From: a virus
IMG/VR virus record: IMGVR_UViG_3300007513_000017
Coordinates: 1 to 64,000 of that record
Length of the DNA: 64,000 nt
Direction: 5' to 3' (one strand)
Shown here: piece by piece, positions 1-64,000 of the stretch
Layout: each line of letters opens with the position of its first letter
Position numbering within the stretch: the stretch's first letter is position 1
The notes under the pieces: generated by a model
Told to the model about the DNA's origin: nothing
Seen by the model: the letters and a program-made list of their open reading frames with translations, nothing else
The model's database searches: none
Translations under genes and position numbers: made by a program

Positions 1-1223
1 TAAAATGGCATTTCAAATTCTATCACATCTCCTGCGTGGATTAAACTATTGCCTGGCACTATCAATGACAGTAACCCTTGTTGCAATAATCCTCTTTGAG
101 ATATGGATTGTTGCGTTAAATTCTTATGACTATCCTTATCAATGGATATGCCATAGGTATTTGATGTACTACATTTAAGATGAACAACGGAATCATATTC
201 TTCTGCAATGTATTTTTTATTACCATCAAACGTTGCTTTAGGTAATGGCATTGGTGTATTATAATGTGGACTACGTACATCTTTAGATTCAGTATTAAAA
301 TGGTCATACCAATCTTTAATATAATTAAATTTATTTGTCGTAATGGTTTTATAAAAGGGATCAAATTCTATTAACTTACTTGAATAAGCACCGTAACTTA
401 TATTGTCCAATATATTAACTGAATCATCTAATCGCCAATCTTCAACTTGGTGCATTCCTTTATGAATCTCTATCACACCAGTTCTTGGATTACGTATGTT
501 TTTAATAGATGGACTGTACCACCATTTTGTTGGTCTAGCCGTAACTCCATCTACTGCCAATAAAGATTCAATACTTCTATAATGGAATCCTTCTGGTGTT
601 TCAAAGAATAGATAACCTGAATTATTATATTTTTTTGATTCACTTTTCTTTCCTAATAAATTAATTGCCTGTACAGGACTACAATTAGGTATCACCATTT
701 TAGTCTTCGTCTTTGTTGGTTCAACAAACAACCTCTTTTTACTATTAAGAAAAAACTTACTTTTAACTATATCCTCAACTCCCAATTCAGGATTACCATT
801 ATAAACCTTTGTTACCTTTCTCATTGAATCATAATATGCTTCTTTTGAGCAAAAATGTATATCGTACATCAATACTTTATTTGCTGATTGGTCTTCTTTG
901 ACTGTTTCTATTTTGTAAATGTAGAATGGATCACCTGTAGGAGCAACGGCATTTACTCCGCTAACACCTGGGGTATTAAATCTTAAATGTAATCTTTCTA
1001 AACCTGTGATAGGTAATAATGTACGTATATCATTTGCGTCATAAAGTTGTATGACACCTTCCATAAATGGATTCTCAATGTTTTCAGTTAATGATATTGT
1101 AGCAATTATACCTCTAATATCTATTCTAAATGGTTGTTCACCATCAACCAATCTGTAAGATAATATTTCTGCTTTGGTTAAAGTATAATCACCTGGACGT
1201 ATTATTCTATTATCGTTTGCCAT
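1..1223 (-). CDS. Baseplate hub/tail protein, gp27-like (partial, runs off the window)
   Basis: An open minus-strand frame of 407 codons starts at ATG 1223 and leaves the window at base 1, so the C-terminus is missing. The N-terminal part contains the stretch TENIENPFMEGVIQLYDAND followed by a beta-rich segment, which resembles the way hub proteins of the gp27/VgrG-fold type begin. It lies 4 bases downstream of gp53 and reads in the same tail operon as gp48, which supports a baseplate or hub role. I do not recognise a diagnostic catalytic motif. The specific gp27 assignment is inference from position and general pattern; 'T4-like tail/baseplate protein' is the safe statement. Confidence 0.6.
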   Translation of the reverse strand, partial: MANDNRIIRPGDYTLTKAEILSYRLVDGEQPFRIDIRGIIATISLTENIENPFMEGVIQLYDANDIRTLLPITGLERLHLRFNTPGVSGVNAVAPTGDPFYIYKIETVKEDQSANKVLMYDIHFCSKEAYYDSMRKVTKVYNGNPELGVEDIVKSKFFLNSKKRLFVEPTKTKTKMVIPNCSPVQAINLLGKKSESKKYNNSGYLFFETPEGFHYRSIESLLAVDGVTARPTKWWYSPSIKNIRNPRTGVIEIHKGMHQVEDWRLDDSVNILDNISYGAYSSKLIEFDPFYKTITTNKFNYIKDWYDHFNTESKDVRSPHYNTPMPLPKATFDGNKKYIAEEYDSVVHLKCSTSNTYGISIDKDSHKNLTQQSISQRGLLQQGLLSLIVPGNSLIHAGDVIEFEMPF

Positions 1224-1227
1224 ATCA

Positions 1228-1758
1228 TTATCTTATCAAACTTCTAAATTCTTCAACAAAAGTTCCAACATATGTCGTATCTAATATTTTAATTAATCTT
1301 TTCTTATTCTGTATTCTCATTTCATATTCAAAATTAGTAACTGGACCTGCACCTGTGTCCGTTGAATTGCACTCTATCATATGGGAATAATCTTCAGGTC
1401 CATTACCTATTTGTCTACCACTTGATTGTACTTTTTCATAATGATGTATTGCGCCTGGATCATCATATTTGTCATTAACAAATTCATTAAATGCAATACT
1501 AGAGAGTGGCCAATCGTAATAGATATTTGTAATATCATTTAACAATAAAATAATCCAATGATAATTTGAATTGCCATATACTTTATATGCTAAACTTTCA
1601 GGAGTTTCGCCATCTTTTACCTCATACTTATCTAACAATGGTACGTTATCTTTTATTTTATTTTTTACTTTTATTCTTCTGAATATATCAGGCACAACCT
1701 TATAATTATTATTGCCTTTTATATCATAGACTAATTTTGGAAATTGAGCAAAATACAT
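1228..1758 (-). CDS. 53: Baseplate wedge subunit gp53
   Basis: This 176-residue protein matches the T4 gp53 baseplate wedge subunit in size (T4 about 196 aa) and pattern. It starts MYFAQFPKLVYD and has a LysM-like segment around residues 45-75 containing DGETPESLAYKVYGN then YHWIILLLND, typical of gp53 homologues in marine T4-like phages. gp53 helps close the six wedges around the hub during baseplate assembly. The gene follows gp48 by one base and precedes the partial hub gene, so the three form one tail operon. Identification rests on pattern recognition of the family and on synteny. Confidence 0.85.
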   Translation of the reverse strand: MYFAQFPKLVYDIKGNNNYKVVPDIFRRIKVKNKIKDNVPLLDKYEVKDGETPESLAYKVYGNSNYHWIILLLNDITNIYYDWPLSSIAFNEFVNDKYDDPGAIHHYEKVQSSGRQIGNGPEDYSHMIECNSTDTGAGPVTNFEYEMRIQNKKRLIKILDTTYVGTFVEEFRSLIR

Positions 1759-1759
1759 A

Positions 1760-2998
1760 TTAGTAACCTTTTTCCATTTTATCTTTAGTCATATATTCTA
1801 ATTCTTTAAATGTTAAATTTATTTGATAACTTACTGGAGAATTATCTTCAAAGAATTTAGGATTGCCGTCTGGATTATAACTAACTTCACAATCTGATAA
1901 TGCACATCTTGATATTTTATTTAATTTTTCATTTACTCCATCTTTACATAGATAATGTATTTCAAATTCAGATGGTATTCTAAACATCCTACCATAGTAA
2001 TCTTCATCTGTTATTGGGTGCATATGATATTTAAATAATTTAATTATATTTTGTACTCTATGAGATTCATCCTGGGTTCTAGGCCAAAATTTAAAACTAT
2101 ATTGAAATTGTCTAAATTGTGGTCCTTCATAATACATTTCTGCTCGTGGGTTGATTGCCATACCAAATGCCTTTGATGTTAATTTAAATGCGTCACCACC
2201 CCCAAAACCTGCTAAAAGTTCACCTCCTTGTTTCTTAATAAATCCTGTAGCAGCACCGATACCACCTTTGATTGCTTCACCAAACATTTCTCCAACAGTA
2301 CCCGCTTTTTTCACACCTTTAATTACTTCTGCTATATCACCTGCCAGTTCAGCGTCATCTGTTTCCCAAGTTGCCTTGTATGATACCTTAACATCTGGTG
2401 GCATATACAATGCAATCGCCGAAGTTACAATCTGACCATCTGGTACTTCCGTTAATACTGTATTATCTAAAGCAACTTGTTGTACAGCATACTTAACTTT
2501 GTTAGTACCTTTTCCTTGGGTATATTGTGTTCTTAAATTAGTTGACCTTGTACTTGTATATGTGCCAATACCTGTAGTTCCAAATTTGCTGGATAACGCT
2601 GGTGAACCTATTGGTTTATTTTCTTGAGCATTATATTTAATATCACCTTCGCCAGTATCACCTGTTACAAGACCTAATGATTTTGAATATGCTAAATCCA
2701 TACTTGCTTCTTTATCACTAACCATTCTATTTGTTAATGTAAAAAATAGTATGTAGTGACCTAGTTCAGCACTACCAAGGTCTGCTGGGTATTGTATGTT
2801 TTCAAACCCTAAAGGGTCTGCTGTTATACGCTCTATTGGTGTAGGTGGTATTTCAAATGGTGAGGCATTTATTTGTAGTTGTTTAGGCATTCCAGAATTA
2901 TTACCACTATTCTTGTTGAGATTGAGCATTCCGCCAAGAGCGGTGTTAGTAACAAAGTTTGCTACACCATTTCTTATGAATTCTGATATTTTTGTCAT
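1760..2998 (-). CDS. 48: Baseplate tail-tube cap protein gp48
   Basis: A 412-residue protein resembling T4 gp48, which sits on the baseplate and caps or initiates the tail tube with gp54. The C-terminal third is the most recognisable: FRQFQYSFKFWPRT, then a segment on sliding onto helical residues and CALSDCEVSYNPDG near residue 360. A Gly/Ala-rich hydrophobic stretch lies near residues 225-270. It starts 36 bases below a TATAAATA late promoter, heads the gp48-gp53-hub run, and is divergent from gp4. It could alternatively be a gp54-type paralogue, but a better gp54 candidate lies at 9505-10518. Confidence 0.75.
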   Translation of the reverse strand: MTKISEFIRNGVANFVTNTALGGMLNLNKNSGNNSGMPKQLQINASPFEIPPTPIERITADPLGFENIQYPADLGSAELGHYILFFTLTNRMVSDKEASMDLAYSKSLGLVTGDTGEGDIKYNAQENKPIGSPALSSKFGTTGIGTYTSTRSTNLRTQYTQGKGTNKVKYAVQQVALDNTVLTEVPDGQIVTSAIALYMPPDVKVSYKATWETDDAELAGDIAEVIKGVKKAGTVGEMFGEAIKGGIGAATGFIKKQGGELLAGFGGGDAFKLTSKAFGMAINPRAEMYYEGPQFRQFQYSFKFWPRTQDESHRVQNIIKLFKYHMHPITDEDYYGRMFRIPSEFEIHYLCKDGVNEKLNKISRCALSDCEVSYNPDGNPKFFEDNSPVSYQINLTFKELEYMTKDKMEKGY

Positions 2999-3018
2999 TT
3001 GTATATTTAGGTCCTTGT

Positions 3019-3026
3019 TATAAATA
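3019..3026 (+). promoter_or_regulatory. T4-type late promoter for gp4
   Basis: Exact TATAAATA on the plus strand, 33 bases before the gp4 ATG at 3059. This is the consensus -10 of T4 late promoters, which use the gp55/gp33/gp45 system and have no -35 element. It is back to back with the minus-strand late promoter at 3034-3041, so one short intergenic region fires both ways. Confidence 0.75.
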
Positions 3027-3033
3027 CTTCTAA

Positions 3034-3041
3034 TATTTATA
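3034..3041 (-). promoter_or_regulatory. T4-type late promoter for the gp48-gp53 operon
   Basis: Exact TATAAATA on the minus strand (plus strand reads TATTTATA), 36 bases upstream of the gp48 start at 2998. Matches the T4 late consensus and overlaps the divergent control region shared with gp4. Confidence 0.75.
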
Positions 3042-3058
3042 TGATTTATAGGTAATAT

Positions 3059-3493
3059 ATGAGAAAGAGTTACAAAGGAATTTACAGACCAACGTACCCT
3101 AGAAAGTATGTAGGCAACCCTAATATGATAGTGTATAGGTCACTATTAGAGCGTAGGTTTATGCACTATTGCGACCAAAATCCTGATGTTTTAGTTTGGG
3201 CAAGTGAAGAGTTACCTATCAGATACTATAATCCATTAGACAAGAAATTTCATAGATACTTTCCAGACTTTATCATTAAAACAATAAAGAATAAAAAGTA
3301 TATGATTGAAATTAAACCATCAAGACAAACTGTTAAACCTAAAAAACCTAAAATAAAGACAAAAGCATTTATGCGTGAGTCATTTAACTACATTAAAAAT
3401 AAGGCAAAATGGCAAGCAGCCAGAGCATATTGTGTAAATAATAATATGGAGTTTAAGTTACTTACTGAAAAGAATTTAGGTCTTAAATACTAA
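3059..3493 (+). CDS. 4: Head completion protein gp4
   Basis: 144-residue homologue of T4 gp4 (head completion, about 150 aa), required to finish the capsid before tail joining. Recognisable features are YRPTYPRKYVGNP near the start, RSLLERRFMHYCDQNP, and YFPDFIIKTIKNKKYMIEIK around residues 66-90. This last block carries the D...(E)xK arrangement of a PD-(D/E)XK-like nuclease fold seen in this family. It is one of only two plus-strand genes in the window, is read from its own late promoter at 3019-3026, and its 3' end overlaps the convergent IscA-like gene by 11 bases. Confidence 0.88.
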   Translation: MRKSYKGIYRPTYPRKYVGNPNMIVYRSLLERRFMHYCDQNPDVLVWASEELPIRYYNPLDKKFHRYFPDFIIKTIKNKKYMIEIKPSRQTVKPKKPKIKTKAFMRESFNYIKNKAKWQAARAYCVNNNMEFKLLTEKNLGLKY

Positions 3494-3791
3494 ATGATGT
3501 GCCACAACCACAAGAGGATTTGGCTTTAGGGTTATTGAATACAAAATTAGAACCAAATAAATCGTTTTTATAATCTAATTGCATACCTAATAGATACATT
3601 TCATATACTTTATCTACTAATAATATACCATCAACAAGAATATCATCTGGTTTAGATTCATTTTCAAACGACCAATCATACCCAAACCCAGCACAACCAC
3701 CACCCTTTACAGATAGTCTAACAAATACTTTTCTATTTGTATTGGTTAATTCTGTTAATCTATTTTTTGCGTTTTCTAGTATTGTTATCAT
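3483..3791 (-). CDS. A-type iron-sulfur carrier (IscA/ErpA/HesB-like)
   Basis: 102-residue A-type Fe-S cluster carrier. The three conserved cysteines are visible: one in VKGGGCAGFGYDW (around residue 33) and the CxC pair in SSCGCGTSFSI at the C-terminus. A full-length bacterial IscA is about 107 aa, so this is complete. These proteins accept and hand on Fe-S clusters in the cytoplasm. The gene is wedged between the tape measure and gp48, one base below the tape-measure start region, so it is probably co-expressed late. Whether it serves host Fe-S enzymes, phage enzymes or a tail metal site cannot be seen from sequence. Confidence 0.9.
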   Translation of the reverse strand: MITILENAKNRLTELTNTNRKVFVRLSVKGGGCAGFGYDWSFENESKPDDILVDGILLVDKVYEMYLLGMQLDYKNDLFGSNFVFNNPKAKSSCGCGTSFSI

Positions 3792-5786
3792 TTAATAGGC
3801 ACCAACCTGGCGCATAGATGGTGGTAGCAAAGAATTTGGTTTATTAACATCTGGTTGATGTCTACCTGTTCCAAAAATAGTACCTGTATAATTTACTACA
3901 TTATTTTTCTTTGCATTACTTTGATTAACAATAGTAGAGGCATCAATATTTTGTGGATAACTTCGGTTGTTCTCCATCAACTTCCACTTTCTACCTATTT
4001 TTTCAATTTGTACATTTAACGACTGATAATAAAGAGTTAAAAAATCTTCTAGTCCTAACAATTTAATTTGTTTCTCATAATCAAAGTCCTTACCAAGTCG
4101 CATACCTACATCACGGTCTAACTCTTTTTTCAATATCCTCATAGTATGCATTTCTTGTTCCATCGCTTGTAATTTTTCCCAATTCTCGGGACTCATAGTC
4201 GCCTTTAGACTATATGGAGCAGCTTCTCCTTCTTTTATACCGTGTTTATATCCTAAATCACTTAAAAATTTCATTCTTTCTGCTTCCAAACCTGCCAAAC
4301 CTGAAATTGATTCATATCTTGGCATAAAATTCATTTTCCTTAAAACTTCCATTTCATCCGATGAACCTTCTGTCTTCCCTTGTATAATATCATTTACATA
4401 GGATGCTGTCTTTTTCTGATTTTGCTGATTTTCTGTATGTATTTCCATACTCATTTTTTGGATTTGATTCTTATGAGCACTCAATAATTTTGAAAATTCA
4501 GCACTTTTTTCAGGACCAAATGCTTGTGATTGTATCAAATATTCCATATCATTTAAAAAATCCATATGTTCGGAAGCTCTATGTTTATCTGATAGAACAT
4601 CTTTCAATCCTTTATTTGATAAGTTAAGAAGATTATCAGCAATACCTTCTATAATCATTGCATTTCTAGGGTCTACTTCTTTTTTCTTTTTAATATTAGA
4701 TACCATATCACCACTTGTTATATTCGCTTTTTGCATATCGGTTAAATCAATGCCTACGGTACCTGCTAATGATGGAAACATCCTAGCAAACCAATGTGAT
4801 TTTTGTTCTTTTAATCTCTTCTCAAATTCATCTTGAGTCAACTTACCAAATTCATCTAAATCATCAAGTACAGATATTTTATACTCACCTATTTTACCAG
4901 CCAACCATTTTATTCCTACACCTAATGCGACACCAATTCCAACTGTTAACACAACTGGCCAAGCGGCAAGCATACCACCTAATGTTGCAATTGCACCACC
5001 TTTCGCCCCAACCATTGTTAATATTGAACCTATACCAAATGTGGCAGCAACACCTGACAAAGAGGCAGCACCCCAATCAAAACCAGATACGTCTTTAAAA
5101 TTTTTCTTACCAGTTAAATATTCTATTACACTAAACATACCTGTAGCAGCAACTGCTATCAACGCACCTGGTAAAGTTCTTGTCATCATAAATCCAAATA
5201 TACTCATAGGTATATATTTACTAAATGCTTGTTCAGTCATTGAGCCTTCTTCTGCACCTATCTTTTTAACTATTGCGTCACCTATCATCTTAGCAACTAT
5301 AGCATAGAACCCACCTCTTAATAATGTACCACCAAATTTAACTAAAAATGCTTTGGCAGTTGTCATCCAACTACCAACACCAGTAATAAAGAGAGCAGAT
5401 AAAAATGGATTTTTAGCAATCCATCCTAATAAACCTCCACCTTCGTTATCACCTACTTCCCCAGCAGTTTCATCTATAGATTTACCAGTTCCACCTTTAA
5501 ATTTAGCTTTTTTAAATTGGTCTTTTCTTTCTTCTCTTAATCTCCTAGCCTCATTTTCATCAAATTTTAATTGAGCAGCAAGCACTTCCCAAATTTCAGT
5601 TAGTTTCTCTACTGCTGTGGTCTGTAATTTTTTGATATTGTCTAGTATGCCTGTGGCACCTTCTGATTGTGTATCAGTAGTTGCTTTAGCAGTTCCTCTC
5701 AACCCAATAAGAGTTGCGCCTACTTTAGATTGTATATTATTTGCTATTAACTCTACGTTATCAGCAACTACTACCGATTCTGCCAT
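3792..5786 (-). CDS. 29: Tail tape-measure-like protein (gp29 position)
   Basis: 664-residue protein with a hydrophilic coiled N-terminus (residues 1-110), a long Gly/Ala-rich hydrophobic middle (about 120-310, with GLLGWIAKNPFLSALFITG and several membrane-like helices) and a charged helical C-terminal half. That architecture fits a tail tape measure or hub protein such as T4 gp29 (590 aa). Its place between the gp26/gp51 chaperone pair and gp48 also fits the T4 order 26-51-27-28-29-48. The hydrophobic helices would be expected to act on the host inner membrane on DNA ejection. Family assignment is by architecture and synteny, not by a signature motif. Confidence 0.65.
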   Translation of the reverse strand: MAESVVVADNVELIANNIQSKVGATLIGLRGTAKATTDTQSEGATGILDNIKKLQTTAVEKLTEIWEVLAAQLKFDENEARRLREERKDQFKKAKFKGGTGKSIDETAGEVGDNEGGGLLGWIAKNPFLSALFITGVGSWMTTAKAFLVKFGGTLLRGGFYAIVAKMIGDAIVKKIGAEEGSMTEQAFSKYIPMSIFGFMMTRTLPGALIAVAATGMFSVIEYLTGKKNFKDVSGFDWGAASLSGVAATFGIGSILTMVGAKGGAIATLGGMLAAWPVVLTVGIGVALGVGIKWLAGKIGEYKISVLDDLDEFGKLTQDEFEKRLKEQKSHWFARMFPSLAGTVGIDLTDMQKANITSGDMVSNIKKKKEVDPRNAMIIEGIADNLLNLSNKGLKDVLSDKHRASEHMDFLNDMEYLIQSQAFGPEKSAEFSKLLSAHKNQIQKMSMEIHTENQQNQKKTASYVNDIIQGKTEGSSDEMEVLRKMNFMPRYESISGLAGLEAERMKFLSDLGYKHGIKEGEAAPYSLKATMSPENWEKLQAMEQEMHTMRILKKELDRDVGMRLGKDFDYEKQIKLLGLEDFLTLYYQSLNVQIEKIGRKWKLMENNRSYPQNIDASTIVNQSNAKKNNVVNYTGTIFGTGRHQPDVNKPNSLLPPSMRQVGAY

Positions 5787-5797
5787 TGATTATCCTA

Positions 5798-5938
5798 TTA
5801 GATACTATCCATTATTGCTTTAACAAAGTCAGCATTTGCTTTCTTTGTTTTATCACAAATAGTTCCTGCTGTATTAACAGTTTCATTACATAGTTCTTTT
5901 GAAACTTCAATACACCATCTTTTTATTGCGTTTATCAT
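5798..5938 (-). CDS. Small hypothetical protein, 46 aa
   Basis: A 46-codon frame whose ATG (5938) overlaps the stop of the upstream membrane protein in the arrangement TAATG, implying translational coupling. It contains two cysteines and a Lys-rich middle (ICDKTKKANADFVKAI), probably one or two amphipathic helices. No family recognised. The next gene downstream is the tape measure, 12 bases away. Confidence 0.6.
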   Translation of the reverse strand: MINAIKRWCIEVSKELCNETVNTAGTICDKTKKANADFVKAIMDSI

Positions 5939-6426
5939 TATTCGTCCTTCTTATGTTTGCCTAGAATTTCTACAATTTCCCACGAACCATCATTATAATG
6001 ATGTACTCTTGCGTCAACTAAATCACACATAAATGCTAAACTTTCTCCGTCTATCTTGTAAGTGATACCATTTATTTCTACACTATCTGTTTCTTCAGAT
6101 TTGTTTCTCCACTTTTTCTCTACTTCTCTTTTAGTCTTTAAGCAATCGGACATACTATTTGCACCTTTATGGTCAATTAATGAACCATCTGCAAATACAC
6201 ATACTGCAAATACTACTTCTGGTTTATTGTGTTCGTGGTCAGCACCTTCTACTGGACAAATTTGGTGTCCATCATCTCCGCAACCTGTACAATCTGCATT
6301 GGCTCTTGTACTATGCAATACTACACCAAATACTATTGCAATTAAAAATAAACCTGCTAAAATCTTTAATAACCATTTAGTATCACCGTTTCTAAATCCT
6401 ATCATATCGTATAATTTTTTAAACAT
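5938..6426 (-). CDS. Membrane-anchored exported protein, 162 aa
   Basis: Start chosen at ATG 6426 (MFKKLYDMIGF), preceded by GGGAGAAC; a longer frame to 6477 would run into the binding-protein gene. One transmembrane segment near residues 18-38 (WLLKILAGLFLIAIVFGVVL) is followed by a Cys-containing extracytoplasmic part with TGCGDDGHQICPVEG and a CLKTKREVEK motif near residue 115. The same CLKxKRxxEK motif is found in the 99-residue protein at 7480-7779, so the two may be distant paralogues flanking the amino-acid binding protein. Function unknown. Confidence 0.65.
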   Translation of the reverse strand: MFKKLYDMIGFRNGDTKWLLKILAGLFLIAIVFGVVLHSTRANADCTGCGDDGHQICPVEGADHEHNKPEVVFAVCVFADGSLIDHKGANSMSDCLKTKREVEKKWRNKSEETDSVEINGITYKIDGESLAFMCDLVDARVHHYNDGSWEIVEILGKHKKDE

Positions 6427-6434
6427 AGTTCTCC

Positions 6435-7469
6435 CTATCTTATTGGTGGTACGTACATTACGCCACCGTTTTTCCAAAGATTATTTAATCCTCGTTCTAA
6501 TGCAAGTGGAGTATTAGGTCCTACATTTCTCTCAAATGATTCCCCATAGTTTCCTACTTGTTTGATAATATTATAACCAAATTTCATACCAAGTCCTAAC
6601 ATAGGACCGATATAACCTTCAACACCTAATATTCTTTTAACTTCTTTATTCTTTGAAGTTAACATTAAATCTACATTGTACATTGTAATACCTGCCTCTT
6701 CAGCATTTATCATAATGAAATGTGTCCATCTTATTACATCTTCCCACTCTTGGTCGCCTTGTCTTACAAGTGGACCTAATGGTTCTTTAGATATAATTTC
6801 AGGTAATACTAACCATTTACTAGGGTCTTCTGCACCTGCTCTAGCACTTGCTAAACCAGAAGCGTCTGTTGTGAATACATCACAATCACCATTAAATAGT
6901 TTTGCCTTTGCGTCTTTATTACCTTCAACATATACTGGCACATATGCCATATTTTGTTCTGCAAAGTAATCATTTAAATTTAATTCACTTGTAGTTTCTT
7001 TTGTAATACATACATACGCACCATCTAATTCTGTAGCGGTTTTAATATCTAAATCAGTAGGTATCAAGAATCCTTGTCCATCATAATAGTTAACACCTGC
7101 AAATTCAAACATCAAGTTAACATCACGACTAATTGTCCACGTTGTATTTCTTGCAAGTACATCAATATTGCCAGACGCCAATGTTGGAAATCTTTGACTA
7201 GCATTTAATCCTACAAATTCTACTTTACTTGCGTCACCAAATATACCAGCGGCAACTGCCTTACAGAAATCTACATCTAAACCACTCCAGTTTCCTGCGT
7301 CATCTTGAGCAGAAAATCCTGGTAGACCTGCATTAACTCCACAAATAACATAACCTCTTTCTTGTACGGTTTTTAAGAGACCGACTTCTTGTTCTATTTT
7401 AATACTCTTTGTTGTATTACAACCTACTAAAAATAGAGCAACTAATAAACTCATTAATATTTTTTTCAT
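6435..7469 (-). CDS. AapJ-like amino-acid ABC transporter substrate-binding lipoprotein
   Basis: 344-residue periplasmic binding protein of solute-binding family 3, closest in pattern to the general L-amino-acid binding protein AapJ/BztA. Diagnostic stretches: VQERGYVICGVNAGLPGFS, GNWSGLDVDFCKAVAAGIFG, and ARNTTWTISRDV. The N-terminus is MKKILMSLLVALFLVGCNTT, a lipoprotein signal with lipobox LVGC, so it should be membrane tethered. AapJ proteins are usually free in the periplasm, which makes the anchor unusual. No permease or ATPase is present in the window, so it would have to work with host AapQMP or do something else. It looks full length and intact, and sits inside the tail operon between small membrane proteins. 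Confidence 0.9.
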   Translation of the reverse strand: MKKILMSLLVALFLVGCNTTKSIKIEQEVGLLKTVQERGYVICGVNAGLPGFSAQDDAGNWSGLDVDFCKAVAAGIFGDASKVEFVGLNASQRFPTLASGNIDVLARNTTWTISRDVNLMFEFAGVNYYDGQGFLIPTDLDIKTATELDGAYVCITKETTSELNLNDYFAEQNMAYVPVYVEGNKDAKAKLFNGDCDVFTTDASGLASARAGAEDPSKWLVLPEIISKEPLGPLVRQGDQEWEDVIRWTHFIMINAEEAGITMYNVDLMLTSKNKEVKRILGVEGYIGPMLGLGMKFGYNIIKQVGNYGESFERNVGPNTPLALERGLNNLWKNGGVMYVPPIR

Positions 7470-7479
7470 ATCATCTATC

Positions 7480-7779
7480 CTATTGCGTTAATACTTTAGT
7501 CTTTTTTTCTTTTTTCTTTTCTGTTAAAGACTTCGCCGTGCCACCTAGTTTTAAACTACCAGATTGGTCAGGCATTTTGTTTTTTATACTGACAATGTTG
7601 CCATCTTTATCTATTTCTGCCATAGATGGTCCACAAATAACTCTACGACCATCTTTCATTTTTTCTATTTTTCTTTTGTCTTTAAGACAATCCATCAGTC
7701 CATCATACTTAACAAATTCGCTTGAAGTATTGGTCACAATAAACATTGTGATGATGGTCACTAGTGTTGTTGCGTCCAT
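7480..7779 (-). CDS. Hypothetical exported/membrane protein, 99 aa
   Basis: Short protein with a hydrophobic N-terminus (LVTIITMFIVTNTS), then a region containing LMDCLKDKRKIEK and a second Cys in VICGPSM, and a Lys-rich tail (KKKEKKTK). The Cys-centred motif resembles that of the 162-residue protein at 5938-6426. The two may be duplicated exported proteins. It lies 10 bases upstream of the binding-protein gene and 3 bases below the coiled-coil membrane protein. Function unknown. Confidence 0.6.
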   Translation of the reverse strand: MDATTLVTIITMFIVTNTSSEFVKYDGLMDCLKDKRKIEKMKDGRRVICGPSMAEIDKDGNIVSIKNKMPDQSGSLKLGGTAKSLTEKKKEKKTKVLTQ

Positions 7780-7782
7780 ATC

Positions 7783-8235
7783 TTATCCTCCTGTATTTCC
7801 GTTTTTGACACTTCTTATTTTGTCCTTTAATTTCTCTACGTCTGCTAGAACCTTCTCCATATCTTTCTGCAACCTCTCAATGTTAACTGCATTGTTCATC
7901 ATATTCTGTAAATCTTTTTGGATTTGTTCTACTTGTCCACTTAAAAATTCAATCAACATAAATTGCTCGGAATCAGCAGGCGGTGAACCTAAATCACCTC
8001 TCGGCCACTTGATCCTAAATTCGTTGTTCTTCTCTATATCAGCAACTAGAGCTGTTTCTGCTTGTGTTAAATCTTTTTCTAATAATGTTGTATTAGTTTC
8101 CAATTTATTCAATCGCTCAATCACACCGAAATATGCCCACACGCCAACGGCAACGGCACCGATTATAGCAATTAAGTTCTTCATAGGCATACTTACTGCC
8201 GTTTGGTCTGATATATCTAATCTATTTTTTGCCAT
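7783..8235 (-). CDS. Membrane-anchored coiled-coil protein, 150 aa
   Basis: Single transmembrane helix near residues 18-37 (MKNLIAIIGAVAVGVWAYFG) followed by about 100 residues of predicted coiled coil (IERLNKLETNTTLLEKDL; VEKLKDKIRSV). The topology is that of an inner-membrane spanin or a tail-linked membrane protein. Comparable proteins are common next to the holin-like gene in marine T4-like phages. It is followed by a three-base gap and preceded by the small two-helix protein. A second, better spanin pair exists at 57784-58612, so I leave the role open. Confidence 0.65.
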   Translation of the reverse strand: MAKNRLDISDQTAVSMPMKNLIAIIGAVAVGVWAYFGVIERLNKLETNTTLLEKDLTQAETALVADIEKNNEFRIKWPRGDLGSPPADSEQFMLIEFLSGQVEQIQKDLQNMMNNAVNIERLQKDMEKVLADVEKLKDKIRSVKNGNTGG

Positions 8236-8237
8236 AA

Positions 8238-8558
8238 CTATTTCTTTTTAGGTAACTTCGCACCTGGTTTGCCAACATATAATCCAAAGAAGGCAGCACC
8301 AGCACCAACTATAGTTGATATGTACATTGCCTGTGAATTGGTTGGGTCTGGTAATTGCATAAACCAAGTTACTGATTTATAGAAGGCATAGATATATGCC
8401 AACATTACCATTCTAGGTATAACCCTAAATTTGTCTAATAGACCTGCTGTCTTATTATACCAAGTAGCAGCGTCTTCTCCTTCATCAGGAACAAGGTCGC
8501 TTTTCTTTAGTTCATACTCTTCAGTTGTCTTTTTTACTTTTATTAAATCGTCTGCCAT
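8238..8558 (-). CDS. Holin-like two-helix membrane protein, 106 aa
   Basis: 106 residues with a charged N-terminal half and two predicted transmembrane helices, about residues 47-66 (VIPRMVMLAYIYAFYKSVTW) and 76-97 (AMYISTIVGAGAAFFGLYVG), ending in the basic tail KLPKKK. Small size, two helices and a positively charged C-terminus fit a class II-type holin. The same type of gene is found near tail genes in T4-like marine phages. Assignment as holin is inference; a plain membrane protein is possible. Confidence 0.55.
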   Translation of the reverse strand: MADDLIKVKKTTEEYELKKSDLVPDEGEDAATWYNKTAGLLDKFRVIPRMVMLAYIYAFYKSVTWFMQLPDPTNSQAMYISTIVGAGAAFFGLYVGKPGAKLPKKK

Positions 8559-8570
8559 ATAATTCCTCTA

Positions 8571-8768
8571 CTATTTACCTGCGTTTCTCAACGCCATCTT
8601 ATCATTTTCTTGTTTTATATAGTTTGATAACAAATTCACATATATTTCCCTCTCCCAAGGCAGCATAAGTTCTAGTTCAGATAATGAATATTTATGATGT
8701 TGCATTAATGCAAAATTCACTTGATAGTAATTCTCTAAACTTTCGTGAGAGAGGGCAATACGAAAAAA
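8571..8768 (-). CDS. 51: gp51-like baseplate/tail assembly protein, probably made by -1 frameshift from gp26
   Basis: A conserved frame reading RIALSHESLENYYQ, FALMQHHKYSLSELELML and PWEREIYVNLL is typical of gp51-like proteins of marine T4-like phages. The frame is open from 8843 but has no ATG, GTG or TTG before the conserved part; it lies in the -1 frame relative to gp26 and overlaps its 3' end. A T TTT TTC heptamer at 8762-8768 in the gp26 frame would switch ribosomes into this frame and give a gp26-gp51 fusion of about 300 residues. A rare ATT start at 8843 is the alternative. Either way the product is needed for hub or tail assembly. Confidence 0.75.
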   Translation of the reverse strand, partial: FFRIALSHESLENYYQVNFALMQHHKYSLSELELMLPWEREIYVNLLSNYIKQENDKMALRNAGK

Positions 8769-9472
8769 TCCGTTAACCCTTGCAAAGTCACTAAACTCTT
8801 GACCTTTGTCTTCGGGTTCTCTAATTCTATCTCTTGCTTTAATTTAGGCATAGTATCAAAAAAAGTATTAATCTTTTTGTATGTTTTTGCGTCTAAACTC
8901 TCTATAAACTTGTTTAATTCTTCCTTGGTATAATCTGCAGGTGAATGCATTTTATCGCCTTCGTATATTTGATGTATTGAATTTGCTAACATATCAAATA
9001 ATTGTGCTGTCTTCATACCTTTGACACTCAACTTTGGATCAACTGTATTGATTGTAGGATAACTCATAATAATCCCAATCTTTTTCGTTTCATCAATCAC
9101 AATCTTATTTGTATGACCATCATCAACGTGTACCTCAACTTTAGATAAATCTATTTCTTTTTCAACATAAGTTTCTCTATCATCTGGACACAACAATTTA
9201 ACTGTTGCTTTTTCTCCAACTGATTTTGCCCTTATTTGTAAAAAAATATATTCTAAATCAAAGGTAGGCAATGTATCAACATCTATAAAACCAAATGTAC
9301 AAGTATGTACTATTTGTTTCAATGCGTCAATCAAAGCCTTATTGTCTTCTGATTCCATCGCTTGCAACAAAATTTTCTCTTCTTTTACAAGAAAAGGTCT
9401 GTACTTAACTTTCACATTTTTAGATGGTAAAGTCAACTCAAATGTCGCTGTTTCTAATATCGGCAATGCCAT
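8735..9472 (-). CDS. 26: Baseplate hub / tail assembly chaperone gp26
   Basis: 245-residue protein of the gp26 type found in T4-like marine phages. Recognised by the start MALPILETATFELTLPS, then VKYRPFLVKEEKILLQAME, and the C-terminal LQGLTDFF. It is preceded by a good ribosome site (AAAAAAGGAGTAA) and by a short AT-only repeat (ATATT units, about 9485-9505). The 3' end overlaps the gp51-like frame, and a slippery heptamer lies at codons 235-237. Position directly upstream of the tape measure, with only accessory genes between, is that of the tail assembly chaperone pair in tailed phages. Confidence 0.85.
   Translation of the reverse strand: MALPILETATFELTLPSKNVKVKYRPFLVKEEKILLQAMESEDNKALIDALKQIVHTCTFGFIDVDTLPTFDLEYIFLQIRAKSVGEKATVKLLCPDDRETYVEKEIDLSKVEVHVDDGHTNKIVIDETKKIGIIMSYPTINTVDPKLSVKGMKTAQLFDMLANSIHQIYEGDKMHSPADYTKEELNKFIESLDAKTYKKINTFFDTMPKLKQEIELENPKTKVKSLVTLQGLTDFFVLPSLTKV
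8762..8768 (-). promoter_or_regulatory. Candidate -1 ribosomal frameshift heptamer (T TTT TTC) in gp26
   Basis: In the gp26 frame the codons are GAT TTT TTC, giving an X XXY YYZ heptamer T TTT TTC. A slip of one base backwards continues into the conserved gp51-like frame without a stop. The gp26 stop is at 8735-8737. The family logic is that of lambda G/GT. Confidence 0.6.
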
Positions 9473-9504
9473 AATTTACTCCTTTTTTATTATATTATAT
9501 TATA

Positions 9505-10518
9505 TTAAAAGAACGGTGGAAAACTCTTTCCATATGGTGGAAATACTCTTCCTCCTGTTGCTCTTCCAATTGGTATATCTCTTCTAATTTTATTAGCTAT
9601 ATCTCTACCTGCACGTCTTAACTCTGGTGGTAATTTAGAAATCATACCCATAAGACCTTTCGTGCTATCAGTAGTAGTGTGTGGCATACCTGCTTCGGTC
9701 TTACCAATATTTGATTTACCCATTTGGTCTAATGTTAAATTTTCCCAAGTTCTAAATGCAAATGATATAGGCATTTCCATAGGTATCATATCGTCTGTTA
9801 ATGCTTGATATTGTACCTCACCAATTGTTTCTGGATATACTTCGTGCAATCTTATTGCATAGGTAATTCTTAAATTGTCTGACATTCCTGCCCTATTTTC
9901 AGGAGTTTCCTTATCTTCTTTATACATACCCAACTGATAAATGTCCATAGAACCTATATAACTATCATAGTAAGTTAAATCGTGAGTTTTAGAATTAAAC
10001 ATTAAATTTTGCCACTCCTCAAAAAACGCCCTTTGTCTTAAATACTTATCCCCCATAAATGTACACTCAATCTTTGAATTAAAATGATATGCTTGAGGCA
10101 TTTGTCTACCAGGTCCATAAGTTACAACATTTTCTGATTTAATATCTCTTGATGGCAACGTTGCTTTAGAACAAAATAACTCCACATTTCTATTCATTTC
10201 ATCCATATGATAATTACTGCCGTACTTACCAGTACTTCCTTGATAATCAGCAGTTTCAAGATGGTCAATATCTTTATCAATTTTTACTTTAAATTTTGGT
10301 GGAAAAAATCTAACTAAAAATCTATTTGCTCTAGCAATACCTTCACCCTTTGATATAGCAGACATAAATCTATTAATGGAACTTACGCTTCTATTTCCAG
10401 AAATAAATTTTTCTTTTAATCTTTTATCGCCTTCAACGTCATCTAATGACTTATCTCTTGGAAGTCCTACTCGGATATCAAAATTACCGATACGTTTCCC
10501 TGCTCTAAATATTGCCAT
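9505..10518 (-). CDS. 54: Baseplate tail-tube initiator gp54-like
   Basis: 337 residues, close to T4 gp54 (320 aa). The tail-tube fold signatures are visible: ARANRFLVRFFPPKF near residue 62, NVELFCSKATLPSRDI near 110, YGPGRQMPQAYHFNSKIE, and the FFEEWQNLMFN - LTYYDSYIGSMDIYQL pair near 165-195. gp54 sits on the baseplate and nucleates tube polymerisation with gp48. The C-terminus is basic and Gly/Pro-rich. It lies 3 bases below the 45-codon gene and 32 bases above gp26. A tail-tube gp19 assignment is less likely because gp19 is about half this length. Confidence 0.75.
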   Translation of the reverse strand: MAIFRAGKRIGNFDIRVGLPRDKSLDDVEGDKRLKEKFISGNRSVSSINRFMSAISKGEGIARANRFLVRFFPPKFKVKIDKDIDHLETADYQGSTGKYGSNYHMDEMNRNVELFCSKATLPSRDIKSENVVTYGPGRQMPQAYHFNSKIECTFMGDKYLRQRAFFEEWQNLMFNSKTHDLTYYDSYIGSMDIYQLGMYKEDKETPENRAGMSDNLRITYAIRLHEVYPETIGEVQYQALTDDMIPMEMPISFAFRTWENLTLDQMGKSNIGKTEAGMPHTTTDSTKGLMGMISKLPPELRRAGRDIANKIRRDIPIGRATGGRVFPPYGKSFPPFF

Positions 10519-10520
10519 TT

Positions 10521-10661
10521 CTATTTCCTATCCTTTGGGTGTCTGCCCATATAATGTTCGGATGGTTCGTAGTTCCATCTATGTCCGTGGTGTCCTCTAA
10601 CGTCAGCATACCACATCCTGATTTTAACTATCAAAACTCTCCATAATGTTCTCTTTGCCAT
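10521..10661 (-). CDS. Small basic hypothetical protein, 46 aa
   Basis: Starts at an internal ATG (MAKRTLWRVLIVKIRM); a longer frame overlapping the upstream gene is rejected. Rich in Arg, His and Trp (YADVRGHHGHRWNYEPSEHY), possibly nucleic-acid or metal binding. It is tightly packed between the upstream virion-type gene and gp54. No family recognised. Confidence 0.6.
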   Translation of the reverse strand: MAKRTLWRVLIVKIRMWYADVRGHHGHRWNYEPSEHYMGRHPKDRK

Positions 10662-10668
10662 TTTACTA

Positions 10669-11223
10669 TCAGATTGCTCTCCTACTGTCTGCCCATACTC
10701 TACTTGCTGGTGCTTTGCGAAATTGCTGAATAGGCAGATAAACAGCAATAGCCATTTCGTCTGCGTCTATTCTTAAAAAGTTTGACCTTACGTGTCGCCA
10801 CAAATATTTCTTAATCGTTGGTTGTATCATAGGTATATTTTTAAGTGTAGAATATGTTGCCATTATTCTTGTTGTACTATCAAATTGTGTATTACTAGCA
10901 TATTTTTGTATGTCTTGTAATAATCTAAATCTCATTATATATGGTAAATAGTGAAAATTTAACCCTACAAACCCACCTTTAAATGTATCTACTGGTAAAA
11001 CTAATGGGAATAAATCATAATATGGTAATTTATCTTTAGTTTTAGGGTCATAAAAATACATATTCAAACGTCCTGCACTAGGTCTTTGATTTAGTTTTCC
11101 ACTTCTCATAAGAGCAGTACGAGTCGCCTTACGTGCTATACTTTGGACAGCATTTCTATACCATTGTGCTGACTTTAGTACACCTTTTTGTCTATCTACT
11201 ATGGGTCCAAATATATTTGCCAT
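10669..11223 (-). CDS. Conserved T4-like marine phage protein, 184 aa
   Basis: Start chosen at ATG 11223 (MANIFGPIVDRQKGVLKSAQ). The central block LPYYDLFPLVLPVDTFKGGF followed by GLNFHYLPYIMRFRLLQ is a pattern I associate with a conserved protein of T4-like marine phages, probably virion related, though I cannot name it. The late promoter TATAAATA lies only 6 bases before the ATG, so the late transcript would be leaderless or nearly so. It heads the tail operon and follows the strong terminator of gp32. Confidence 0.6.
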   Translation of the reverse strand: MANIFGPIVDRQKGVLKSAQWYRNAVQSIARKATRTALMRSGKLNQRPSAGRLNMYFYDPKTKDKLPYYDLFPLVLPVDTFKGGFVGLNFHYLPYIMRFRLLQDIQKYASNTQFDSTTRIMATYSTLKNIPMIQPTIKKYLWRHVRSNFLRIDADEMAIAVYLPIQQFRKAPASRVWADSRRAI

Positions 11224-11228
11224 ACTAC

Positions 11229-11236
11229 TATTTATA
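11229..11236 (-). promoter_or_regulatory. T4-type late promoter, leaderless for the 184-aa gene
   Basis: TATAAATA on the minus strand, separated from the ATG at 11223 by only GTAGT. Since T4 late transcripts start about 5-7 bases after this box, the message should begin at or next to the start codon. It heads the 184-aa/gp54/gp26 tail operon. Confidence 0.7.
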
Positions 11237-11239
11237 ATG

Positions 11240-11266
11240 AAAAAGGGCACCTATTACTAGGTGCCC
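11240..11266 (-). terminator. Rho-independent terminator after gp32
   Basis: Perfect stem GGGCACCTA / TAGGTGCCC with a GTAA loop followed by TTTTTC on the minus strand, 34 bases after the gp32 stop. Strong GC stem in an AT-rich genome; it separates gp32 expression from the tail operon. Confidence 0.9.
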
Positions 11267-11299
11267 TTGAAGTTTTAACGTTTTTTGAGAGAGAAAGGT

Positions 11300-12190
11300 T
11301 TACTCTTCGTCTGCCAATTTACTAAAATAAGACAACGTATCGTCTTCCTCACTAGCAGGTTTAGAGTTCACAACGTTAGTACTTTTCACCTTGCCATTGA
11401 CCTGTTGTGGGAGGTCAACTGTTTCAACAGTTTCGGTGCTTCGTGTACCCATAATTATCCTATTCAGTTTCTCTTTGAGTTCCTCATAAGATTTAAAATT
11501 ACTAGGGTCCACAAATGGTTTCAAAGGATACTGTTTCGCCCATATCGCTTTTATAGCAGCGTCATCACTTGCTACTGGCGTAACACCTTCAAATTCAGAT
11601 TTGTCGTAGTTCCAATAGCCATCAACTTTTCTAATTTTTAGTTTAAAGTTTGCACCTTTCCAAAAATCAAATGGGTTGATTGCCTTTTCATCCGCAAATT
11701 GAGGTTGCATTGCTTCTGATATCTTATCAAATATCTTTTTACCAAATTTGTATAAGAAAACTTTGCCTTCATTTTCGGGATGTTTTGGATCACTAACAAT
11801 ATAGATGTTAGAATAGTATGATAATTTTCTTTTTCTCTTACGAGCAATATCCTTATCACTATCTACACCTGTATTCCATAATCTAGTATTATCTTCACTA
11901 ACTGGATCTTTAGTATTTAAAGTTGTTAATGAATTTTCAATGTACCAACCACCTTTGTCTTGAAATGCGTGTGACCATACTCTTTGCCAAGGCATTTCTT
12001 CGTTGTTAGACGCAGGTAAAAATCTAATAACAGCATAACCGTTACCAGTTTTATCTAACTCTGGTTTCCAAAGTCTATCGTCTTGATACTTGTTTTTGTT
12101 TGCTTGATCCTCGGGACCGAGGTTCTTTTCAAGTGCCTTTGTAATCTTATCAAAGTTACTTGATGATGATTTTAATGTTTCAAAATCCAT
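11300..12190 (-). CDS. 32: Single-stranded DNA-binding protein gp32
   Basis: 296-residue T4-type gp32 (T4 301 aa). Recognisable core: KTGNGYAVIRFLPASNNEE, the RKRKRKLSYYSNIYIVSDP block near residue 115, GKVFLYKFGKKIFDKI, INPFDFWKGANFKLKIRK, then an acidic C-terminal tail ending ASEEDDTLSYFSKLADEE that should recruit partner proteins. There is no cysteine in the protein, so the zinc site of T4 gp32 is absent. It has both a sigma-70-type promoter (12279-12307) and a late promoter (12257-12264) and its own terminator, consistent with high expression through infection. Confidence 0.95.
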   Translation of the reverse strand: MDFETLKSSSSNFDKITKALEKNLGPEDQANKNKYQDDRLWKPELDKTGNGYAVIRFLPASNNEEMPWQRVWSHAFQDKGGWYIENSLTTLNTKDPVSEDNTRLWNTGVDSDKDIARKRKRKLSYYSNIYIVSDPKHPENEGKVFLYKFGKKIFDKISEAMQPQFADEKAINPFDFWKGANFKLKIRKVDGYWNYDKSEFEGVTPVASDDAAIKAIWAKQYPLKPFVDPSNFKSYEELKEKLNRIIMGTRSTETVETVDLPQQVNGKVKSTNVVNSKPASEEDDTLSYFSKLADEE

Positions 12191-12256
12191 ATGTATTCTC
12201 CTTTTGTATTAACATATTCGTTGTATTTGTGTAGGCTATATAATCGCCTTCATTAT

Positions 12257-12264
12257 TATTTATA
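12257..12264 (-). promoter_or_regulatory. T4-type late promoter for gp32
   Basis: TATAAATA on the minus strand, 67 bases before the gp32 ATG, downstream of the early promoter. Gives gp32 a second, late transcript with a leader containing the AGGAGA ribosome site. Confidence 0.7.
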
Positions 12265-12278
12265 CACTCACTATGTCT

Positions 12279-12307
12279 AATATAACATAATTAGAGCATA
12301 GAGTCAA
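12279..12307 (-). promoter_or_regulatory. Sigma-70-type promoter for gp32
   Basis: TTGACT (12302-12307), 17-base spacer, TATATT (12279-12284) on the minus strand. It overlaps the 3' end of the upstream gene. Together with the adjacent late box it gives early and late expression of gp32. Confidence 0.75.
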
Positions 12308-13178
12308 GTGTGGTATAATCTATGTACTTCAGGTTAGGTATGCCTTTCCATTCTTCAATAGGTCCATTGACCTTATCCCTGCCATCATTATATCTATTGA
12401 CCTTATAAAAATGTATGTCTGGATACCATTGGAACATAGTTCTCCATTGATTGATCCAATTCAACCCTGGTGTTGGACTGTTATCTTTTGCTGTATAATG
12501 CTTACTACTCTTGTAGATATTATTAATCTTCTCATTATGACTATGTAAATCGTGTCCTATTAGGTACACTTCACAAGGATTCTCTTTCTTAACTGCAACT
12601 AAACCAGCACTTGCCCCACACGCCCAACCGTGGTCTCTAGGTTCGCATATATCATCTAATGAGTGTGAATAGTCTGGTTCTTTTATCCAACTAACTTTAA
12701 TTTGAGCTTGGTCAACTTTCCTTTTAAGTACTGCACCATCTGTCAATACACTTACTACACCTTTTAAATTAGAACCGTGTAAAACATATTCTTTACTATC
12801 ACCACGTCCATTGGTTATAACAGCACCTTGTTCTATTGCTTTATCTAATTCTTCTTTAGGTAAACCATCTTGTATTATTGCGTCATATGTATGAGCAGGC
12901 ACTTTAGTCCAATTTCTAAAATAACAAGGTATCTTTTGTGCCATACCTGCGTGATATATTTCGTGTATCATTCCGTGGTCTACACCAGTTAACACATCAC
13001 ATAAATTAGGGTGGTCTCTATAAATGGCATTGCAACCATATATCTTACCAAATTCTTTATACTTTAATAAATCTATACCTATTCTACTCTCACCGTTACC
13101 GATACAGAATACTCTACTAGACCTTTTTTCTTCTTTAATTTCTTTTGCCAAGTCTTCAACGTCTTCAGATATTATCAT
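12291..13178 (-). CDS. DUF115/MptE-like Rossmann-fold protein
   Basis: 295 residues. The N-terminal SSRVFCIGNGESRIGIDLL is a Gly-rich nucleotide-binding type loop, followed by GCNAIYRDHPNLCDVLTGVD, and a later block CEVYLIGHDLHSHN. This is the pattern of the DUF115/6-hydroxymethylpterin pyrophosphokinase MptE-like fold, which also occurs in glycan-linked phage proteins. It overlaps the downstream end of a 2OG oxygenase gene by 14 bases and ends at the gp32 promoter. Function unknown; a sugar-related or modification role is possible. Confidence 0.55.
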   Translation of the reverse strand: MIISEDVEDLAKEIKEEKRSSRVFCIGNGESRIGIDLLKYKEFGKIYGCNAIYRDHPNLCDVLTGVDHGMIHEIYHAGMAQKIPCYFRNWTKVPAHTYDAIIQDGLPKEELDKAIEQGAVITNGRGDSKEYVLHGSNLKGVVSVLTDGAVLKRKVDQAQIKVSWIKEPDYSHSLDDICEPRDHGWACGASAGLVAVKKENPCEVYLIGHDLHSHNEKINNIYKSSKHYTAKDNSPTPGLNWINQWRTMFQWYPDIHFYKVNRYNDGRDKVNGPIEEWKGIPNLKYIDYTTLDSML

Positions 13179-13746
13179 TTGTAGTCTTTTCTATTTTAAA
13201 AAAGAAAGATAATGTTAATCTTTCTTTAAAGGTATAATCTAAACAAGGAGAGTGGTATCTACCACCGTGATATAAAACTAGTCTATTTGGAACAGCACTT
13301 ATATAAATGTCTGGCACTCTCTCCATTTGATTATTAAAAAATGCCGTACCACCATCATATGCCTGGTCAAAGTACATCATACCTGCTATTAAAGGTTCTT
13401 CTTTTTCACCTGCTGGATAGTCCCTATGTACAAGACCATATTTACCAAAGTTTTGTGGAGATTGTTTTATTTCACTCAATATAATCTTTCTAGCAACTGT
13501 CCTGAAATCAGTAATTTTAGTTTGTAGTATACCTTCTATTTTATTTGTGATGTAATCGTTCTCTTTATCATATTGATTTTCATAACAAGGATACGCCTGC
13601 AATCTATTACCATAATACCCACTTCCTGGTTGATGTTGTGCTTCATAGTTCAACCTATCTAAATCTGATTTAATATTAGTATACTTTTCTTTTGTGAAGA
13701 AATTATAATGAATTGATATTCCACCATTTAAAATATAATCAATCAT
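13165..13746 (-). CDS. 2OG-Fe(II) oxygenase (prolyl-4-hydroxylase-like)
   Basis: 193 residues with the iron facial triad of the 2-oxoglutarate/Fe(II) oxygenases: HxD in LVHRDYPAGE (around residue 105), a distal His in HGGRYHSPCLD near 165, and a following Arg in KERLTLSFFF for the 2OG carboxylate. It is the first of three oxygenase genes in tandem, with ATGA-type overlap to the next. Such phage enzymes hydroxylate proteins or other substrates; the substrate here is unknown. It differs clearly from the two downstream-neighbour copies, which resemble each other. Confidence 0.8.
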   Translation of the reverse strand: MIDYILNGGISIHYNFFTKEKYTNIKSDLDRLNYEAQHQPGSGYYGNRLQAYPCYENQYDKENDYITNKIEGILQTKITDFRTVARKIILSEIKQSPQNFGKYGLVHRDYPAGEKEEPLIAGMMYFDQAYDGGTAFFNNQMERVPDIYISAVPNRLVLYHGGRYHSPCLDYTFKERLTLSFFFKIEKTTNDNI

Positions 13747-14285
13747 TTAAATATATTACCTTGCACATTTAAGTAATTAAAGTTTATATTAACTCTTCTT
13801 GTATCGTTTGTTGTGCTTGTACTAGTATGGTCAATACTTGGATCAAATAGTATTGCTCTATTTGCAACACTATCAATTTTCTTATCTCCTATCCTTGTAT
13901 ATCCATTGCAAGTGTTCAAAGCAAACAGACACCCCACACAAGGAAAAGGATAATCTCGGTGCATACCGTGTTCAATAAGCTTACCTTGATTAGGAAATGA
14001 ATTTACTTTTACTCTTAATAAAGTTTCCATCTTAATATTTGGATCTTTAAATTCTTGTAATTTACGTAAAACTGGATCCATTATTTCCCAAGATGTAGTA
14101 AATGTTGGTCTGTCATTGTCATATAACATATGCATATTAAAGAATTGATAACCAATTTTTCCTCTATCAGATGTTCTTACTATTGTGTCATAATAAAACC
14201 AAGGAAAGTATTTACCCATTACCTTTTCTTCTAATACATCAAAATCTTCTTTATATAAAAAATTATCTATTACTATTGTTTTCAT
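13743..14285 (-). CDS. 2OG-Fe(II) oxygenase, tandem copy A
   Basis: 180 residues with HxD in GMHRDYPFPCVG, distal H in SIDHTSTSTTNDTRRV and Arg in RRVNINFNY. It is a close paralogue of the gene at 14286-14825: both share VIDNFL, YFPWF, MLYDNDRPTFTTS, VNSFPNQG-like and STTNDTRRVNINFNY segments. Tandem duplication with divergence. Substrate unknown. Overlaps the next oxygenase by four bases. Confidence 0.8.
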   Translation of the reverse strand: MKTIVIDNFLYKEDFDVLEEKVMGKYFPWFYYDTIVRTSDRGKIGYQFFNMHMLYDNDRPTFTTSWEIMDPVLRKLQEFKDPNIKMETLLRVKVNSFPNQGKLIEHGMHRDYPFPCVGCLFALNTCNGYTRIGDKKIDSVANRAILFDPSIDHTSTSTTNDTRRVNINFNYLNVQGNIFK

Positions 14286-14825
14286 TTAAAAATAATTAAA
14301 GTTTATATTAACTCTTCTTGTATCGTTTGTTGTATTTGTACTGCAATGTGGAATGGTTGAATCAAATAATACTGCTCTATTTGCAACACTATCAACTTTA
14401 GTACCATCTTCAAACTTTGTATATCCATTGCAAGTATTTATACTAAATACACACGCCCTACGGTTTAAATTACCCTTACTCCCTAGCAACGGCCAATCTG
14501 TATGCATAGTGTGTTCCCTAAATATACCTTGATTAGGATATGAATTTGCTTTTACTCTTACTAAAGAAGTCATACGAATATTTGGATCTTCTAATTTCAT
14601 TAATTTATCCAAGACTGGATCCATTAATTCAAAAGATGTAGTAAATGTTGGTCTGTCATTGTCATATAACATATGCGTTACATAAAATGTCATATCTTTC
14701 ATATATTCTTCTTCTAGTATTATTTCATTATAATGAAACCAAGGAAAGTATCTACCCATTATCTTTATATGTAATTCATCAAAATCTTTTTTATCTAAAA
14801 AATTATCTATGACTATTGGTTGCAT
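14286..14825 (-). CDS. 2OG-Fe(II) oxygenase, tandem copy B
   Basis: 179 residues from ATG 14825 (MQPIVIDNFLDKKDFDELH); a longer frame to 14864 is less likely. HxD is in HTMHTDWPLLG, the distal His in STIPHCSTNTTNDT and the Arg in TRRVNINFNYF. Paralogue of the gene directly downstream, with one base between stop and start. The HxD neighbourhood differs (HTDWP against HRDYP), so substrate range may differ. Confidence 0.8.
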   Translation of the reverse strand: MQPIVIDNFLDKKDFDELHIKIMGRYFPWFHYNEIILEEEYMKDMTFYVTHMLYDNDRPTFTTSFELMDPVLDKLMKLEDPNIRMTSLVRVKANSYPNQGIFREHTMHTDWPLLGSKGNLNRRACVFSINTCNGYTKFEDGTKVDSVANRAVLFDSTIPHCSTNTTNDTRRVNINFNYF

Positions 14826-14882
14826 ATAATCTCCATTGCCTCTAGTATCTCTTGTACAGTCCACGTACCATTTATTTTCTTA

Positions 14883-15506
14883 TTAAGATTTGAGTTCACT
14901 AGTTATAATCTCTTTCATTACTAATTTAGCTTTCGTCTTGTTAAATGATATAAATGGTTTCATTTTCCGCAATTTTCTGGACATATCAGTCCACACAACT
15001 TTTTCCGTAACTTGTTTATCCCAGTCTTTAATAAAACCAAGGACTGAATCAAGTATGATGGCGGTTGGGTATGAAACTTTCCGTTGAATAAGTAATCGTA
15101 GCATTCGTGGATGTTGCCCATTAACCACCCTAAAGCCATCATCAAAAGAAATGCCCCTCCTGCTAAAGTCATAAACAATACTATTAATACTGCTTCGTAA
15201 ACTGTAGTCAAAAGACTCAAAATATTTTCTGTACTGAAGGTAGGTTTTGTGTCCATTGTCATTTAATAAATTCCCTATCCATTTCTTACTATCGTCAATA
15301 AAATTACTTACAAAGAAATCAAGCACTTCACTTGGACTATATCTTGTAGATAACTTATAGAAGAAGTATCTATCTTTTCTTTTAGTAAATGAATCCAATG
15401 TTGCATTTACCTTACCTGTATATTTATGATAGTCATAGGTGTCTGTTGTAAAATGCAACTTAACACCTAGATATATCTTATATACGTCAAATCCTCCATA
15501 TGCCAT
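14883..15506 (-). CDS. 59: DNA helicase loader gp59
   Basis: 207-residue homologue of T4 gp59 (217 aa), which loads the gp41 helicase onto gp32-coated DNA. The N-terminus GGFDVYKIYLGVKLHFTTD then DYHKYTGKVNATLDSFTKRK and DRYFFYKLSTRY are family-typical. It sits with gp32 and gp33 nearby, as in the 59-33-32 cluster of T4. The gene follows ThyX by one base. Confidence 0.9.
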   Translation of the reverse strand: MAYGGFDVYKIYLGVKLHFTTDTYDYHKYTGKVNATLDSFTKRKDRYFFYKLSTRYSPSEVLDFFVSNFIDDSKKWIGNLLNDNGHKTYLQYRKYFESFDYSLRSSINSIVYDFSRRGISFDDGFRVVNGQHPRMLRLLIQRKVSYPTAIILDSVLGFIKDWDKQVTEKVVWTDMSRKLRKMKPFISFNKTKAKLVMKEIITSELKS

Positions 15507-15507
15507 A

Positions 15508-16122
15508 CTAATCTATCAAATACTTATAACAAATTGGGAAATGGTCTTTCATATGTCTTGATAACTGGTGAGTGACCATTCTCGTTTCTGCTTGAGCATT
15601 ACTCTTACTCCTTAAATTACATACTCTACTAAATGCAAATACACTACCTGACCATATCCACTCGGTCATCATACATTGAGGTAGTACCATACGTGCCATT
15701 TCTGGTGCAATACCTTCCTCTAACATATCATTGTATGTTTCTGTAGCCACATTTATTAAATGTGTAATATCATATTCTACTTCTTCATCACTTGAACCTT
15801 GTTTAATACTCTTCTCTGGTTTCTTTCTCCACATAAAAGGTATATAAAACTCTGGTTTATCTGAAACATATCGTCTACTCACTTCGTTCCAACTTAAACC
15901 TACTTGATGTTTAACTAATTGCCTTGCAACAAAGATAGGTGCTTTAATTCTAAATGATAGAAAGGCGTGTGCAAATGGTGACCAATGTCCGTGCAATGCC
16001 AAATACTTAATTAACTTGTCATCTTTTTCATCAAGTACATCTTTTCTTTTTGCAAAGGATACTCTAGCAGCATTGACTACTGATAGGTCACTACCTAATT
16101 TATCTATAAGTTCTATGTCCAT
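15508..16122 (-). CDS. thyX: Flavin-dependent thymidylate synthase ThyX
   Basis: 204-residue ThyX, which makes dTMP from dUMP using FAD, NADPH and methylene-THF. The signature region reads RQLVKHQVGLSWNEVSRRY (residues about 87-105), a variant of RHRxxSxNExSRR in which the leading RHR is KHQ. SPFAHAFLSFRIKAPIFVA precedes it. It belongs to the nucleotide-supply set with NrdA/NrdB and overlaps the next gene by one base. Function as thymidylate synthase is well supported; effect of the KHQ change is unknown. Confidence 0.93.
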   Translation of the reverse strand: MDIELIDKLGSDLSVVNAARVSFAKRKDVLDEKDDKLIKYLALHGHWSPFAHAFLSFRIKAPIFVARQLVKHQVGLSWNEVSRRYVSDKPEFYIPFMWRKKPEKSIKQGSSDEEVEYDITHLINVATETYNDMLEEGIAPEMARMVLPQCMMTEWIWSGSVFAFSRVCNLRSKSNAQAETRMVTHQLSRHMKDHFPICYKYLID

Positions 16123-16310
16123 TAAAATAACTTCCCTAGTTTATATACACCCCATAATGCCATAAAGACAAATAATGCACTTAACATCCCACCTTCAAAC
16201 AAAGCAACTAATGTAACTGTTGCCCACAATGCATAGAACACTAAAGATTTCCAGTTCATAAAGAACCAAACTAATGCTAATCCAATTACTTTTAAATATT
16301 CTTTTATCAT
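16122..16310 (-). CDS. Small membrane protein, 62 aa
   Basis: 62 residues with two hydrophobic helices (ALVWFFMNWKSLVFYALWAT and a segment to the C-terminus, ALFVFMALWGVYKLG). One-base overlap with both neighbours, gp33 upstream and ThyX downstream. No family recognised. Confidence 0.7.
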   Translation of the reverse strand: MIKEYLKVIGLALVWFFMNWKSLVFYALWATVTLVALFEGGMLSALFVFMALWGVYKLGKLF

Positions 16311-16525
16311 TACGGTAATACTCCAGGTTTACCACCTTTTAATAAGTTTAACTGTTGTGATTGATGTTGTATTTTTTCTTTGAGTTGTTTTGTAATTAGA
16401 CGTGCTGTAGTTTCAACTTCAATAGTATTTTCTTCACAATATTTAACAATAGCATCCACATATAACATATCTTTATGCTTCTTTACTATGTCCTCTATGA
16501 TTAAAGAAAATTCTTTTGAGTTCAT
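16310..16525 (-). CDS. 33: Late transcription coactivator gp33-like
   Basis: 71 residues resembling gp33 of T4-like marine phages, which bridges the late sigma gp55/RNA polymerase to the gp45 clamp. Typical helical pattern: VDAIVKYCEENTIEVETTAR then LITKQLKEKIQHQSQQLNLL. The sigma-70-type promoter at 16532-16560 puts the transcription start on the ATG, so the mRNA should be leaderless. Presence of gp33 fits the many TATAAATA late boxes in the window. gp55 and gp45 are not in the window. Confidence 0.75.
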   Translation of the reverse strand: MNSKEFSLIIEDIVKKHKDMLYVDAIVKYCEENTIEVETTARLITKQLKEKIQHQSQQLNLLKGGKPGVLP

Positions 16526-16531
16526 TTTATT

Positions 16532-16560
16532 ACTATAACATATTTATTAGCAAATGTAAA
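16532..16560 (-). promoter_or_regulatory. Sigma-70-type promoter for gp33 (leaderless)
   Basis: TTTACA (16555-16560), 17-base spacer, TATAGT (16532-16537); the gp33 ATG begins 7 bases after the -10 box, which is where transcription would start. It overlaps the end of the tmRNA region. Confidence 0.7.
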
Positions 16561-16561
16561 G

Positions 16562-16812
16562 TGTGTAGTTTCTGTTGCCACGTACTACACAACGCCGTTT
16601 GCCTATTAACTAGGCAGCAAGAGCATAACTTTCGTTAGCTTTTATGTGTTTGTCCTTTAAAGTAGCAACCTACTATCTAACTCCAGTTAGTTTTGATTGT
16701 GAATCGATTCCATATCATCCCCCATAAGCACACTTGAAATCAATGTGTTTATGGTGGAGATGTTGGGAATTGAACCCAAGTGTTCTCCAACTATTATCTA
16801 ACCTTCAACGTC
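16562..16812 (-). ncRNA. ssrA: Circularly permuted (two-piece) tmRNA
   Basis: Reading the minus strand, the 3' half comes first. The T-arm is at 16779-16763 (stem TTGGG/CCCAA, loop TTCAATT), followed by CATCTCC and an encoded ACCA ending at 16752. After a short intervening segment comes the 5' half starting GGGGATG at 16722, which pairs with CATCTCC and gives the G3-U wobble required for alanine charging. The tag frame at 16639-16610 reads A N E S Y A L A A then TAG. A pseudoknot-like 8-base stem (TGTGTAGT/ACTACACA) ends the gene. A TATAAT box lies at 16819-16824. This split gene order is that of alphaproteobacterial and some cyanobacterial tmRNAs. It would rescue stalled ribosomes and tag proteins for proteolysis. 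Confidence 0.92.
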
Positions 16813-16819
16813 AAATTCA

Positions 16820-17215
16820 TTATAAACTTATTCCTTGTTTGTTTGGCATAAACTTTAAATCAAATGACTTGTATAACATACAAGATTCCATTCCATTCAT
16901 TGTTGACATAACTACAAGTGATATTGTATATGTAGGGTCAACATAATAACTTACTATAAAAACTGGTTCACCATCTGGTCTAGCACTATCTCTACCAACA
17001 GAAACATTAACCAAAGTCATTTCGTTCTTTTCTATATATGCAAGTACACTTTCACTAGTTCCACATATAACAGGCATTTGTAACCAATATAATTGTCCTT
17101 GCAAATTATCTTGTGGCATTTCAGGCAATGGTGATGTTTCCTGCTCCGCCATAGCAAGTGTGCTCATAGTTATGAGTACTGCTCCAAATATTATTGATTT
17201 TAACCTTTTTAACAT
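16820..17215 (-). CDS. Exported hypothetical protein, 131 aa
   Basis: N-terminal signal peptide (LKSIIFGAVLITMSTLAMAE, predicted cleavage after AMA) followed by about 105 residues with two cysteines (VICGTSE; MESCMLY). Periplasmic soluble protein expected. Function unknown. The tmRNA -10 box overlaps its stop codon. Confidence 0.75.
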   Translation of the reverse strand: MLKRLKSIIFGAVLITMSTLAMAEQETSPLPEMPQDNLQGQLYWLQMPVICGTSESVLAYIEKNEMTLVNVSVGRDSARPDGEPVFIVSYYVDPTYTISLVVMSTMNGMESCMLYKSFDLKFMPNKQGISL

Positions 17216-17250
17216 AAGTGACCTCTCGTGGATAATCTCTAGCCACTTTG

Positions 17251-17949
17251 TTAATGATTTTGCTTGATTTTATCTTTGTTTAGTTCTTCATAGTATTTAT
17301 AAAAATACTGTATAGATTTTTCTAGTTTTGGCTCAAATATTTTTTTATCTTTGACAAAAGAACGCATTGTGCCGTCTTCACCTGCCATTAGTATAACTAA
17401 TTGTTCTATGCGTTTGCCAAATAGCTCTTCATACATAATTGCATAGGCAGTTGTTTGGACAAAATAGTTTTCTATCCAATCTTCTTTACGTTCCTTATTT
17501 GCTGTCTTGAAATCTATTACTGATAACTTACCATTGTACTCAGCAACACAATCAACTTGACCTGCAATGGTCAATTTATGACTGTACATAATTTCTTCTA
17601 GTAAATGTATGTTATTAATTTGTGCTAAATATGGCAACATCAATCTAAACATACCTAATGGCAACACATCACGAATACTTGGAGTTTCACCTCTTAAATA
17701 TTGTTCAACAAGTGTATGAGTTGCTTTGCCTCTACGTGCCGCTCTACCCATTTCCCAATTGGCTGCTTCTTCACCAACTGCTTTTCTCCACTTATCTAAT
17801 CCTTCTTTTTTCTGTACACCTAAAACTGTAGTGATAGATGGATAGTTCTTACCATCAATATCATAGAAACGGAAACCGTTTATACGTCTACCTTTTGTTT
17901 TTGGAAGTTTTGTCTTATCAATATTAATCCAAGTAAATTTATCTGCCAT
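17251..17949 (-). CDS. PD-(D/E)XK exonuclease, MGME1-like
   Basis: 232 residues with the exonuclease motif set: RGKATHTLVEQYL (GxxxH motif), EEIMYSHKLTIAGQVDCVAE with the metal-binding D, VIDFKTANK (the DxK/DFKT core) and QTTAYAIMYEE (QxxxY). This is the PDDEXK_1/mitochondrial-genome-maintenance exonuclease pattern. Likely role in single-strand DNA processing or host DNA breakdown. Starts one base overlapping the small gene upstream. Confidence 0.85.
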   Translation of the reverse strand: MADKFTWINIDKTKLPKTKGRRINGFRFYDIDGKNYPSITTVLGVQKKEGLDKWRKAVGEEAANWEMGRAARRGKATHTLVEQYLRGETPSIRDVLPLGMFRLMLPYLAQINNIHLLEEIMYSHKLTIAGQVDCVAEYNGKLSVIDFKTANKERKEDWIENYFVQTTAYAIMYEELFGKRIEQLVILMAGEDGTMRSFVKDKKIFEPKLEKSIQYFYKYYEELNKDKIKQNH

Positions 17950-18101
17950 TATTTGTTCCTCAATTTCTTTCTTAATACACTAATTCGGTGTTTGATACCA
18001 TCTATTGTTGTGTACATCCATCCACAATCGTGTGGTTCAATTTGAGTTCTGAACCACTTGATTGTATCTTTTAATACTTCAATCTGTTTTTTTATACTCA
18101 T
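17949..18101 (-). CDS. Small hypothetical protein, 50 aa, leaderless
   Basis: ATG at 18101 (MSIKKQIEVLKDTIK); a second ATG at 18107 is in frame. Basic, with IEPHDCGWMYTTIDGIKHR. The sigma-70-type promoter at 18108-18136 ends 7 bases before ATG 18101, so the first base of the mRNA should be the start codon. Stop overlaps the exonuclease start (TAATG). Confidence 0.65.
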   Translation of the reverse strand: MSIKKQIEVLKDTIKWFRTQIEPHDCGWMYTTIDGIKHRISVLRKKLRNK

Positions 18102-18107
18102 AATCAT

Positions 18108-18136
18108 ATAATAACATTATATTGCCAATTTGTCAA
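18108..18136 (-). promoter_or_regulatory. Sigma-70-type promoter (leaderless start)
   Basis: TTGACA (18131-18136), 17-base spacer, TATTAT (18108-18113). The ATG at 18101 sits at the expected start point. Drives the 50-aa gene and the exonuclease. The 80 bases between this promoter and the endolysin gene end hold no clear gene. Confidence 0.8.
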
Positions 18137-18220
18137 TGCTTATTACGTACCCTTTTGAGCGTACATATCAATGATTTTATTACGTTCATTGACCCTATCA
18201 TTATCAATAATTTTAACCTC

Positions 18221-18691
18221 TCAACTAGGGTCGTATGGCTCATATATCGTCTTACCATCACTATTTCTATATGCTCTTAATATCTGCTTTCTATTGTCTT
18301 CAGCATTCTTATATGAGCAATGGATCCAACCGCTATTCGGTTCATCCACATTGTGGTACTCTAATATCAACTGGTCAAAATCTAAATTGTCAATGATGTA
18401 TTTTGCTAGTTCAGCATTTGGTAACCCAAATATTTCAAAATCAGCGGCTTGCCCTTTGGCGTGCTGTGATTTTAAACTTGAACCTATCTTAACACATAAC
18501 TCTGGTGAACGGTACCCACTTGATACTGATACTACTTTACCATAATGTGTTCTAATAGGTTGTAGTATATTCTCACACAATTCTTTTAAATTATCTTGGT
18601 GGTCTTCACTAGGATTATTACTAATGCCGTGTCTTTCAGCGGTTTGGCTTTTAACCATCTCCGATAATGAAAAGTTTTCTGTTAATCTCAT
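18221..18691 (-). CDS. Peptidase M15 endolysin
   Basis: 156-residue M15A-type peptidase. Core SSGYRSPELCVKIG, the zinc-binding SQHAKGQAADFEI (SxHxxGxAxD) and the distal SGWIHCSY histidine are all present. These enzymes cut peptide stems of peptidoglycan and act as endolysins. No signal peptide, so a holin-type pore is needed. Gene lies 3 bases downstream of the 130-aa conserved protein. Confidence 0.9.
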   Translation of the reverse strand: MRLTENFSLSEMVKSQTAERHGISNNPSEDHQDNLKELCENILQPIRTHYGKVVSVSSGYRSPELCVKIGSSLKSQHAKGQAADFEIFGLPNAELAKYIIDNLDFDQLILEYHNVDEPNSGWIHCSYKNAEDNRKQILRAYRNSDGKTIYEPYDPS

Positions 18692-18694
18692 CTA

Positions 18695-19087
18695 TTATCC
18701 TCTTGTTAACTTTAATAGTTTCTCTATTTGACCTTTTATAATTGGACCCCTATTCGGCCAATGTATATAAGGTTCATCACTCTTTTGTAAATTATATAAA
18801 AACGGTAACACAATCTTTTCAATGTCTTTAAACCTTGCTTTAGTTTCTTCATCACTAATCTCTTTTGTTATCGTTTCTTTATCGTTCACTATTTGCATAA
18901 TTTCGTTCATCATACTTTTAATAGTAGAAACATCTGACTTAACTTTAGATAGTTCTATGTTTGTACCTTCTACTACTTTAGGATCAATGCTTGGTGTGTC
19001 TGATGGTTTAGATGATACTGGAGTAAAACCCCAATCGTTATCTAAATCAAATCCACGCATAAAATCAGGTATATCTTTGTCTGCCAT
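18695..19087 (-). CDS. Conserved T4-like marine phage protein, 130 aa
   Basis: Acidic N-terminus DKDIPDFMRGFDLDNDWGFT, a helical middle, and C-terminal PYIHWPNRGPIIKGQIEKLL. I recognise this arrangement from T4-like cyanophages and pelagiphages, where it is of unknown function. Start one base overlapping the next gene's stop. Confidence 0.7.
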   Translation of the reverse strand: MADKDIPDFMRGFDLDNDWGFTPVSSKPSDTPSIDPKVVEGTNIELSKVKSDVSTIKSMMNEIMQIVNDKETITKEISDEETKARFKDIEKIVLPFLYNLQKSDEPYIHWPNRGPIIKGQIEKLLKLTRG

Positions 19088-19410
19088 TAATCTGGTACTC
19101 CGTGTTCTTTTTTGTTTATTAGTCTATGTTTAGCTCTTATTTGTTCTGTTTTAATTTCTTTTATGCCTCTACGTCTATGGTGTTTTGCAAAATTACTATT
19201 TGGGTGTGCTTCTGCAATCTTGCTATAAACATCTTTGAATCCTTGGTCGGTCTTATGAGTTATCCCTTGAACACCAGATACTATATTTAGGGGAAATAAG
19301 ACTTGTCTAACGTGTGGGTTCTTCTCTAACAGTTCTTCCATTTCTGCAATCATCATAAAGTCTACCCATTGTTTACCTGTCTTCGTATTTTCAAACGTAT
19401 ATCTAGGCAT
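19087..19410 (-). CDS. Conserved phage protein with FmdB-like N-terminus, 107 aa
   Basis: Start chosen at ATG 19410 (MPRYTFENTKTGKQWVDFMM); the longer frame to 19491 is occupied by the preceding 47-aa gene. The N-terminal 35 residues (PRYTFENTKTG..EELLEKNPHV) resemble FmdB-type zinc ribbon proteins without the cysteines. Basic C-terminus (KHHRRRGIKEIKTEQIRAKH). Overlaps the upstream small gene by eight bases. Confidence 0.7.
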   Translation of the reverse strand: MPRYTFENTKTGKQWVDFMMIAEMEELLEKNPHVRQVLFPLNIVSGVQGITHKTDQGFKDVYSKIAEAHPNSNFAKHHRRRGIKEIKTEQIRAKHRLINKKEHGVPD

Positions 19411-19546
19411 TGAGATATCTCTTCTTGTACCATTTATAAAAAGGTTTGTCAGAAAAGTACTCAAATACTGCCGAGGCAGGTACTTGGTCACTTCTGATAC
19501 AATCAGCGATATCTTGATATTCAGTTTTCTTAATTTTTAATTTCAT
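19403..19546 (-). CDS. Small conserved protein, 47 aa
   Basis: Begins MKLKIKKTEYQDIADCIRSD and ends KPFYKWYKKRYLNA. This is a pattern of short conserved proteins in T4-like marine phages. It overlaps the end of the upstream basic gene and the start of the downstream one (ATG inside its last codons), so it is translationally nested. Function unknown. Confidence 0.65.
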   Translation of the reverse strand: MKLKIKKTEYQDIADCIRSDQVPASAVFEYFSDKPFYKWYKKRYLNA

Positions 19547-19724
19547 ATTTCTTTTTTAGTTTGTTATAGTCTGACTCACTACTTATTCCGAATTCATCAT
19601 CTGCTGCCCCAAAATTATAATACTTCTTTATCATAGGAGCAATCGTACCTTTTTGACGACCTCCTTTATTTCTATGTATACGTCTAGGAGTTCTATTACT
19701 AGACATATTTTTTTTAGATGTCAT
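19530..19724 (-). CDS. Small basic protein, 64 aa
   Basis: Strongly basic N-terminal half (NRTPRRIHRNKGGRQKG) followed by an acidic/polar tail. An alternative start at Met7 (19706) is possible. Candidate nucleic-acid binder; no family recognised. Overlaps neighbours at both ends. Confidence 0.55.
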   Translation of the reverse strand: MTSKKNMSSNRTPRRIHRNKGGRQKGTIAPMIKKYYNFGAADDEFGISSESDYNKLKKKYEIKN

Positions 19725-19908
19725 TTAGAGTTTCAATAATCTCTTTATTATCTGCTATGACTTTTAATTCTTTAACAACTGTATCAACTGAATCCATATG
19801 CGTTGCAACACCAACTGGATTATTTAAAAATATATCCACGTTTGTCTTTGCTTTTGCAATATTACCTTCAGCGTGTTGTCTAATTGCGTCTACTATTTTT
19901 TGTTTCAT
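19714..19908 (-). CDS. Conserved helical protein, 64 aa
   Basis: All-helical 64 residues: KQKIVDAIRQHAEGNIAKAK then VDIFLNNPVGVATHMDSVDT and a C-terminal helix. The NNPVGV...D segment recurs in small proteins of T4-like marine phages. Function unknown. One-base overlap with the upstream CxxC protein. Confidence 0.65.
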   Translation of the reverse strand: MKQKIVDAIRQHAEGNIAKAKTNVDIFLNNPVGVATHMDSVDTVVKELKVIADNKEIIETLNDI

Positions 19909-20072
19909 TAATGATATGTCACCTTTTCTGTTTTATATTTACTTCTTAACTTCTTCCACACTCCGTGCCAAAAGTTCTTTGACCAGTCTGTTACTGACCT
20001 GTCTAATGCTTTTTCTGCTTGTTTAATCATCCTATCAGCACATCTAGGGCAAGCGTATAAATGTGTATTCAT
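19908..20072 (-). CDS. Small CxxC protein, 54 aa, leaderless
   Basis: Start at ATG 20072 (MNTHLYACPRCADRMIKQAE). A longer frame to 20108 covers the promoter and is rejected because the sigma-70-type promoter at 20080-20108 would begin transcription at 20072/20073. One CPRC motif only, so half a zinc knuckle. Basic C-terminus (WKKLRSKYKTEKVTYH). Confidence 0.6.
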   Translation of the reverse strand: MNTHLYACPRCADRMIKQAEKALDRSVTDWSKNFWHGVWKKLRSKYKTEKVTYH

Positions 20073-20079
20073 AAGTACC

Positions 20080-20108
20080 ATAATATCACTTTTTTTCATT
20101 ATTGTCAA
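20080..20108 (-). promoter_or_regulatory. Sigma-70-type promoter (leaderless start)
   Basis: TTGACA (20103-20108), 17-base spacer, TATTAT (20080-20085); the ATG at 20072 is 8 bases after the -10 box. Overlaps the 3' end of the lipoprotein gene upstream. Confidence 0.75.
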
Positions 20109-20394
20109 TGCTTGTATTAGTTGGTGGATGTATTTTTACATCTTTACAAATATACTCTATACCTTCTTTTAATGCTCTACTAACTTTACACTCATAACCA
20201 GTTATACGTGATAACACAAAATCGTTAGTTGTTGGTAAATCAGCTAAACTTAATGTAAAATCTGCACCTGTCTTTATTACAGACATAACTTTATATTCAG
20301 AATATGTACCAGCACTTGTTGCTAAAAACGCTGGTGCTGTTGCTCCACACGCATTTAAAAGTAATAGTGATAATAGTATTGCTATCTTTTTCAT
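20086..20394 (-). CDS. Small lipoprotein, 102 aa
   Basis: Lipoprotein signal MKKIAILLSLLLLNACGATA with lipobox LNAC. The mature part has two further cysteines (GYECKVSRALKEG; EYICKDVKIH) that may form a disulfide. Four-base overlap with the large coiled-coil membrane protein upstream. Outer or inner membrane anchored; function unknown. Confidence 0.75.
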   Translation of the reverse strand: MKKIAILLSLLLLNACGATAPAFLATSAGTYSEYKVMSVIKTGADFTLSLADLPTTNDFVLSRITGYECKVSRALKEGIEYICKDVKIHPPTNTSIDNNEKK

Positions 20395-21449
20395 TTCTTA
20401 ACTCCCGATTCTAAATAAGGTTTTTCCTTTGGTTCATTCCATTCCATTATCTGGTCTAGTTTGATTCTTATCTCATCTGGATCTAAACCTAATTTCATTA
20501 ACTCTTCTGTACCCATACTCTTAAAAAAATCTTCATAATCTCTATTCTTTAAATCTCTCTTACCTAATTTACTAAAAAATGTTTTATAAAATCTTTGCTT
20601 ATCTCGGAGACCTTGCGATATAGTTTTCGCTCTAGTCGCCTCCCTTTGCCAATTAATCTCTTTTTCTTTCTTCTTATTCTTCGCTTCATTTGCTAATTTT
20701 CTTTCCCTTATTGATATGTTAGCAGCAATCAATAACAATACTGCTAATGGGTCAAATACAAATATTAATACAATAATAATCCATCTAACTGCCTCGTCAA
20801 AATGGTCTTTTGCGTCATCACCATATATCAGTTCTGCAACATATTTAAGTGGACCAACATCTGCTTCTATCTTTAGTTGGTCTAGTTCTATATTACCTTT
20901 CTTTAATGTCAATTGTGCAATCTTATCCATTGCAACTCTTATTTCATTATTTAAAAAATCTCTTTCTTCTTTCTGCTTTTTTCTTTCTTTAAGACCTCTA
21001 CTAACATATTCTTTATCTAGGTAAACCTCTAATGCTTTGTCTAATAGGTTTAAAGTTTTTTCTGCTCTATCTATAACAACGTTTTCTTGTAAAATCTGCC
21101 TATCTATTAATGCTATGTGTACTGTATTATCACTACTAGGTCTTACTTGGTCTAGGTGTGCCTTGGATAAGAACCCAAAAATACCCATACTAGTTACAAA
21201 TACTAATACAATAACAGACGTTGTTAAATATGCTCTTATTGTATGTGGGAGATTTACATTTCTCCAATTATGATATAACCAACTGGCGGCAACTAACTTA
21301 CCAACTTCTAATGAAGTACCCATAGCAATAATTGCTATCTTCGCACCTGCAAATAGAGTTGCCAGTCCTATAATACTATAAGCGGCAGCAATACCTGATA
21401 TAGATATAGCACTAAAAAGTACTATGAATATAAAAAGTAAACTTCTCAT
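20391..21449 (-). CDS. Polytopic membrane protein with coiled coil, 352 aa
   Basis: Three N-terminal hydrophobic helices within residues 1-95 (including GIAAAYSIIGLATLFAGA and TTSVIVLVFVTSMGIFGFLS), a long extramembrane coiled coil (about 125-200), then a further hydrophobic segment near 215-240 (WIIIVLIFVFDPLAVLLLIA) and a charged cytoplasmic tail. The topology is DUF4407-like. Comparable proteins are found in marine T4-like phages. It may modify the host inner membrane or act as a channel-like accessory; no direct evidence. Confidence 0.65.
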   Translation of the reverse strand: MRSLLFIFIVLFSAISISGIAAAYSIIGLATLFAGAKIAIIAMGTSLEVGKLVAASWLYHNWRNVNLPHTIRAYLTTSVIVLVFVTSMGIFGFLSKAHLDQVRPSSDNTVHIALIDRQILQENVVIDRAEKTLNLLDKALEVYLDKEYVSRGLKERKKQKEERDFLNNEIRVAMDKIAQLTLKKGNIELDQLKIEADVGPLKYVAELIYGDDAKDHFDEAVRWIIIVLIFVFDPLAVLLLIAANISIRERKLANEAKNKKKEKEINWQREATRAKTISQGLRDKQRFYKTFFSKLGKRDLKNRDYEDFFKSMGTEELMKLGLDPDEIRIKLDQIMEWNEPKEKPYLESGVKK

Positions 21450-21454
21450 TTAAA

Positions 21455-22135
21455 CTACTCCTTTAACACTTGAGCAATTTTTGTCATCATATTGATAACT
21501 CTTTTATCATAATTTTCAGTAGTTGAAAACTTATCTAACGTAGCAATCAACTGTACTGAATCTAACAGTTCACCTTTTTCTAATAGTTTTGCTCTTAATG
21601 CTCTAAACTCTTTGTATGCTGGGTGTTCATTTAATATTCTTATATATTCTTGAACACTATTACACTTCGTTTTAAAAACTCTTACTCGCCAAGGTGTGTC
21701 TTCACTCATACCAATAGGTAATAAACCTTTATCTTTATTCCAAGTCTTAATTCCAAATAAGTTATTTGCTTCTATACCAAATCTACTTGTACCCCAACCA
21801 CTCTCTAAAGCGGCTTGTGCTGTCACCATTTGAATTGGTACTCTTTTATCTGGTGGAGTTTTCCAATTTAAATAATCAACACACTTGTTTACTTCTATTA
21901 TAAATTCTTTTTTATTTGTATATTCAAAACTAGGTTCGTGTAGTCCTAAATTTTCTGCCCAAATGGCGTGTTGTATTCTAGTTTCTTCCGTTGCTTTCTT
22001 AACTGCAATTGGATTTGGTGTAAATGTTCCCCAACCATATGCTAATGAAGATACAAAAACAACTACTAAAATTGCTTTAATCCACCAATATGTTTTTCTG
22101 AAAGCACCTGAATATTTTTTTAAGTTCAGTTTCAT
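21455..22135 (-). CDS. Membrane-anchored glucosaminidase (GH73/Bax-like)
   Basis: 226 residues with a signal-anchor helix (WWIKAILVVVFVSSLAYGWG) then a glucosaminidase domain. Core MVTAQAALESGWGTSRFGIE contains the catalytic Glu, followed by NNLFGIKTW and a conserved SVQEYIRILNEHPAY segment. It should cut glycan strands of peptidoglycan from the periplasmic side. With the M15 peptidase this gives two muralytic activities. One-base overlap with the upstream 93-aa gene. Confidence 0.85.
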   Translation of the reverse strand: MKLNLKKYSGAFRKTYWWIKAILVVVFVSSLAYGWGTFTPNPIAVKKATEETRIQHAIWAENLGLHEPSFEYTNKKEFIIEVNKCVDYLNWKTPPDKRVPIQMVTAQAALESGWGTSRFGIEANNLFGIKTWNKDKGLLPIGMSEDTPWRVRVFKTKCNSVQEYIRILNEHPAYKEFRALRAKLLEKGELLDSVQLIATLDKFSTTENYDKRVINMMTKIAQVLKE

Positions 22136-22416
22136 TAAAACCTCGCTATCTGGTATTCATAACCACCAATTGATGGTGCATTTTTCTTTTGGACAAAACT
22201 TATCTTGTTCTGAAATTGTGCCATACGTTTAAATATCTTTTCTGCTTGTAGTTCAGTAAAGTTATCATATATGTCTTTTGACCAATCTCCAGTATAATAA
22301 GTCATAGAGAATTCACCGTTTTCATCATCTATAAACTGTTGTATTTTATCTGGAACTTTTAATATTATTCTCTTTAAATAGTAGTCTAGTTCCTTTGTCT
22401 TTCTCACTTCTGCCAT
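22135..22416 (-). CDS. Hypothetical protein, 93 aa
   Basis: Mixed alpha/beta, with DYYLKRIILKVPDKIQQFID and a C-terminal GGYEYQIARF. Preceded by AAAAGGA and by the late promoter TATAAATA at 22432-22439, so it heads a late transcript that includes the glucosaminidase. No family recognised. Confidence 0.65.
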   Translation of the reverse strand: MAEVRKTKELDYYLKRIILKVPDKIQQFIDDENGEFSMTYYTGDWSKDIYDNFTELQAEKIFKRMAQFQNKISFVQKKNAPSIGGYEYQIARF

Positions 22417-22431
22417 AATATATCCTTTTTT

Positions 22432-22439
22432 TATTTATA
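22432..22439 (-). promoter_or_regulatory. T4-type late promoter for the glucosaminidase operon
   Basis: TATAAATA on the minus strand, 16 bases above the ATG at 22416. It overlaps the stop codon of the SprT-like gene. Consistent with late expression of a cell-wall enzyme. Confidence 0.65.
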
Positions 22440-22857
22440 TATCTAATCCGACTGCTTTTAGTTTTGGTCTAAAACTAAAAAATGTATCGTTGTGATTTCC
22501 TGTATCACCTAAATTTACCATTTGATACAGATGGATCATTTCGTGTGCCAACGTATCAACAAATTCTTTTTTATTACTATAAAACTTTAACATTTCTAAT
22601 ACAAAGTTTCTAGTTCCTTTACCTATCTTATCATTTATTACAACTTGTCCTATGTAATTTCTTGGTCTATGTACCAACTCAATATCATTAAAGGGAGATA
22701 ACTTATTATCAAACACGTGTTCATTAATAAGTTTAAAATACTTTTTGATATCCTTATATGTAGTTTTATATTTTAACATCTTCACAGCAGAAAGTTCCTT
22801 CTTTAACTTTCTTTTGATTTTCTGCCTTTTTGTAACTGTTTTTGTTCTTTTAGCCAT
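22435..22857 (-). CDS. SprT-like zinc metallopeptidase
   Basis: 140 residues with basic N-terminus (KRTKTVTKRQKIKRKLKK) and the zinc motif DTLAHEMIHLYQ (HExxH, around residues 101-112) with a third ligand His in GNHNDTF. SprT-like proteases of this size occur in several T4-like phages and are related to the DNA-protein crosslink protease Spartan. Likely DNA-associated because of the basic tail. Overlaps the small membrane protein upstream by 55 bases. Confidence 0.85.
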   Translation of the reverse strand: MAKRTKTVTKRQKIKRKLKKELSAVKMLKYKTTYKDIKKYFKLINEHVFDNKLSPFNDIELVHRPRNYIGQVVINDKIGKGTRNFVLEMLKFYSNKKEFVDTLAHEMIHLYQMVNLGDTGNHNDTFFSFRPKLKAVGLDI

Positions 22858-22994
22858 TCTCTTTTTCTTTTTCTATCCCCTAATTCTAAAATAACAAATA
22901 AAATCATACTCCCAAGAATTACTATTACTAATTCTCTAGGAATATATTGATATATCCAATGTAAAACGTTAACTATATTTTCAATTACACTCAT
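22803..22994 (-). CDS. Small membrane protein, 63 aa
   Basis: Single transmembrane helix (RELVIVILGSMILFVILELG) with a very basic C-terminus (RKRKREWLKEQKQLQKGRKS). Start chosen at ATG 22994 rather than a GTG two codons earlier. Overlaps the exported protein upstream by 14 bases and the SprT-like gene downstream by 55 bases. Function unknown. Confidence 0.6.
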   Translation of the reverse strand: MSVIENIVNVLHWIYQYIPRELVIVILGSMILFVILELGDRKRKREWLKEQKQLQKGRKSKES

Positions 22995-23310
22995 AGTCAC
23001 TATTCTTTAGAAGAGCACATTTAAACTCCTCATCATTTTTTTGTCTGATTTCACTAGCAAGACTATCTAGTATATTTGGTAGGTGTTCTTGTATAACGCC
23101 ACTAAACTCATTTATCATAGCGTATACTATCCTATGTAGTTCTGCCTCCATTAAAGCAGTAGTATCTACACCGTTGCCGTCAAGGTTTTCCTTGATAACG
23201 TGTGCTATAACTGCTTTATTATAATCATTTGCATTAGCAATATTGGATAAACTAGTAAGTCCAAACCATATTACTAAATTCAATAGTATAATAAACATCA
23301 CTTTTTTCAT
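22981..23310 (-). CDS. Exported hypothetical protein, 109 aa
   Basis: Signal peptide MKKVMFIILLNLVIWFGLTS continuing to SNIANAN (cleavage likely after ANA). The mature part is helical with a C-terminal pair of cysteines (FKCALLKNSDYECN). First gene after the sigma-70-type promoter at 23352-23380 and so probably early. Function unknown. Confidence 0.75.
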   Translation of the reverse strand: MKKVMFIILLNLVIWFGLTSLSNIANANDYNKAVIAHVIKENLDGNGVDTTALMEAELHRIVYAMINEFSGVIQEHLPNILDSLASEIRQKNDEEFKCALLKNSDYECN

Positions 23311-23351
23311 AATATATTCTCTCTTTCTATATTTATTGTTTATATGTATCT

Positions 23352-23380
23352 ATTATACACAAAAACATATGGAAAGTCAA
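23352..23380 (-). promoter_or_regulatory. Sigma-70-type promoter for the 23.3-22.1 kb genes
   Basis: TTGACT (23375-23380), 17-base spacer, perfect TATAAT (23352-23357). About 40 bases of leader precede ATG 23310, with AGAAAGAGAGAA as ribosome site. Confidence 0.85.
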
Positions 23381-23422
23381 GCACTTAAAATCAAGTAAAA
23401 CCAAGTCTTTTTGACTATTGTT

Positions 23423-23947
23423 CTATTTTTGTTCTTCTTTTTGGTACAATTCGTTCCATCTAAACGCTTCTTTTACTACAGAGTCGCTTAACCCTTTATA
23501 TGCTCTATGTAATTCTTTATTCTTTACACTAAGCAATAATCTCGCTTCGTCCATATGTAATCCTTCTAACATTTGGATAAACAAAGTTTCTTTTTGAGTT
23601 CTTGTAGTTTTATTGTCTGCACCTCTAATAAAATGCCACAAACGTTTTGCTTCAGTTTTAAGTGTAGTATGTTCAGTACCTTTCGGTGCTGGATTTTCCA
23701 TATAAGGAGGTGTACCGTCTGGTAACTCCCACTCAATACTAGGATCAAATGATCCTTTTAAAAGCATCCTTAAAGATGGATGGTCATATTGTTTTAAGAC
23801 CGCCAACTTTTTAGCTTTATCTTTTGCGTTATTTACTCTAGTTAAGACTTCTGAAAATAGCAAGTCATCTGAACCAGCCGTAGCTGCCATTGCTTGCATT
23901 GAAGACTTACTTATTAATGATGGATGTTGTTTTGCTTCTTCTGCCAT
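23423..23947 (-). CDS. Conserved T4-like phage protein (DUF6433-like), 174 aa
   Basis: Start chosen at ATG 23947 (MAEEAKQHPSLISKSS), with TTGGAG before it. Pattern KKLAVLKQYDHPSLRMLLKG, SFDPSIEWELPDGTPPY, then RLWHFIRGADNKTTRTQKE and TLFIQMLEGLHMDEARLLL is the DUF6433 type common in T4-like marine phages. Unknown function, possibly virion or late assembly because a TATAAATA box lies upstream. Confidence 0.75.
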   Translation of the reverse strand: MAEEAKQHPSLISKSSMQAMAATAGSDDLLFSEVLTRVNNAKDKAKKLAVLKQYDHPSLRMLLKGSFDPSIEWELPDGTPPYMENPAPKGTEHTTLKTEAKRLWHFIRGADNKTTRTQKETLFIQMLEGLHMDEARLLLSVKNKELHRAYKGLSDSVVKEAFRWNELYQKEEQK

Positions 23948-23980
23948 TTTATACTCCAATTTCTAATATTAATCATATAT

Positions 23981-24865
23981 CTATTTATATAACTTATCTA
24001 CTTGTTCCGCTGTCAATCTTCTCCCTATACTCCAAAATAGCGTCTTTTCTTTTGTAGTATCTATATTCTCTCTCATCCATTTATGTGCTTTACCTTCATA
24101 TATATCGTCAATAAAGCCATTACCAACATCTTCCCATATGGGTTTTGAATATGGATATGGTGTTTTGTACATTTCATAATCTTGAAACTTCTTAAAACCT
24201 GATTCAAGATTACTAAATTGATTTAAATACTCATTAATCTTTTTACTACGGTCAACAAAGGTGACCCCTATAATTCTTTTTACCTTTTTCTTAAACTTCT
24301 CTATACCTTTTACTATACCTGCAAACTGTATACCACTACCAACTGAAATTACTATATTATCTAACTTGTCAGGTATGTTTTTAACTTGATTAGCAACACT
24401 ATCAAATATTGATTCAGGATTCGTAGCAGCACTATTACCAAACTTGATTAACATATAACCTTTTTTAGATATTACTTTCTTTTTTAATCCACTATCTATT
24501 GCAACTGTATATCCGTGACCTGCAACGTTTTCAATATCAGCACCATAATGTCTTGATAATCTTATCATATGGTGGGTGTCTATTGTTTTAGGTGTTGTAC
24601 CACCTACACCTATGACGCATTTAAAACCAAAGTCTTTAGCAACTGCCGCTATGATAGGTGCTTGTGGACTATTAACAGATGAACCTGTAACTACTCCACC
24701 ATTATATTTGTTTTTAATTTCATCTTTTAATTCTCTAAACAAACAAATTGCCTGTCTTGTTTTTCCTCCATTAACATTATCTCTACCATAGGGAGCATAA
24801 TAATCATCCCTTTTGTAATAAATGTTATTGTGAATTTCTACTGGAGTTAAATCAGTTGTTTTCAT
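23981..24865 (-). CDS. PLP-dependent enzyme, ACC deaminase/D-cysteine desulfhydrase type
   Basis: 294 residues of the fold-type II PLP family. The PLP lysine is in NVNGGKTRQAI (around residue 35); Ser/Gly phosphate loop TGSSVNSPQAP and ISVGSGIQFAGIVKG follow the family plan. N-terminus TPVEIHNNIYYKRDDYY is typical. Reaction could be D-cysteine desulfhydration or related amino-acid deamination; the sequence does not decide. Such genes are seen sporadically in marine phages. Overlaps the membrane protein upstream by four bases. Confidence 0.8.
   Translation of the reverse strand: MKTTDLTPVEIHNNIYYKRDDYYAPYGRDNVNGGKTRQAICLFRELKDEIKNKYNGGVVTGSSVNSPQAPIIAAVAKDFGFKCVIGVGGTTPKTIDTHHMIRLSRHYGADIENVAGHGYTVAIDSGLKKKVISKKGYMLIKFGNSAATNPESIFDSVANQVKNIPDKLDNIVISVGSGIQFAGIVKGIEKFKKKVKRIIGVTFVDRSKKINEYLNQFSNLESGFKKFQDYEMYKTPYPYSKPIWEDVGNGFIDDIYEGKAHKWMRENIDTTKEKTLFWSIGRRLTAEQVDKLYK
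23982..23989 (-). promoter_or_regulatory. T4-type late promoter for the DUF6433-like gene
   Basis: TATAAATA on the minus strand inside the last codons of the PLP enzyme, 35 bases before ATG 23947. Confidence 0.6.
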
Positions 24866-25161
24866 AGAGTTAATTTTAATGGTATCATACAGTTCTCACA
24901 CTCTTCTGCTAAATGATAGTTTAATATACCCATTAAAAAAACTGCTATTGCAACTGCATTTAAAAATATCAATGCTCTATCGTGCCACAACATACCAACA
25001 ACAAACCAACCTGATACACCAACTAAATGTATGTACATATTTAAAGGATAAACATCCATTGATGTTAATGCCATTGCCGATAGTATTATAAAGGAGCTAA
25101 TCCATTTTATATACCAAGATAAATCGTGTAGAGGTGTTATTTTATTAATTTCAAATTTCAT
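24862..25161 (-). CDS. Membrane protein, 99 aa
   Basis: Three hydrophobic helices: WYIKWISSFIILSAMALTSM, IHLVGVSGWFVVGMLWH and LIFLNAVAIAVFLMGILNYH, with a C-terminal ECENCM motif. Similar short membrane proteins occur in T4-like marine phages. Preceded by AAAGGA and a promoter lying inside a long inverted repeat. Confidence 0.7.
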   Translation of the reverse strand: MKFEINKITPLHDLSWYIKWISSFIILSAMALTSMDVYPLNMYIHLVGVSGWFVVGMLWHDRALIFLNAVAIAVFLMGILNYHLAEECENCMIPLKLTL

Positions 25162-25176
25162 AATTCCTTTTATTAA

Positions 25177-25217
25177 GACACAGGCGAATTTTATACATAT
25201 ATGGTCGCCTGTGTCAA
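25177..25217 (-). promoter_or_regulatory. Promoter flanked by an 11-bp inverted repeat (operator-like or terminator)
   Basis: Arms GACACAGGCGA (25177-25187) and TCGCCTGTGTC (25205-25215) are perfectly complementary around a 17-base centre. On the minus strand TTGACA (25212-25217) and TATAAA (25190-25195) with 16-base spacing lie in and beside the arms, so a repressor dimer could cover the promoter. The stem could instead act as a weak terminator for the upstream HTH gene; there is no U-run. A second small stem (AATCGTA/TACGATT) lies just upstream, around 25215-25233. Confidence 0.55.
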
Positions 25218-25245
25218 TCGTATTGGTTACGATTCAATTACGCAA

Positions 25246-25542
25246 TTAATTATATGCGTATTCAGTACCGTACAGTTTAGTTATCCCAGCAGCTATAATA
25301 GCTTTTGTAGGAGTACCCAATCTATAAGATGTACCTGAAGATGATTTATTAATATAAATCATATGACCTTTTGAACGTAGTTTATCAACCATCGCTCTTG
25401 GTGATTGTAGGTCAAATCTGTTTCTTAAAACTTTCCAAGAAACTGGCTCACCTTTCTCAAATAAGTTTACAACTTTTTGAGTTTTAGACAGTCTTTTTCT
25501 GCCTTTAGTTGCTGTTGCAACTTTACTTTTTGAAAAAAACAT
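25246..25542 (-). CDS. Winged-helix/HTH DNA-binding protein, 98 aa
   Basis: Basic N-terminus (KVATATKGRKRLSKTQK) then an HTH-like region VSWKVLRNRFDLQSPRAMVD and the wing HMIYINKSSSGTSYRLGTPT. Small HTH proteins of this kind are common in T4-like marine phages. Candidate transcription regulator. Its stop lies 29 bases above the inverted repeat/promoter, so it may control the neighbouring gene. Confidence 0.7.
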   Translation of the reverse strand: MFFSKSKVATATKGRKRLSKTQKVVNLFEKGEPVSWKVLRNRFDLQSPRAMVDKLRSKGHMIYINKSSSGTSYRLGTPTKAIIAAGITKLYGTEYAYN

Positions 25543-25587
25543 AATGTTTCTTCCTCCTTTGTTTTGCTTTTTAAAGTCTGCATAGGA

Positions 25588-25746
25588 CTATTCCTCAACG
25601 GAATTCTTTAATTTCTCACACTTACTACTATCACCTAAACAATCAAAAAATTTACCCATTGCGTCTAGTTTAGGTGTATCTTTTAACCCTTTAGCACAAC
25701 CCATAAAAGTAAGCATTATTAATATCATTAAACTATTTCTTATCAT
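25588..25746 (-). CDS. Very small lipoprotein, 52 aa
   Basis: MIRNSLMILIMLTFMGCAKG gives a signal with lipobox FMGC; the mature peptide is only about 36 residues with a CLGDSSKCEK cysteine pair. The ATG lies inside the end of the upstream gene. Too short for routine gene calling. One of several small lipoproteins in this part of the genome. Confidence 0.65.
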   Translation of the reverse strand: MIRNSLMILIMLTFMGCAKGLKDTPKLDAMGKFFDCLGDSSKCEKLKNSVEE

Positions 25747-26248
25747 CATCACCGTTCAAATCCATATCAGACTCAAACATATCTGATCCATCTTGTAAAT
25801 CATTTAACTCTTCTTTAAATTCTTTATTAAAAATATTTCTTTGTTTATTTGGTTTTGCTTTCATAAAATCTGAATAATCTATCCTGGCAGCGGATGCTCT
25901 ACCCATTTTATTAAATTTTATCATTACCATTTTATTTGACATTAATTGAGCAGCGTGTGCCATATCAAAATCTCTATAAATTAAACCTCTTATACAATCA
26001 ATAACTAACGCAAGGTCTTTAGTAAATGTTTGTTTTGAAGTCTTTAATCCCATATCATTAAATTTTCTTAATAAATCAAATCCAATTTCATCTACACTAT
26101 GTTCAATAAAATCTCTAGTTTGTTGCTCTTTTAATCGTTTTGTAAATGGGGATTCTTGTGGTTTTGTAATTCTTTTTTTAATTCTGTTTTCAGGAAATAA
26201 AATTAATTTGCCTTTTTTATCTTTATCTTTAGTCACGGATAATCTCAC
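25733..26248 (-). CDS. Conserved T4-like marine phage protein, 171 aa
   Basis: Basic N-terminus, central VIDCIRGLIYRDFDMAHAAQ and MSNKMVMIKF, acidic C-terminus (SDMDLNGDDDKK). The central block is conserved in T4-like cyanophages with no known role. Overlaps glutaredoxin upstream and the small lipoprotein downstream. Confidence 0.7.
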   Translation of the reverse strand: MRLSVTKDKDKKGKLILFPENRIKKRITKPQESPFTKRLKEQQTRDFIEHSVDEIGFDLLRKFNDMGLKTSKQTFTKDLALVIDCIRGLIYRDFDMAHAAQLMSNKMVMIKFNKMGRASAARIDYSDFMKAKPNKQRNIFNKEFKEELNDLQDGSDMFESDMDLNGDDDKK

Positions 26249-26516
26249 CTTTAAAATTCACTACACCTTTATTATTAAAATATTCTATAAGTTGATTATA
26301 TCCACCGACTAGTTCTCCATCAATCTTGATTTGAGGCATTGCTCTTACCTTCTTACCAATGTCCTTAATCATTTCGTCAACTGACTTAAATTCTTCTAAT
26401 TTCTTTTCTGTAAAGATTAGACCAAGTCCCTTTAGAAGGGACTTTGCCTTCACACAGTATACACAATTTTGTTTTGAATATACTGTGATATCTTTAATTG
26501 CTAACTTCTTTATCAT
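26229..26516 (-). CDS. Glutaredoxin
   Basis: 95-residue glutaredoxin: redox motif CVYC in VYSKQNCVYCVKAKSLL (residues about 17-20), cis-Pro loop RAMPQIKIDGELVGGYNQL for glutathione binding. Start chosen at the second ATG (26516) because AGAGG stands six bases before it. Likely electron donor to the NrdAB ribonucleotide reductase encoded at 44-48 kb. Overlaps the LPP20-like lipoprotein by 23 bases. Confidence 0.9.
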   Translation of the reverse strand: MIKKLAIKDITVYSKQNCVYCVKAKSLLKGLGLIFTEKKLEEFKSVDEMIKDIGKKVRAMPQIKIDGELVGGYNQLIEYFNNKGVVNFKGEIIRD

Positions 26517-27117
26517 TGTCATCCTCTTTTTTCATAAGATTTTCAAATGACTTGTTAGCGTGATACTTTAAGTTATAAGCGTCTGTAGCTTGTTCAATTG
26601 TATAGTTGAACATTTTATTATATTCACCTAATGGCAATCTCAAACCTATCCAAGCTCTATAGTAACCGTTCTTTGTTAAGGTTACGTCTTGAGCAAAGAT
26701 TTCATATCCTCTAACTGGTGTATCTTTAATAATATTGACCAATACAGATTCTACTTCACTAACAACTGTCTTACTGTTTGATTTACCAATTTCAGTAATA
26801 AATTGTTTTGACTCTTTATTCATCTCCCCTTTGATAATGTCTGCTATTTCAGCTTTCGCTATCATTTTAGCTTTCTCAATTGCGAGATTTAAGTCTGGTG
26901 AAACGCTAGTACCAACTCCAAATATACATTGCTTTTCCTTCTCTTTACCGAATCTTGCTATATCACAAGCTTCCTTTTCAGAAAAATCAGCCATATACCA
27001 TTTTGGAACAGTATTAACTACTTTACCTTTTTCACTTTTGATTTTATAATTAGCAGCACAATTAGTCAATAATAGACCTAGTACTGTAACTGATAAAATC
27101 TTAATGTATTTGTTCAT
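26494..27117 (-). CDS. LPP20-like lipoprotein, 207 aa
   Basis: Lipoprotein signal LSVTVLGLLLTNCAANYKI with lipobox LTNC. The mature part contains CIFGVGTSVSPDLNLAIEKA and KMIAKAEIADIIKGEMNKES, the pattern of the LPP20 family of bacterial surface lipoproteins. Probably in the outer membrane or periplasm. It has its own promoter (27141-27169). A phage-borne surface lipoprotein could be a superinfection-exclusion factor, but that is only inference. Confidence 0.75.
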   Translation of the reverse strand: MNKYIKILSVTVLGLLLTNCAANYKIKSEKGKVVNTVPKWYMADFSEKEACDIARFGKEKEKQCIFGVGTSVSPDLNLAIEKAKMIAKAEIADIIKGEMNKESKQFITEIGKSNSKTVVSEVESVLVNIIKDTPVRGYEIFAQDVTLTKNGYYRAWIGLRLPLGEYNKMFNYTIEQATDAYNLKYHANKSFENLMKKEDDNDKEVSN

Positions 27118-27260
27118 TAGTTTTTCACACTCCTTTGTACATTATATAACAGTTCTTGCAATAAGTCAATGCTAGATTGAGCATAACCCAAAAATTCTGT
27201 AGCACTTACTCCATATACAATAACTAATAGGAGAGCAATTATGATTATATTTTTAATCAT
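27117..27260 (-). CDS. Small membrane/secreted peptide, 47 aa
   Basis: N-terminal hydrophobic helix IKNIIIIALLLVIVYGVSAT that may be a signal peptide, then FLGYAQSSIDLLQELLYN. TAATG overlaps at both ends with its neighbours. A promoter for the next gene lies inside its frame. Confidence 0.6.
   Translation of the reverse strand: MIKNIIIIALLLVIVYGVSATEFLGYAQSSIDLLQELLYNVQRSVKN
27141..27169 (-). promoter_or_regulatory. Sigma-70-type promoter for the LPP20-like lipoprotein
   Basis: TTGACT (27164-27169), 17-base spacer, perfect TATAAT (27141-27146), inside the preceding small gene; AAAGGAG precedes the lipoprotein ATG at 27117. Confidence 0.8.
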
Positions 27261-27760
27261 TATTTTACCTTCCATTCTCCGTACTCATCTAAACACACTT
27301 TTCCGTACGATTTAAAAGCGTGATTCTTACGACTATAATATCTGCAATACTCTGGTGTAGCAGTATTACGGTAGTAAAACTGGGCAAAAAGTTCCCAATA
27401 AGAAGGTGTATCTATACCACTACTTCCATCGGAACAATATAATTTCTCTTCTTTGGATATATTTCCATTTGACTCTTGTTTAATAATAACTTTTATATAA
27501 CAAAATTGTTCAGTATCATTTTTAGTTACTGGTTTAACATTATCATATAATATCTTTTGAGAACCATCTACAACTTTTGTACTACGTTGTATAGTTCCAT
27601 CTGGATTATGCCACTCTATTTCCATTACTTCAGCAGTTTTTTCAAATTCTTTTTTATTTAAATCACAATCAACACACGCTTGAGCACCACTTACTGCATA
27701 AGCACACATTAATAATATTATTAATATTGTTGTTGCTAAAATTTTATCTATATTCCACAT
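27260..27760 (-). CDS. Exported Cys-rich protein, 166 aa
   Basis: Start at ATG 27760 (MWNIDKILATTILIILLMCA) because a longer frame overlaps the upstream lipoprotein. Signal peptide to about SGAQA, then ACVDCDL and four more cysteines, probably disulfide bonded in the periplasm. Motif MEIEWHNPDGTIQRSTKV. No family recognised. Confidence 0.65.
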   Translation of the reverse strand: MWNIDKILATTILIILLMCAYAVSGAQACVDCDLNKKEFEKTAEVMEIEWHNPDGTIQRSTKVVDGSQKILYDNVKPVTKNDTEQFCYIKVIIKQESNGNISKEEKLYCSDGSSGIDTPSYWELFAQFYYRNTATPEYCRYYSRKNHAFKSYGKVCLDEYGEWKVK

Positions 27761-28254
27761 TAATTTTGTACCAATCCTTCTGGTTTTTCTATCCATCTGC
27801 CATCTGGCAACTGACAAGCAGTTCCAAAAATAACTTCTCTATTAACTCTACCAATTCCAATCATTGGCCAACCTGATGTTATATCTACTGTATGGTCATA
27901 ATTTTTACATATTATTGGTCCAATCATATATGACCTTGTTATGTGTATAATTCCTCCATTGCCTGATTGTGAATTATACCAATTTGTATAAGATGAACCG
28001 TGTCCACTTGTATTTAAATGGTCTACAAAAACAGCATTATGTACATCTTTATCACTTTTATATAAAATTTCTGCACCAGCAAAAGCAGAACCAACAGCAC
28101 ACGTTGCTATCAAATAAGGATTATCTCCTATATACTGTAAGCATATTGTTGTTCCTGTTGTTGCACCTAACACGGCACCTGTATGTGACCTGTTAGCACA
28201 ATTTGTTAGTAATATACTAACTAGTAAAATCCATATTATTCTTGCGTATCTCAT
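27760..28254 (-). CDS. Glycine-zipper lipoprotein, 164 aa
   Basis: Start at ATG 28254 (MRYARIIWILLVSILLTNCA), lipobox LTNC. A glycine-zipper-like stretch near residues 28-65 (GAVLGATTGTT; VGSAFAGAEILY) recalls the 17-kDa surface antigen/SlyB type. The rest is unlike known families. Predicted outer-membrane lipoprotein, part of a run of exported proteins. Confidence 0.65.
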   Translation of the reverse strand: MRYARIIWILLVSILLTNCANRSHTGAVLGATTGTTICLQYIGDNPYLIATCAVGSAFAGAEILYKSDKDVHNAVFVDHLNTSGHGSSYTNWYNSQSGNGGIIHITRSYMIGPIICKNYDHTVDITSGWPMIGIGRVNREVIFGTACQLPDGRWIEKPEGLVQN

Positions 28255-28426
28255 CACATATTTTCTGACTATTAACACTCTTTACAATGTAATAATCTTC
28301 GTTATTATCAATTACATAATTATTAAAACCTTTTTGCTGCCAGAACGTTTGAGCTCTAGCAGTAATAGGTCTGAAATAATGTGTACCATCATTGGCACTT
28401 GTACAAACAAAATCTCCTGTACTCAT
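28217..28426 (-). CDS. Hypothetical protein, 69 aa
   Basis: Begins MSTGDFVCTSANDGTHYFRP, contains ARAQTFWQQKGFNNYVI and a C-terminal basic helix. No signal peptide. One-base overlap with the exported protein upstream; its end overlaps the lipoprotein start. Unknown. Confidence 0.6.
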   Translation of the reverse strand: MSTGDFVCTSANDGTHYFRPITARAQTFWQQKGFNNYVIDNNEDYYIVKSVNSQKICDEIRKNNMDFTS

Positions 28427-28641
28427 TAATTACTCCAGTTAAACATTTTTTTAAATTTCGCAATAGTACTAGCAATTTGGTCTTTACCTTCTTGCCATTT
28501 AACTTTTTGGAAATCTACCGTAGATTGCTTCTCATTAGCAAACCACGTATTTACTGCATTAATTTTATCTTCAACCATTGTACCTGCGTTAGCAGAAGTT
28601 GACAGCATAATTAATACTAGTATTGACATCAAAGTTTTCAT
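28426..28641 (-). CDS. Small exported protein, 71 aa
   Basis: Signal peptide MKTLMSILVLIMLSTSANAG (cleavage likely after ANA), mature 52-residue amphipathic helical peptide (TIAKFKKMFNWSN at the end). Preceded by AAGGAGAATATT. Might be a membrane-active peptide, but no family recognised. Confidence 0.65.
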   Translation of the reverse strand: MKTLMSILVLIMLSTSANAGTMVEDKINAVNTWFANEKQSTVDFQKVKWQEGKDQIASTIAKFKKMFNWSN

Positions 28642-28654
28642 AATATTCTCCTTA

Positions 28655-28963
28655 TTAATGTATACTCGCTTTTTTAAACGGTTCTATCTTATCTTTTGAT
28701 TGATAAACCGTGTCCATTATTCCGTCATAATCTGCACTAGGCATTACTGACTTCATAATTTTTAATGTTTGACCCAAAATTGTCATATGTACCATAATAG
28801 GATCATTAACTTTTTCAGTTTCTAATCTCACCCATTCGTGAAAATCATCACAAACAGTTTGTTGTGGGTCAAAAATTTCTTTAATTGTTGGTTTTGGCAT
28901 ATTATCTTTTATAGTTTCTATTCTTTCTTCTACTTCTATAATATGAATCTTCTCCTCCGTCAT
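28655..28963 (-). CDS. Conserved helical phage protein, 102 aa
   Basis: Start chosen at ATG 28963 (MTEEKIHIIEVEERIETIKD), preceded by GAAGGAGAAG, inside the 3' end of the upstream gene in another frame. Central HEWVRLETEKVNDPIMVHMT. No family recognised; this kind of small acidic protein is common in marine T4-like phages. Confidence 0.6.
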   Translation of the reverse strand: MTEEKIHIIEVEERIETIKDNMPKPTIKEIFDPQQTVCDDFHEWVRLETEKVNDPIMVHMTILGQTLKIMKSVMPSADYDGIMDTVYQSKDKIEPFKKASIH

Positions 28964-29279
28964 CTTCTCCTTCGGATTCAGAAGTTTCAAAAGCCATTTG
29001 TTCAGCATAAGTTCTGCCGAATACTCTTTTATAGAAATGGTCTCTTGGATTTTCAGAAGAATAAGCAGTTATTAAACTGTCCCACTTAATATTTACATCA
29101 TATAGTCCTGGGTCTTTCTCGTTCAGTTCTTTATGGTCTTTACAAAACTGCAATCTATTTGTATGGATATCGTTCTCTTTTTCTTCGTCTGTTTTCTTGT
29201 CTGATAGTTCAATGTCTTTTTGTTTTGCAACATTAAACTCTTTGTAGATGTTCTCTTTATTATATATTACACTACTCAT
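28902..29279 (-). CDS. Hypothetical protein, 125 aa
   Basis: Start at ATG 29279 (MSSVIYNKENIYKEFNVAKQ), with AGAAAGGAAC before it. An upstream extension of the frame covers the promoter and is rejected. Highly charged, ending in an acidic then basic tail (SESEGEDDGGEDSYYRS). First gene after a strong promoter, so likely early. Confidence 0.65.
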   Translation of the reverse strand: MSSVIYNKENIYKEFNVAKQKDIELSDKKTDEEKENDIHTNRLQFCKDHKELNEKDPGLYDVNIKWDSLITAYSSENPRDHFYKRVFGRTYAEQMAFETSESEGEDDGGEDSYYRSRRKNRNYKR

Positions 29280-29307
29280 AATGTATGTTCCTTTCTCAAT
29301 TGTCTTA

Positions 29308-29336
29308 ATATTAACATAAATCGTTGCTAATGTCAA
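29308..29336 (-). promoter_or_regulatory. Sigma-70-type promoter
   Basis: TTGACA (29331-29336), 17-base spacer, TAATAT (29308-29313); a leader of about 22 bases precedes ATG 29279. Confidence 0.8.
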
Positions 29337-29343
29337 TCCTTAA

Positions 29344-29440
29344 ATTATGCTCTATTTTACTCGTTTTCCTGCATTTCCGAACCCCTAGCAAGGGCGCTGG
29401 TGAGCTTTTCCAACTACTTTGATAGTCTGCTATAGCGGGA
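29344..29440 (-). other. Gene-free, GC-richer stretch with small dyads
   Basis: Nearly 100 bases without an open frame between the 56-aa gene and the promoter at 29308. It is richer in G+C than its surroundings and has GCTATAGC, a CCCT(TGCT)AGGG hairpin and AATGCA-flanked sequence. I tried tRNA and common riboswitch patterns and none fits. It may be a small structured RNA or a terminator-like spacer. Confidence 0.35.
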
Positions 29441-29611
29441 TTATTCATTTTTTTCATCATTTATCTTATCTATTTTATTCATTAGTCTTTTAGTTCTACC
29501 CAATAATCTATCAATTAACGTACTCATTTCATTTGATAAAATTATCATATAAACTAAACCTGCCATTGAAAAAATAAACAGGATTAACAATATCATTCCG
29601 TTTCCGTCCAT
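29441..29611 (-). CDS. Small membrane protein, 56 aa
   Basis: One transmembrane helix (ILLILFIFSMAGLVYMIIL) followed by a charged helical tail (TLIDRLLGRTKRLMNKIDKI). TAATG-type junction with the gene upstream. Unknown function. Confidence 0.65.
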   Translation of the reverse strand: MDGNGMILLILFIFSMAGLVYMIILSNEMSTLIDRLLGRTKRLMNKIDKINDEKNE

Positions 29612-29612
29612 A

Positions 29613-30023
29613 TTATTTTCCTTTACTCATTTCATTTTCTAGTTCTAACATAGTGTCTATATCAGACTCTTCTTTAGTTCCATAAAGTTCTTTTTCTTCA
29701 ACTTCTTTTAGTTGATTTAAGCTATCTTTAGCGGTATCTAAATCATTATCATCAATATTATCAATTATTGAATTAATAGTATCAACTTTATTTGTCATAC
29801 CATTAATGTATAGTTCGTTTTCATTTAATAATGTCATATATTTTTTACCTCCTATTCTTTTTGTCAAATCATATTTTAATATATGCTGTCTTACTTTCTC
29901 TCTTCTTTCTGTATCACTTAAATACTCAACTGGTTTCCAATCTTTACCGTAAATGGTTATATTCATATCATCTACATCATAATAGAATATCAGTTTATCG
30001 TATATAATTTTATTACTTACCAT
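29613..30023 (-). CDS. Hypothetical acidic protein, 136 aa
   Basis: Start tentatively at ATG 30023 (MVSNKIIYDKLIFYYDVDDM); the longer frame to 30080 overlaps a small membrane peptide gene. Contains ITIYGKDWKPVEYLSDTERR and a long acidic C-terminus. No family recognised. Confidence 0.6.
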   Translation of the reverse strand: MVSNKIIYDKLIFYYDVDDMNITIYGKDWKPVEYLSDTERREKVRQHILKYDLTKRIGGKKYMTLLNENELYINGMTNKVDTINSIIDNIDDNDLDTAKDSLNQLKEVEEKELYGTKEESDIDTMLELENEMSKGK

Positions 30024-30124
30024 ATATTTGCTGTTAAAATTAAAATAATCATTGTTGGCACAACTATTGTCATTGGCCAAAAATCTAATAATTCTAATAT
30101 AAGTTTTTTTGTTTTCTTTTTCAT
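30017..30124 (-). CDS. Membrane peptide, 35 aa
   Basis: Lys-rich start (MKKKTKKLILELLDFWPMTI) then VVPTMIILILTANIW. Its ATG overlaps the stop of the DUF3310-like gene (ATGA), and its stop overlaps the next start, so it is coupled at both ends. Small size keeps confidence moderate. Confidence 0.5.
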   Translation of the reverse strand: MKKKTKKLILELLDFWPMTIVVPTMIILILTANIW

Positions 30125-30447
30125 TTTGTAACTGATAATTCTTTTATTGTTTGTTGTATTTCTTCCATATTAGGTTCCATTAAAGTGGATCCGTTTTCTT
30201 CACTATTGATTAATAAAACAATATAGTGTATTGCTTTATATAAATCTAATTTGTTTCTACCGTTTTTTTTACCGTATCTCATAAGGTATTTTATTGCATT
30301 TGATAAACTGAAATCTTTGTCTATATCTAAATGTCTTAATATGTCTTGTACTTGGAAACCTTCTTTAGTAGTTGAATAATGTTTAGAATAAGTTGTCTTA
30401 ATATATTCTAATACTTCATTTAATATTTTATCTTCTTTATATTTCAT
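30121..30447 (-). CDS. DUF3310-like phage protein, 108 aa
   Basis: The core FSLSNAIKYLMRYGKKNGRN and DLYKAIHYIVLLI is the DUF3310 pattern (NAIKYxxRxGKK..DLxKAxxY) seen in many phages. Preceding residues give FQVQDILRHLDIDKDF. Function unsettled for the family. Sits in the early small-gene run. Confidence 0.7.
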   Translation of the reverse strand: MKYKEDKILNEVLEYIKTTYSKHYSTTKEGFQVQDILRHLDIDKDFSLSNAIKYLMRYGKKNGRNKLDLYKAIHYIVLLINSEENGSTLMEPNMEEIQQTIKELSVTK

Positions 30448-30611
30448 TAGTCCGTATCTCCGTTATTTAAATCTCTTAATGATTTTTGAACACTTGTTAA
30501 TTCTTCTTTTGGTTTATTAGATTTACTTCCGTAATATAAAGCAACAGCAAATCCAATTACTGTTAAAATAATTCCGATAAACATAAGTCCAAATCCGTGT
30601 GCTAAATCCAT
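30447..30611 (-). CDS. Small membrane protein, 54 aa
   Basis: N-terminal transmembrane helix (FGLMFIGIILTVIGFAVALY) and a polar tail (KSNKPKEELTSVQKSLRDLN). Overlaps the genes on both sides by one to three bases. Unknown. Confidence 0.65.
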   Translation of the reverse strand: MDLAHGFGLMFIGIILTVIGFAVALYYGSKSNKPKEELTSVQKSLRDLNNGDTD

Positions 30612-31060
30612 TATTTACTCTCTACTAGTTTATAACTGTTATTAGGGTTTAATGCTTCGTGTAAATCATCAAGTGGTGATTCTTCTTTATCAACAACTTT
30701 ACCGTCTGCTGTGACTATATCATTTTCTAAAGCGTATGTGTCTAACTCAACATCACCGTTTTCTATAGCATTTTCTAAACCGTCATAGTCATCATAAACA
30801 ACTTTTGCAACATATTCAGTTTTATCTGAATCTGTATAGTTGGCGTCTGTCATATAGGTTTCAACACCGTTTTTTTCTTCTGCTATATCTTTAGTAATTT
30901 TACTATAATCAATTCCGCAATCACTTAATTTAGTGTCTGCTTCTTCTTGATTTTTAGCAAGACAATCTTGTTCTATGCATAAAGTATAATAAGTTTTCTT
31001 TCTGTATAGGTTTTTACCGATATCGTCTTTTCCGATATATTGGTCTGTTATATTACTCAT
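30611..31060 (-). CDS. Hypothetical early protein, 149 aa
   Basis: Acidic protein starting MSNITDQYIGKDDIGKNLYR, with a CIEQDCLAKNQEEAD segment and C-terminal ALNPNNSYKLVESK. Member of a three-gene early run (31.75 to 30.6 kb). No family recognised. Confidence 0.65.
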   Translation of the reverse strand: MSNITDQYIGKDDIGKNLYRKKTYYTLCIEQDCLAKNQEEADTKLSDCGIDYSKITKDIAEEKNGVETYMTDANYTDSDKTEYVAKVVYDDYDGLENAIENGDVELDTYALENDIVTADGKVVDKEESPLDDLHEALNPNNSYKLVESK

Positions 31061-31296
31061 ATTGTACCGTCCTCTCTCATTTTTTGTACTTCGTTTTGTC
31101 TTTCAGCAATAACAAGGTCAATCCACTCTTCTGCGTCATCTGAAGAATCAATTCCTTCCATTGCAATGTTATAATTTGTTTCAGTAAGTTTTTTTAAAGC
31201 AACGTCTTTAGTCATTTCACCTTCTAATAACTTGCTTTCAATCTTACTTAAAAATTCAGTTGCTTGGTCCCAAGCGAGATTTTTAGTTGCACTCAT
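31057..31296 (-). CDS. Hypothetical early protein, 79 aa
   Basis: Helical, with DQATEFLSKIESKLLEGEMT and SDDAEEWIDLVIAERQNEVQ. Four-base and one-base overlaps with neighbours. Unknown. Confidence 0.65.
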   Translation of the reverse strand: MSATKNLAWDQATEFLSKIESKLLEGEMTKDVALKKLTETNYNIAMEGIDSSDDAEEWIDLVIAERQNEVQKMREDGTI

Positions 31297-31751
31297 TAGT
31301 TTAGTCCTTTCATTTGTTCTACTTTTCTTTTATTAGGGTTTAATTTATATGTTAATTCTTTATTAAAATCTTTTCTGAAAGATTGTCTGTCATAAGATTG
31401 ACCGTAATCATTAAACATATTCATATCATCTTTAGCAGTATCACCGAATACTTGTTCGTATGTTTTATAATATTCATCTTGGTCTATCAATTCAACTTTA
31501 GTTACGTTTTGAAAGTTAACAGCAGGTTCTTTATAATTCCAATCACAAAATTTAAGAATTTTCATCTTCATAGATTTTGTATTGAATTTGTCTTTGAATT
31601 TATATGGAACGTTTCTATAGATAGTTTCATATGCATAAAAGAATTCTTGGTCATCTGGATCAATATATTCTCTTAAATAAACTACATTAAAAGTATAGTC
31701 AACGTCATTTAATTTTACTTGTTTTGATTTATTCATAGTGTTTGTTTTCAT
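31296..31751 (-). CDS. Hypothetical early protein, 151 aa
   Basis: Starts at ATG 31751 (MKTNTMNKSKQVKLNDVDYT), or possibly Met6. First gene after the promoter at 31763-31791, whose spacer carries a dyad. Contains EFFYAYETIYRNVPYKFKDK and a basic end. The leader is only a few bases. No family recognised. Confidence 0.65.
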   Translation of the reverse strand: MKTNTMNKSKQVKLNDVDYTFNVVYLREYIDPDDQEFFYAYETIYRNVPYKFKDKFNTKSMKMKILKFCDWNYKEPAVNFQNVTKVELIDQDEYYKTYEQVFGDTAKDDMNMFNDYGQSYDRQSFRKDFNKELTYKLNPNKRKVEQMKGLN

Positions 31752-31762
31752 AGTATGTGTAT

Positions 31763-31791
31763 ACTATATCACCGATAATCGGGATTGTCAA
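31763..31791 (-). promoter_or_regulatory. Sigma-70-type promoter with operator-like dyad in the spacer
   Basis: TTGACA (31786-31791), 17-base spacer, TATAGT (31763-31768). The spacer contains CCGAT-T-ATCGG, a perfect 5-bp inverted repeat, well placed for a repressor to block polymerase. Heads the three-gene early run at 31.75-30.6 kb. Confidence 0.75.
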
Positions 31792-31847
31792 GTACTAATT
31801 TACGTTGATTTTACTGGGTTTTTAGAGATATTTGTTCTTGTTTTGTT

Positions 31848-32525
31848 CTAATTCCACAATTCCTTGACCCATTTTTCGTCTGAATCGTGTGGTAAAGGTC
31901 TACCGTGAAATACTGCAACTTTAGCTTTTTCTTTCTTTTCAAACTTCCACTCACTTTTATGAAATCTAGGGTTTTGTCTACTATGCCATTTATAAGAATA
32001 TGTCCATTCGTCTGGCATAACTTTTAGGTATTGACTACCTTTAACTAATCTGGACATTGCGTTTTGGTCGCCTTGCAATTTCATTAAATCAGTTTTATCT
32101 TCTAAAAACTTATTCCATACTAATTTAGTTGCAACTTCATTATTGAATTTCATTATACTTGAATTATACTCTTCCGTTTTTATATTGAAATCGTTTATTA
32201 CACCAAATGTCATATCATCACCAAATGTCGCTAACTCATTAATGTTATCTAAAATCACTACATCTAAATCCATATATAAACAAGGTCCAACCAAGTTTGC
32301 TTCTTCACTAAACAGTTGCATTTTATTCCACCAACCATCATAATCGTGAAATCTAAACTTTCTAAACTGTATGTCGCCTTTTAATATCTTTTGAGGTTTT
32401 ACGTGGTCTGAAAAACATATAAACCTATGGGGTATGGTTAAATGTCTTTCTACCATATTGTATAGCACTTGTACATAATCTAATGAATACTTTGTTCCAT
32501 AATATACACAGCAAAAATTCATCAT
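31848..32525 (-). CDS. GT-A-like glycosyltransferase, 225 aa
   Basis: DxD-type motif in LYMDLDVVILDNI (around residues 82-88), preceded by GWWNKMQLFSEEANLVGP. N-terminus FCCVYYGTKYSLDYVQVLYN and later QGDQNAMSRLV are typical of phage glycosyltransferase-like proteins that act on nucleotide sugars. Part of the surface-sugar cluster. Its ATG overlaps the next gene's end. Confidence 0.75.
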   Translation of the reverse strand: MMNFCCVYYGTKYSLDYVQVLYNMVERHLTIPHRFICFSDHVKPQKILKGDIQFRKFRFHDYDGWWNKMQLFSEEANLVGPCLYMDLDVVILDNINELATFGDDMTFGVINDFNIKTEEYNSSIMKFNNEVATKLVWNKFLEDKTDLMKLQGDQNAMSRLVKGSQYLKVMPDEWTYSYKWHSRQNPRFHKSEWKFEKKEKAKVAVFHGRPLPHDSDEKWVKELWN

Positions 32526-33343
32526 ACGTTTTGTTCTCGTAATGTTCTATAAGCAGTTCCATCTGTAATTTCAGATATTGTAAATTGATTTTCTGCAATC
32601 ATCTTTAACCATTCTGTTATAGTCTTTCGTCCTGGTCTCATTGGTTTGTTTATAAACTTTATATCTTTTGATGAAACAAATGACGCTATATTTCGTTGAT
32701 GGCATATTACAGGTACTTGATTTAATATTGAATCAATAGCAGATAAACTCATATTGGTTACCAAACAATGAGCATTTTTTAAGTCTTCTTTAATATCTGT
32801 ATTCCAAAACTCATTACCAGGTCTAGGTTTATTTCTAAATCTAACTGGTTTATCTGTATGTTCTGCTATCTGTTTTGTTGCTTGTTCAACCCATTGTGAT
32901 TGGCTCATACCATTGATTTGGTAAGTTACCGTTTCAGAAGAAGGTGCTACTAGTATATGAGTTGTTTCTCCAGTATTCCACCCTTTAAACTGTACGTCAA
33001 TCCCTTGATGCTCTAGTTTCTGTAATCTTGAACCAGGTCCAACTTTGCACCTAATCGTGTGTATATTACCTTTACATATTCTAAAATATGTCTTATCGTA
33101 ATCGTGTATTTTAGGTTCTGGATATCTTGTAATTTGTTGTGTTAAATAACCAACATCTACGTACCACCATTCCTCACCACTCTCCATACATTTACGTATT
33201 TCTTTTCTATTCTGTCCAGCTAAACCCCAAAAAAAGTGAACAGGTTTATCTGTATCAGTCCAACCTTTTTCTATGGCAGGAAATAACTGTTTACTTAAAC
33301 ATTTATCCCAAGGTATATTATGCGTTATTATCATAAGTTTCAA
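32522..33343 (-). CDS. Glycan-cluster protein, paralogue A, 273 aa
   Basis: Related to the protein at 34370-35122: both have VxYxIxG..W/WVxxxxxQ-like blocks, a NAHCLVTNMSLSAIDSILNQ segment (SAYAIVSHNSAVVVDAVLNG in the other), VPVxCxxxN, and a closing NQFTxxEIxxGTAxR motif. The mid-part looks like a GT-B C-terminal domain of the CPS-export/glycosyltransferase type. Probably handles a surface polysaccharide. Exact activity unknown. Confidence 0.6.
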   Translation of the reverse strand: MKLMIITHNIPWDKCLSKQLFPAIEKGWTDTDKPVHFFWGLAGQNRKEIRKCMESGEEWWYVDVGYLTQQITRYPEPKIHDYDKTYFRICKGNIHTIRCKVGPGSRLQKLEHQGIDVQFKGWNTGETTHILVAPSSETVTYQINGMSQSQWVEQATKQIAEHTDKPVRFRNKPRPGNEFWNTDIKEDLKNAHCLVTNMSLSAIDSILNQVPVICHQRNIASFVSSKDIKFINKPMRPGRKTITEWLKMIAENQFTISEITDGTAYRTLREQNV

Positions 33344-34373
33344 ATACTGTATTCAATGGTTGGTTACATCTAACAAAACTTGCACATTTAGGAATATCTT
33401 TTAATCGTCTTGCACCAATATATGTACAACTTGAACGGACACCTCCTAATATATCTTCTATCGTTTCTTTAACAGGTCCTCTATCTGGTAATATAACTGC
33501 TCGTCCTTCATTACCTCTATAACCATCTTTTCGTTTTCCGTGTACTTCTCTTGCTCTATCAGAAGACATCCCATAAAACTCTCTTTGTCCATCTTTTAAT
33601 TCTACTTCACTTTCATTATGTCCTGCTAGCATTCCACCTAACATCACAAAATGAGCACCACCACCAAATGCTTTCGCAATATCTCCTGGCATATTACAAC
33701 CACCATCTGCAACTATATGACCACCAACACCATTAGCAGCGTCAGCACACTCTACTACTGCACTAAATTGAGGTACCCCTACACCTGCCATTGTTCTTGT
33801 TGTACATACACTACCTGGTCCAATACCTACTTTAACTACGTCTGCACCTTGTATAATTAGTTCTTCGGTCATTTCAGCAGTTACTACATTACCTGCAATT
33901 ATAGTTTTGTCTGGATACTCTTCTCTAACTGCACCAACAAAATCTGAAAAATTTGTATGGTAACCATTTGCAACATCTACTGTAATAAACTTAACATCTG
34001 GAAAACTCTTTAATACTTCTTGCATTGTAGTATAATCTTCAGCATTATCATCCCATAATTTACCTGTACCTGTACATACTGATAGATACTTTAATTTAAT
34101 ACCTTCACCTACTGCTTTTCTCCATTGTTCTATCGTTGTTGTCTTTGTAATCGTGGTTAACATCTTATACTCTTGTATAACTTTCGCCATACTAAATGTT
34201 CCCACTCCATCCATATTACTTGCTATTATTGGACAACACTCATATGTTTCACCAGAATTTCTAAATGTAAATGACCTAGTCATTTCTACATCACGTCTTG
34301 ATGATAATGTTGACCGTTTAGGTTTCAACAATACGTCTTTATAATCTAATTTTACTTCGTTATCTAATCTCAT
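33318..34373 (-). CDS. guaC: GMP reductase (GuaC-type IMPDH/GMPR family)
   Basis: 351 residues from ATG 34373 (MRLDNEVKLDYKDVLLKPKR), coupled by ATGA overlap to the gene upstream. Active-site loop GIGPGSVCTTRTMAGVGVPQ with the catalytic Cys, and GGHIVADGGCNMPGDIAKAF then FVMLGGMLAG. GuaC rather than GuaB is supported by the GSVCTTR motif and lack of CBS domains. Converts GMP to IMP with NADPH. Its location inside the sugar cluster links it to GDP-sugar or purine supply. Confidence 0.9.
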   Translation of the reverse strand: MRLDNEVKLDYKDVLLKPKRSTLSSRRDVEMTRSFTFRNSGETYECCPIIASNMDGVGTFSMAKVIQEYKMLTTITKTTTIEQWRKAVGEGIKLKYLSVCTGTGKLWDDNAEDYTTMQEVLKSFPDVKFITVDVANGYHTNFSDFVGAVREEYPDKTIIAGNVVTAEMTEELIIQGADVVKVGIGPGSVCTTRTMAGVGVPQFSAVVECADAANGVGGHIVADGGCNMPGDIAKAFGGGAHFVMLGGMLAGHNESEVELKDGQREFYGMSSDRAREVHGKRKDGYRGNEGRAVILPDRGPVKETIEDILGGVRSSCTYIGARRLKDIPKCASFVRCNQPLNTVFETYDNNA

Positions 34374-35122
34374 TGTACTTTTCTCCAAGCTGTTCCATTT
34401 TTTATTTCTGTCATAGTAAATTGATTTGCTAATAAACTATGTATCCATTTTAATCTAGCAGGTTTTATAGGTTGTTCTATTTTACTAAAATCGGTTAACC
34501 CCATTGGTACTCCCATATTCATTTTATCACAAAATACAGGTACCCCATTTAAAACAGCGTCAACTACAACTGCTGAATTATGAGATACTATAGCATATGC
34601 ACTTTGTACTTCTTCTCTTAAAGGTTTACTACTTTTTTTATCTCTTACTTTAATAGGTCTATCTGTATATTGTTTTAAAGTCTTTATAGTATCATCAACC
34701 CAACTACCTATATTATGATATGCTATTTGAAAATGAGAAGGTGCTATAATTAAGATATAATTGCCATCACTTTTCCAAGGTTGTAATTTTATATACTGTT
34801 TATACTTTTTAATTCTTTCATTATCTTCATCTGTTAGTTCTTGTATAGTTTGTATATGATAATGATTTTTTGTTAATCTATATATTCTCTCACCAGTTAC
34901 CTTTGATGGAGAGTGTCTATTACCATATAAGTAAGCGTGGTCAAAATAATAAAACTCTTTACTTTGTTTTAAAAGTTCGCCTGTGCCTCTTAATATTCCA
35001 AAACAAGTAATAGGTTTATCTATATCAACATCTTTAACATTATGTAATGTTCCTCCTGCACTTGAAACAAAATGTCTTACAATATCATCTGTTGCTGGTC
35101 TAGTTAATAATCCTTGTATCAT
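34370..35122 (-). CDS. Glycan-cluster protein, paralogue B, 250 aa
   Basis: Paralogue of 32522-33343 (see shared motifs: SHNSAVVVDAVLNGVPVFCD, NQFTMTEIKNGTAWRK). N-terminal ITCFGILRGTGELLKQSKEF. Likely GT-B-type glycan enzyme. Overlaps GuaC and the next glycosyltransferase by four bases each. Confidence 0.6.
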   Translation of the reverse strand: MIQGLLTRPATDDIVRHFVSSAGGTLHNVKDVDIDKPITCFGILRGTGELLKQSKEFYYFDHAYLYGNRHSPSKVTGERIYRLTKNHYHIQTIQELTDEDNERIKKYKQYIKLQPWKSDGNYILIIAPSHFQIAYHNIGSWVDDTIKTLKQYTDRPIKVRDKKSSKPLREEVQSAYAIVSHNSAVVVDAVLNGVPVFCDKMNMGVPMGLTDFSKIEQPIKPARLKWIHSLLANQFTMTEIKNGTAWRKVQ

Positions 35123-35796
35123 TTAACCATATTTGTTTCAGTTGTTTCTTCCTTTAATTTTAACCATTCTTCTGCATAATCACAATTTAAATAATCTACA
35201 AACCAAGGTCCTCCTTCTGTAAAATGGACGTTCTTAACATCATCTTTCTTTTGATATTCTCCACTTAACCAATTCCACTCTAAAGGTAATTCTCCTATCA
35301 AACTATCATTTTCTAACCATTTAAATTGGTGTAGTTGTAATCCTGTTGCACTATTCACATAATCTGGTGTTAACGCTGTACACTTATCACAATTCATCAA
35401 CATAAAACTTGACCAGTTTTTCTTTTCATATTTTGTTTGTGGTTGACCTAAAAACTTCTTTGTCTTTCTTGGTACATAATCGTGCTTACACACTTGTACA
35501 GCATAACGTTCATCCCTTAATCTCCATAACTCAGCAATATCTGTTAACATTAACTGGTCACAATCCATAAACAATGCCCACCCCTTATAATTCATAAGGT
35601 GAGGTACTATAAATCTACTAAAACTAAATTCAGTTGATTCTATATTACTACGTTCTCTAGTAAAATTATCTTTTATATTTTTTAAATATATTGGTGTAAT
35701 AGATACAGGTCTGGTACTATGTTTTAATATACTATATGCAAGTACATTAAAAGCAACCTTCTCTTTACTATCATACCCAATAAAAATATTAATCAT
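35119..35796 (-). CDS. Glycosyltransferase-like protein, 225 aa
   Basis: N-terminus MINIFIGYDSKEKVAFNVLA and the DxD-like LFMDCDQLMLTDIAELW near residue 78, with VQVCKHDYVPR and FMLMNCDK downstream. This is the pattern of bacterial and phage GT-A glycosyltransferases of the GT8/GT77-like type. Acceptor unknown. Part of the operon. Confidence 0.8.
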   Translation of the reverse strand: MINIFIGYDSKEKVAFNVLAYSILKHSTRPVSITPIYLKNIKDNFTRERSNIESTEFSFSRFIVPHLMNYKGWALFMDCDQLMLTDIAELWRLRDERYAVQVCKHDYVPRKTKKFLGQPQTKYEKKNWSSFMLMNCDKCTALTPDYVNSATGLQLHQFKWLENDSLIGELPLEWNWLSGEYQKKDDVKNVHFTEGGPWFVDYLNCDYAEEWLKLKEETTETNMVK

Positions 35797-35798
35797 TA

Positions 35799-36020
35799 CT
35801 ATTTCGTTTTTATAGGTATTCTTATATTTTTACGCAACGCTCTTACTAACTCACCTAACTTATCAATAATCGCTATCGCATTCTCATCCGTAATATAATG
35901 TGTTTGCTCTTTAAGTTCATCATATTCTCTTAAAGGAATCGTAACAGTTCTATTAAGTTGAGTTTCGTTTTCATATGTCAAGTTATGAGCATTGTCTTGT
36001 TCATCTACGCCGTTTGTCAT
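35799..36020 (-). CDS. Small hypothetical protein, 73 aa
   Basis: Start set at ATG 36020 (MTNGVDEQDNAHNLTYENET), in an ATGA overlap with the gene upstream. Contains PLREYDELKEQTHYI and a basic C-terminus (RALRKNIRIPIKTK). Unknown, co-expressed with the sugar genes. Confidence 0.55.
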   Translation of the reverse strand: MTNGVDEQDNAHNLTYENETQLNRTVTIPLREYDELKEQTHYITDENAIAIIDKLGELVRALRKNIRIPIKTK

Positions 36021-36772
36021 CTGTTTCTTCTCCATTCTGGACTATTTGGTTGGTATTTTCTTTTACCTTTTCTATGGTCTATATATGGATTAATAAACGT
36101 ATCTCTTGCCATTATATGTCCATTTCCACCATCCCCTAGTGGTTTTTCACTATACCTGGGATCGTTTTTAAACATTTGCCTAGTACCGTCCAATGTATGG
36201 CAATCTGTCCAAAAATTCTTTCCTAATTTCTTTATTGAATATACTTTATCTGTTACATACCAATTTTTATATGCTTGAAAAAAATCATTGGCTACAAGAC
36301 TTGAATTATTAAATGCAACAAAACCTGTTTCTGTATATTGATTTGGTCTATTATAAAATGATAAAAATGTTAACATTGGTAAACATTGCTGCCACCAAAG
36401 ACGTGGTATTGTGTCCATAAACTTACAATCACTATCTACATAAAATATTTTATCTGACCAAGCTCTTGCTGCCGATTGAGCAAATACTTTATAACTAAAT
36501 CTTATCGCTTGTTCATAAAAATTATTTGCTACTCTATGTTTATTTCTTTTAATAAAATCTTTTAAATCTGGTTCAAAATCAAATATATTTTCATACTTTA
36601 CTTTGTCTACTTTAGGATATAAACTTGGACTATCTTCAACAAAAACAAGCATATGTGGTTTTTGATTTGTTGCCTTGTATGAGTCAATTAATTGATGAGC
36701 ATAATCATCATATAATCTTTTATTAAATGTTGTAACAAATAAGGAACTGTTATTGCCTAAAGGAATGCTCAT
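36017..36772 (-). CDS. Glycosyltransferase-like protein, 251 aa
   Basis: Start at ATG 36772 (MSIPLGNNSSLFVTTFNKRL). DxD-type IFYVDSDCKFMDTIP near residue 110 and a GFVAFNNSS segment, with W-rich middle (PRLWWQQCLPML). Glycosyltransferase or nucleotide-sugar-dependent enzyme. One-base overlap with Gmd. Confidence 0.65.
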   Translation of the reverse strand: MSIPLGNNSSLFVTTFNKRLYDDYAHQLIDSYKATNQKPHMLVFVEDSPSLYPKVDKVKYENIFDFEPDLKDFIKRNKHRVANNFYEQAIRFSYKVFAQSAARAWSDKIFYVDSDCKFMDTIPRLWWQQCLPMLTFLSFYNRPNQYTETGFVAFNNSSLVANDFFQAYKNWYVTDKVYSIKKLGKNFWTDCHTLDGTRQMFKNDPRYSEKPLGDGGNGHIMARDTFINPYIDHRKGKRKYQPNSPEWRRNR

Positions 36773-37821
36773 TATATACAATTCTCTGGAGCATCCCAAA
36801 GTCTTGGTACTCCTGATTGATGGTCACTACAAAATCTACCAACATCTGCGTCAACCATTTCTTTCATTAAACTCTCTACATTATGTTTATGTTCCCAACC
36901 TAATACTTCTCTTGCCTTACTAGCATCCCCTTGTAATACATCTACCTCAGCAGGTCTTAAATGTTTCTTATCAGTAGTAATAATTAATTGATTGCCGTCT
37001 GTAAAACATTTACCATCTTTCCAATAATGTTTTATATCTTTATAATCTAATGCCATATCTGCAAATTCCTTTACTGTATGAATTTCACCAGTTGCTAATA
37101 TATAGTCATCTGGTTTATCGTGTTGTAGCATTTGCCACATACCTCTAACAAAATCCTCAGCGTGTCCCCAATCTCTTTTTGCATTTAAATTTCCTAAAAC
37201 AATTGGTCTTCCTTCTTGCAACCAATGTGCTAAACCTTTTGATATTTTTCTAGTTACAAAGTCCTCACCTCTATGTGGACTTTCGTGATTAAATAATAAA
37301 CCACAACAAGCAAACATATCATACGCCTCTCTATAATTAATTGTTATGTGATGAGCATATAGTTTTGCAACACCATATGGTGACCTCGGCCAAAATTTCG
37401 TTGTTTCTTTTTGTGGGGTTTCAAATACTTTTCCATACATTTCACTTGTACTTGCTTGATAAAATTTTATTTTAGGATTAACTTGTCTTATACTTTCTAG
37501 TATTCTCAAAGGACCCATTGCGTCTATTAAAGTAGCAAGTTCTGGTTGTTTAAATGATAACCATACAAATGATTGAGCAGCTAAATTATAAACTTCATCT
37601 GGTTGAGTTTCTTCTATTGCTCTTCTTATATTTGCCTGGTCTATTACGTCAAGTTCAACAAACTCTATTTGGTCTGTAATACCCATTTCATCTAGTCGCC
37701 AATGTTTTGGTGATGTACTTCGTCTTTGTCCACCAAATACTTTATAACCTTTTTCTAATAACAATTTAGCAAGATAGGCGCCGTCTTGTCCAGTTATTCC
37801 TGTTATTAATGCTCTTTTCAT
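36772..37821 (-). CDS. gmd: GDP-mannose 4,6-dehydratase (Gmd)
   Basis: 349-residue short-chain dehydrogenase. NAD(P) loop ALITGITGQDGAYLAKLLLE, catalytic QASTSEMYGK and YxxxK in SPYGVAKLYAHHI, then LFNHESPHRGEDFVTRKI, all classical for GDP-D-mannose 4,6-dehydratase. Makes GDP-4-keto-6-deoxymannose, precursor of fucose, rhamnose, perosamine and colitose. Followed immediately (in transcription order) by glycosyltransferase genes and preceded by the ColD-like enzyme. Confidence 0.93.
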   Translation of the reverse strand: MKRALITGITGQDGAYLAKLLLEKGYKVFGGQRRSTSPKHWRLDEMGITDQIEFVELDVIDQANIRRAIEETQPDEVYNLAAQSFVWLSFKQPELATLIDAMGPLRILESIRQVNPKIKFYQASTSEMYGKVFETPQKETTKFWPRSPYGVAKLYAHHITINYREAYDMFACCGLLFNHESPHRGEDFVTRKISKGLAHWLQEGRPIVLGNLNAKRDWGHAEDFVRGMWQMLQHDKPDDYILATGEIHTVKEFADMALDYKDIKHYWKDGKCFTDGNQLIITTDKKHLRPAEVDVLQGDASKAREVLGWEHKHNVESLMKEMVDADVGRFCSDHQSGVPRLWDAPENCI

Positions 37822-37833
37822 TTTACTCCTTAA

Positions 37834-39036
37834 TTAATCCACAATAGGATCGTGTGTTAATGTTTCCATTTGTTCTAATCTAGTTACTGGTTTATTAATC
37901 AAATCATAAACCATATCAATATTTTCTTTTAAATCTCTTATATCATTTCCTATAAACAAACCATTTTCGTGTATGTAATCTGCATTTGGACAACTATTAT
38001 TATAATAATCAAGATAATCTATTACAGGATTGTTCATAAAATTACCTGCAACAATAGGTCTACACTCTACTTCTGCTTCAGTAAGTCTATTAACAATTAC
38101 ATCACGCCAACCATATAATTCTTTTTGTAATACCATTGAGAAACCAAACCAACTTGATTCTCCTATTTCTTTCTGTAATAAAATATTTGGATTATCTTTA
38201 AATTTATGTTGAAAATATTTTGCATTACGAATTCTTTGTGTTCTCATTTCAGATTCTTTTTTAAGTTGTACACTACCAATTGCACCACTCATTTCTAATG
38301 GTCTAACACTATATCCTGGAGTTACAAACGTAAAACTATCTTTAAACTTATCACCTGTCTTTTTATAAATCTTATTGTCATCTGGTAAATCTCGGCACCA
38401 ACCGTGTGCTCTTAATGACCTTAAATAATCTGCGTCATCTTTATCTCTACAAGCAATCATTCCACCTTCCATTGTTTGTAAATGGTGTGAAAAGAAAAAT
38501 GAAAAACTACCCATTTGACCAAACGTTCCACAAAACTCATAATTATATGTCTTCGCACCTAAACTCTCACAATTGTCCTCTAATAATATAAGGTTACGTT
38601 CTCTTGCAATATGATATAATGAATAGTGGTCACAAGAGTTACCTAAAAGATTAACTGCAAATATAGCACAAGTATCCTCATTAATTGCTTCTCTAACTTT
38701 ATTAGGGTCTATATTTAAAGTTTCTCTATCTACATCTACAAAATTTAATTTAAAACCGTATTGTTGTAATGGAAAGAAAGTTGTTGACCAAGATACAGCA
38801 GGCACAATTATATTACCACCTCTTTTATATTTTAATTTTAATAATGCAATCATTAATAGATTGGCAGTTGAACCACTATTAACCATAACTGCGTCTGTAC
38901 ATCTAAAATATTTGGCAAACTCTTGCTCAAACTTCTTGACGTGTGGACCCATTGTATATCGCCCACTTTTTATGACTTCCTGTATTGCGTATAATTCTTT
39001 ATGATCCCAAGTATCACAAGCTAATGGATATTTCAT
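37834..39036 (-). CDS. DegT-family sugar enzyme, ColD-like 3-dehydratase
   Basis: 400 residues of the DegT/DnrJ/EryC1/StrS family. The normal PLP lysine position reads FFFSHHLQTMEGG, i.e. His in place of Lys, as in ColD (GDP-4-keto-6-deoxymannose 3-dehydratase) and the E1 dehydrase. NSGSTANLLMIALLKLK and LLEDNCESLGAKT are family-typical. With Gmd this would give GDP-4-keto-3,6-dideoxymannose, the colitose route. ColC was not found in the window. Close to the Asn-synthetase-like gene. Confidence 0.85.
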   Translation of the reverse strand: MKYPLACDTWDHKELYAIQEVIKSGRYTMGPHVKKFEQEFAKYFRCTDAVMVNSGSTANLLMIALLKLKYKRGGNIIVPAVSWSTTFFPLQQYGFKLNFVDVDRETLNIDPNKVREAINEDTCAIFAVNLLGNSCDHYSLYHIARERNLILLEDNCESLGAKTYNYEFCGTFGQMGSFSFFFSHHLQTMEGGMIACRDKDDADYLRSLRAHGWCRDLPDDNKIYKKTGDKFKDSFTFVTPGYSVRPLEMSGAIGSVQLKKESEMRTQRIRNAKYFQHKFKDNPNILLQKEIGESSWFGFSMVLQKELYGWRDVIVNRLTEAEVECRPIVAGNFMNNPVIDYLDYYNNSCPNADYIHENGLFIGNDIRDLKENIDMVYDLINKPVTRLEQMETLTHDPIVD

Positions 39037-39044
39037 AATTTTCC

Positions 39045-40871
39045 TTATATATTCATCTTAAAAACCTTGTACCAAATCGCAAATGCCATTATAGTAAATA
39101 GTTCTTTTTGTGAGCGTTGACCAATATTAGGTAATATTTTCTTTTCTCCAGCTTTATTTAAACCTTTTGACCAACTTTCTCTTTTATTACACATATATTT
39201 ATCATCTATTTCGGACTGGTTATATTCAAATATTTCTTGCATTTCTTTATTTGATAGTACAGTTCTAATATAATCTTTTAATATGTTATTATCATCAGCT
39301 CGTTTGCTAAGTCTACCTACAATAAATTCATCTGTAGGAAATCTCCAACCAGTTTTCTCTCTCTCTAATATTTTTAATGGTAATCTTTTATAATATGCTG
39401 TCTTTAATAGTGGTTTATTATAATATGCCCAATTATCTTCCATAAAATTCTTGTTGATTTTATGTTCACTAGGGATACTTCGTATATAATCTCTAAAAGT
39501 TTTATTCATAAAAGGAAATCTTCCTTCTAAACTAAATCTCATACCTAACTTATCATTTCTCATTAAAAAATCTTCTGATAATGTATTTAAACACTCAATG
39601 AACATAAAATCATTTCTTTCATCACCTTGCAAACCACCTTTTGGAAACCAACTATCAAGATACTCTAATTGTTCTTCGTGTGTTGCCCATAGTTCTTTAT
39701 TTTTTAATTCTCTATGATTAGCACATAATGCTTTTAACTTCGTTGCCCAATCTGGTTGTCTATGATGTTTATAACCACATAACAATTCATCTCCACCATC
39801 ACCACTTAAAGTTACCGTTATACCTTGTTTCTTTATATATTCATTAACTCCAAAATATACAGGTAAACTTTTACTTTGTCTAGGTTCTTCTAATGCTAAC
39901 GCTGTATTTTCCCAATTATCTGTAAAATATTGTTGATTAATATATAGTTCTCTATGTTCACCACCATATGTTGCTGACATTTCTTTTGCCAATATACAAT
40001 CTTCGTTAGACCTTGATTTCCAATCATAAGTTTCAAATTTTGAACTAAATGTTTTTGGTTTTGTTTGCCACAATTTTGACATTTCATAACAAATAGCCGT
40101 ACTATCAATACCACCACTTAAAAACAATCCAATTTCTCTACGACCCATTAAGGTTTCTTTTACTGCCTGGTGTAATCTATTTCTAACTTCTTCTTTAATT
40201 TTACCTACATTTTTAACATTTCTTAACCCTATTTGTCTATTATTAATATTAGTAGAAATTTTAGCACTAGTTACTACGTTCATCTTAACAACTTCACCTG
40301 GTACTAATTTTTTAATACCTTTAAACAATGTCAAATAACCAGAATTATATCCTTGTTTATAATACTGTTTGAATGCCTCTTTATCTACTTTTCTTTCAAA
40401 TCCTAATGTTAATAAACTTTTAATCTCGGATGAAAAAGCAAACTTACCATTTATATAACCATAATAAAGAGGTTTAGTTCCATTACTATCTCTGGCAATA
40501 ATTAATTCTTTTGTCTTCTTATTATAGCAAGCAAATGCAAACATTCCATCTAATTTTTCTATAAATGATATGCCATATCTTTCTAAACCTAACATTAAAA
40601 CTTCCGTATCTGTATTAGTTTTAAGTTTAAATTCTTTACCTAGTTCTTTGTAATTGTATATCTCACCATTATATACTAACACCCTATCGTTATGAATCCA
40701 AGGTTGTTTTGAGTTTTCTGTAGTGTCTATGATTGATAATAAATTATGACCTAAAGTAATATCTTCATCTTGCCAATGTCCATTACCATCAGGTCCTCTA
40801 TGATGTGCTTCGCACAACATTTCTTTTATCAAACTAGTTGATGACCATAATATTCCGTGTATCGCACACAT
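39045..40871 (-). CDS. Asparagine synthetase-like amidotransferase (AsnB type)
   Basis: 608 residues with N-terminal class II glutamine amidotransferase (nucleophile Cys2 in MCAIHGILWSS; HHRGPDGNGHW; VYNGEIYNYKELG) and C-terminal ATP-pyrophosphatase loop LFLSGGIDSTAICYEM. Full length and intact. In sugar clusters such AsnB-like enzymes amidate uronic acids or amino sugars rather than making Asn. Substrate is inferred from context only. Confidence 0.92.
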   Translation of the reverse strand: MCAIHGILWSSTSLIKEMLCEAHHRGPDGNGHWQDEDITLGHNLLSIIDTTENSKQPWIHNDRVLVYNGEIYNYKELGKEFKLKTNTDTEVLMLGLERYGISFIEKLDGMFAFACYNKKTKELIIARDSNGTKPLYYGYINGKFAFSSEIKSLLTLGFERKVDKEAFKQYYKQGYNSGYLTLFKGIKKLVPGEVVKMNVVTSAKISTNINNRQIGLRNVKNVGKIKEEVRNRLHQAVKETLMGRREIGLFLSGGIDSTAICYEMSKLWQTKPKTFSSKFETYDWKSRSNEDCILAKEMSATYGGEHRELYINQQYFTDNWENTALALEEPRQSKSLPVYFGVNEYIKKQGITVTLSGDGGDELLCGYKHHRQPDWATKLKALCANHRELKNKELWATHEEQLEYLDSWFPKGGLQGDERNDFMFIECLNTLSEDFLMRNDKLGMRFSLEGRFPFMNKTFRDYIRSIPSEHKINKNFMEDNWAYYNKPLLKTAYYKRLPLKILEREKTGWRFPTDEFIVGRLSKRADDNNILKDYIRTVLSNKEMQEIFEYNQSEIDDKYMCNKRESWSKGLNKAGEKKILPNIGQRSQKELFTIMAFAIWYKVFKMNI

Positions 40872-40873
40872 AA

Positions 40874-41929
40874 TTATCTTTGTAATAACTCCTTTATATA
40901 AGGTATAATCAAGTGTGAATTAAATTCTGTCATAGAAAATTCTGTATGAGATACCATTTTATACCAATTTAAAACTTCTAGTGGAGTAGCATAATATATC
41001 TTCTCTATCCTATCAATACTAGTATTGTTTAATTCAATTCCAAAATTCCATTTTGAAGTAATACAAGGTATTCCTAAATTAATAAGTTCAAAAATACTTG
41101 TACTTTCTCCTAACACACCACAATAAACTCTATCTACAATAGTTCGTAATTTGGTCTCTCTTGGTAAAACTTCAACATCTTTCACCAAATCTTTAACTAC
41201 AATTTTACTTAATGGGTGTGGTTTAACTATAATTTTTCTATTTGTTGCTAGTCTAACTCTTTCAACACTAGTTTTAATAAATTCTGGTACAGAAACAGAA
41301 GATGTAGGGTCATATTCTAAACCAGGCATAATTAAAACTGCACCATCTTTATTATTTTTCCATTGATGTGGTTCTATATTCTGCAACTTTATATTATTTT
41401 TCTTTTCAGTTCTTTCAATCATAGTATGTAATCTTGATGGTTTTGAATTATCAACTTTACACCATTTAGTTCTTCCATATGTCCAATGACCTAACCCCAT
41501 ACGATAATATCTTGGACCTGTATTTTTATACCAAGAATCTATGTAATTACATTTTATTCTTGATAATGTAGCACTTTCAGTTACAATAACTTTTTTATTA
41601 TACATCTTTGCTAGTTCTTGAACAAAGACATTTATAAATTCCATTCTTGCACTTCTAACTCCTGTGCTTGGTCTTCCGTGGGCTAGTTTACTATCTTCAG
41701 CATAAATTTTATCTGGTTTCCATTGTCTTGCTGGATTTGTACTACCCCAAGTACCATCAACTAGATAAGCGTCAGCATTTTTTATCCAATATAAATCTTC
41801 TAAAGATATTGGTTTATCTTTTACTTCAGAAACTCTATGTACTGACATATCAGATTGTGGATTAGAATTAATAACTCCACATATTGCTGCCAATGCATTA
41901 CCTGATCCAAAAGCTACTATCTTTTTCAT
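40874..41929 (-). CDS. Capsule/glycan-type protein, 351 aa
   Basis: GT-B-like C-terminal half with KIIVKPHPLSKIVV, YCGVLGESTSIFELINLGIP and ITSKWNFGIE, similar to polysaccharide-export or CDP-glycerol transferase-like proteins, plus a closing EFSMTEFNSHLI motif that echoes the paralogues at 32522 and 34370. N-terminus MKKIVAFGSGNALAAICGVI suggests a Rossmann loop. Likely glycan assembly protein. Three bases from AsnB. Confidence 0.6.
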   Translation of the reverse strand: MKKIVAFGSGNALAAICGVINSNPQSDMSVHRVSEVKDKPISLEDLYWIKNADAYLVDGTWGSTNPARQWKPDKIYAEDSKLAHGRPSTGVRSARMEFINVFVQELAKMYNKKVIVTESATLSRIKCNYIDSWYKNTGPRYYRMGLGHWTYGRTKWCKVDNSKPSRLHTMIERTEKKNNIKLQNIEPHQWKNNKDGAVLIMPGLEYDPTSSVSVPEFIKTSVERVRLATNRKIIVKPHPLSKIVVKDLVKDVEVLPRETKLRTIVDRVYCGVLGESTSIFELINLGIPCITSKWNFGIELNNTSIDRIEKIYYATPLEVLNWYKMVSHTEFSMTEFNSHLIIPYIKELLQR

Positions 41930-41935
41930 TAATCT

Positions 41936-42253
41936 TTATTCATTTTTCACATTATAAAACGTATATTTAACTGTTAATTCTTCCCACGCTTTTATAGGTC
42001 GTTCAGTATATAAAAAATACTTATTATAATTTTCAACATCTTTAAGTCCTAATTCACCTCTCACCTTTATACAGTTTGGTTTATCACTATGATTAATATG
42101 ACCACCTAAAGGTGTTCTTATAAGTTCATCATTAACAACAATATGACATAAACCTAACTTTACATCTTTCTCAATAAACTTTGTTGTAAATAATCCTTGA
42201 CCTTCTATAGAAGATTTTTTAATTATTAATCCGTCTGGTAATGGTTTATACAT
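41936..42253 (-). CDS. SET-domain protein, 105 aa
   Basis: Compact SET domain: PDGLIIKKSSIEGQGLFTTK, GGHINHSDKPNCI (the NHS motif that binds S-adenosylmethionine) and LYTERPIKAWEELTVKYTFY. These are lysine methyltransferase motifs of the SET family. Substrate unknown. Eight-base overlap with the 2OG oxygenase upstream. Confidence 0.8.
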   Translation of the reverse strand: MYKPLPDGLIIKKSSIEGQGLFTTKFIEKDVKLGLCHIVVNDELIRTPLGGHINHSDKPNCIKVRGELGLKDVENYNKYFLYTERPIKAWEELTVKYTFYNVKNE

Positions 42254-42902
42254 TTGTATCTCCTAGATGTAAATAAGACATCATAACATATTTTGGTCCA
42301 CTAATTGGTTTTAATCCAGCGTGTGGATGAGTCCAAAAAGGTGGAAACATTAACAATCTTCCTGCTCTTGGTGCAATCTTTATTTCTTGTTTTATTAAAT
42401 GTGTTTCACCGCCTTCTTCAACATCATTAAGATATAAAATAAAAACTAAAAATCTTTTTGATGAAGGACCTTTAGAACGGAGTACATCAACGTGGATTTT
42501 AAATTCATCTTTATCATTAGGTAAATACTTTTTTATTCTTATATTTTCTCTATCAATTACTGGTGGAAAATCTCCTTTATCACGTATATTCAAATTTTTC
42601 TTAAATCTATCTGTATATAATTCCATCATTTGTATAAATTTGGTTTTAGTTTCTATCCAAAAATTTGGATTAGAAGATGTATCTAAATCAATTTCAGTAA
42701 ATTCTTTATTACCAGTTTTAAATGCTTCTACTTGGGATTTATCCTTATGAGATATCTGTTCAAACTGTTTAATAAACAAGTTACACTCGTCAACTGGCAT
42801 TGCCCAATTATACACCATCATATTATTCCTAGCAAATTCATCCATTGTTTCCTTTGGCAAATCTTTTAATCTAGTTTTTATTCCTAATGCTTTATTGTCC
42901 AT
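42246..42902 (-). CDS. 2OG-Fe(II) oxygenase, 218 aa
   Basis: Iron triad HxD in FKIHVDVLRSKG, distal His in MFPPFWTHPHAGLKPISGPK with K as 2OG ligand, and GGETHLIKQE. LVFILYLNDVEEGGE is typical of prolyl-4-hydroxylase-like enzymes. Fourth oxygenase in the window. Overlaps neighbours by 8 and 11 bases. Confidence 0.85.
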   Translation of the reverse strand: MDNKALGIKTRLKDLPKETMDEFARNNMMVYNWAMPVDECNLFIKQFEQISHKDKSQVEAFKTGNKEFTEIDLDTSSNPNFWIETKTKFIQMMELYTDRFKKNLNIRDKGDFPPVIDRENIRIKKYLPNDKDEFKIHVDVLRSKGPSSKRFLVFILYLNDVEEGGETHLIKQEIKIAPRAGRLLMFPPFWTHPHAGLKPISGPKYVMMSYLHLGDTNV

Positions 42903-43302
42903 AACTACTCGGTGCCATAAATGTTCGTCTAACTATTGCTGCTTGTTCATCTTTAGTTTTAACATAATATCCTTCAATATGTGTGTATCCATTTTCTTTT
43001 GCCCAATACACTCTCTTGTTGCCTGTATGTACTGCAATACCAGGTATAGGAATTCCTGAATATGCGTCCTTCGGCCATCTTTTTTCTACTAACCAATAAT
43101 ACTTCATATTAGTATATATGATTGGATACATCATACCTATCCTATCTATACTTTTCTTAAATTTAGGATATCTTTTCATCATCCAATCATTATCAGCAGT
43201 TAACATTAAATCTTTTAATGGTACTTCTACTACTCTTGGAGTTACACCTACTAAAGGTTCATCTTTACAAGTAACTCTTTTTTTTGCTTTTAATAATTTC
43301 AT
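42892..43302 (-). CDS. ParB-like domain protein, 136 aa
   Basis: Basic N-terminus, RVVEVPLKDLMLTADND, then IPGIAVHTGNKRVYWAKENG with YTHIEGYYVK, which is the ParB/Srx-type motif (GxxRxxAxxxxG...). It may bind DNA or nucleotides. Many phages carry such minimal ParB-like proteins. Overlaps by 4 and 11 bases with its neighbours. Confidence 0.55.
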   Translation of the reverse strand: MKLLKAKKRVTCKDEPLVGVTPRVVEVPLKDLMLTADNDWMMKRYPKFKKSIDRIGMMYPIIYTNMKYYWLVEKRWPKDAYSGIPIPGIAVHTGNKRVYWAKENGYTHIEGYYVKTKDEQAAIVRRTFMAPSSYGQ

Positions 43303-43616
43303 ACTTGTAATTCAAAAACATCAAATTCAATGCCTTCTAACTCTTTTGGTTTACCTTTAGGATAAGTCGGCCAAAGTTGGAATTCTTCTCCAGTTGTATC
43401 ACTTTTACAACCTGCAACTAACCAATCCCATTTAAATTCTCCGTCTATAACAAACTCGTTCATCACTTCATATCTTCCATCTGGTTTTTGTAAAAGTAAT
43501 TCTTTTTTACATTCTTCCATATTTTTATACCAACCTTCCATTTGGAAAGTTTGTTGTGTTTCTATTGGACTATGACCAATTAGATATGCTAATATTAATA
43601 TTTTAAAGTCGCCCAT
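43299..43616 (-). CDS. Hypothetical protein, 105 aa
   Basis: Hydrophobic N-terminus (FKILILAYLIGHSPIETQQT) that may be a signal, then EGWYKNMEECKKELLLQKPD and WDWLVAGCKSDTTGE with two cysteines. Similar small proteins with a WYxxMEECxK motif occur in marine phages. Unknown. Confidence 0.6.
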   Translation of the reverse strand: MGDFKILILAYLIGHSPIETQQTFQMEGWYKNMEECKKELLLQKPDGRYEVMNEFVIDGEFKWDWLVAGCKSDTTGEEFQLWPTYPKGKPKELEGIEFDVFELQV

Positions 43617-44142
43617 AATTTGCCTTTGCTATATACCAACTATCAACTATATCTGATACTGGATTACCTGCCTTTGCTGTGTCTAATAACTTCTTTAAAT
43701 CTGTTTTTGTATCTTTACAAAATTGTTCGTACATCATTTCTTTATCTGCATTACCTTTACCTGTAGCAAATTTCTTAACAACACTTGGTACAATAACATT
43801 ATATTTCCATTTTTGTTCTAATAATCTATATTTAAGTATACCACAATTTTCCGCTATTTGAAATAGTGCTTGACCTTTAGAACCATAAGAATAGTTTTCT
43901 ATTGCTATTGTAATCCCACCAGGTTGATATAAACGTAAAACTTTTAAAACCCAATCAGAAATTTGAGTAAATCTTTGTATAGGGTCTGTCCACGGTTGAT
44001 GTTCAGAACCAGTTATATTTCCAAATATACCTAAATGTTTTTTCTTATTAGTAAGAAAATAGAAACGGCTATGTTCAAACGTAAAGTCTTCTGTTACACA
44101 TATAGCAGGACTTGTTAAACTATAATCAATCCCAACGTGTTT
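43603..44142 (-). CDS. RuvC-like nuclease/resolvase, 179 aa
   Basis: Start at ATG 44142 (MKHVGIDYSLTSPAICVTED). Acidic residues in GIDYS, AIENYSYGSKG, and SDIVDSWYIAKANYG at the C-terminus give an RNase H/RuvC-like triad; VIVPSVVKKFATGKGNADK holds the conserved Lys. Likely Holliday-junction or structure-selective nuclease for recombination or packaging. Overlaps a zinc-ribbon gene upstream. Confidence 0.75.
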   Translation of the reverse strand, partial: KHVGIDYSLTSPAICVTEDFTFEHSRFYFLTNKKKHLGIFGNITGSEHQPWTDPIQRFTQISDWVLKVLRLYQPGGITIAIENYSYGSKGQALFQIAENCGILKYRLLEQKWKYNVIVPSVVKKFATGKGNADKEMMYEQFCKDTKTDLKKLLDTAKAGNPVSDIVDSWYIAKANYGRL

Positions 44143-44308
44143 CATCTTCTTCTCCAATCTCATCTTCTTCATCATCCAATTCATAACTACAAAATGGACA
44201 CGACATAGGTTTCATATCTGTTTCTTCATCATTATAATTAATTGTAAATTCAGTCTTACAGTTGCCACAAGTGGTCTTAAATTTCTTTGTTAACTCATTT
44301 AACTCCAT
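44126..44308 (-). CDS. Zinc-ribbon protein, 60 aa
   Basis: CGNC and CPFC pairs in KTTCGNCKTEFTIN and MSCPFCSYELDD form a four-Cys zinc ribbon, followed by an acidic tail (DDEEDEIGEEDE). Small regulatory or RNA-polymerase-linked protein possible. Overlaps the RuvC-like gene by 17 bases. Confidence 0.7.
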   Translation of the reverse strand: MELNELTKKFKTTCGNCKTEFTINYNDEETDMKPMSCPFCSYELDDEEDEIGEEDETRWD

Positions 44309-44317
44309 AATAAACTT

Positions 44318-45421
44318 TTACAATTTAAATTTCTTGAATTGATCCTTCTGTACGTCTTGTTTAATTCCACCTATAACATAACTTTCAATTTCGGTCTCCT
44401 GTGGTGCATTTTGTAATGACCTACTATTTAACCAATGGTCAACCCAAGGTAATGGATTTGTTTTCTGGTCGTATCTTGGTTCTAATCCTATTGCTCTCAT
44501 ACGTCTATTTGCCATATACTCTACAAATTGATGTAATAGTTTTTCTGATAATCCTATCATAGAACCTTTTGAGAACAAATAAGTTGCCCAACGCTTCTCT
44601 TGTCCAACTGCATTTTCATACATTGTATAAACTTCTTTTTCTGTATCTCTCATTACCTTATTCATAATTTTATCATTTTCATTATCACGATAGTTATTAA
44701 GTATTCTTTGTGTTATTGATAAATGCAAAGTTTCATCCCTTGCAATTAAAGAAAGTATTTTAGCAGAACCTTCTAACAACTTTAATTCTCCAAATGCAAA
44801 CGAACAAGCAAAAGAAACATAAAATCTTAATCCTTCTAATATATTAACAGTCATCAATGTTAAATATAATTTCTTTTTCAACTCATACATATCAACACTA
44901 TCTGGTTGTAATTGCCATTTATAACCTAAATTAATCATATCATCATATCTACTTGTTATACTCATTGCCCTTTTCTCAATTTTCTCATCTGTAATTATAG
45001 TATCAAAAACTTCACTAGGATTTGAATATAAGTTCTTTATAATGTATGTATATGAGTGTGAGTGTATGTTTTCAAAGAAGTCCCAAGCAATAATACAACT
45101 CTCTAATTCAGGTATAGATACAAATGGTAAAAATGCCAAACAAGGACCACGTCCTTGCACACTATCCATCATTGTTTGATATTTTAAATTAGATGTAAAT
45201 ATAAATTTACTTGGTTCATTTAATTCTTTAAAATCTGATATATCTTTTTGTAAAGATACTTCTTCTGGTCTCCAAAAATAACCTAATTGTTGTTGAAACA
45301 GTTTATTAAAGATAGGATATTTCATTTCATCATATCTTTGCACCTGTAAATCTTTACCAAAAAACATAGGTTGTTTGGTATAATCTAACTTCTTATCTAT
45401 ATTAAATACACTTTTAGTCAT
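44318..45421 (-). CDS. nrdB: Ribonucleotide reductase class Ia beta subunit
   Basis: 367 residues. Iron ligands and radical-site context are visible in ESCIIAWDFFENIHSHSYTY and SLIARDETLHLSITQRIL. The protein pairs with NrdA at 46095-48410, with a conserved 223-aa gene between. Supplies dNTPs. Eight-base overlap with the gene upstream. Confidence 0.95.
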   Translation of the reverse strand: MTKSVFNIDKKLDYTKQPMFFGKDLQVQRYDEMKYPIFNKLFQQQLGYFWRPEEVSLQKDISDFKELNEPSKFIFTSNLKYQTMMDSVQGRGPCLAFLPFVSIPELESCIIAWDFFENIHSHSYTYIIKNLYSNPSEVFDTIITDEKIEKRAMSITSRYDDMINLGYKWQLQPDSVDMYELKKKLYLTLMTVNILEGLRFYVSFACSFAFGELKLLEGSAKILSLIARDETLHLSITQRILNNYRDNENDKIMNKVMRDTEKEVYTMYENAVGQEKRWATYLFSKGSMIGLSEKLLHQFVEYMANRRMRAIGLEPRYDQKTNPLPWVDHWLNSRSLQNAPQETEIESYVIGGIKQDVQKDQFKKFKL

Positions 45422-46085
45422 TTATCGGTTCTAATTGGTTTTGCATTCTTTCTGATTCTGTTAATTCATAATGGTGGTCATCACTATCACCTGCTGTCCA
45501 TTTATTCATATTATCTACACTATACTCTCTAGTAGATACTTTATAATCTGGTCTTTTTGGTTTACTAGGTGTTAATGATTTATCATAAAACAAAACTCTA
45601 TTATTAGGTTGAGCAGCAAAATGCCCATTATCTAACTTTAGTATATTAAATGATTTATGTTGAGAAGGAGTTTCACTATACCCTACATTATTTTCTTTAT
45701 TCGTTGCACAACAACTATCTATACTAAACATATAGTTTCCTTCATATAATTTCTTACTTGGTGATAAAAACGTACATCTATTACCACTTACCAATTGTTT
45801 CTGTATAATAGTAATATCATAATCAAAACAATCCCATAACTGTAATTCTGGTAATGCTATATCTTCTTTTGTTTTTTTCCATACAAAAGCATTTATAGGT
45901 AACTTATCATATAGTGCTCCTGTTTCATACAAATAAGTTTCAAAGTATAATGCTCTGCCTTGAATACTTTTAACAGTACACCAAATACCTGGTTCAAACT
46001 CTCCAAAACCTTTTTCTAAATCATAAAGGTATTGTTTTTTAACTAGTACTTCCGTATGTGGTACATTTGCACATAAAAATGCCAT
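45414..46085 (-). CDS. Conserved protein between nrdA and nrdB, 223 aa
   Basis: Starts MAFLCANVPHTEVLVKKQYL, with FEPGIWCTVKSIQGRALYFE and SCCATNKENN. Genes of this type sit between nrdA and nrdB in other T4-like marine phages. The role is unknown; a regulatory or metal-related function is possible. It is not an RNR subunit by any motif I can see. Confidence 0.7.
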   Translation of the reverse strand: MAFLCANVPHTEVLVKKQYLYDLEKGFGEFEPGIWCTVKSIQGRALYFETYLYETGALYDKLPINAFVWKKTKEDIALPELQLWDCFDYDITIIQKQLVSGNRCTFLSPSKKLYEGNYMFSIDSCCATNKENNVGYSETPSQHKSFNILKLDNGHFAAQPNNRVLFYDKSLTPSKPKRPDYKVSTREYSVDNMNKWTAGDSDDHHYELTESERMQNQLEPIND

Positions 46086-46094
46086 AAAGTTCCT

Positions 46095-48410
46095 TTAAAT
46101 TACGCAGGTTTCACATTCTTCTTCGTCTTTTTTCTCCATTATAGTTTTTGTTTCTGGCACATCATCTTTCCAACCAATAGGGTGTACAGGTTCCTCTATA
46201 TCTCTTTTACTATCATATGTATTCTGATAATAGGAAGTCTTCCATCCTAATTTATAAGTTGTTAATAAATCTTCCGCCATTATTGATAAAGGTATTTCTC
46301 CTTCTTCATAATTTTCAGGATTATACGACCAGTTTCCACTAATTGATTGGTCAAAATATTTCTGCATTACTGCTACTATGTTTATATATCCTTCGTTAGA
46401 TTTCATATCCCATAACAATGTATAATTATTTTTCAATTTTTTATAATCAGGTACAACTTGTTTTAGAGTACCTTTTTTACTTTTCTTAACTGAAATATAG
46501 TCCCTAGGTGGTTCAATGCCGTTTGTGGCATTACAAACCACGCTAGAGCTTTCAGAAGGCATTTGAGCTGTGAGTGTGCTATGTCTTAACCCAAATTCCT
46601 TAATATCTTTCCTCAAGTCTTCCCATTTATAAGATAGTTTCCTAGATACAATCTCATCAACTTCTTTTTTATAGGTGTCTATTGGTAAGATACCATCTGA
46701 ATACTTTGTTTTAGAAAAGGATTCACATTTGCCCTTTTCTTTTGCTAATTCATTACTTGCTTTTAATAGATAATATTGGAATGCTTCTGATAACTTGTCT
46801 ACTTCTTTCCAAGCAGTTTTAGTTTCATAACCAAGTCCTAATGTTGCTAAGTAATGAGCAAGACCAATATATCCAATTCCTAAACTTCTTCTATTTCTTG
46901 TAGAAATTTCTGCCGCTCTAACTGGATATCCTTGATGGTCTATAACTTCATCTAATGACCTTACTGCTAAATCGCATAAGGATTCTAATTCATCTAAATC
47001 TTTTAAAAGTCCTACATTAATTGCTGATAAAATACATAATGCAATTTCTCCTTTACCATCTATATGACTTATTGGGTCTGTAGGTAAAGTAATCTCTTGA
47101 CATAAATTAGACATATAAATTTTATCTTTAAAAGAGGAGTGAGTATTACAATGGTCTATATTCATAATGTAAATACGACCTGTTTCTGCTCTTTCTTTTA
47201 AAATTGACATAAACAAGTCCTGTGCTTTTACTTTAGTTTTCCATACACTTGTTTTTCTTTCTGCCGTTGTATATAGTTCATCAAATTCTTTTGTTCCCCA
47301 CGCTTCATAAAGTTCTGGTACTTCGTGTGGTGAAAATAAAGTTATATCTTCATCATTAATAAATCTTTCGTAAAATAATTTTGATAACTGTATAGAGTAG
47401 TCTAATTTTCTTACTCTATTATCTTCACTACCTTTATTATTTTTTAATACAATAATATCTTCTATTTCTTTGTGCCAAATAGGAAAGTGAACGGTTGCCG
47501 AACCTCCTCGTACCCCATTTTGAGTACAACACTTAACAGTTGCTTCAAATTTTTTAAGAAAAGGAATAACGCCAGTATGTTGTACTTCGCCACCTCTAAT
47601 ACGTGAGTTGATTCCTCTAATTCTTCCTGCATTGATACCAATACCTGCTCTTTGGGCAACATACTTGCCAATAGCCATATCACTGGAAAAAATACTAGGC
47701 AAAGTATCATCAACATCCACCAAGACACAACTCGCATACTGCCTAATAGGAGTTCGTACACCAGCCATAACAGGTGTTGGAATATTGATTTTAAAACGTG
47801 AAATAGCGTCATAATATTTTTTAACATAACTCATCCTTTTGTTTTTTGGATATTGTGAAAATAATGTAGCAGATATCATCATATACATAAATTGTGGTGT
47901 TTCAAAAATTTGTCCTGTACTTCTATCTTGCACTAGGTACTTATCAATGACTTGACGTAAACCTGCATATGTAAAAGTATAATCTCTTTCGTGATTTAAC
48001 CAATTTTCCATTCTATCAAAATCTTTTTTGTCATACCAAGTTAAAATTTCTTTATCATAGACGCCTTTGTCTATACCATTTTGTACGTGTTGAAAAATAT
48101 GTGGATGATCCCACATTTTATGAAATAATTGTTTTCTTAAACTATAGAGTAATAGTCTAGCGGCAACATATTGATAATTTGGATTTTCTAAAGTGATTAA
48201 ATCGTTTGCTGATTTAATTAAGATTTGTTGAATTTCGTTTGTTGATATGCCATCATAAAATTGTAGACCACTATTCATTTCTACAGAAGAAGCAGAAACT
48301 TGCGTTATATCTTCACACGCATATTCTACCATTTGATGTATCTTCTCAATGTTTAGAGATTCCTTACCTCTACCATTTCGTTTCACCACACTAATATTTT
48401 CATTCACCAT
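46095..48410 (-). CDS. nrdA: Ribonucleotide reductase class Ia alpha subunit
   Basis: 771 residues with N-terminal ATP-cone-like start (ISVVKRNGRGKESLNIEKIH), catalytic YASCVLVDV, SNLCQEITL (Asn, Cys, Glu of the active site) and ALCILSAINV (partner Cys), and C-terminal EECETCVI redox pair. Complete class Ia enzyme. With NrdB, glutaredoxin and ThyX it forms the nucleotide-supply set. Confidence 0.96.
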   Translation of the reverse strand: MVNENISVVKRNGRGKESLNIEKIHQMVEYACEDITQVSASSVEMNSGLQFYDGISTNEIQQILIKSANDLITLENPNYQYVAARLLLYSLRKQLFHKMWDHPHIFQHVQNGIDKGVYDKEILTWYDKKDFDRMENWLNHERDYTFTYAGLRQVIDKYLVQDRSTGQIFETPQFMYMMISATLFSQYPKNKRMSYVKKYYDAISRFKINIPTPVMAGVRTPIRQYASCVLVDVDDTLPSIFSSDMAIGKYVAQRAGIGINAGRIRGINSRIRGGEVQHTGVIPFLKKFEATVKCCTQNGVRGGSATVHFPIWHKEIEDIIVLKNNKGSEDNRVRKLDYSIQLSKLFYERFINDEDITLFSPHEVPELYEAWGTKEFDELYTTAERKTSVWKTKVKAQDLFMSILKERAETGRIYIMNIDHCNTHSSFKDKIYMSNLCQEITLPTDPISHIDGKGEIALCILSAINVGLLKDLDELESLCDLAVRSLDEVIDHQGYPVRAAEISTRNRRSLGIGYIGLAHYLATLGLGYETKTAWKEVDKLSEAFQYYLLKASNELAKEKGKCESFSKTKYSDGILPIDTYKKEVDEIVSRKLSYKWEDLRKDIKEFGLRHSTLTAQMPSESSSVVCNATNGIEPPRDYISVKKSKKGTLKQVVPDYKKLKNNYTLLWDMKSNEGYINIVAVMQKYFDQSISGNWSYNPENYEEGEIPLSIMAEDLLTTYKLGWKTSYYQNTYDSKRDIEEPVHPIGWKDDVPETKTIMEKKDEEECETCVI

Positions 48411-48426
48411 TTTTATTTACACACTC

Positions 48427-49422
48427 CTAACATTTCTTATAATAGTTTAATTTAGTTAACGCTTCTAATTTACTAAAGGTATTATTACTTATGATATCTC
48501 TTAACTCGCTTATTTTCATTCCATTCATTATCATTTCATTTACATCTTTAAGTTGCACGTCATTTGGCCAAACTACTACGTTATAATTTTTTTCAATTAC
48601 AGCGTACATCCTTTTTATGATTTCTTTATTACGAGGTTCGTTGTCAAATATATATGTAACTTGGTCACTTGACACTCTTAATGTTAAGTCAGCACCACCT
48701 GCTGCTAAACAATTATCTAAAAACAAACTATCAAGTGGACCTTCAACTATGTAAATATGTTTTTGAAAATTTACACGTTCAAGTCCATATACTTTTTGTT
48801 TTGTTTCATCAAGTTTAATTGTAATGTATTTTGGTTGTTCTTTTCCAAATGCTCTGCCTTGGAATGCAAACAACGTACCAGTTACGTCAAAGAAAGGAAT
48901 TATTAATCTAGGGTGTTCATAACGTTCTTTAAAAGTTCCTGGTTTCACTTTATTGGCAAAATTGTGAAATTTGTCAACAAAATAAATTATTTCATAATAT
49001 TGTGGAGGAATCAATCTCTTCTTTACGTACTCCTTTACAGGATGTCCGTCTTTTAACGTACTTACTTTAATACAAGAATCTAATAAATTTGTTTCTTTAA
49101 ATTTTGTTGGTTTAAAGTCAAATTTCGGCTGGGGCGTGGATGGTGCCGATCCCTTGTATCTCTCTAATAAGTATTCTCCGTATTTTTTTGGATCCAAGAA
49201 TTTAATGAAATTTGCTAAATTCTGACCCATACCACAATTGTGGCATTTGAAGAACATATCATTTTTTACTCTATAAAGATATGCCCTTGCTTTTGTTTTA
49301 CTCTTCTGCGAGTCTCCACAATGTGGACACCTAAAATTGAAAAGATAATCTGTCTTCTTTTTAAACTGGCTTAATGCTGAAGAAATAGCATTAATATACT
49401 TTAAATCTATATAACTTGACAT
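48427..49422 (-). CDS. 61: DNA primase gp61
   Basis: 331 residues, T4 gp61 type (342 aa). Zinc finger CPHCGDSQKSKTKARAYLYR followed by FFKCHNCGMG, and toprim-like YIVEGPLDSLFLDN. Makes primers with the gp41 helicase. Has its own promoter (49436-49464). A full helicase gene is outside the window. Confidence 0.93.
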   Translation of the reverse strand: MSSYIDLKYINAISSALSQFKKKTDYLFNFRCPHCGDSQKSKTKARAYLYRVKNDMFFKCHNCGMGQNLANFIKFLDPKKYGEYLLERYKGSAPSTPQPKFDFKPTKFKETNLLDSCIKVSTLKDGHPVKEYVKKRLIPPQYYEIIYFVDKFHNFANKVKPGTFKERYEHPRLIIPFFDVTGTLFAFQGRAFGKEQPKYITIKLDETKQKVYGLERVNFQKHIYIVEGPLDSLFLDNCLAAGGADLTLRVSSDQVTYIFDNEPRNKEIIKRMYAVIEKNYNVVVWPNDVQLKDVNEMIMNGMKISELRDIISNNTFSKLEALTKLNYYKKC

Positions 49423-49435
49423 AACACTATCTCAT

Positions 49436-49464
49436 AATATACACCATATCACAAAAAAAGTCAA
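49436..49464 (-). promoter_or_regulatory. Sigma-70-type promoter for primase
   Basis: TTGACT (49459-49464), 17-base spacer, TATATT (49436-49441). Only about 14 bases separate the -10 box from the primase ATG at 49422, so the leader is very short. Confidence 0.8.
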
Positions 49465-49488
49465 GTCTGTACACGAAAACCTGGTGAC

Positions 49489-49522
49489 AAAAAAATACCC
49501 AGGCTATTTTCCTCGGGTAAAA
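49489..49522 (-). terminator. Rho-independent terminator upstream of primase
   Basis: Stem ACCC(g)AGG / CCTGGGT with an AAAATAG loop then seven T on the minus strand. It closes the curli-side transcript ending in the 142-aa gene, just before the primase promoter. Confidence 0.8.
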
Positions 49523-49537
49523 GGTAAGAGTTTTTTA

Positions 49538-49966
49538 CTAGCTCAGCATATTCAAAATTTGCTCAAAATTACCTGCTACTATCCATCCTATTACTATAGC
49601 AGCACCTAATATAATCCATCTATATTTTTCTAATACACCAACTCTAACACCAATAGCATTATAAACTGTTTTAATCTCTAGTAATAAACGTCTTTCAGTT
49701 TGTTCTATTTCTCTAGTTAAATCTCTACGTATATTGTCTATTTCACCTGCACGTTCTTTTAACTTCTCAAATATAACTTCATCAATTTGTTCTTGTCTAT
49801 TGATTTTTTCTGAATGGACTGCCAACATAGACTTAATAGATGTTGATACATCTGTTAATTTGTCTATTGCTGTGTCTAAACGGTTGTGAATTCTATCAAA
49901 TTCTTCAACGTCTTTTTTGAGTTTAGCAATATCTACTTTTGTTTTAATTCCGTTATTTTCGTCCAT
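49538..49966 (-). CDS. Coiled-coil membrane protein, 142 aa
   Basis: Long coiled coil (DIAKLKKDVEEFDRIHNRLD to LLLEIKTVYNAIGVRV) with a C-terminal transmembrane helix (WIILGAAIVIGWIVAGNF). T4-like marine phages often have such a protein. Tail-anchored topology. Last gene of the curli-side operon. Confidence 0.7.
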   Translation of the reverse strand: MDENNGIKTKVDIAKLKKDVEEFDRIHNRLDTAIDKLTDVSTSIKSMLAVHSEKINRQEQIDEVIFEKLKERAGEIDNIRRDLTREIEQTERRLLLEIKTVYNAIGVRVGVLEKYRWIILGAAIVIGWIVAGNFEQILNMLS

Positions 49967-50058
49967 TAGAAATCTCTATCTATCCACTTGTAAATACTCC
50001 AATTCATATAGAGTAATAGACCCATTATTAACCAAAAATTAATTGTTCCCCAATCCAT
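49966..50058 (-). CDS. Membrane peptide, 30 aa
   Basis: MDWGTINFWLIMGLLLYMNW with a short charged tail. TAATG overlaps at both ends tie it to its neighbours. Below usual size limits; moderate confidence. Confidence 0.5.
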   Translation of the reverse strand: MDWGTINFWLIMGLLLYMNWSIYKWIDRDF

Positions 50059-50189
50059 TATACGTTTCTCCATTGTGTTGGCAACCACCATTCGGTGTAC
50101 CAATGTCTAAATTGTGCTGGGTGTCTACCTATGATAAAGATATACCAGAAACCCTTTATTAATTCTTTTATTGCTGTTAACCTACTCAT
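50058..50189 (-). CDS. Small basic Trp-rich protein, 43 aa
   Basis: MSRLTAIKELIKGFWYIFII then HWYTEWWLPTQWRNV. Starts in the last codon region of the FecR protein (TAATG type). Small membrane-associated peptide probable. Confidence 0.5.
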   Translation of the reverse strand: MSRLTAIKELIKGFWYIFIIGRHPAQFRHWYTEWWLPTQWRNV

Positions 50190-52336
50190 TAATCCGTTTG
50201 TATTATAGTAATATTATTTTGTGTAGAGGAACTCCCTACGTCCACGTGTTGAGCTTCTGAATCTTGTAAAATCTGTATATCTGCTTCTTTACTTGTTTCA
50301 GTTTTTACATACGCTCTATGGCTATCATTATATCTATTTATGATTGTGTAGTCACCAGACGTTGAAGCAGTTGCGTTAAAGTCGTTATCTAACGTTGATA
50401 CTCTTCCTGTAGAAGTAGTACTTGTTGACACACCACCGCTTGTTGTAGTTAAGGTTTGAGTTACATCTCCAGTAGAATAATTTAATGTTTCACCACTAGC
50501 AGTTACTTGCGTTTCTGAACCACTATTGTCTACCCATTCAGTACCACAACTAGAGTTGGCATTGTCCCAATAGTATCCATAATTTAAACACTCTTCTTTA
50601 TCATAACTTGCTAATAATAATTCTAATTCTGCGTCTATATCATAGTCATCTTCGTAACCATATTCATCTTCCCAATTGGTCTCATCTGATTCATTATTGT
50701 AATCGTAACCTGTATACCACCAATCATATACTGCGTCCCAATATGTATTCCAATCTGACCATTCCCAATCTGTTATGTACGTATTCTTTAAATCTTTCAT
50801 CTTCCAAGGTTTAGGTTGATTTTCACACATTTTATAATTAGGATAACTTCCACACCAACCATATAATTTACCCCATATCTTTTTAGATTCTTTAGTCCAA
50901 CTATCATTGGTTACTTTTAAAGTCCAGTCATCTTTGTACCACGAATTTAACCAATCAACATAGTCTTGGTTACACCAGTAGTCATCATAGCCATTGTACT
51001 CACAATAATTTTGTATAGTTAATGTTGGTGGACCGCCTGCCGCTTTGTATTCTGCATTGTTATAATAGTCATCATCTAAAGCAAAATCTTCCCAAGTATA
51101 TCCTTCAACTACATCTGCTTCTGTTTCATCTTTTGTATCTTCAACTACGTTAACCTCTTCTTCTTCAACTGCCCAAGAAGTTAAACCATAATCTTCTAAT
51201 AATTCATTATACTCATCATAGTATGCGTCCCAATCAACTGCGTCCCAATCTACATCATCCCAATTAATAGTATCCCAAGTACAATCTGAACAACCAATGG
51301 CGTCAAAGTATGCTTGATCCATTTCTGCATACATTTTCTTTGCGTCATCCCAATCCATAGTTTGTTCACCTTCGGCATCCCAAACTGAAATCTGATTATC
51401 TTCATCTATATAACCCCAATCTTTTAAATCTTCTTCCCAGGAATCATAATAAGATGTATCAACTTCTTCTACTTCAACTAATGCTGTTTCTTCTGCTGAC
51501 TTTGTTTCAACTATTGCGTCTGTTTCACCAACAGATAAATCTGTAGCGACAATTGTATTACTATCTTCTACTACACTTGCTTCTTCATTAATTAATGCCT
51601 CTTCCATTGCCTGTGCTTCAGATTCTTCTTTAGACATTTCAGTTTTCATATCTACATCACCAAAATGTTTTTGAGATTCATCTTTTATTTCTTCTTCAAA
51701 TTCATTTAACTCAATAATATCTGACTTATTAGTTTCTATTTTTGGAGGTGTTGGTGCTAAATCATTTGATAAAACGGTTACTGAATTGTAAGCGTTAGTT
51801 ATTGTTTGAGAACCTGCGTCATTGGATACAGTTACTTGTCCTACTACACCAGAACTATCTGGCAACAAAGTAATAGTTGCTTCACCTGTAGATGTTACCG
51901 TTCCTGAAAAAGCAGTACCTTGTACTGTAATTGTGGCATTACCAGCATTGATATTAACTTCACCACCTAAATTAGATATAGAACCTGATTCATATGTAAA
52001 TGTACCAACATTAACCGATATGTTCATTGCAATTTCTATTGGTACAACAGAAGTATCAAAAGCAAATTCATCAATAGTTAATTCTGTATTTGGTCCCATT
52101 GTAAATTTAGTTTTATCAACATATGATAAAATCATACCACCATCTTCTCCAGTTTGGAGAAAGTCATTCATCTGCAACTCATAACCCATTGAGGTATTTT
52201 GAGTTGAACCATCTCTTTCGTTCCAAGTCGTACCCATTTGACCTATGACTTCGCCAACTTTTGGACCTGTTATTTGTGAGAAAACACTAGTACAAAAAAG
52301 TACCAGAAAAGATATTAAAAATAAAAACTTCTTCAT
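50189..52336 (-). CDS. FecR-domain exported protein with Asp/Trp-rich region, 715 aa
   Basis: Signal peptide MKKFLFLISFLVLFCTSVFS, then a FecR-type beta domain (about residues 25-160: VGEVIGQMGTTWNERDGS, LQTGEDGGMILSYVDKTKF, TMGPNTELTIDEF). Centre, about 270-600, is very acidic and aromatic with DW repeats (INWDDVDWDAVDWDAYY). C-terminal 115 residues are Ser/Thr-rich with a repeat-like TTTSGGVSTSTTSTG. FecR domains sense or scaffold at the envelope. It follows the CxxC protein by four bases overlap and shares the curli cassette. The middle may bind calcium or act as a surface anchor. Confidence 0.85.
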   Translation of the reverse strand: MKKFLFLISFLVLFCTSVFSQITGPKVGEVIGQMGTTWNERDGSTQNTSMGYELQMNDFLQTGEDGGMILSYVDKTKFTMGPNTELTIDEFAFDTSVVPIEIAMNISVNVGTFTYESGSISNLGGEVNINAGNATITVQGTAFSGTVTSTGEATITLLPDSSGVVGQVTVSNDAGSQTITNAYNSVTVLSNDLAPTPPKIETNKSDIIELNEFEEEIKDESQKHFGDVDMKTEMSKEESEAQAMEEALINEEASVVEDSNTIVATDLSVGETDAIVETKSAEETALVEVEEVDTSYYDSWEEDLKDWGYIDEDNQISVWDAEGEQTMDWDDAKKMYAEMDQAYFDAIGCSDCTWDTINWDDVDWDAVDWDAYYDEYNELLEDYGLTSWAVEEEEVNVVEDTKDETEADVVEGYTWEDFALDDDYYNNAEYKAAGGPPTLTIQNYCEYNGYDDYWCNQDYVDWLNSWYKDDWTLKVTNDSWTKESKKIWGKLYGWCGSYPNYKMCENQPKPWKMKDLKNTYITDWEWSDWNTYWDAVYDWWYTGYDYNNESDETNWEDEYGYEDDYDIDAELELLLASYDKEECLNYGYYWDNANSSCGTEWVDNSGSETQVTASGETLNYSTGDVTQTLTTTSGGVSTSTTSTGRVSTLDNDFNATASTSGDYTIINRYNDSHRAYVKTETSKEADIQILQDSEAQHVDVGSSSTQNNITIIQTD

Positions 52337-52704
52337 TTCTTAAACACCTCATCTAAATCATTATAAAACGATTCTTTATCTGCATACCCTATTATTCTTA
52401 CCAATTCTTTTCTACCATTCCATACAATAAATGTTGGTGTTCCTCTAATAGGTTTAATTCTTCCTTCAGCATATGCCTCTTTAAACCATTTAGGTTGATT
52501 ATATAAATTAATAATAACTAAAGGTAAATCTTCATACTCATAGTCAACTCCTACCTCTTGTAAAAAGTTTTGACATATACCACACATAGGATTGTGTGCC
52601 ATTAATAATTCATTTGCTTTCGCTGATGATATGCCTAATACTAATAATACAGTAACACAAATTATTATTGCCCATTTTTCCCAAGGGTTGTGAAATAGTT
52701 TCAT
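52333..52704 (-). CDS. Periplasmic thioredoxin-like protein, 123 aa
   Basis: Signal or anchor helix (WAIIICVTVLLVLGISSAKA), then CxxC in HNPMCGICQNFLQE and cis-Pro loop in IRGTPTFIVWNGRKELVRI. DsbA/SoxW-like periplasmic redox protein. Placed between the curlin-like and FecR genes, it could form or break disulfides in them (the curlin-like protein ends with Cys residues). Confidence 0.8.
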   Translation of the reverse strand: MKLFHNPWEKWAIIICVTVLLVLGISSAKANELLMAHNPMCGICQNFLQEVGVDYEYEDLPLVIINLYNQPKWFKEAYAEGRIKPIRGTPTFIVWNGRKELVRIIGYADKESFYNDLDEVFKK

Positions 52705-52832
52705 TTAAATTTCTTCTTCTTTTCTTTTCTTTTCCATTTTTCTGGATAGTAATTGTGGATTAGTGTACAGATTATGCCACCCGATAAACATATTGTACCA
52801 AATATTAAAAAGAAAGCAAAAAAACCTTTCAT
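52701..52832 (-). CDS. Small membrane protein, 43 aa
   Basis: Two-thirds hydrophobic (FFAFFLIFGTICLSGGIICT) and a Lys-rich end (KWKRKEKKKKFK). Overlaps the thioredoxin-like gene by four bases (ATGA type). Could be a small inner-membrane helper of the cassette. Confidence 0.55.
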   Translation of the reverse strand: MKGFFAFFLIFGTICLSGGIICTLIHNYYPEKWKRKEKKKKFK

Positions 52833-53924
52833 TTAACACCCATTAGATACTGTTGCTGTTACGTCTGCTGTTTGATTGTTTCTGTTATAAGAATAAGTAC
52901 AAGTATATGATCCAGTTTGAGCAAAGTTTAATGTGTAATCGTAAATTGAATCACCTGTTATAGTAACCTTACCAGTATTACCACCACCTGTTTGAGCAAA
53001 ATTTATTACTGTATCATCTGTATAAAGGAAAATTCTAGCAGTATTATTACCGCCTGCCATATGTAATCTAATTGTATTACTATCGCCATTTATTATCGTT
53101 CTTAACCAATTGTTATCGCCAGATATTATAGCTGAGTCTCCATATGGGTCTGTATCAGCACTAGTATAACTAGAGTGAATATCTAAAAGATTTGAACTGC
53201 CTATAAAATCGTGTAGTTGATAGTTACCTGTACCATATGATGAAGTGTGTATTACATTTGAATTTCCTACTATGTAAATATCTGCACTTGCACCTTCACT
53301 ACCTGAACTGTCTGCAAAATAACCGTGTGAAGAAGTTAGTGGACCAATTGCTTTGTTAGAGTTTGTATTAAATCCTACTGAATCAGTTGTACTATACCAC
53401 TCTACAGTATTACTATCACCGTTCATAAGAACATATAAGAAGTGATTATCACCTCTATTCTGAACCCAAAATGTATTTGAGTCACCAACAATATCTAAAT
53501 CAACATTGAAATTTGCTGAATCATCTGTCCAAGTATCATAGTCTACTACATTTGAATTACCTGTAATAGTATGACCTAAATAATGACCTGTAGCATCCGT
53601 ATCATCTATACCTAATCTTAATTTATTAGAATTACCAGTTGCTGTATATAATAAAGTCATATCCTCACCATAAAAGTGTTGGTGACCAGAATAATCTGAT
53701 ACATTATTATTACCTATCTGATTTATAATGATTGTAATGTTCTCTCCATTGACTTTAAATGGATATGTTGTTGAATAACCAACAGTATTACCTGTTCCAT
53801 CTTGTTTTATAAAGATAGAACCATCGCTGTCTTGATTGTCTTGTTGAATCCAAACTGAATTACCTGCTAGGCAATTACTCGTTAATGCTATTAGAGTCAA
53901 CAGAATCATTATCATTTTTTTCAT
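52833..53924 (-). CDS. Curlin-repeat-like secreted protein, 363 aa
   Basis: Signal peptide MKKMIMILLTLIALTSNCLA, then a long Asn/Gly/Ser/Thr-rich beta-helix-like body with recurring GNSN, GDSN and GNNN turns and curlin-type QxGxxN units (KQDGTGNT, NQIGNNNV, AQTGGGNT). The C-terminus ends in SNGC and has another Cys (SYTCTY). It is much longer than CsgA (about 151 aa). It follows CsgG and CsgF, so it is the natural amyloid or fibre substrate candidate of the CsgG pore. Not an exact CsgA. Confidence 0.75.
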   Translation of the reverse strand: MKKMIMILLTLIALTSNCLAGNSVWIQQDNQDSDGSIFIKQDGTGNTVGYSTTYPFKVNGENITIIINQIGNNNVSDYSGHQHFYGEDMTLLYTATGNSNKLRLGIDDTDATGHYLGHTITGNSNVVDYDTWTDDSANFNVDLDIVGDSNTFWVQNRGDNHFLYVLMNGDSNTVEWYSTTDSVGFNTNSNKAIGPLTSSHGYFADSSGSEGASADIYIVGNSNVIHTSSYGTGNYQLHDFIGSSNLLDIHSSYTSADTDPYGDSAIISGDNNWLRTIINGDSNTIRLHMAGGNNTARIFLYTDDTVINFAQTGGGNTGKVTITGDSIYDYTLNFAQTGSYTCTYSYNRNNQTADVTATVSNGC

Positions 53925-55005
53925 CTACTTCCTCCCAGGCTTTCTCGTCTTCTATTTTTTCTTTTATCTTGTTTTTGTTTTCTTCTTTTTGAATTTCTTT
54001 TGTTTTAAGTGCTTCTAAATGTGCTAAATGTGCTTGATATTCGTCCCAAGTTTTAAACTTTGTTTTATTGGCTTTGTTATAATTTTTTACTTCAAGTTTT
54101 TGTGCTTTCTTTAATTCTTTTTTAGCTTTCTTTTCTTTCTTAAAATCTTCGTATGTTTTCTCTGGTTTTGCTTCGCCAATATCAACTGTTATTTCATCTG
54201 CTACTACTTTTAAATCTTCTGTTGGTACTATTTCCACTAGTTCAAATTCCCATAGTCCTTTTTCTGCACCTTCATTAATTAATTCTACTACACCTTTTTC
54301 TATTGCTTTTCTTACTGCATAAGTTACAGGTTCATTTCTTGCCACACCTGCTTCAATCTCTACTAACATTGTATCAGTATCTAAATATTTAAATATATCG
54401 CTGCCAGTTTCACCTGATATTATAGTCTTCTCAACAGTAAGTGATACCACTACTTCACCTGTTTGTACATTAACAAGTCTTAATATAATTGTAACTACAT
54501 CTTGTCGCCATTGTTTATGTGCTTGTATACCTAAAATTCTTGCACCAAAACCACCTGTCTTTACATCACTATCATAACCTACTATACCACCTGTTATATA
54601 TGCACCTGCAAATAACAATGGTGGTAATGGTTCTGCACCTTCTCCATTAACTTGTTGTCTTGTAGAACGGATTAATTTTCTTTCTTGTAATAAACTTGGC
54701 AAACTTGCTCGTTCTACTATTCTAAACCATTTGCCATCACCTGCGTCTTGTAATGCTTTAATTAATAACTGATATGATCCTTGAGTTACTGCTGTACTCA
54801 TAGACGCAAAGTTACCACCAGGTTTCTTTTGTCCTGTCATATCTAAAAAATCATATACTGCAATGATAATAGGATCGCCTTTAGGTAATTTCACTTCCGT
54901 TAATTCTTTATACAGAACAGGTTGAGACCTAACATCAAAGTCAGGTTTACCAGCACAACTAACTAACAATAATGTTAGTAATAATATAACTATACTTCTA
55001 AACAT
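53875..55005 (-). CDS. csgG: CsgG-like curli secretion channel lipoprotein, 376 aa
   Basis: Start set at ATG 55005 (MFRSIVILLLTLLLVSCAGK), lipobox VSCA. CsgG-type core: PIIIAVYDFLDMTGQKKPGG, SYQLLIKALQDAGDGKWFRI, VERASLPSLLQERKLIRSTR, ITGGIVGYDSDVKTGGFGAR, then VVTIILRLVNVQTGEVVVSL. The family forms a nonameric outer-membrane pore. Longer than E. coli CsgG (277 aa) by a Lys/Glu-rich C-terminal extension of about 90 residues. Overlaps the curlin-like gene start by 50 bases, so expression is linked. Confidence 0.93.
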   Translation of the reverse strand: MFRSIVILLLTLLLVSCAGKPDFDVRSQPVLYKELTEVKLPKGDPIIIAVYDFLDMTGQKKPGGNFASMSTAVTQGSYQLLIKALQDAGDGKWFRIVERASLPSLLQERKLIRSTRQQVNGEGAEPLPPLLFAGAYITGGIVGYDSDVKTGGFGARILGIQAHKQWRQDVVTIILRLVNVQTGEVVVSLTVEKTIISGETGSDIFKYLDTDTMLVEIEAGVARNEPVTYAVRKAIEKGVVELINEGAEKGLWEFELVEIVPTEDLKVVADEITVDIGEAKPEKTYEDFKKEKKAKKELKKAQKLEVKNYNKANKTKFKTWDEYQAHLAHLEALKTKEIQKEENKNKIKEKIEDEKAWEEVDEKNDNDSVDSNSINE

Positions 55006-55469
55006 TATGAGTTGTCTTCTTTCGGCATTGTAAATGTTGTTACAGTTCCGTCGGTCTCCGTGACAGTTACGCTTACAGTATCGTTTGCTCCTGTAGTTGT
55101 TGTTGCCCAAGTTACTACTTCACCACCAACTGGTGATGTAAATGTACCAGAGTCTTGTTGTAGACCATCTGTACCAAAAACATTATCTGTAAGTTGTTTA
55201 GCAAGTGCTGTATAAAATCTTGATTCAACATTTGCTTTAAATTTTGCTATTGCTGTTGCCTTGGCGTCTGCTATTACTTTATCTGCCGCCGCTTTATTCG
55301 CTGCCTTTATAGCATCCTTCCTAGTCTTCTCAATATTCTCTATCGTTAGATAATGTGAAGATTTACCTTGACCTGAAAATGATGGACTATGAAATTTAAA
55401 ACTTAATTCACTTGCATAGGCACTAGGAACTAACAATAATACTGTTAAAATAATGGTTATTAATCGCAT
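55005..55469 (-). CDS. csgF: CsgF-like curli assembly protein, 154 aa
   Basis: Signal peptide MRLITIILTVLLLVPSAYAS then LSFKFHSPSFSGQGKSSHYL, matching the N-terminal CsgF motif (xTFxFxNPxFGG) that plugs into CsgG. The C-terminal half is beta-rich with VTVTETDGTVTTFTM, as in CsgF. First gene of the late operon; ribosome site AGAAGGAAA. One-base overlap with csgG. Confidence 0.88.
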   Translation of the reverse strand: MRLITIILTVLLLVPSAYASELSFKFHSPSFSGQGKSSHYLTIENIEKTRKDAIKAANKAAADKVIADAKATAIAKFKANVESRFYTALAKQLTDNVFGTDGLQQDSGTFTSPVGGEVVTWATTTTGANDTVSVTVTETDGTVTTFTMPKEDNS

Positions 55470-55492
55470 TTTCCTTCTCTCTTTGATGTATA

Positions 55493-55500
55493 TATTTATA
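55493..55500 (-). promoter_or_regulatory. T4-type late promoter for the csgF-csgG cassette
   Basis: TATAAATA on the minus strand, 23 bases above ATG 55469 of csgF. Exact T4 late consensus, so the curli-like cassette should be switched on with structural and lysis genes. Confidence 0.75.
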
Positions 55501-55508
55501 AGATATCT

Positions 55509-55522
55509 GTACTAAATAGTAC
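55509..55522 (+). promoter_or_regulatory. Inverted repeat GTACTA-AA-TAGTAC before the cyclase
   Basis: A 14-base dyad with 6-bp arms, two bases before ATG 55525 of the cyclase gene. Could be a repressor site or part of an mRNA hairpin that hides the start codon. Lies between divergent cyclase and csgF genes. Confidence 0.5.
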
Positions 55523-55524
55523 GT

Positions 55525-57180
55525 ATGATTAAAATATTGACGAAAACGTGGGCAGTATATTTGACGTTGATTATATTACTTGGAATATATATATCAAATC
55601 CTATCTTGCTACAAACAGCAAAACTAAACACCTTTGATTTTTACCAAACCTTTGGTAAGAATTATGAATCCAAGAGTTTAGTACTAGTAGACATATCAGA
55701 CAAAGCATTAAAAAAGAATGGGCAATGGCCGTGGAAAAGAGATTTACTTGGTCGTGTCATAATCAATGCGTATAAAAATGGTGCCGCTCTTGTAGTTTTA
55801 CAAGTAGTCTTCCCACATAAAGATAGATTAGGTGGTGATGAAATGTTTTTGAAAATGATACAAAAATATCCAGTCATACTTACTGAAACGGATGATGTAA
55901 AAAATCTACAAAGTATCTCACGTAAAGCATTAGCAATAGGTAACGTAAGTGTGCCAGTTGATATAGATGGCACTATAAGAAAACTACCTCTTGATAAATC
56001 CATACCTGATGTTATCTTAAAAGTTATCAATGCAAAAACTTTAGCAGAAGATACTATCTGGATTGATTTCAGACATCATATTCCTAGAATAGATTTTACT
56101 GATAAAGATTGGTCGTCTGTAAAAGGTAAAATAGTTTTCATAGGTACAACATTCCAAGGTTCAACATTTGTTACTACTCCTAATGGATTAAAAAACACAC
56201 ACGAAATTATGGCAATCAGTACAGAAACTTTATTGTCAGGTAATTTTATTAGTAGACCTTATTGGTTACCATATAGTGAATTTGCTTTTATACTATTAGG
56301 TGCTCTATTTTTTCTCATAGTTATACCTAGATGTGGTGTAATGTGGTCTGCGATATGGTTTGGTGGATACTTATTTGATTTAACACTTGCAAGTTCTTAT
56401 CTATGGACGCAACACTTAATCATAACTGATTGGTTCAGTCCACTTGTAATAGGGTCTGTAATATGGGGTCAGTTAACATACAATAACTATTCAAAAGAAA
56501 ATAAATTAAGACTACAAATTAAGAAACAATTTGAACACTATCTATCTCCAGATATGGTTAAAAAACTACAAAAGAATCCATCACTATTAAAACTAGGTGG
56601 TGAAAGAAAAAAAATGACGTTTTTGTTTTCAGACATACGTGGCTTTACTCCTATATCGGAATCTATGAAAGGTAATCCAGAAAAACTTACCAAGTATGTT
56701 AATAAGTTCTTGACTGTAATGACTGATATAATATTAAAAAATGGTGGAACTATTGATAAATATATGGGTGATTGTATAATGGCATTTTGGAACGCACCCC
56801 TAGACAATCCAAATCATCAAAGATTAGCAGTATTATCTGCATCCCAAATGAAAAAAACAGTTGAAGAAATGAATAAGAGTAGAGAGTTTGACCCACCTTT
56901 AAAGATTGGTATAGGTATCAATACTGGTGAGTGTCTTGTAGGTAATATGGGGTCTGAACAACGTTTTGATTATTCTGTTATTGGTGACGCTGTTAATTTG
57001 GCAAGTAGATTGGAAGGTAAAAGTAAAGATTTTGATACTACAATAGTAATATCTCAACATACTGCTGAAGGTATTGACTTTGTTCCATTGGCAAGACCAG
57101 ATGGATTTAAATTCTATAAACTAGGTATCTCTACTGTAAAAGGTAAAAAAGAAAAGGTTAATTGTTTTTCTATTAAATAA
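55525..57180 (+). CDS. CHASE2-class III adenylate cyclase, 551 aa
   Basis: Transmembrane start (WAVYLTLIILLGIYISN), a CHASE2 extracytoplasmic sensor (about 35-245: LVLVDISDKALKKNGQWPWK; GKIVFIGTTFQG), three further membrane helices (about 250-325), then a class III cyclase domain: metal Asp in FLFSDIRGFTPISESM, KYMGDCIMAFWNAP with Lys and second metal Asp, FDYSVIGDAVNLASRLEG with substrate-binding Asp, Asn and Arg. All key residues for ATP are present, so it looks active. One of two plus-strand genes, divergent from the csgF cassette. Expected to make cAMP in response to an envelope signal. Confidence 0.93.
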   Translation: MIKILTKTWAVYLTLIILLGIYISNPILLQTAKLNTFDFYQTFGKNYESKSLVLVDISDKALKKNGQWPWKRDLLGRVIINAYKNGAALVVLQVVFPHKDRLGGDEMFLKMIQKYPVILTETDDVKNLQSISRKALAIGNVSVPVDIDGTIRKLPLDKSIPDVILKVINAKTLAEDTIWIDFRHHIPRIDFTDKDWSSVKGKIVFIGTTFQGSTFVTTPNGLKNTHEIMAISTETLLSGNFISRPYWLPYSEFAFILLGALFFLIVIPRCGVMWSAIWFGGYLFDLTLASSYLWTQHLIITDWFSPLVIGSVIWGQLTYNNYSKENKLRLQIKKQFEHYLSPDMVKKLQKNPSLLKLGGERKKMTFLFSDIRGFTPISESMKGNPEKLTKYVNKFLTVMTDIILKNGGTIDKYMGDCIMAFWNAPLDNPNHQRLAVLSASQMKKTVEEMNKSREFDPPLKIGIGINTGECLVGNMGSEQRFDYSVIGDAVNLASRLEGKSKDFDTTIVISQHTAEGIDFVPLARPDGFKFYKLGISTVKGKKEKVNCFSIK

Positions 57181-57262
57181 ATGCTATTATTAAATAGCAA
57201 CTTAACCCTATAACTATTCCCAATACTGCAACAACACCTGCTAAGGTATATATTGTCTTCAT
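57173..57262 (-). CDS. Membrane peptide, 29 aa
   Basis: MKTIYTLAGVVAVLGIVIGL then SCYLIIAFI. ATGA overlap with the gene upstream; overlaps the 3' end of the convergent cyclase by eight bases. Short; moderate confidence. Confidence 0.45.
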   Translation of the reverse strand: MKTIYTLAGVVAVLGIVIGLSCYLIIAFI

Positions 57263-57423
57263 TTTTTGTCTGTTAACTTATTAATAAGTTCAAACGCTAC
57301 TTTAACTTTCTCTTCCAACACTTTAATTCTATAGTGTGATTGTGCTAAAGTAACTATCAATAACACAAATGCTACTAGCATTGGCCAAAGTCTACTCAAC
57401 ATTAATACTGCTTCACTATCCAT
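57259..57423 (-). CDS. Small membrane protein, 54 aa
   Basis: N-terminal helix LSRLWPMLVAFVLLIVTLAQ then a coiled-coil tail (YRIKVLEEKVKVAFELINKL). One-base overlap with the zinc-ribbon gene upstream. Located between the spanin region and the cyclase. Confidence 0.6.
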   Translation of the reverse strand: MDSEAVLMLSRLWPMLVAFVLLIVTLAQSHYRIKVLEEKVKVAFELINKLTDKK

Positions 57424-57608
57424 TACTGTACTATTTCATCTCCTGTTTTAACATTGGGTCTTGGTTTCTCACAAACTGAACAATCACATTTACTACAAAT
57501 AATCGTTACCGTTTTTTGATTTCGTAATCCATCTGGACTAGAAGTAGTATACTCCATTAACTTTTCAGGACAATGAGCTTCCCTACCACAATTCTTACAC
57601 TTTTCCAT
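57423..57608 (-). CDS. Cys-rich zinc-ribbon-like protein, 61 aa
   Basis: Cys pairs CKNCGREAHCPEK near the start and IICSKCDCSVCEKP later, about seven cysteines in 61 residues. Zinc binding expected. Linked to its neighbours by one-base overlaps. Unknown role. Confidence 0.65.
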   Translation of the reverse strand: MEKCKNCGREAHCPEKLMEYTTSSPDGLRNQKTVTIICSKCDCSVCEKPRPNVKTGDEIVQ

Positions 57609-57784
57609 TACTTTTGTCTGTTAATTGTTTTCTTAACTAAATCAACAGTACTTTTACTAATATCTTTAGTCTTTGTTAATAAATTTCCACCAAGGTTTAT
57701 TATTTTTGTTCTAGGTGTTATCTTTTCTTGTACAATCTTTTTTGTTTTTGGATCATACTTTTGCTGTAAAAATTCCATTACCAT
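57608..57784 (-). CDS. Small basic protein, 58 aa
   Basis: MVMEFLQQKYDPKTKKIVQE and a Lys-rich helical C-terminus (STVDLVKKTINRQK). Starts in a TAATG overlap with the lipoprotein upstream. Unknown. Confidence 0.55.
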   Translation of the reverse strand: MVMEFLQQKYDPKTKKIVQEKITPRTKIINLGGNLLTKTKDISKSTVDLVKKTINRQK

Positions 57785-58155
57785 TATTCCTTCTCCTTTT
57801 CTTTTTTCTTATCATCTGGTTCATAATATTCTTTATACTGGTCAAGTAAATCATTAGTGTGTTTCAAGTGTGCTCTTATTTGAGCAAAGTTTTTTGCAAT
57901 TAATTGAAAGTCCTTATCACTCAATCCAAATAGTACTGGATCAAGTCCTTCTGCTTCCATCTTTTGGAATACTTCTTCTGCATTGTCAGAAGTAATTATA
58001 ATCCACCTCAACTTTTCAAGTTCAGGCATAGTTGGTTTAACTAAATCTAATTTCTGTCTAGGTTCTTCTAACTTAAATATTTTAAGTTGTTTCTCACCGA
58101 TTGAACAACCAGTAAGTATTAGAACAGCAATGATACTAATTATTATACGGTACAT
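57784..58155 (-). CDS. Outer-membrane spanin-like lipoprotein, 123 aa
   Basis: Signal with lipobox LTGC (IIISIIAVLILTGCSIG) and a charged helical body ending KKKEKEKE. It overlaps the coiled-coil inner-membrane gene by 20 bases, the arrangement of Rz/Rz1-type spanin pairs. Larger than classical Rz1, so the name is an inference. Confidence 0.65.
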   Translation of the reverse strand: MYRIIISIIAVLILTGCSIGEKQLKIFKLEEPRQKLDLVKPTMPELEKLRWIIITSDNAEEVFQKMEAEGLDPVLFGLSDKDFQLIAKNFAQIRAHLKHTNDLLDQYKEYYEPDDKKKEKEKE

Positions 58156-58612
58156 ATGATGGATTTGCTATGGATGGGCACTCCCTATTAATTTCTGATT
58201 TTTTGGTTGCGTTCTTCTCTTGTTCGGTAAGTGGTGAACCACCTGCTATCTCTACACAACGAATAGCTTTATCACTTGCACCGTTAATAATTCTTTGTAT
58301 TGTTTCTGTTTTTTCTATGGCGAGTTTACCAAAGTCACGACCTTTTTTATTAAATCTTTTATCTAAATCATCTAAATCTTTTTTAAGAGCTGAAACAAGT
58401 TCGTTCATCTTGTTGTTTGCTTTTAAAATTTCTTTAAAGTCTTCTTGTTGCTTAGCAATGAGTTCCTTTTGAGAACTCACTGCTTCTTCCAATTTGATTT
58501 GATTCGCTTTTAAAATGGCATTATCGGATCGTAACTTCATTACATACATACCTGCACCTGCAAGTCCTGTAATCATCACAACTACCATCGCCATTTTTAA
58601 ATAACCAAACAT
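58136..58612 (-). CDS. Inner-membrane spanin-like coiled-coil protein, 158 aa
   Basis: N-terminal anchor (MAMVVVMITGLAGAGMYVMK), coiled coil (AILKANQIKLEEAVSSQKEL to MNELVSALKKDLDDLDKRF), and C-terminal RCVEIAGGSPLTEQEK with NRECPSI, a motif seen in i-spanins of marine T4-like phages. Partner is the overlapping lipoprotein. Together they would fuse the membranes at lysis. Confidence 0.75.
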   Translation of the reverse strand: MFGYLKMAMVVVMITGLAGAGMYVMKLRSDNAILKANQIKLEEAVSSQKELIAKQQEDFKEILKANNKMNELVSALKKDLDDLDKRFNKKGRDFGKLAIEKTETIQRIINGASDKAIRCVEIAGGSPLTEQEKNATKKSEINRECPSIANPSYVPYNN

Positions 58613-58618
58613 AACTTT

Positions 58619-58777
58619 CTAGTCTTTCTTTAGAACTGCCCAAGCTCCGTAAGCAATTGCCGCCCAAGCAGCAATTTTAGCAACTGGACTGAAAAACAAA
58701 ACTACAACGCCTAATCCTATTAATACTCCACCGTGTAATGATGTTAGTTCTTTTAGTCTTCCTGTTATAAAACCCAT
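58619..58777 (-). CDS. Small membrane protein, 52 aa
   Basis: MGFITGRLKELTSLHGGVLI, then GLGVVVLFFSPVAKIAAWAA and a basic end (VLKKD). Good ribosome site AAAGGAGAA. Two helices; may be a holin-like or accessory membrane protein next to the spanin pair. Confidence 0.65.
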   Translation of the reverse strand: MGFITGRLKELTSLHGGVLIGLGVVVLFFSPVAKIAAWAAIAYGAWAVLKKD

Positions 58778-58792
58778 ATTGGTTCTCCTTTT

Positions 58793-59374
58793 TTATTTTA
58801 TCTTGGCACCAACTTTTCGGTGCTTATTCCAAGCCAAAAAACCACCTAGTCTTAAAGAATAATATGCTAGATAGTTCATAAGATAGAATCCATTTACTCC
58901 GATATTAATATCTCTAAAGATTTCATCTGCTCTTTTTTGAGATATAACACCAAGGGTATCTGTCTTATTTATTTTTAATAATGTCTGATACTTATAAGCA
59001 TAATCGTGTACCAAACCACCCATTAAAAGTACACCTACTGGTGATAAAAATGTATGCAAGAATTTTGGAATACTTGCACCGTCAAATTTAAATCCAGCTG
59101 GTATCGTATATTTTATATCGTTTAATTCGTATTCAAAATCTTCTGCGATTTCCCAATTTCTTGTAGTGAGTATCCACAAAAGAATTCCTTTAAAAAAACC
59201 TTTGCCTTTTGTTCTTATTGGCAACGCTCTCATAACTGGCATTTTTTTATATGTAAAGTTATGACATTTAGGTTTCTTCTTATCAAATAAATTGATAATT
59301 AGTCCTGCTATAATAACTAAAATTACTATAGACCACATCCAAAACTTCATTGCTAAACTTATTATTAGTTCCAT
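58793..59374 (-). CDS. DUF1353 family protein, 193 aa
   Basis: N-terminal membrane helix (WSIVILVIIAGLIINLF) followed by a DUF1353 core: IKYTIPAGFKFDGASIPKFL and GLVHDYAYKYQTLL with ADEIFRDI. This family is common in phages and often near lysis genes; function unknown. Complete. Confidence 0.8.
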   Translation of the reverse strand: MELIISLAMKFWMWSIVILVIIAGLIINLFDKKKPKCHNFTYKKMPVMRALPIRTKGKGFFKGILLWILTTRNWEIAEDFEYELNDIKYTIPAGFKFDGASIPKFLHTFLSPVGVLLMGGLVHDYAYKYQTLLKINKTDTLGVISQKRADEIFRDINIGVNGFYLMNYLAYYSLRLGGFLAWNKHRKVGAKIK

Positions 59375-59668
59375 TTATTTCTTCCTTGTTCTCATACTAG
59401 ATGTTGGTTGAGCACCTCTTACGTGAACCATACCACCCATAGTATTTTCTTTCTTTTTATTTCTTGGTTCTACTTTTGGATCAGCAGACAAAAAAGGTCT
59501 TTGATTTACTGCTGTTGTATAAGCAGCGTGTAATCCAACACCTCTAACATTTTTTCCACCTGCTTTCTTTTTAGGTGGTGTATCACCTAAACTTGCTATA
59601 GGTTGTACATTTGAATAGTTTCCTATTCTAACACCTGTTGTACCTATAAACTCTTTAAAACTTTTCAT
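59375..59668 (-). CDS. Conserved phage protein, 97 aa
   Basis: Start MKSFKEFIGTTGVRIGNYSN; basic Gly/Lys-rich centre (DTPPKKKAGGKNVRGVG), C-terminal RGAQPTSSMRTRKK. The MKSFKEFI-type start is shared by several small proteins of T4-like marine phages that are tied to virion or late expression. Unknown. Confidence 0.65.
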   Translation of the reverse strand: MKSFKEFIGTTGVRIGNYSNVQPIASLGDTPPKKKAGGKNVRGVGLHAAYTTAVNQRPFLSADPKVEPRNKKKENTMGGMVHVRGAQPTSSMRTRKK

Positions 59669-59991
59669 ACTCTTGCTTTTTCTTTAATAGTCTTTTTTCT
59701 TTTAGGTGTTTCAATTTTAATTTCTTCTTTCACAACTCCACTTATTTCATCAATCTTATTTTCAAGTTTATTTAACACTTTATAAACACCTTTCAATACA
59801 ACATTGTTATTGTCTTCACTCTCTTGTACTTTTCTTTTTAAAGTACCCATAACTCTTTTCTTACCAGTTGGATTCATATCTACACCACCGTGTGCTACTG
59901 CATTTGCTGGTGCGTCTTCTTTTTTTTCTTTATCATCAATCTTATTGATGAGTTCGTCCATCATATCTTTATAATGTTTTGGCATACTCAT
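59665..59991 (-). CDS. Conserved phage protein, 108 aa
   Basis: MSMPKHYKDMMDELINKIDD, then a Gly/Pro/Ala stretch (NAVAHGGVDMNPTGKKRVMG) and a coiled C-terminus with basic end (KRKKTIKEKARV). Overlaps both neighbours. A virion-linked small protein type of T4-like marine phages. Confidence 0.65.
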   Translation of the reverse strand: MSMPKHYKDMMDELINKIDDKEKKEDAPANAVAHGGVDMNPTGKKRVMGTLKRKVQESEDNNNVVLKGVYKVLNKLENKIDEISGVVKEEIKIETPKRKKTIKEKARV

Positions 59992-60448
59992 ACTCCGATA
60001 CTAGTTTATTATTTTGTTCATATATACCTACACCTAGACAAGTCATTACTGGTTCATCTTCTATGTCTGGTATATCTCTTACTTCATTTAACATAGTTTC
60101 ATACTGGTTAGTTTCTTTTAAATATGAAACAACACCTGCTTCTATTGCGTCTTTGTGTGCCATTAACTGTTTATCTTCTCTCAATATCATTGCCATAGCA
60201 CCAAAAAAAGTACCAAACTTACTACCTAATCCAACTTTACCAAATAATCTTTTCATATTAAAAACAAATCTATGTAAATATGTATATGCTTTTTTATCTT
60301 TACTATCTCTCAATGTCTTATTAGGTCTTAATACTTTACCTTTCTTATCAATAATACCTCGTTTAAAAGCTTCTTGCTTTTCCCAAGATGTTACCAATAG
60401 TTTAACTACTCGGTAAGTTATTAACATATCTATTGCTCTACTTGCCAT
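59969..60448 (-). CDS. Conserved phage protein, 159 aa
   Basis: Pattern AIDMLITYRVVKLLVTSWEK, YTYLHRFVFNMKRLFGKVGL, then FGTFFGAMAMILREDKQL is common to T4-like marine phages, function unknown. One-base overlap with the 120-aa gene upstream. Confidence 0.7.
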   Translation of the reverse strand: MASRAIDMLITYRVVKLLVTSWEKQEAFKRGIIDKKGKVLRPNKTLRDSKDKKAYTYLHRFVFNMKRLFGKVGLGSKFGTFFGAMAMILREDKQLMAHKDAIEAGVVSYLKETNQYETMLNEVRDIPDIEDEPVMTCLGVGIYEQNNKLVSEYEYAKTL

Positions 60449-60810
60449 TACAGTTCCTTTAACATTTGTTTTATCTTTTCATCTTCATCTACATCACCTA
60501 GTTCGTGTTCATAAAGTAATTTAAGATAGTTCAATACTGTTTTTAATACTGACCAATATTCTCTATCTATTTTAAATAATAATAAAGTTATCGCTACATC
60601 TGCACTAAAAACATTTTGTAATACTACAATGTGATTAATAATTAATCTTATTTTAACGTCACCTGTAGTTTTATACTTACGAAATAACCTTTTAAGATAT
60701 TTAAATCGTTTTATATCTTCCAAAAATTCTACATTATCTTCCAATGTAGGATTGCTATAATTTTGCTGAGCAAATAGCAACCAATTATCTTTGGTTATTT
60801 CCTCAAACAT
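60448..60810 (-). CDS. Conserved phage protein, 120 aa
   Basis: Helical, FKYLKRLFRKYKTTGDVKIR then LIINHIVVLQNVFSADVAIT. Recurrent in T4-like marine phages (KRFKYLKRLFRKY motif). No known role. Six bases after the 141-aa gene. Confidence 0.7.
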   Translation of the reverse strand: MFEEITKDNWLLFAQQNYSNPTLEDNVEFLEDIKRFKYLKRLFRKYKTTGDVKIRLIINHIVVLQNVFSADVAITLLLFKIDREYWSVLKTVLNYLKLLYEHELGDVDEDEKIKQMLKEL

Positions 60811-60815
60811 CTGAC

Positions 60816-61241
60816 CTACACCAATTTAGCGTAGACCTTTGATGTTCCGTTTTTCAAAGTTTCATAATTAACTTCTAAATTTAGACCGCCAGATTTTTTG
60901 TGTGATATACCATCATCATTAATATCAGAACCGTCTGTATCTTTTCCAAACCTTCCACCAAATTGACTAACTTTCGCACTAACTTTTCCAGATGTTCCTT
61001 CCATATTAACTGGTGATACTGTTAAACCAATTCGGTTTAGTTTTTCTCTCAAACTATCTACCGCTTGTTGTGGTTTAAGGTATTCCATATCTCCTATAGA
61101 ACCTACAAAAGCATTAACTCTATTTAATACTTCTGGATCGGAAACGTTATGTACGCCTAAATTACCATCTTCAACTGCATTAGATGTTGCTGTTCCAACC
61201 ATCTTGCCGTCTTCTGTTATGTGTTGTTTAAACGTTTTCAT
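60816..61241 (-). CDS. Conserved phage protein, 141 aa
   Basis: Starts MKTFKQHITEDGKMVGTATS, with a central QQAVDSLREKLNRIGLTVSP and a Gly-rich, beta-rich end (SKVYAKLV). Proteins with this start and fold are typical of marine T4-like phage virion regions. Function unknown. Confidence 0.7.
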   Translation of the reverse strand: MKTFKQHITEDGKMVGTATSNAVEDGNLGVHNVSDPEVLNRVNAFVGSIGDMEYLKPQQAVDSLREKLNRIGLTVSPVNMEGTSGKVSAKVSQFGGRFGKDTDGSDINDDGISHKKSGGLNLEVNYETLKNGTSKVYAKLV

Positions 61242-61356
61242 CTTTTTCTTTTCCCTTTTCTTTTGCTGTGTCCTCTTTAGGACAATCAGCTATTACTTCT
61301 TCCTCAAAATCGTCCAAGTCTTTATCTTCATTAAAAATCTTAAACTTTTTTAACAT
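61228..61356 (-). CDS. Small acidic/basic protein, 42 aa
   Basis: MLKKFKIFNEDKDLDDFEEE then Lys/Glu-rich end. Overlaps the upstream coiled-coil gene (17 bases) and the downstream gene (14 bases). Short; found only by reading the gap. Confidence 0.5.
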   Translation of the reverse strand: MLKKFKIFNEDKDLDDFEEEVIADCPKEDTAKEKGKEKDENV

Positions 61357-61552
61357 CTTCTGTTTTAACTGGAATATCTCCAGTCATTCCTATTAACTTA
61401 TTAACTTGTTGAATAGCGCCATTGATTGCATTTAAATTTGCTTTCATCTGACCTAAATCCACTTCAACTTGTTTTATATTTTTTGCCAACTTATCAAAAT
61501 CTACTTGTAATCCTTGTGCTTCTGATTTAAGTTGCTCTATACTTATAGTCAT
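61340..61552 (-). CDS. Small coiled-coil protein, 70 aa
   Basis: SIEQLKSEAQGLQVDFDKLA to QVNKLIGMTGDIPVKTE; almost entirely coiled coil. Preceded by an AAGGAGATAATT ribosome site. Likely co-expressed with the virion protein upstream. Confidence 0.65.
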   Translation of the reverse strand: MTISIEQLKSEAQGLQVDFDKLAKNIKQVEVDLGQMKANLNAINGAIQQVNKLIGMTGDIPVKTEDVKKV

Positions 61553-61574
61553 AATTATCTCCTTATATTATATA

Positions 61575-62036
61575 TTATGCAACTGCGTATCCGTTACCTG
61601 CAATTACGTTCCAATTTGAATTTTTAAATAACAAAGTAACTGTTTCACCTACATTATTTAAAACGACATTTGTTCCGCCTCTTAAATTTGTTGGTGTTAT
61701 AGTTATTGCATTACTACCAGACGTTGATGTATTAAGAACAGTTTTAATTTGTCCATTTGAACCGTCTGCTAATGATACTGCTGCTGTTCCCGCCGTTGCG
61801 TTCACTTCTGTAACAGCACTATCTACATCTGCAACTAAAGTTCCAGAACCTGTGCCTGTTAATGTTTGGGATGCTTGACCAAGACCTAAAAACGTTGGTA
61901 CGTTATTAAATACATTTGCCGCTGATACTTTTTTGTTTATCGGTGTGCCTGATGGATCATCTATTACGTGAAACAGGTCTACACTTGCTATTGCGTTACC
62001 TAAATCGGTAAGCTGGGTGACTTTTTTATCTGCCAT
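61575..62036 (-). CDS. Virion/tail-fibre-associated protein, 153 aa
   Basis: MADKKVTQLTDLGNAIASVD then LFHVIDDPSGTPINKKVSAA with FNNVPTFLGLG, a pattern common at the start of virion or fibre proteins in marine phages, then Thr/Ser/Asn-rich beta structure. Preceded by late promoter and two hairpins in the leader, with AATAGGAGAAAC as ribosome site. Confidence 0.7.
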   Translation of the reverse strand: MADKKVTQLTDLGNAIASVDLFHVIDDPSGTPINKKVSAANVFNNVPTFLGLGQASQTLTGTGSGTLVADVDSAVTEVNATAGTAAVSLADGSNGQIKTVLNTSTSGSNAITITPTNLRGGTNVVLNNVGETVTLLFKNSNWNVIAGNGYAVA

Positions 62037-62052
62037 TTGTTTCTCCTATTAA

Positions 62053-62104
62053 CCCTTTCGGGAATGCTACTGTAGGTAATTCCTACATCATAATATTATT
62101 TATA
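62053..62104 (-). promoter_or_regulatory. T4-type late promoter and structured leader for the 153-aa virion gene
   Basis: TATAAATA at 62097-62104 on the minus strand. Downstream in the leader are two small stems, GTAGG-aatta-CCTAC (62072-62086) and CCC-GAAA-GGG (62053-62062), before AGGAGAAAC. Such stable 5' hairpins could protect an abundant late message from decay. Confidence 0.65.
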
Positions 62105-62144
62105 TGGGCAACCCTATAAAGAATCGCCCATATATTATTGATTA

Positions 62145-62426
62145 TTAAGCAGCGTTTGTTAATGCTACTATCGTTTCGTACTGTACTCTTCCTGCTCTAC
62201 CACCAGAACCAGTTGTCTTTAAGTTCCAACCTGCGTGTCCAGCACCTGCTGGTACTTGAGCATCCGCATAATTGAATAACCCTAAAGTTATTCCAGTTAT
62301 AAAGTTATTAGCAGTTGCGTCTTCAAATAAATTTGTTCTATTTGCTGACGTGAATGCTAATTTAGCAGCAGCACAAGCCCATAATGGTGCTCCAGCCGCC
62401 GAGTCTGCACTTGAATGTGATGACAT
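62145..62426 (-). CDS. Conserved virion-type protein, 93 aa
   Basis: MSSHSSADSAAGAPLWACAA and ANRTNLFEDATANNFITGIT with C-terminal RVQYETIVALTNAA. This pattern is frequent in T4-like marine phages where it is annotated as a structural protein. Late promoter TATAAATA at 62483-62490 and AAGGAGAGAA ribosome site. Cys at residue 18 is notable. Confidence 0.7.
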   Translation of the reverse strand: MSSHSSADSAAGAPLWACAAAKLAFTSANRTNLFEDATANNFITGITLGLFNYADAQVPAGAGHAGWNLKTTGSGGRAGRVQYETIVALTNAA

Positions 62427-62482
62427 AGTATTCTCTCCTTTAAATTAAATTGTTAAAGTACTCAATTCTTAATATATGTGTA

Positions 62483-62490
62483 TATTTATA
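62483..62490 (-). promoter_or_regulatory. T4-type late promoter for the 93-aa virion gene
   Basis: TATAAATA on the minus strand, 57 bases above ATG 62426; exact late consensus. Confidence 0.75.
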
Positions 62491-62503
62491 AGAAAAAGGT
62501 GTG

Positions 62504-62998
62504 TTAGAAACCCAATTGTTTTAATTGTCTTATTGAATTAGACGCTGAAGTATGATATATTCCTATACCACCACGTTGTGTAAAACTATCTGTATTAGGT
62601 TTATAATCGTCAATTAATACTGCAGGACTTCTGTATCCTGTTTGAGCATAATTTTGTTTCTGACTTCTCTTTACAAGATTAACTCTTGCACCACTTAAAC
62701 CTAATTGACTTCTGCACCATTTAGTCTTACCTGGTATACAGTTAGGGTCTACATTACGGTCAACATATGCTGATAGAATATCTGGCGAATGCTTTTTTAT
62801 ATAATTCCACAGTTGTTTACCGTCTGATTGCCACGGCAATGTTTCCCAAAAAGTTTTATCATTTCTGATTGGGTTCCACTTATCTTGTTTTGTTAGGGAC
62901 ATCCATTTACTGATAGGGACTCCTGTTGCTTTCTCGGCACCTTTTTTAAAGTCTGCCAATACGCCGTCCATATCACAATAGAGTTTAGGAAGAGGCAT
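62504..62998 (-). CDS. HAD phosphatase / 5'-nucleotidase-like, 164 aa
   Basis: HAD motif I in LYCDMDGVLADFKKGAE (DxDG), later DDY in AVLIDDYKPNTDSF as motif IV. Size and W-rich middle (FWETLPWQSDGKQLWNYIKK) fit the 5'(3')-deoxyribonucleotidase-like HAD proteins of T4-like phages. Nucleotide recycling role likely. Confidence 0.8.
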   Translation of the reverse strand: MPLPKLYCDMDGVLADFKKGAEKATGVPISKWMSLTKQDKWNPIRNDKTFWETLPWQSDGKQLWNYIKKHSPDILSAYVDRNVDPNCIPGKTKWCRSQLGLSGARVNLVKRSQKQNYAQTGYRSPAVLIDDYKPNTDSFTQRGGIGIYHTSASNSIRQLKQLGF

Positions 62999-63015
62999 AA
63001 TCTGAATTGCCTCCT

Positions 63016-63990
63016 TTAATTAGTATAACTTATCTCTGGATCAGTTTCAATTTTTGAAGCAGGGTTACCAGTCATAGTTCTACCTTTTGTAGGTTCATCT
63101 TTCTTTTTAGCAAGTTTTGCTTTTTCTGCTTTTTCTTTAAGTCTTGCTCTTAAAGTTTCATATTTTAGTTTGTAAGGACTTACTGCTTCTTTTTTAACTT
63201 CGTCTTTGTCTTCTTTGTCTTCTTTGTCTTCTTTTTTTTCTGCTTTATCTCTTAAAAGTTTTTGTGCTAGTCCAACTGTTAAAGGAACTTCTCCTGTTTC
63301 TTTATCTGCAACAGGTTTAATTACTTTACCTTTTTCATTTTCTAATTTTGCTTTTAATACATTAATTTGACCTTGCAACGTTAAAATTTGTTTCTCTTGT
63401 GCTGCTGGGTCTTTAGCACTTGGACCATCTTTACCATCTTTAGCATCCCTTGTTGCTCTTATCTTTGCAATCTTTACACCTGGTTTGTTATCTTTTGCAA
63501 TAGGTGGAATTTTACTTTCATTTCTTGTAGGCAACAGTACAGAGTCTCCTCTTGTTGCTGTTTCATTAGCTGCTTTATTCCAAATATTTCTGATAGTATT
63601 TTCTAAATTTGTTGATGGTTCTGGTTTATCACTACCAATAACATCTTTCTTTGGTTCTTTTTTATCTTCTGTAGTAGATACATTTGCTGTACTAAACTTA
63701 ACTTCTTTTTTCTTATCTGCCATTTTAGAAACTTCTCCAGCGTCAATCGTTTCAGTAGTAGATACGTTAGCAGTTTTAAAATCAACTTCTTTTTTCTTGT
63801 CTTTCATTTTAGATACTTCGCCTGCGTCAATCGTTTCTTGCATATCTTCTGTAGGTCTTTGTGTTTCTATTCCTGAAATACCAAAATGTATATCTTGGTC
63901 ATAACCTTCTGCAAGTTTCCATCCTTTTGCTAAATATTCTTTTTCTTTAGACTTATCTATTACGATAGTCTTGCCGTGTTTAGAAACCAT
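63016..63990 (-). CDS. Repeat-containing hypothetical protein, at least 324 aa
   Basis: Begins at ATG 63990 or upstream beyond the window, since the frame stays open to the edge. Near the start KTIVIDKSKEKEYLAKGWKL is a motif seen in virion proteins of marine T4-like phages. Two tandem copies of a 28-residue unit start with ETIDAGEVSKMKDKKKEV, residues about 52-107. The rest is Lys/Asp/Glu-rich and disordered with a coiled-coil part. Possibly a head or core protein; function not proven. Confidence 0.6.
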   Translation of the reverse strand: MVSKHGKTIVIDKSKEKEYLAKGWKLAEGYDQDIHFGISGIETQRPTEDMQETIDAGEVSKMKDKKKEVDFKTANVSTTETIDAGEVSKMADKKKEVKFSTANVSTTEDKKEPKKDVIGSDKPEPSTNLENTIRNIWNKAANETATRGDSVLLPTRNESKIPPIAKDNKPGVKIAKIRATRDAKDGKDGPSAKDPAAQEKQILTLQGQINVLKAKLENEKGKVIKPVADKETGEVPLTVGLAQKLLRDKAEKKEDKEDKEDKDEVKKEAVSPYKLKYETLRARLKEKAEKAKLAKKKDEPTKGRTMTGNPASKIETDPEISYTN

Positions 63991-64000
63991 TGTTTCTTTT

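Follow-up and report, generated by a model that had tools for sequence, protein, structure and literature searches.

Gene Organization and Phage Context of the Cassette

The DNA analysed here, referred to as the window, is a stretch of 64,000 nucleotides of the viral record IMGVR_UViG_3300007513_000017. In one apparent operon on the minus strand it holds csgF, csgG, a curlin-repeat gene and the genes of a 43-aa membrane peptide, a thioredoxin-like protein and a 715-aa FecR-type protein, with the gene of a CHASE2 adenylate cyclase divergent from this operon. All cassette genes are open and contiguous, just as a preliminary description of the window had arranged them. The RNR large and small subunits, a primase subunit, Rz-like spanins and tail genes lie near the cassette, and the closest relative of the window RNR is that of Pelagibacter phage Mosig (83.6%). 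The source phage is marine and T4-like, near the pelagimyophages and related to SAR11 phages. Because phage genes are found nearby and a viral contig of 177,460 bp repeats this order of genes and encodes an identical CsgG, a join with a host contig is rejected, and the continuity of the block with phage genes, claimed earlier, holds.

Among 74 related viral loci, 23 are well flanked, that is, hold csgF and the FecR gene with at least 2.3 kb on either side, some of these 23 being near-identical contigs. CsgG, curlin and cyclase genes are present in all 23. The pelagiphage T8SS set (CsgF, CsgG, curlin, FecR and cyclase) occurs together in pelagimyophage-like phages, in the window as well as in these loci. 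The cyclase forms a separate, divergent unit in 18/23.

Other genes of the region are less constant. The 43-aa membrane peptide (52701..52832, minus strand) is optional, with a counterpart in 6 of the 23 well-flanked loci, and so is the exported thioredoxin-like CxxC protein (52333..52704, minus strand; 123 aa; Thioredoxin_2 E 6.1e-6, exactly at the cut-off), whose gene lies inside the cassette in 5/23. The redox protein, counted as a member in the preliminary description, is thus not part of the conserved set. A role as the necessary disulfide partner was rejected as well, given that the Cys pair of the curlin and the eight Cys of the long FecR protein are nearly constant with or without the thioredoxin gene (the exceptions being locus L064, whose FecR has six Cys, and locus L014, where FecR is split into two ORFs); the protein could still help. 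A 54-aa protein with a transmembrane segment and a coiled coil (57259..57423, minus strand) is encoded near the cassette in 23/23 well-flanked loci, its membership being uncertain. The coiled-coil DUF7201 ORF at 49538-49966 was excluded as a member, since it accompanies the primase (each in 22/23).

A Late Promoter Motif before csgF

A T4-type late promoter motif, TATAAATA, is located on the minus strand at 55493..55500, ending up 23 nt upstream of the start codon of csgF. In the first set of related loci it occurs within 150 nt upstream of csgF in 58/74, and in the HTVC008M-type set within -150 to +90 of the csgF ORF start in 76/80. Before CsgG, curlin and FecR genes it was found in 0/77, 0/65 and 0/60 cases of the first set and in none of 81, 89+31 and 65 of the HTVC008M-type set. 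It also precedes the 54-aa gene in 21/54 and the DUF7201 gene in 5/33, and the site list of the HTVC008M-type search contains no TATAAATA near csgF of the Methylophilales phage Melnitz. As the motif is not enriched across the window (11 occurrences versus 18 expected), the argument for late expression rests on its position before csgF, a position suggesting that the operon would be transcribed late in infection.

Late timing is also what would be expected of a gated CsgG/CsgF pore timed with lysis, with curlin and FecR as gating parts, as proposed for Melnitz (PMC9004378). The preliminary description had entertained a pore for release too, and in doing so had arrived at this published speculation, whose support in the window and its relatives consists of the late motif and of a spanin gene, found in 20/23 well-flanked loci and there 1-6 kb from csgF; the Melnitz genome has a cell wall hydrolase gene about 8 kb upstream of csgF. 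Such a lysis pore would have no need of curlin and cyclase, both retained in all 23 loci, and the 20.9-kb HTVC008M stretch contains no annotated lysis gene, many of its genes being hypothetical. Moreover, an outer-membrane pore alone would not depolarise the inner membrane. Overall, we regard an aid to lysis as an unlikely role for the cassette.

The CsgF-CsgG Pore and Its Candidate Substrate

The csgF gene (55005..55469, minus strand) encodes 154 aa with a signal peptide recognised by eye and a Pfam CsgF match (PF10614, E 5.9e-11) above the cut-off. The adjoining csgG (53875..55005, minus strand) encodes a 376-aa protein with the lipobox LLVSC. Its Pfam CsgG match (PF03783, E 8.7e-50) passes the cut-off and confirms the identity assigned to it at the outset. 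The ORF list begins csgG further upstream with a TTG, giving 411 aa, but the 376-aa version was judged to be right. By profile and in alignment A3 the protein is a predicted subunit of an outer-membrane pore, extended at the C-terminus by a stretch rich in Lys and Glu, and a lipobox pattern was matched in 56/57 sequences of the first set (L001-L079 and the window). Both the lipoprotein pore and CsgF of curli, or type VIII, secretion are therefore recognised by profiles. An N-terminal CsgF motif was found in 46/50 sequences of the first set, 8/58 of the HTVC008M-type and 7/58 bacterial CsgF proteins; being scarce outside the first set, it marks a clade and carries little weight as evidence. The pattern used for the CsgG constriction loop caught the bacterial loop in only 10/80 sequences.

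The CsgE gate was not found in the three phage records searched (0/3), which may be incomplete. This gate is not universal in bacteria either. An always-open CsgG might import solutes, or a coat might block competing phages, the cyclase raising cAMP independently of any fibre; uses of this kind have been proposed (PMC7029224, PMC9599517). The lack of a CsgE match and the location of the cyclase in its own divergent unit in 18/23 loci are in line with uptake or exclusion. The persistence of all parts together (23/23) and the curlin-type strand at the end of the FecR protein, described below, would be left unexplained, and this explanation too is improbable in our judgement.

The putative substrate is a curlin-repeat protein of 363 aa (52833..53924, minus strand), with a signal peptide recognised by eye and, close to the C-terminus, a pair of conserved Cys (342, 363). 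Curlin_rpt does not match the window protein even at E 1, whereas 22/31 members of alignment A1 are matched at E<=1 (best 6.7e-8). Compared with the PDB sequence set, the A1 profile finds one distinct sequence at E<=10, the major curlin subunit CsgA (8enq, E 1.3e-4), and the window protein scores E 0.0029 and 17.5 bits against NCBIfam CsgA, for which the cut-off is 160. The family can accordingly be classed, by its sequence profiles, as a curlin-repeat substrate, a label that is weaker for the window protein. The structure prediction envisaged earlier for this protein gave an all-beta AF2 model (pLDDT 71.8, pTM 0.73). In a Foldseek search it had weak matches to beta-helix proteins (best E 8.2e-3; VIA at Z ~16 and rmsd ~4), with CsgA not among the matches listed; these are read as a predicted beta-solenoid shape, not as kinship.

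Domains of the FecR-Type Protein

The FecR-type gene (50189..52336, minus strand) encodes a 715-aa secreted protein with a signal peptide, followed by a retention-like domain (residues 24-96), a PupR/FecR-like region (103-198), a Trp/Asp/Tyr-rich region with the eight conserved Cys and a beta-rich tail that ends in the curlin-type strand NNITIIQTD. The window protein has no Pfam match at E 0.1; the FecR Pfam domain is found in 20/28 members of alignment A2 (E<=0.1, best 3.4e-8) and in FecR of HTVC008M (1.2e-8). The FecR profile matches nothing among PDB sequences at E 10. The periplasmic FecR domain is assigned from the relatives together with a fold match to PupR. Of the family labels given initially, those of CsgG, CsgF, CHASE2 and cyclase stand by Pfam, whereas FecR and curlin go unmatched in the window proteins and are recovered in their relatives.

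The predicted model as a whole is weak (pLDDT 62, pTM 0.27). In its N-terminal part, where blocks reach pLDDT 65-85 up to residue 90, residues 24-96 match the 'Cell surface anchoring domain' of 5ix9 (Z 12.7, rmsd 1.3, 73/76 aligned; Foldseek E 4.4e-4). Residues 103-198, with block pLDDT of about 32-67, match PupR 6ovk (Z 9.1, rmsd 2.1, 87 aligned). With retention_LapA (NF033682), 12/28 members give weak matches at E<=0.1 (best 0.0034) and the window protein E 0.012 and 15.8 bits, the cut-off being 50, so that adhesin retention is recognised from the fold of the predicted model and not from the sequence family. The model therefore points to an adhesin-retention fold and, less surely, to a PupR/FecR fold.

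The published account takes FecR as an iron-dependent curli regulator and has the cyclase feed a curli-activating cAMP pathway (PMC9599517). The FecR domain in 20/28 relatives and in HTVC008M, and the match of residues 103-198 to the signalling domain of the anti-sigma regulator PupR are what this account would predict. What it also requires, an anti-sigma part and a transmembrane helix before the periplasmic domain, is not seen: signal-peptide-like residues 1-20 are directly followed by a beta domain from residue 24, and no cytoplasmic anti-sigma part lies ahead of it, either by eye in the window protein or by Pfam in the 28 members. Sigma-70 region-2 matches are sub-cut-off on the 177- and 171-kb contigs, with none in the 90-kb record; most simply, these would be the phage late sigma factor. 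As iron regulation also leaves the curlin-type tail without a place, we consider it quite improbable, and the protein looks more like a fibre-linked surface anchor than an iron regulator.

The tail pattern is present in 38/39 and 40/41 phage FecR proteins and in 6/729 and 1/599 other ORFs; among the six, those with the stricter pattern are HTVC008M-type curlins, and the single one of 599 ends curlin-like. About 2% of composition-matched shuffles show the pattern, and 0/52 bacterial FecR proteins end in such a strand. The window clade's own curlins have it at their end in 1/36, so that the FecR tail is like the ends of HTVC008M-type curlins and of many bacterial ones but unlike that of the curlin it accompanies. 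Scored with a profile built from bacterial curlin tails, 13/32 and 3/31 FecR tails reach at least 3 bits, versus 9/657 and 4/467 other ORFs. As a specific test of FecR tails this profile was rejected, because it scores CsgF tails as high (26/40, first set), and the FecR tail may for the same reason be a generic strand end.

The CHASE2 Cyclase and Its Pairing with FecR

The divergent gene (55525..57180, plus strand) encodes 551 aa with a CHASE2 sensor (E 5.4e-28) and a class III cyclase domain (Guanylate_cyc, E 1.9e-22). Residues D370, D416, K412 and R495 are kept in 45/45 phage cyclases and N491 and S484 in 44/45. Since the sensor is joined to a complete set of catalytic residues, including the adenine-type Lys, the protein is predicted to be a CHASE2 class III adenylate cyclase.

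In cellular genomes, FecR and CHASE2 genes occur as neighbours: a FecR site lies within 5 kb of 7/12 and of 32/94 CHASE2 sites, about 0.7 being expected for the latter. Bacterial csgG loci examined with phage-derived profiles have FecR or cyclase neighbours in 0/79 cases, and the coupling of curli genes to FecR and cyclase is accordingly without cellular precedent at such loci. No cNMP-binding protein was found in the 90-, 177-, 171- and 57-kb records, and any cAMP produced would therefore have to act through a host protein.

A Model for Cassette Function

Our preferred reading, to which we assign a probability of about 0.42, is that of a late phage operon whose products export a curlin-type fibre, fasten it to the infected cell and link it to cAMP signalling. 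In this model, the curlin-repeat protein would leave the cell through the outer-membrane pore formed by CsgG, with CsgF as its partner at the exit. Rather than acting as an iron-responsive anti-sigma regulator, the secreted FecR-type protein would hold its N-terminal retention-like and FecR-like domains at the periplasmic face of the outer membrane, and the C-terminal strand may join the fibre or the CsgG/CsgF exit, making the protein a fibre anchor or nucleator. It would also signal to the cyclase in the inner membrane through the periplasmic CHASE2 domain of the latter, as in bacterial FecR-CHASE2 pairs, and the response of the cyclase would change cAMP late in infection. Remodelling of the infected cell's surface, put forward in the preliminary description, is the natural reading of a cassette with a pore, a curlin-type substrate, FecR and a cyclase. 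In the study of Melnitz, infected cells were not seen to clump (PMC9004378), which counts against a fibre.

A more specific and rather doubtful extension is that the phage joined the curli exporter to the CHASE2-FecR receptor pair through the curlin-type strand, FecR being built into, or capping, the amyloid at CsgG, and the state of the fibre being read out as cAMP. That the window clade's own curlins end differently makes it less likely. If true, it would represent a virus-made sensor of amyloid assembly derived from two unrelated cellular modules. Curli cassettes occur widely among ocean phages (PMC9599517). For these, the evidence puts a secreted, retention-like protein with a curlin-type tail in place of the "iron regulator", tied to a CHASE2 receptor as in bacteria and with late expression suggested.

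Comparison with Known Systems

In the open-access PMC literature, no paper joining a FecR domain with curlin was found, PMC9599517 was the only one found since 2022 on curli and FecR in pelagiphages, and none was found since 2021 on marine phage curlin and CsgG.

Several cellular systems share single parts of the cassette. The predicted fold of FecR residues 24-96 is that of the retention domains of adhesins such as LapA and the Marinomonas primoryensis adhesin; such domains are lodged in a TolC-like channel, from which c-di-GMP-controlled proteases of the LapG type cleave them (PMC13090378). Residues 103-198 resemble the FecR/PupR anti-sigma regulators in a low-confidence part of the model, but no cytoplasmic anti-sigma part was seen in the phage protein. 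As in the cassette, a FecR-domain envelope protein adjoins a CHASE2 receptor in Campylobacterota cyclase clusters (PMC9239204) and in a Burkholderiales operon of LysM-FecR and CHASE2 kinase (PMC5192318), with curli genes not named beside these pairs in the available text of either source. Bacterial curli systems have CsgG, CsgF and curlin repeats, alike by profile; in the phages, by contrast, FecR and cyclase adjoin them and CsgE was not found in three records.

The closest counterparts are other phage cassettes. Melnitz carries CsgF, CsgG, two curlin repeat proteins, FecR and cyclase in one block, proposed as a lysis-timing pore (PMC9004378), and differs from the window in its short FecR, its second curlin and a cyclase placed downstream. 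The possible novelty of the full set does not survive comparison with the literature: the order CsgF-CsgG-CsgA/B-FecR-(CsgA/B)-AC has been reported in pelagi-podophages and pelagi-myophages (PMC9599517, 2022), after an earlier report (PMC7029224, 2020). The main text of PMC9599517 makes no mention of CHASE2, thioredoxin or a signal peptide. The pelagiphage cassette of HTVC008M shares with the window the gene set, related phages and the late motif before csgF. The window CsgG, by contrast, is 48% identical to the HTVC008M-type over residues 41-259 and has a C-terminal extension, FecR is 715 aa versus about 370 aa, a single 363-aa curlin stands in place of the usual two, the cyclase is divergent (18/23) and a thioredoxin-like gene is optional. 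The gene set is thus an already published one, of which the window clade represents a diverged variant.

A curli-type export cassette beside a CHASE2 cyclase

On the minus strand of the window, csgF (55005-55469), csgG (53875-55005) and the genes for a curlin-repeat protein of 363 aa (52833-53924), a membrane peptide of 43 aa (52701-52832), an exported thioredoxin-like protein of 123 aa (52333-52704) and a secreted FecR-type protein of 715 aa (50189-52336) follow one another in such a way that neighbours touch or overlap, while a CHASE2 cyclase of 551 aa is encoded on the plus strand (55525-57180), 55 nt from csgF. The preliminary description had named CsgG, CsgF, CHASE2 and the cyclase from the sequence, and each of these identities is borne out by a Pfam match; the thioredoxin-like protein matches Thioredoxin_2 at the cut-off. 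The remaining labels derive from relatives: FecR is matched by Pfam in 20 of 28 relatives of the 715-aa protein, and Curlin_rpt in 22 of 31 relatives of the 363-aa protein. In addition, the curlin family profile yielded one distinct match in a PDB set of 177,635 sequences (E≤10), namely CsgA (E 1.3e-4). At its C-terminus the CsgG of this clade is prolonged by a Lys/Glu-rich stretch (window 53878-54240, minus strand), whose length varies and which the CsgG of HTVC008M-type loci lacks.

The virus record comprises 90,103 bases, and the neighbourhood of the cassette contains genes for RNR subunits, a primase subunit, spanins and tail proteins. The closest RNR relative belongs to Pelagibacter phage Mosig (83.6%), and we infer a SAR11-like host. 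Rz-like spanins and a 52-aa ORF adjoin the cassette (57784-58777, minus strand); the label holin-like for this ORF is a reading of its sequence, a PHROG search having given no match. A permuted tmRNA gene of alphaproteobacterial type, with the tag ANESYALAA, lies at 16519-16845 (minus strand); tmRNA is also reported in Melnitz and Mosig phages (PMC9004378).

Distribution of the cassette

A search of 50,697 phage records with the window CsgG, in which close neighbours of the window's own record may be omitted, gave eight matches, the best being HTVC008M (48.4%). Among viral contigs 74 loci were fetched, one of them in a 177,460-bp contig whose CsgG is identical to that of the window. Both csgF and FecR, flanked on each side by 2.3 kb or more, occur in 23 of these 74 loci, near-identical contigs included, and all 23 also contain CsgG, curlin and cyclase. 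In 18 of the 23 the cyclase is divergent, and in the other 5 it lies downstream in the same orientation; five loci have the thioredoxin within the cassette, and six have the small membrane peptide. Taken from 80 further loci and five earlier ones, and within the reach of their contigs, the HTVC008M-type order is csgF-csgG-curlin-FecR-(curlin)-cyclase.

Some loci deserve separate mention. A second cyclase-like gene occurs in L066, L068, L069 and L070, either beyond FecR on the opposite strand or beyond the first cyclase. Brevundimonas phage Kabachok (356 kb) has a csgG-like gene (L004:5788-6678) with no csgF match in the fetched stretch. A 1.5-kb clone filed as Salmonella phage (OR851715.1) contains a csgG of enterobacterial type by its look, which is probably host DNA.

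The set had been thought possibly new, but is known: CsgF, CsgG, curlin, FecR, histidine kinase and adenylate cyclase are described together in podo- and myophages in PMC9599517 (2022), where FecR is viewed as an iron-dependent regulator and the cassette as alphaproteobacterial in origin. CsgF and CsgG of pelagimyophages had been reported with a proposal of 'sibling capture' (PMC7029224, 2020). For Melnitz, which has both genes, PMC9004378 reports that no clumping was observed and proposes a role in lysis timing. According to PMC11309003, csgG is the most abundant adherence gene among seawater phages. The term CHASE2 is absent from the main texts of PMC7029224, PMC9004378 and PMC9599517, and thioredoxin from that of PMC9599517.

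Late-promoter motif

The T4 late-promoter sequence, TATAAATA, stands 23 nt ahead of the window csgF; TATAAAT is used as late-promoter motif in PMC9004378. In the first set (the 74 viral loci), 58 of 74 csgF genes have it no more than 150 nt upstream, and in the second, HTVC008M-type set 76 of 80 csgF ORF starts have it between -150 and +90, Melnitz being among those without it. No copy was found ahead of CsgG, curlin or FecR in either set, and ahead of the cyclase it occurred in 0/62 and 1/31 cases in the two sets. In the first set TATAAATA also precedes a 54-aa gene (21/54) and a DUF7201 gene (5/33). Two records contain sub-cut-off sigma-70 region-2 matches (G164:C1:166784-166933 and G166:C1:165671-165814) located in ORFs of 184 and 190 aa, which we take to be, most simply, a T4 gp55-type late sigma factor.

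The FecR-type protein and its curlin-like end

The last residues of the FecR protein are curlin-like. Specifically, the pattern [IVLA]x[IVLAF]xQx(1-2)-end is present in 38 of the 39 FecR proteins that are complete in the first set versus 6 of 729 other ORFs (≥100 aa), and in the second set in 40/41 FecR, 50/53 first curlins, 7/18 second curlins and 1/599 others; the two sets share a few HTVC008M-type loci, and the counts represent related sequences rather than independent events. The two FecR types are unlike in length and middle, yet have the same end. About 2% of shuffled tails match the pattern, and the last eight alignment columns of FecR have a mean conservation of 0.94 versus 0.77, a level that 5.9% of windows attain. 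Bacterial FecR proteins with the stop in view do not have the pattern (0/52); bacterial curlin-like ORFs frequently end at or just after the repeat Gln, the strict pattern being matched by 46 of 156. Two findings weigh against this: curlins of the window's own clade end in Cys, and a single one of 36 has the pattern; and FecR tails could not be told apart from CsgF tails with a profile built from bacterial curlin tails. Both points slightly lower the odds of the mechanism and of the sensor reading considered below.

At its N-terminus the protein has a signal-peptide-like stretch followed directly by a beta domain. The AF2 model is weak overall (pLDDT 62.3, pTM 0.27). Residues 24-96, with block pLDDT 65-85 up to residue 90, resemble the 'Cell surface anchoring domain' 5ix9 (Foldseek E 4.4e-4; Z 12.7, rmsd 1.3, 73/76 aligned), presumably the Marinomonas primoryensis retention domain. 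Residues 103-198, modelled at a block pLDDT of only ~32-67, resemble the PupR signalling domain 6ovk (Z 9.1, rmsd 2.1, 87 aligned). The LapA retention model gives below-cut-off matches in 12 of 28 FecR members (best 0.0034), and Lsa33, a Leptospira surface-adhesin model, matches 3 of 28 (best 9.4e-8). Retention domains are periplasmic anchors for exported adhesins (PMC13090378).

In two loci with no thioredoxin-like gene (L009:7477-9657 and L047:7173-9332), FecR starts with the leader MKLFHNPWEKWAII... of the thioredoxin-like gene (window 52333-52704), as if the latter had been lost through fusion of its leader to FecR. A secreted protein at L016:5681-6151 has a similar leader.

A proposed mechanism and its counterparts in cells

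Of 45 phage cyclases, all retain both metal Asp, the Lys and the Arg, and 44 retain the Asn and the Ser; by residue rules we assign the protein to adenylate cyclase, class IIIb. In the reading we favour, the operon would make a CsgGF exporter late in infection, FecR would retain the exported curlin-type fibre, and FecR together with CHASE2 would convert the state of fibre assembly into cAMP. We assign this reading as a whole a probability of roughly 0.4. Since no phage cAMP receptor was found in the phage records searched, a host factor would have to respond. Candidate uses of the fibre are aggregation, exclusion and capture. That the curlin-type FecR strand itself joins the exporter to the CHASE2-FecR pair, making a viral amyloid-assembly sensor whose fibre state is read as cAMP, seems to us rather unlikely.

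In 22 alphaproteobacterial genomes with csgG, picked from the bacterial csgG loci found, a FecR site lies within 5 kb of 7 of 12 CHASE2 sites; in 142 alphaproteobacterial genomes the same is true of at least 32 of the 94 CHASE2 sites that scored highest, compared with an expectation of about 0.7 for a mean genome size of 3.8 Mb. The surroundings of bacterial csgG were searched in 80 loci with FecR and cyclase profiles built from phage sequences, and 79 gave no match; some flanks stop at contig ends, and diverged bacterial FecR may escape such profiles. The sole match, L080 (NZAX01000026.1, assigned to a Flavobacteriaceae MAG), shows the gene arrangement of an HTVC008M-type phage cassette and is probably a misbinned phage contig.

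CHASE2-FecR pairing is reported in Campylobacterota (PMC9239204) and, linked to biofilm, in Burkholderiales, where a CHASE2 kinase accompanies a LysM-FecR protein (PMC5192318). A Sinorhizobium cyclase construct that lacks CHASE2 gives constitutive cAMP, and in the same bacterium the cAMP regulator Clr targets a FecR-domain gene (PMC5498481). As FecR pairs with CHASE2 in cells but not beside bacterial csgG, the curli exporter and the CHASE2-FecR pair are two modules, separate in the cells examined and joined in the phage.
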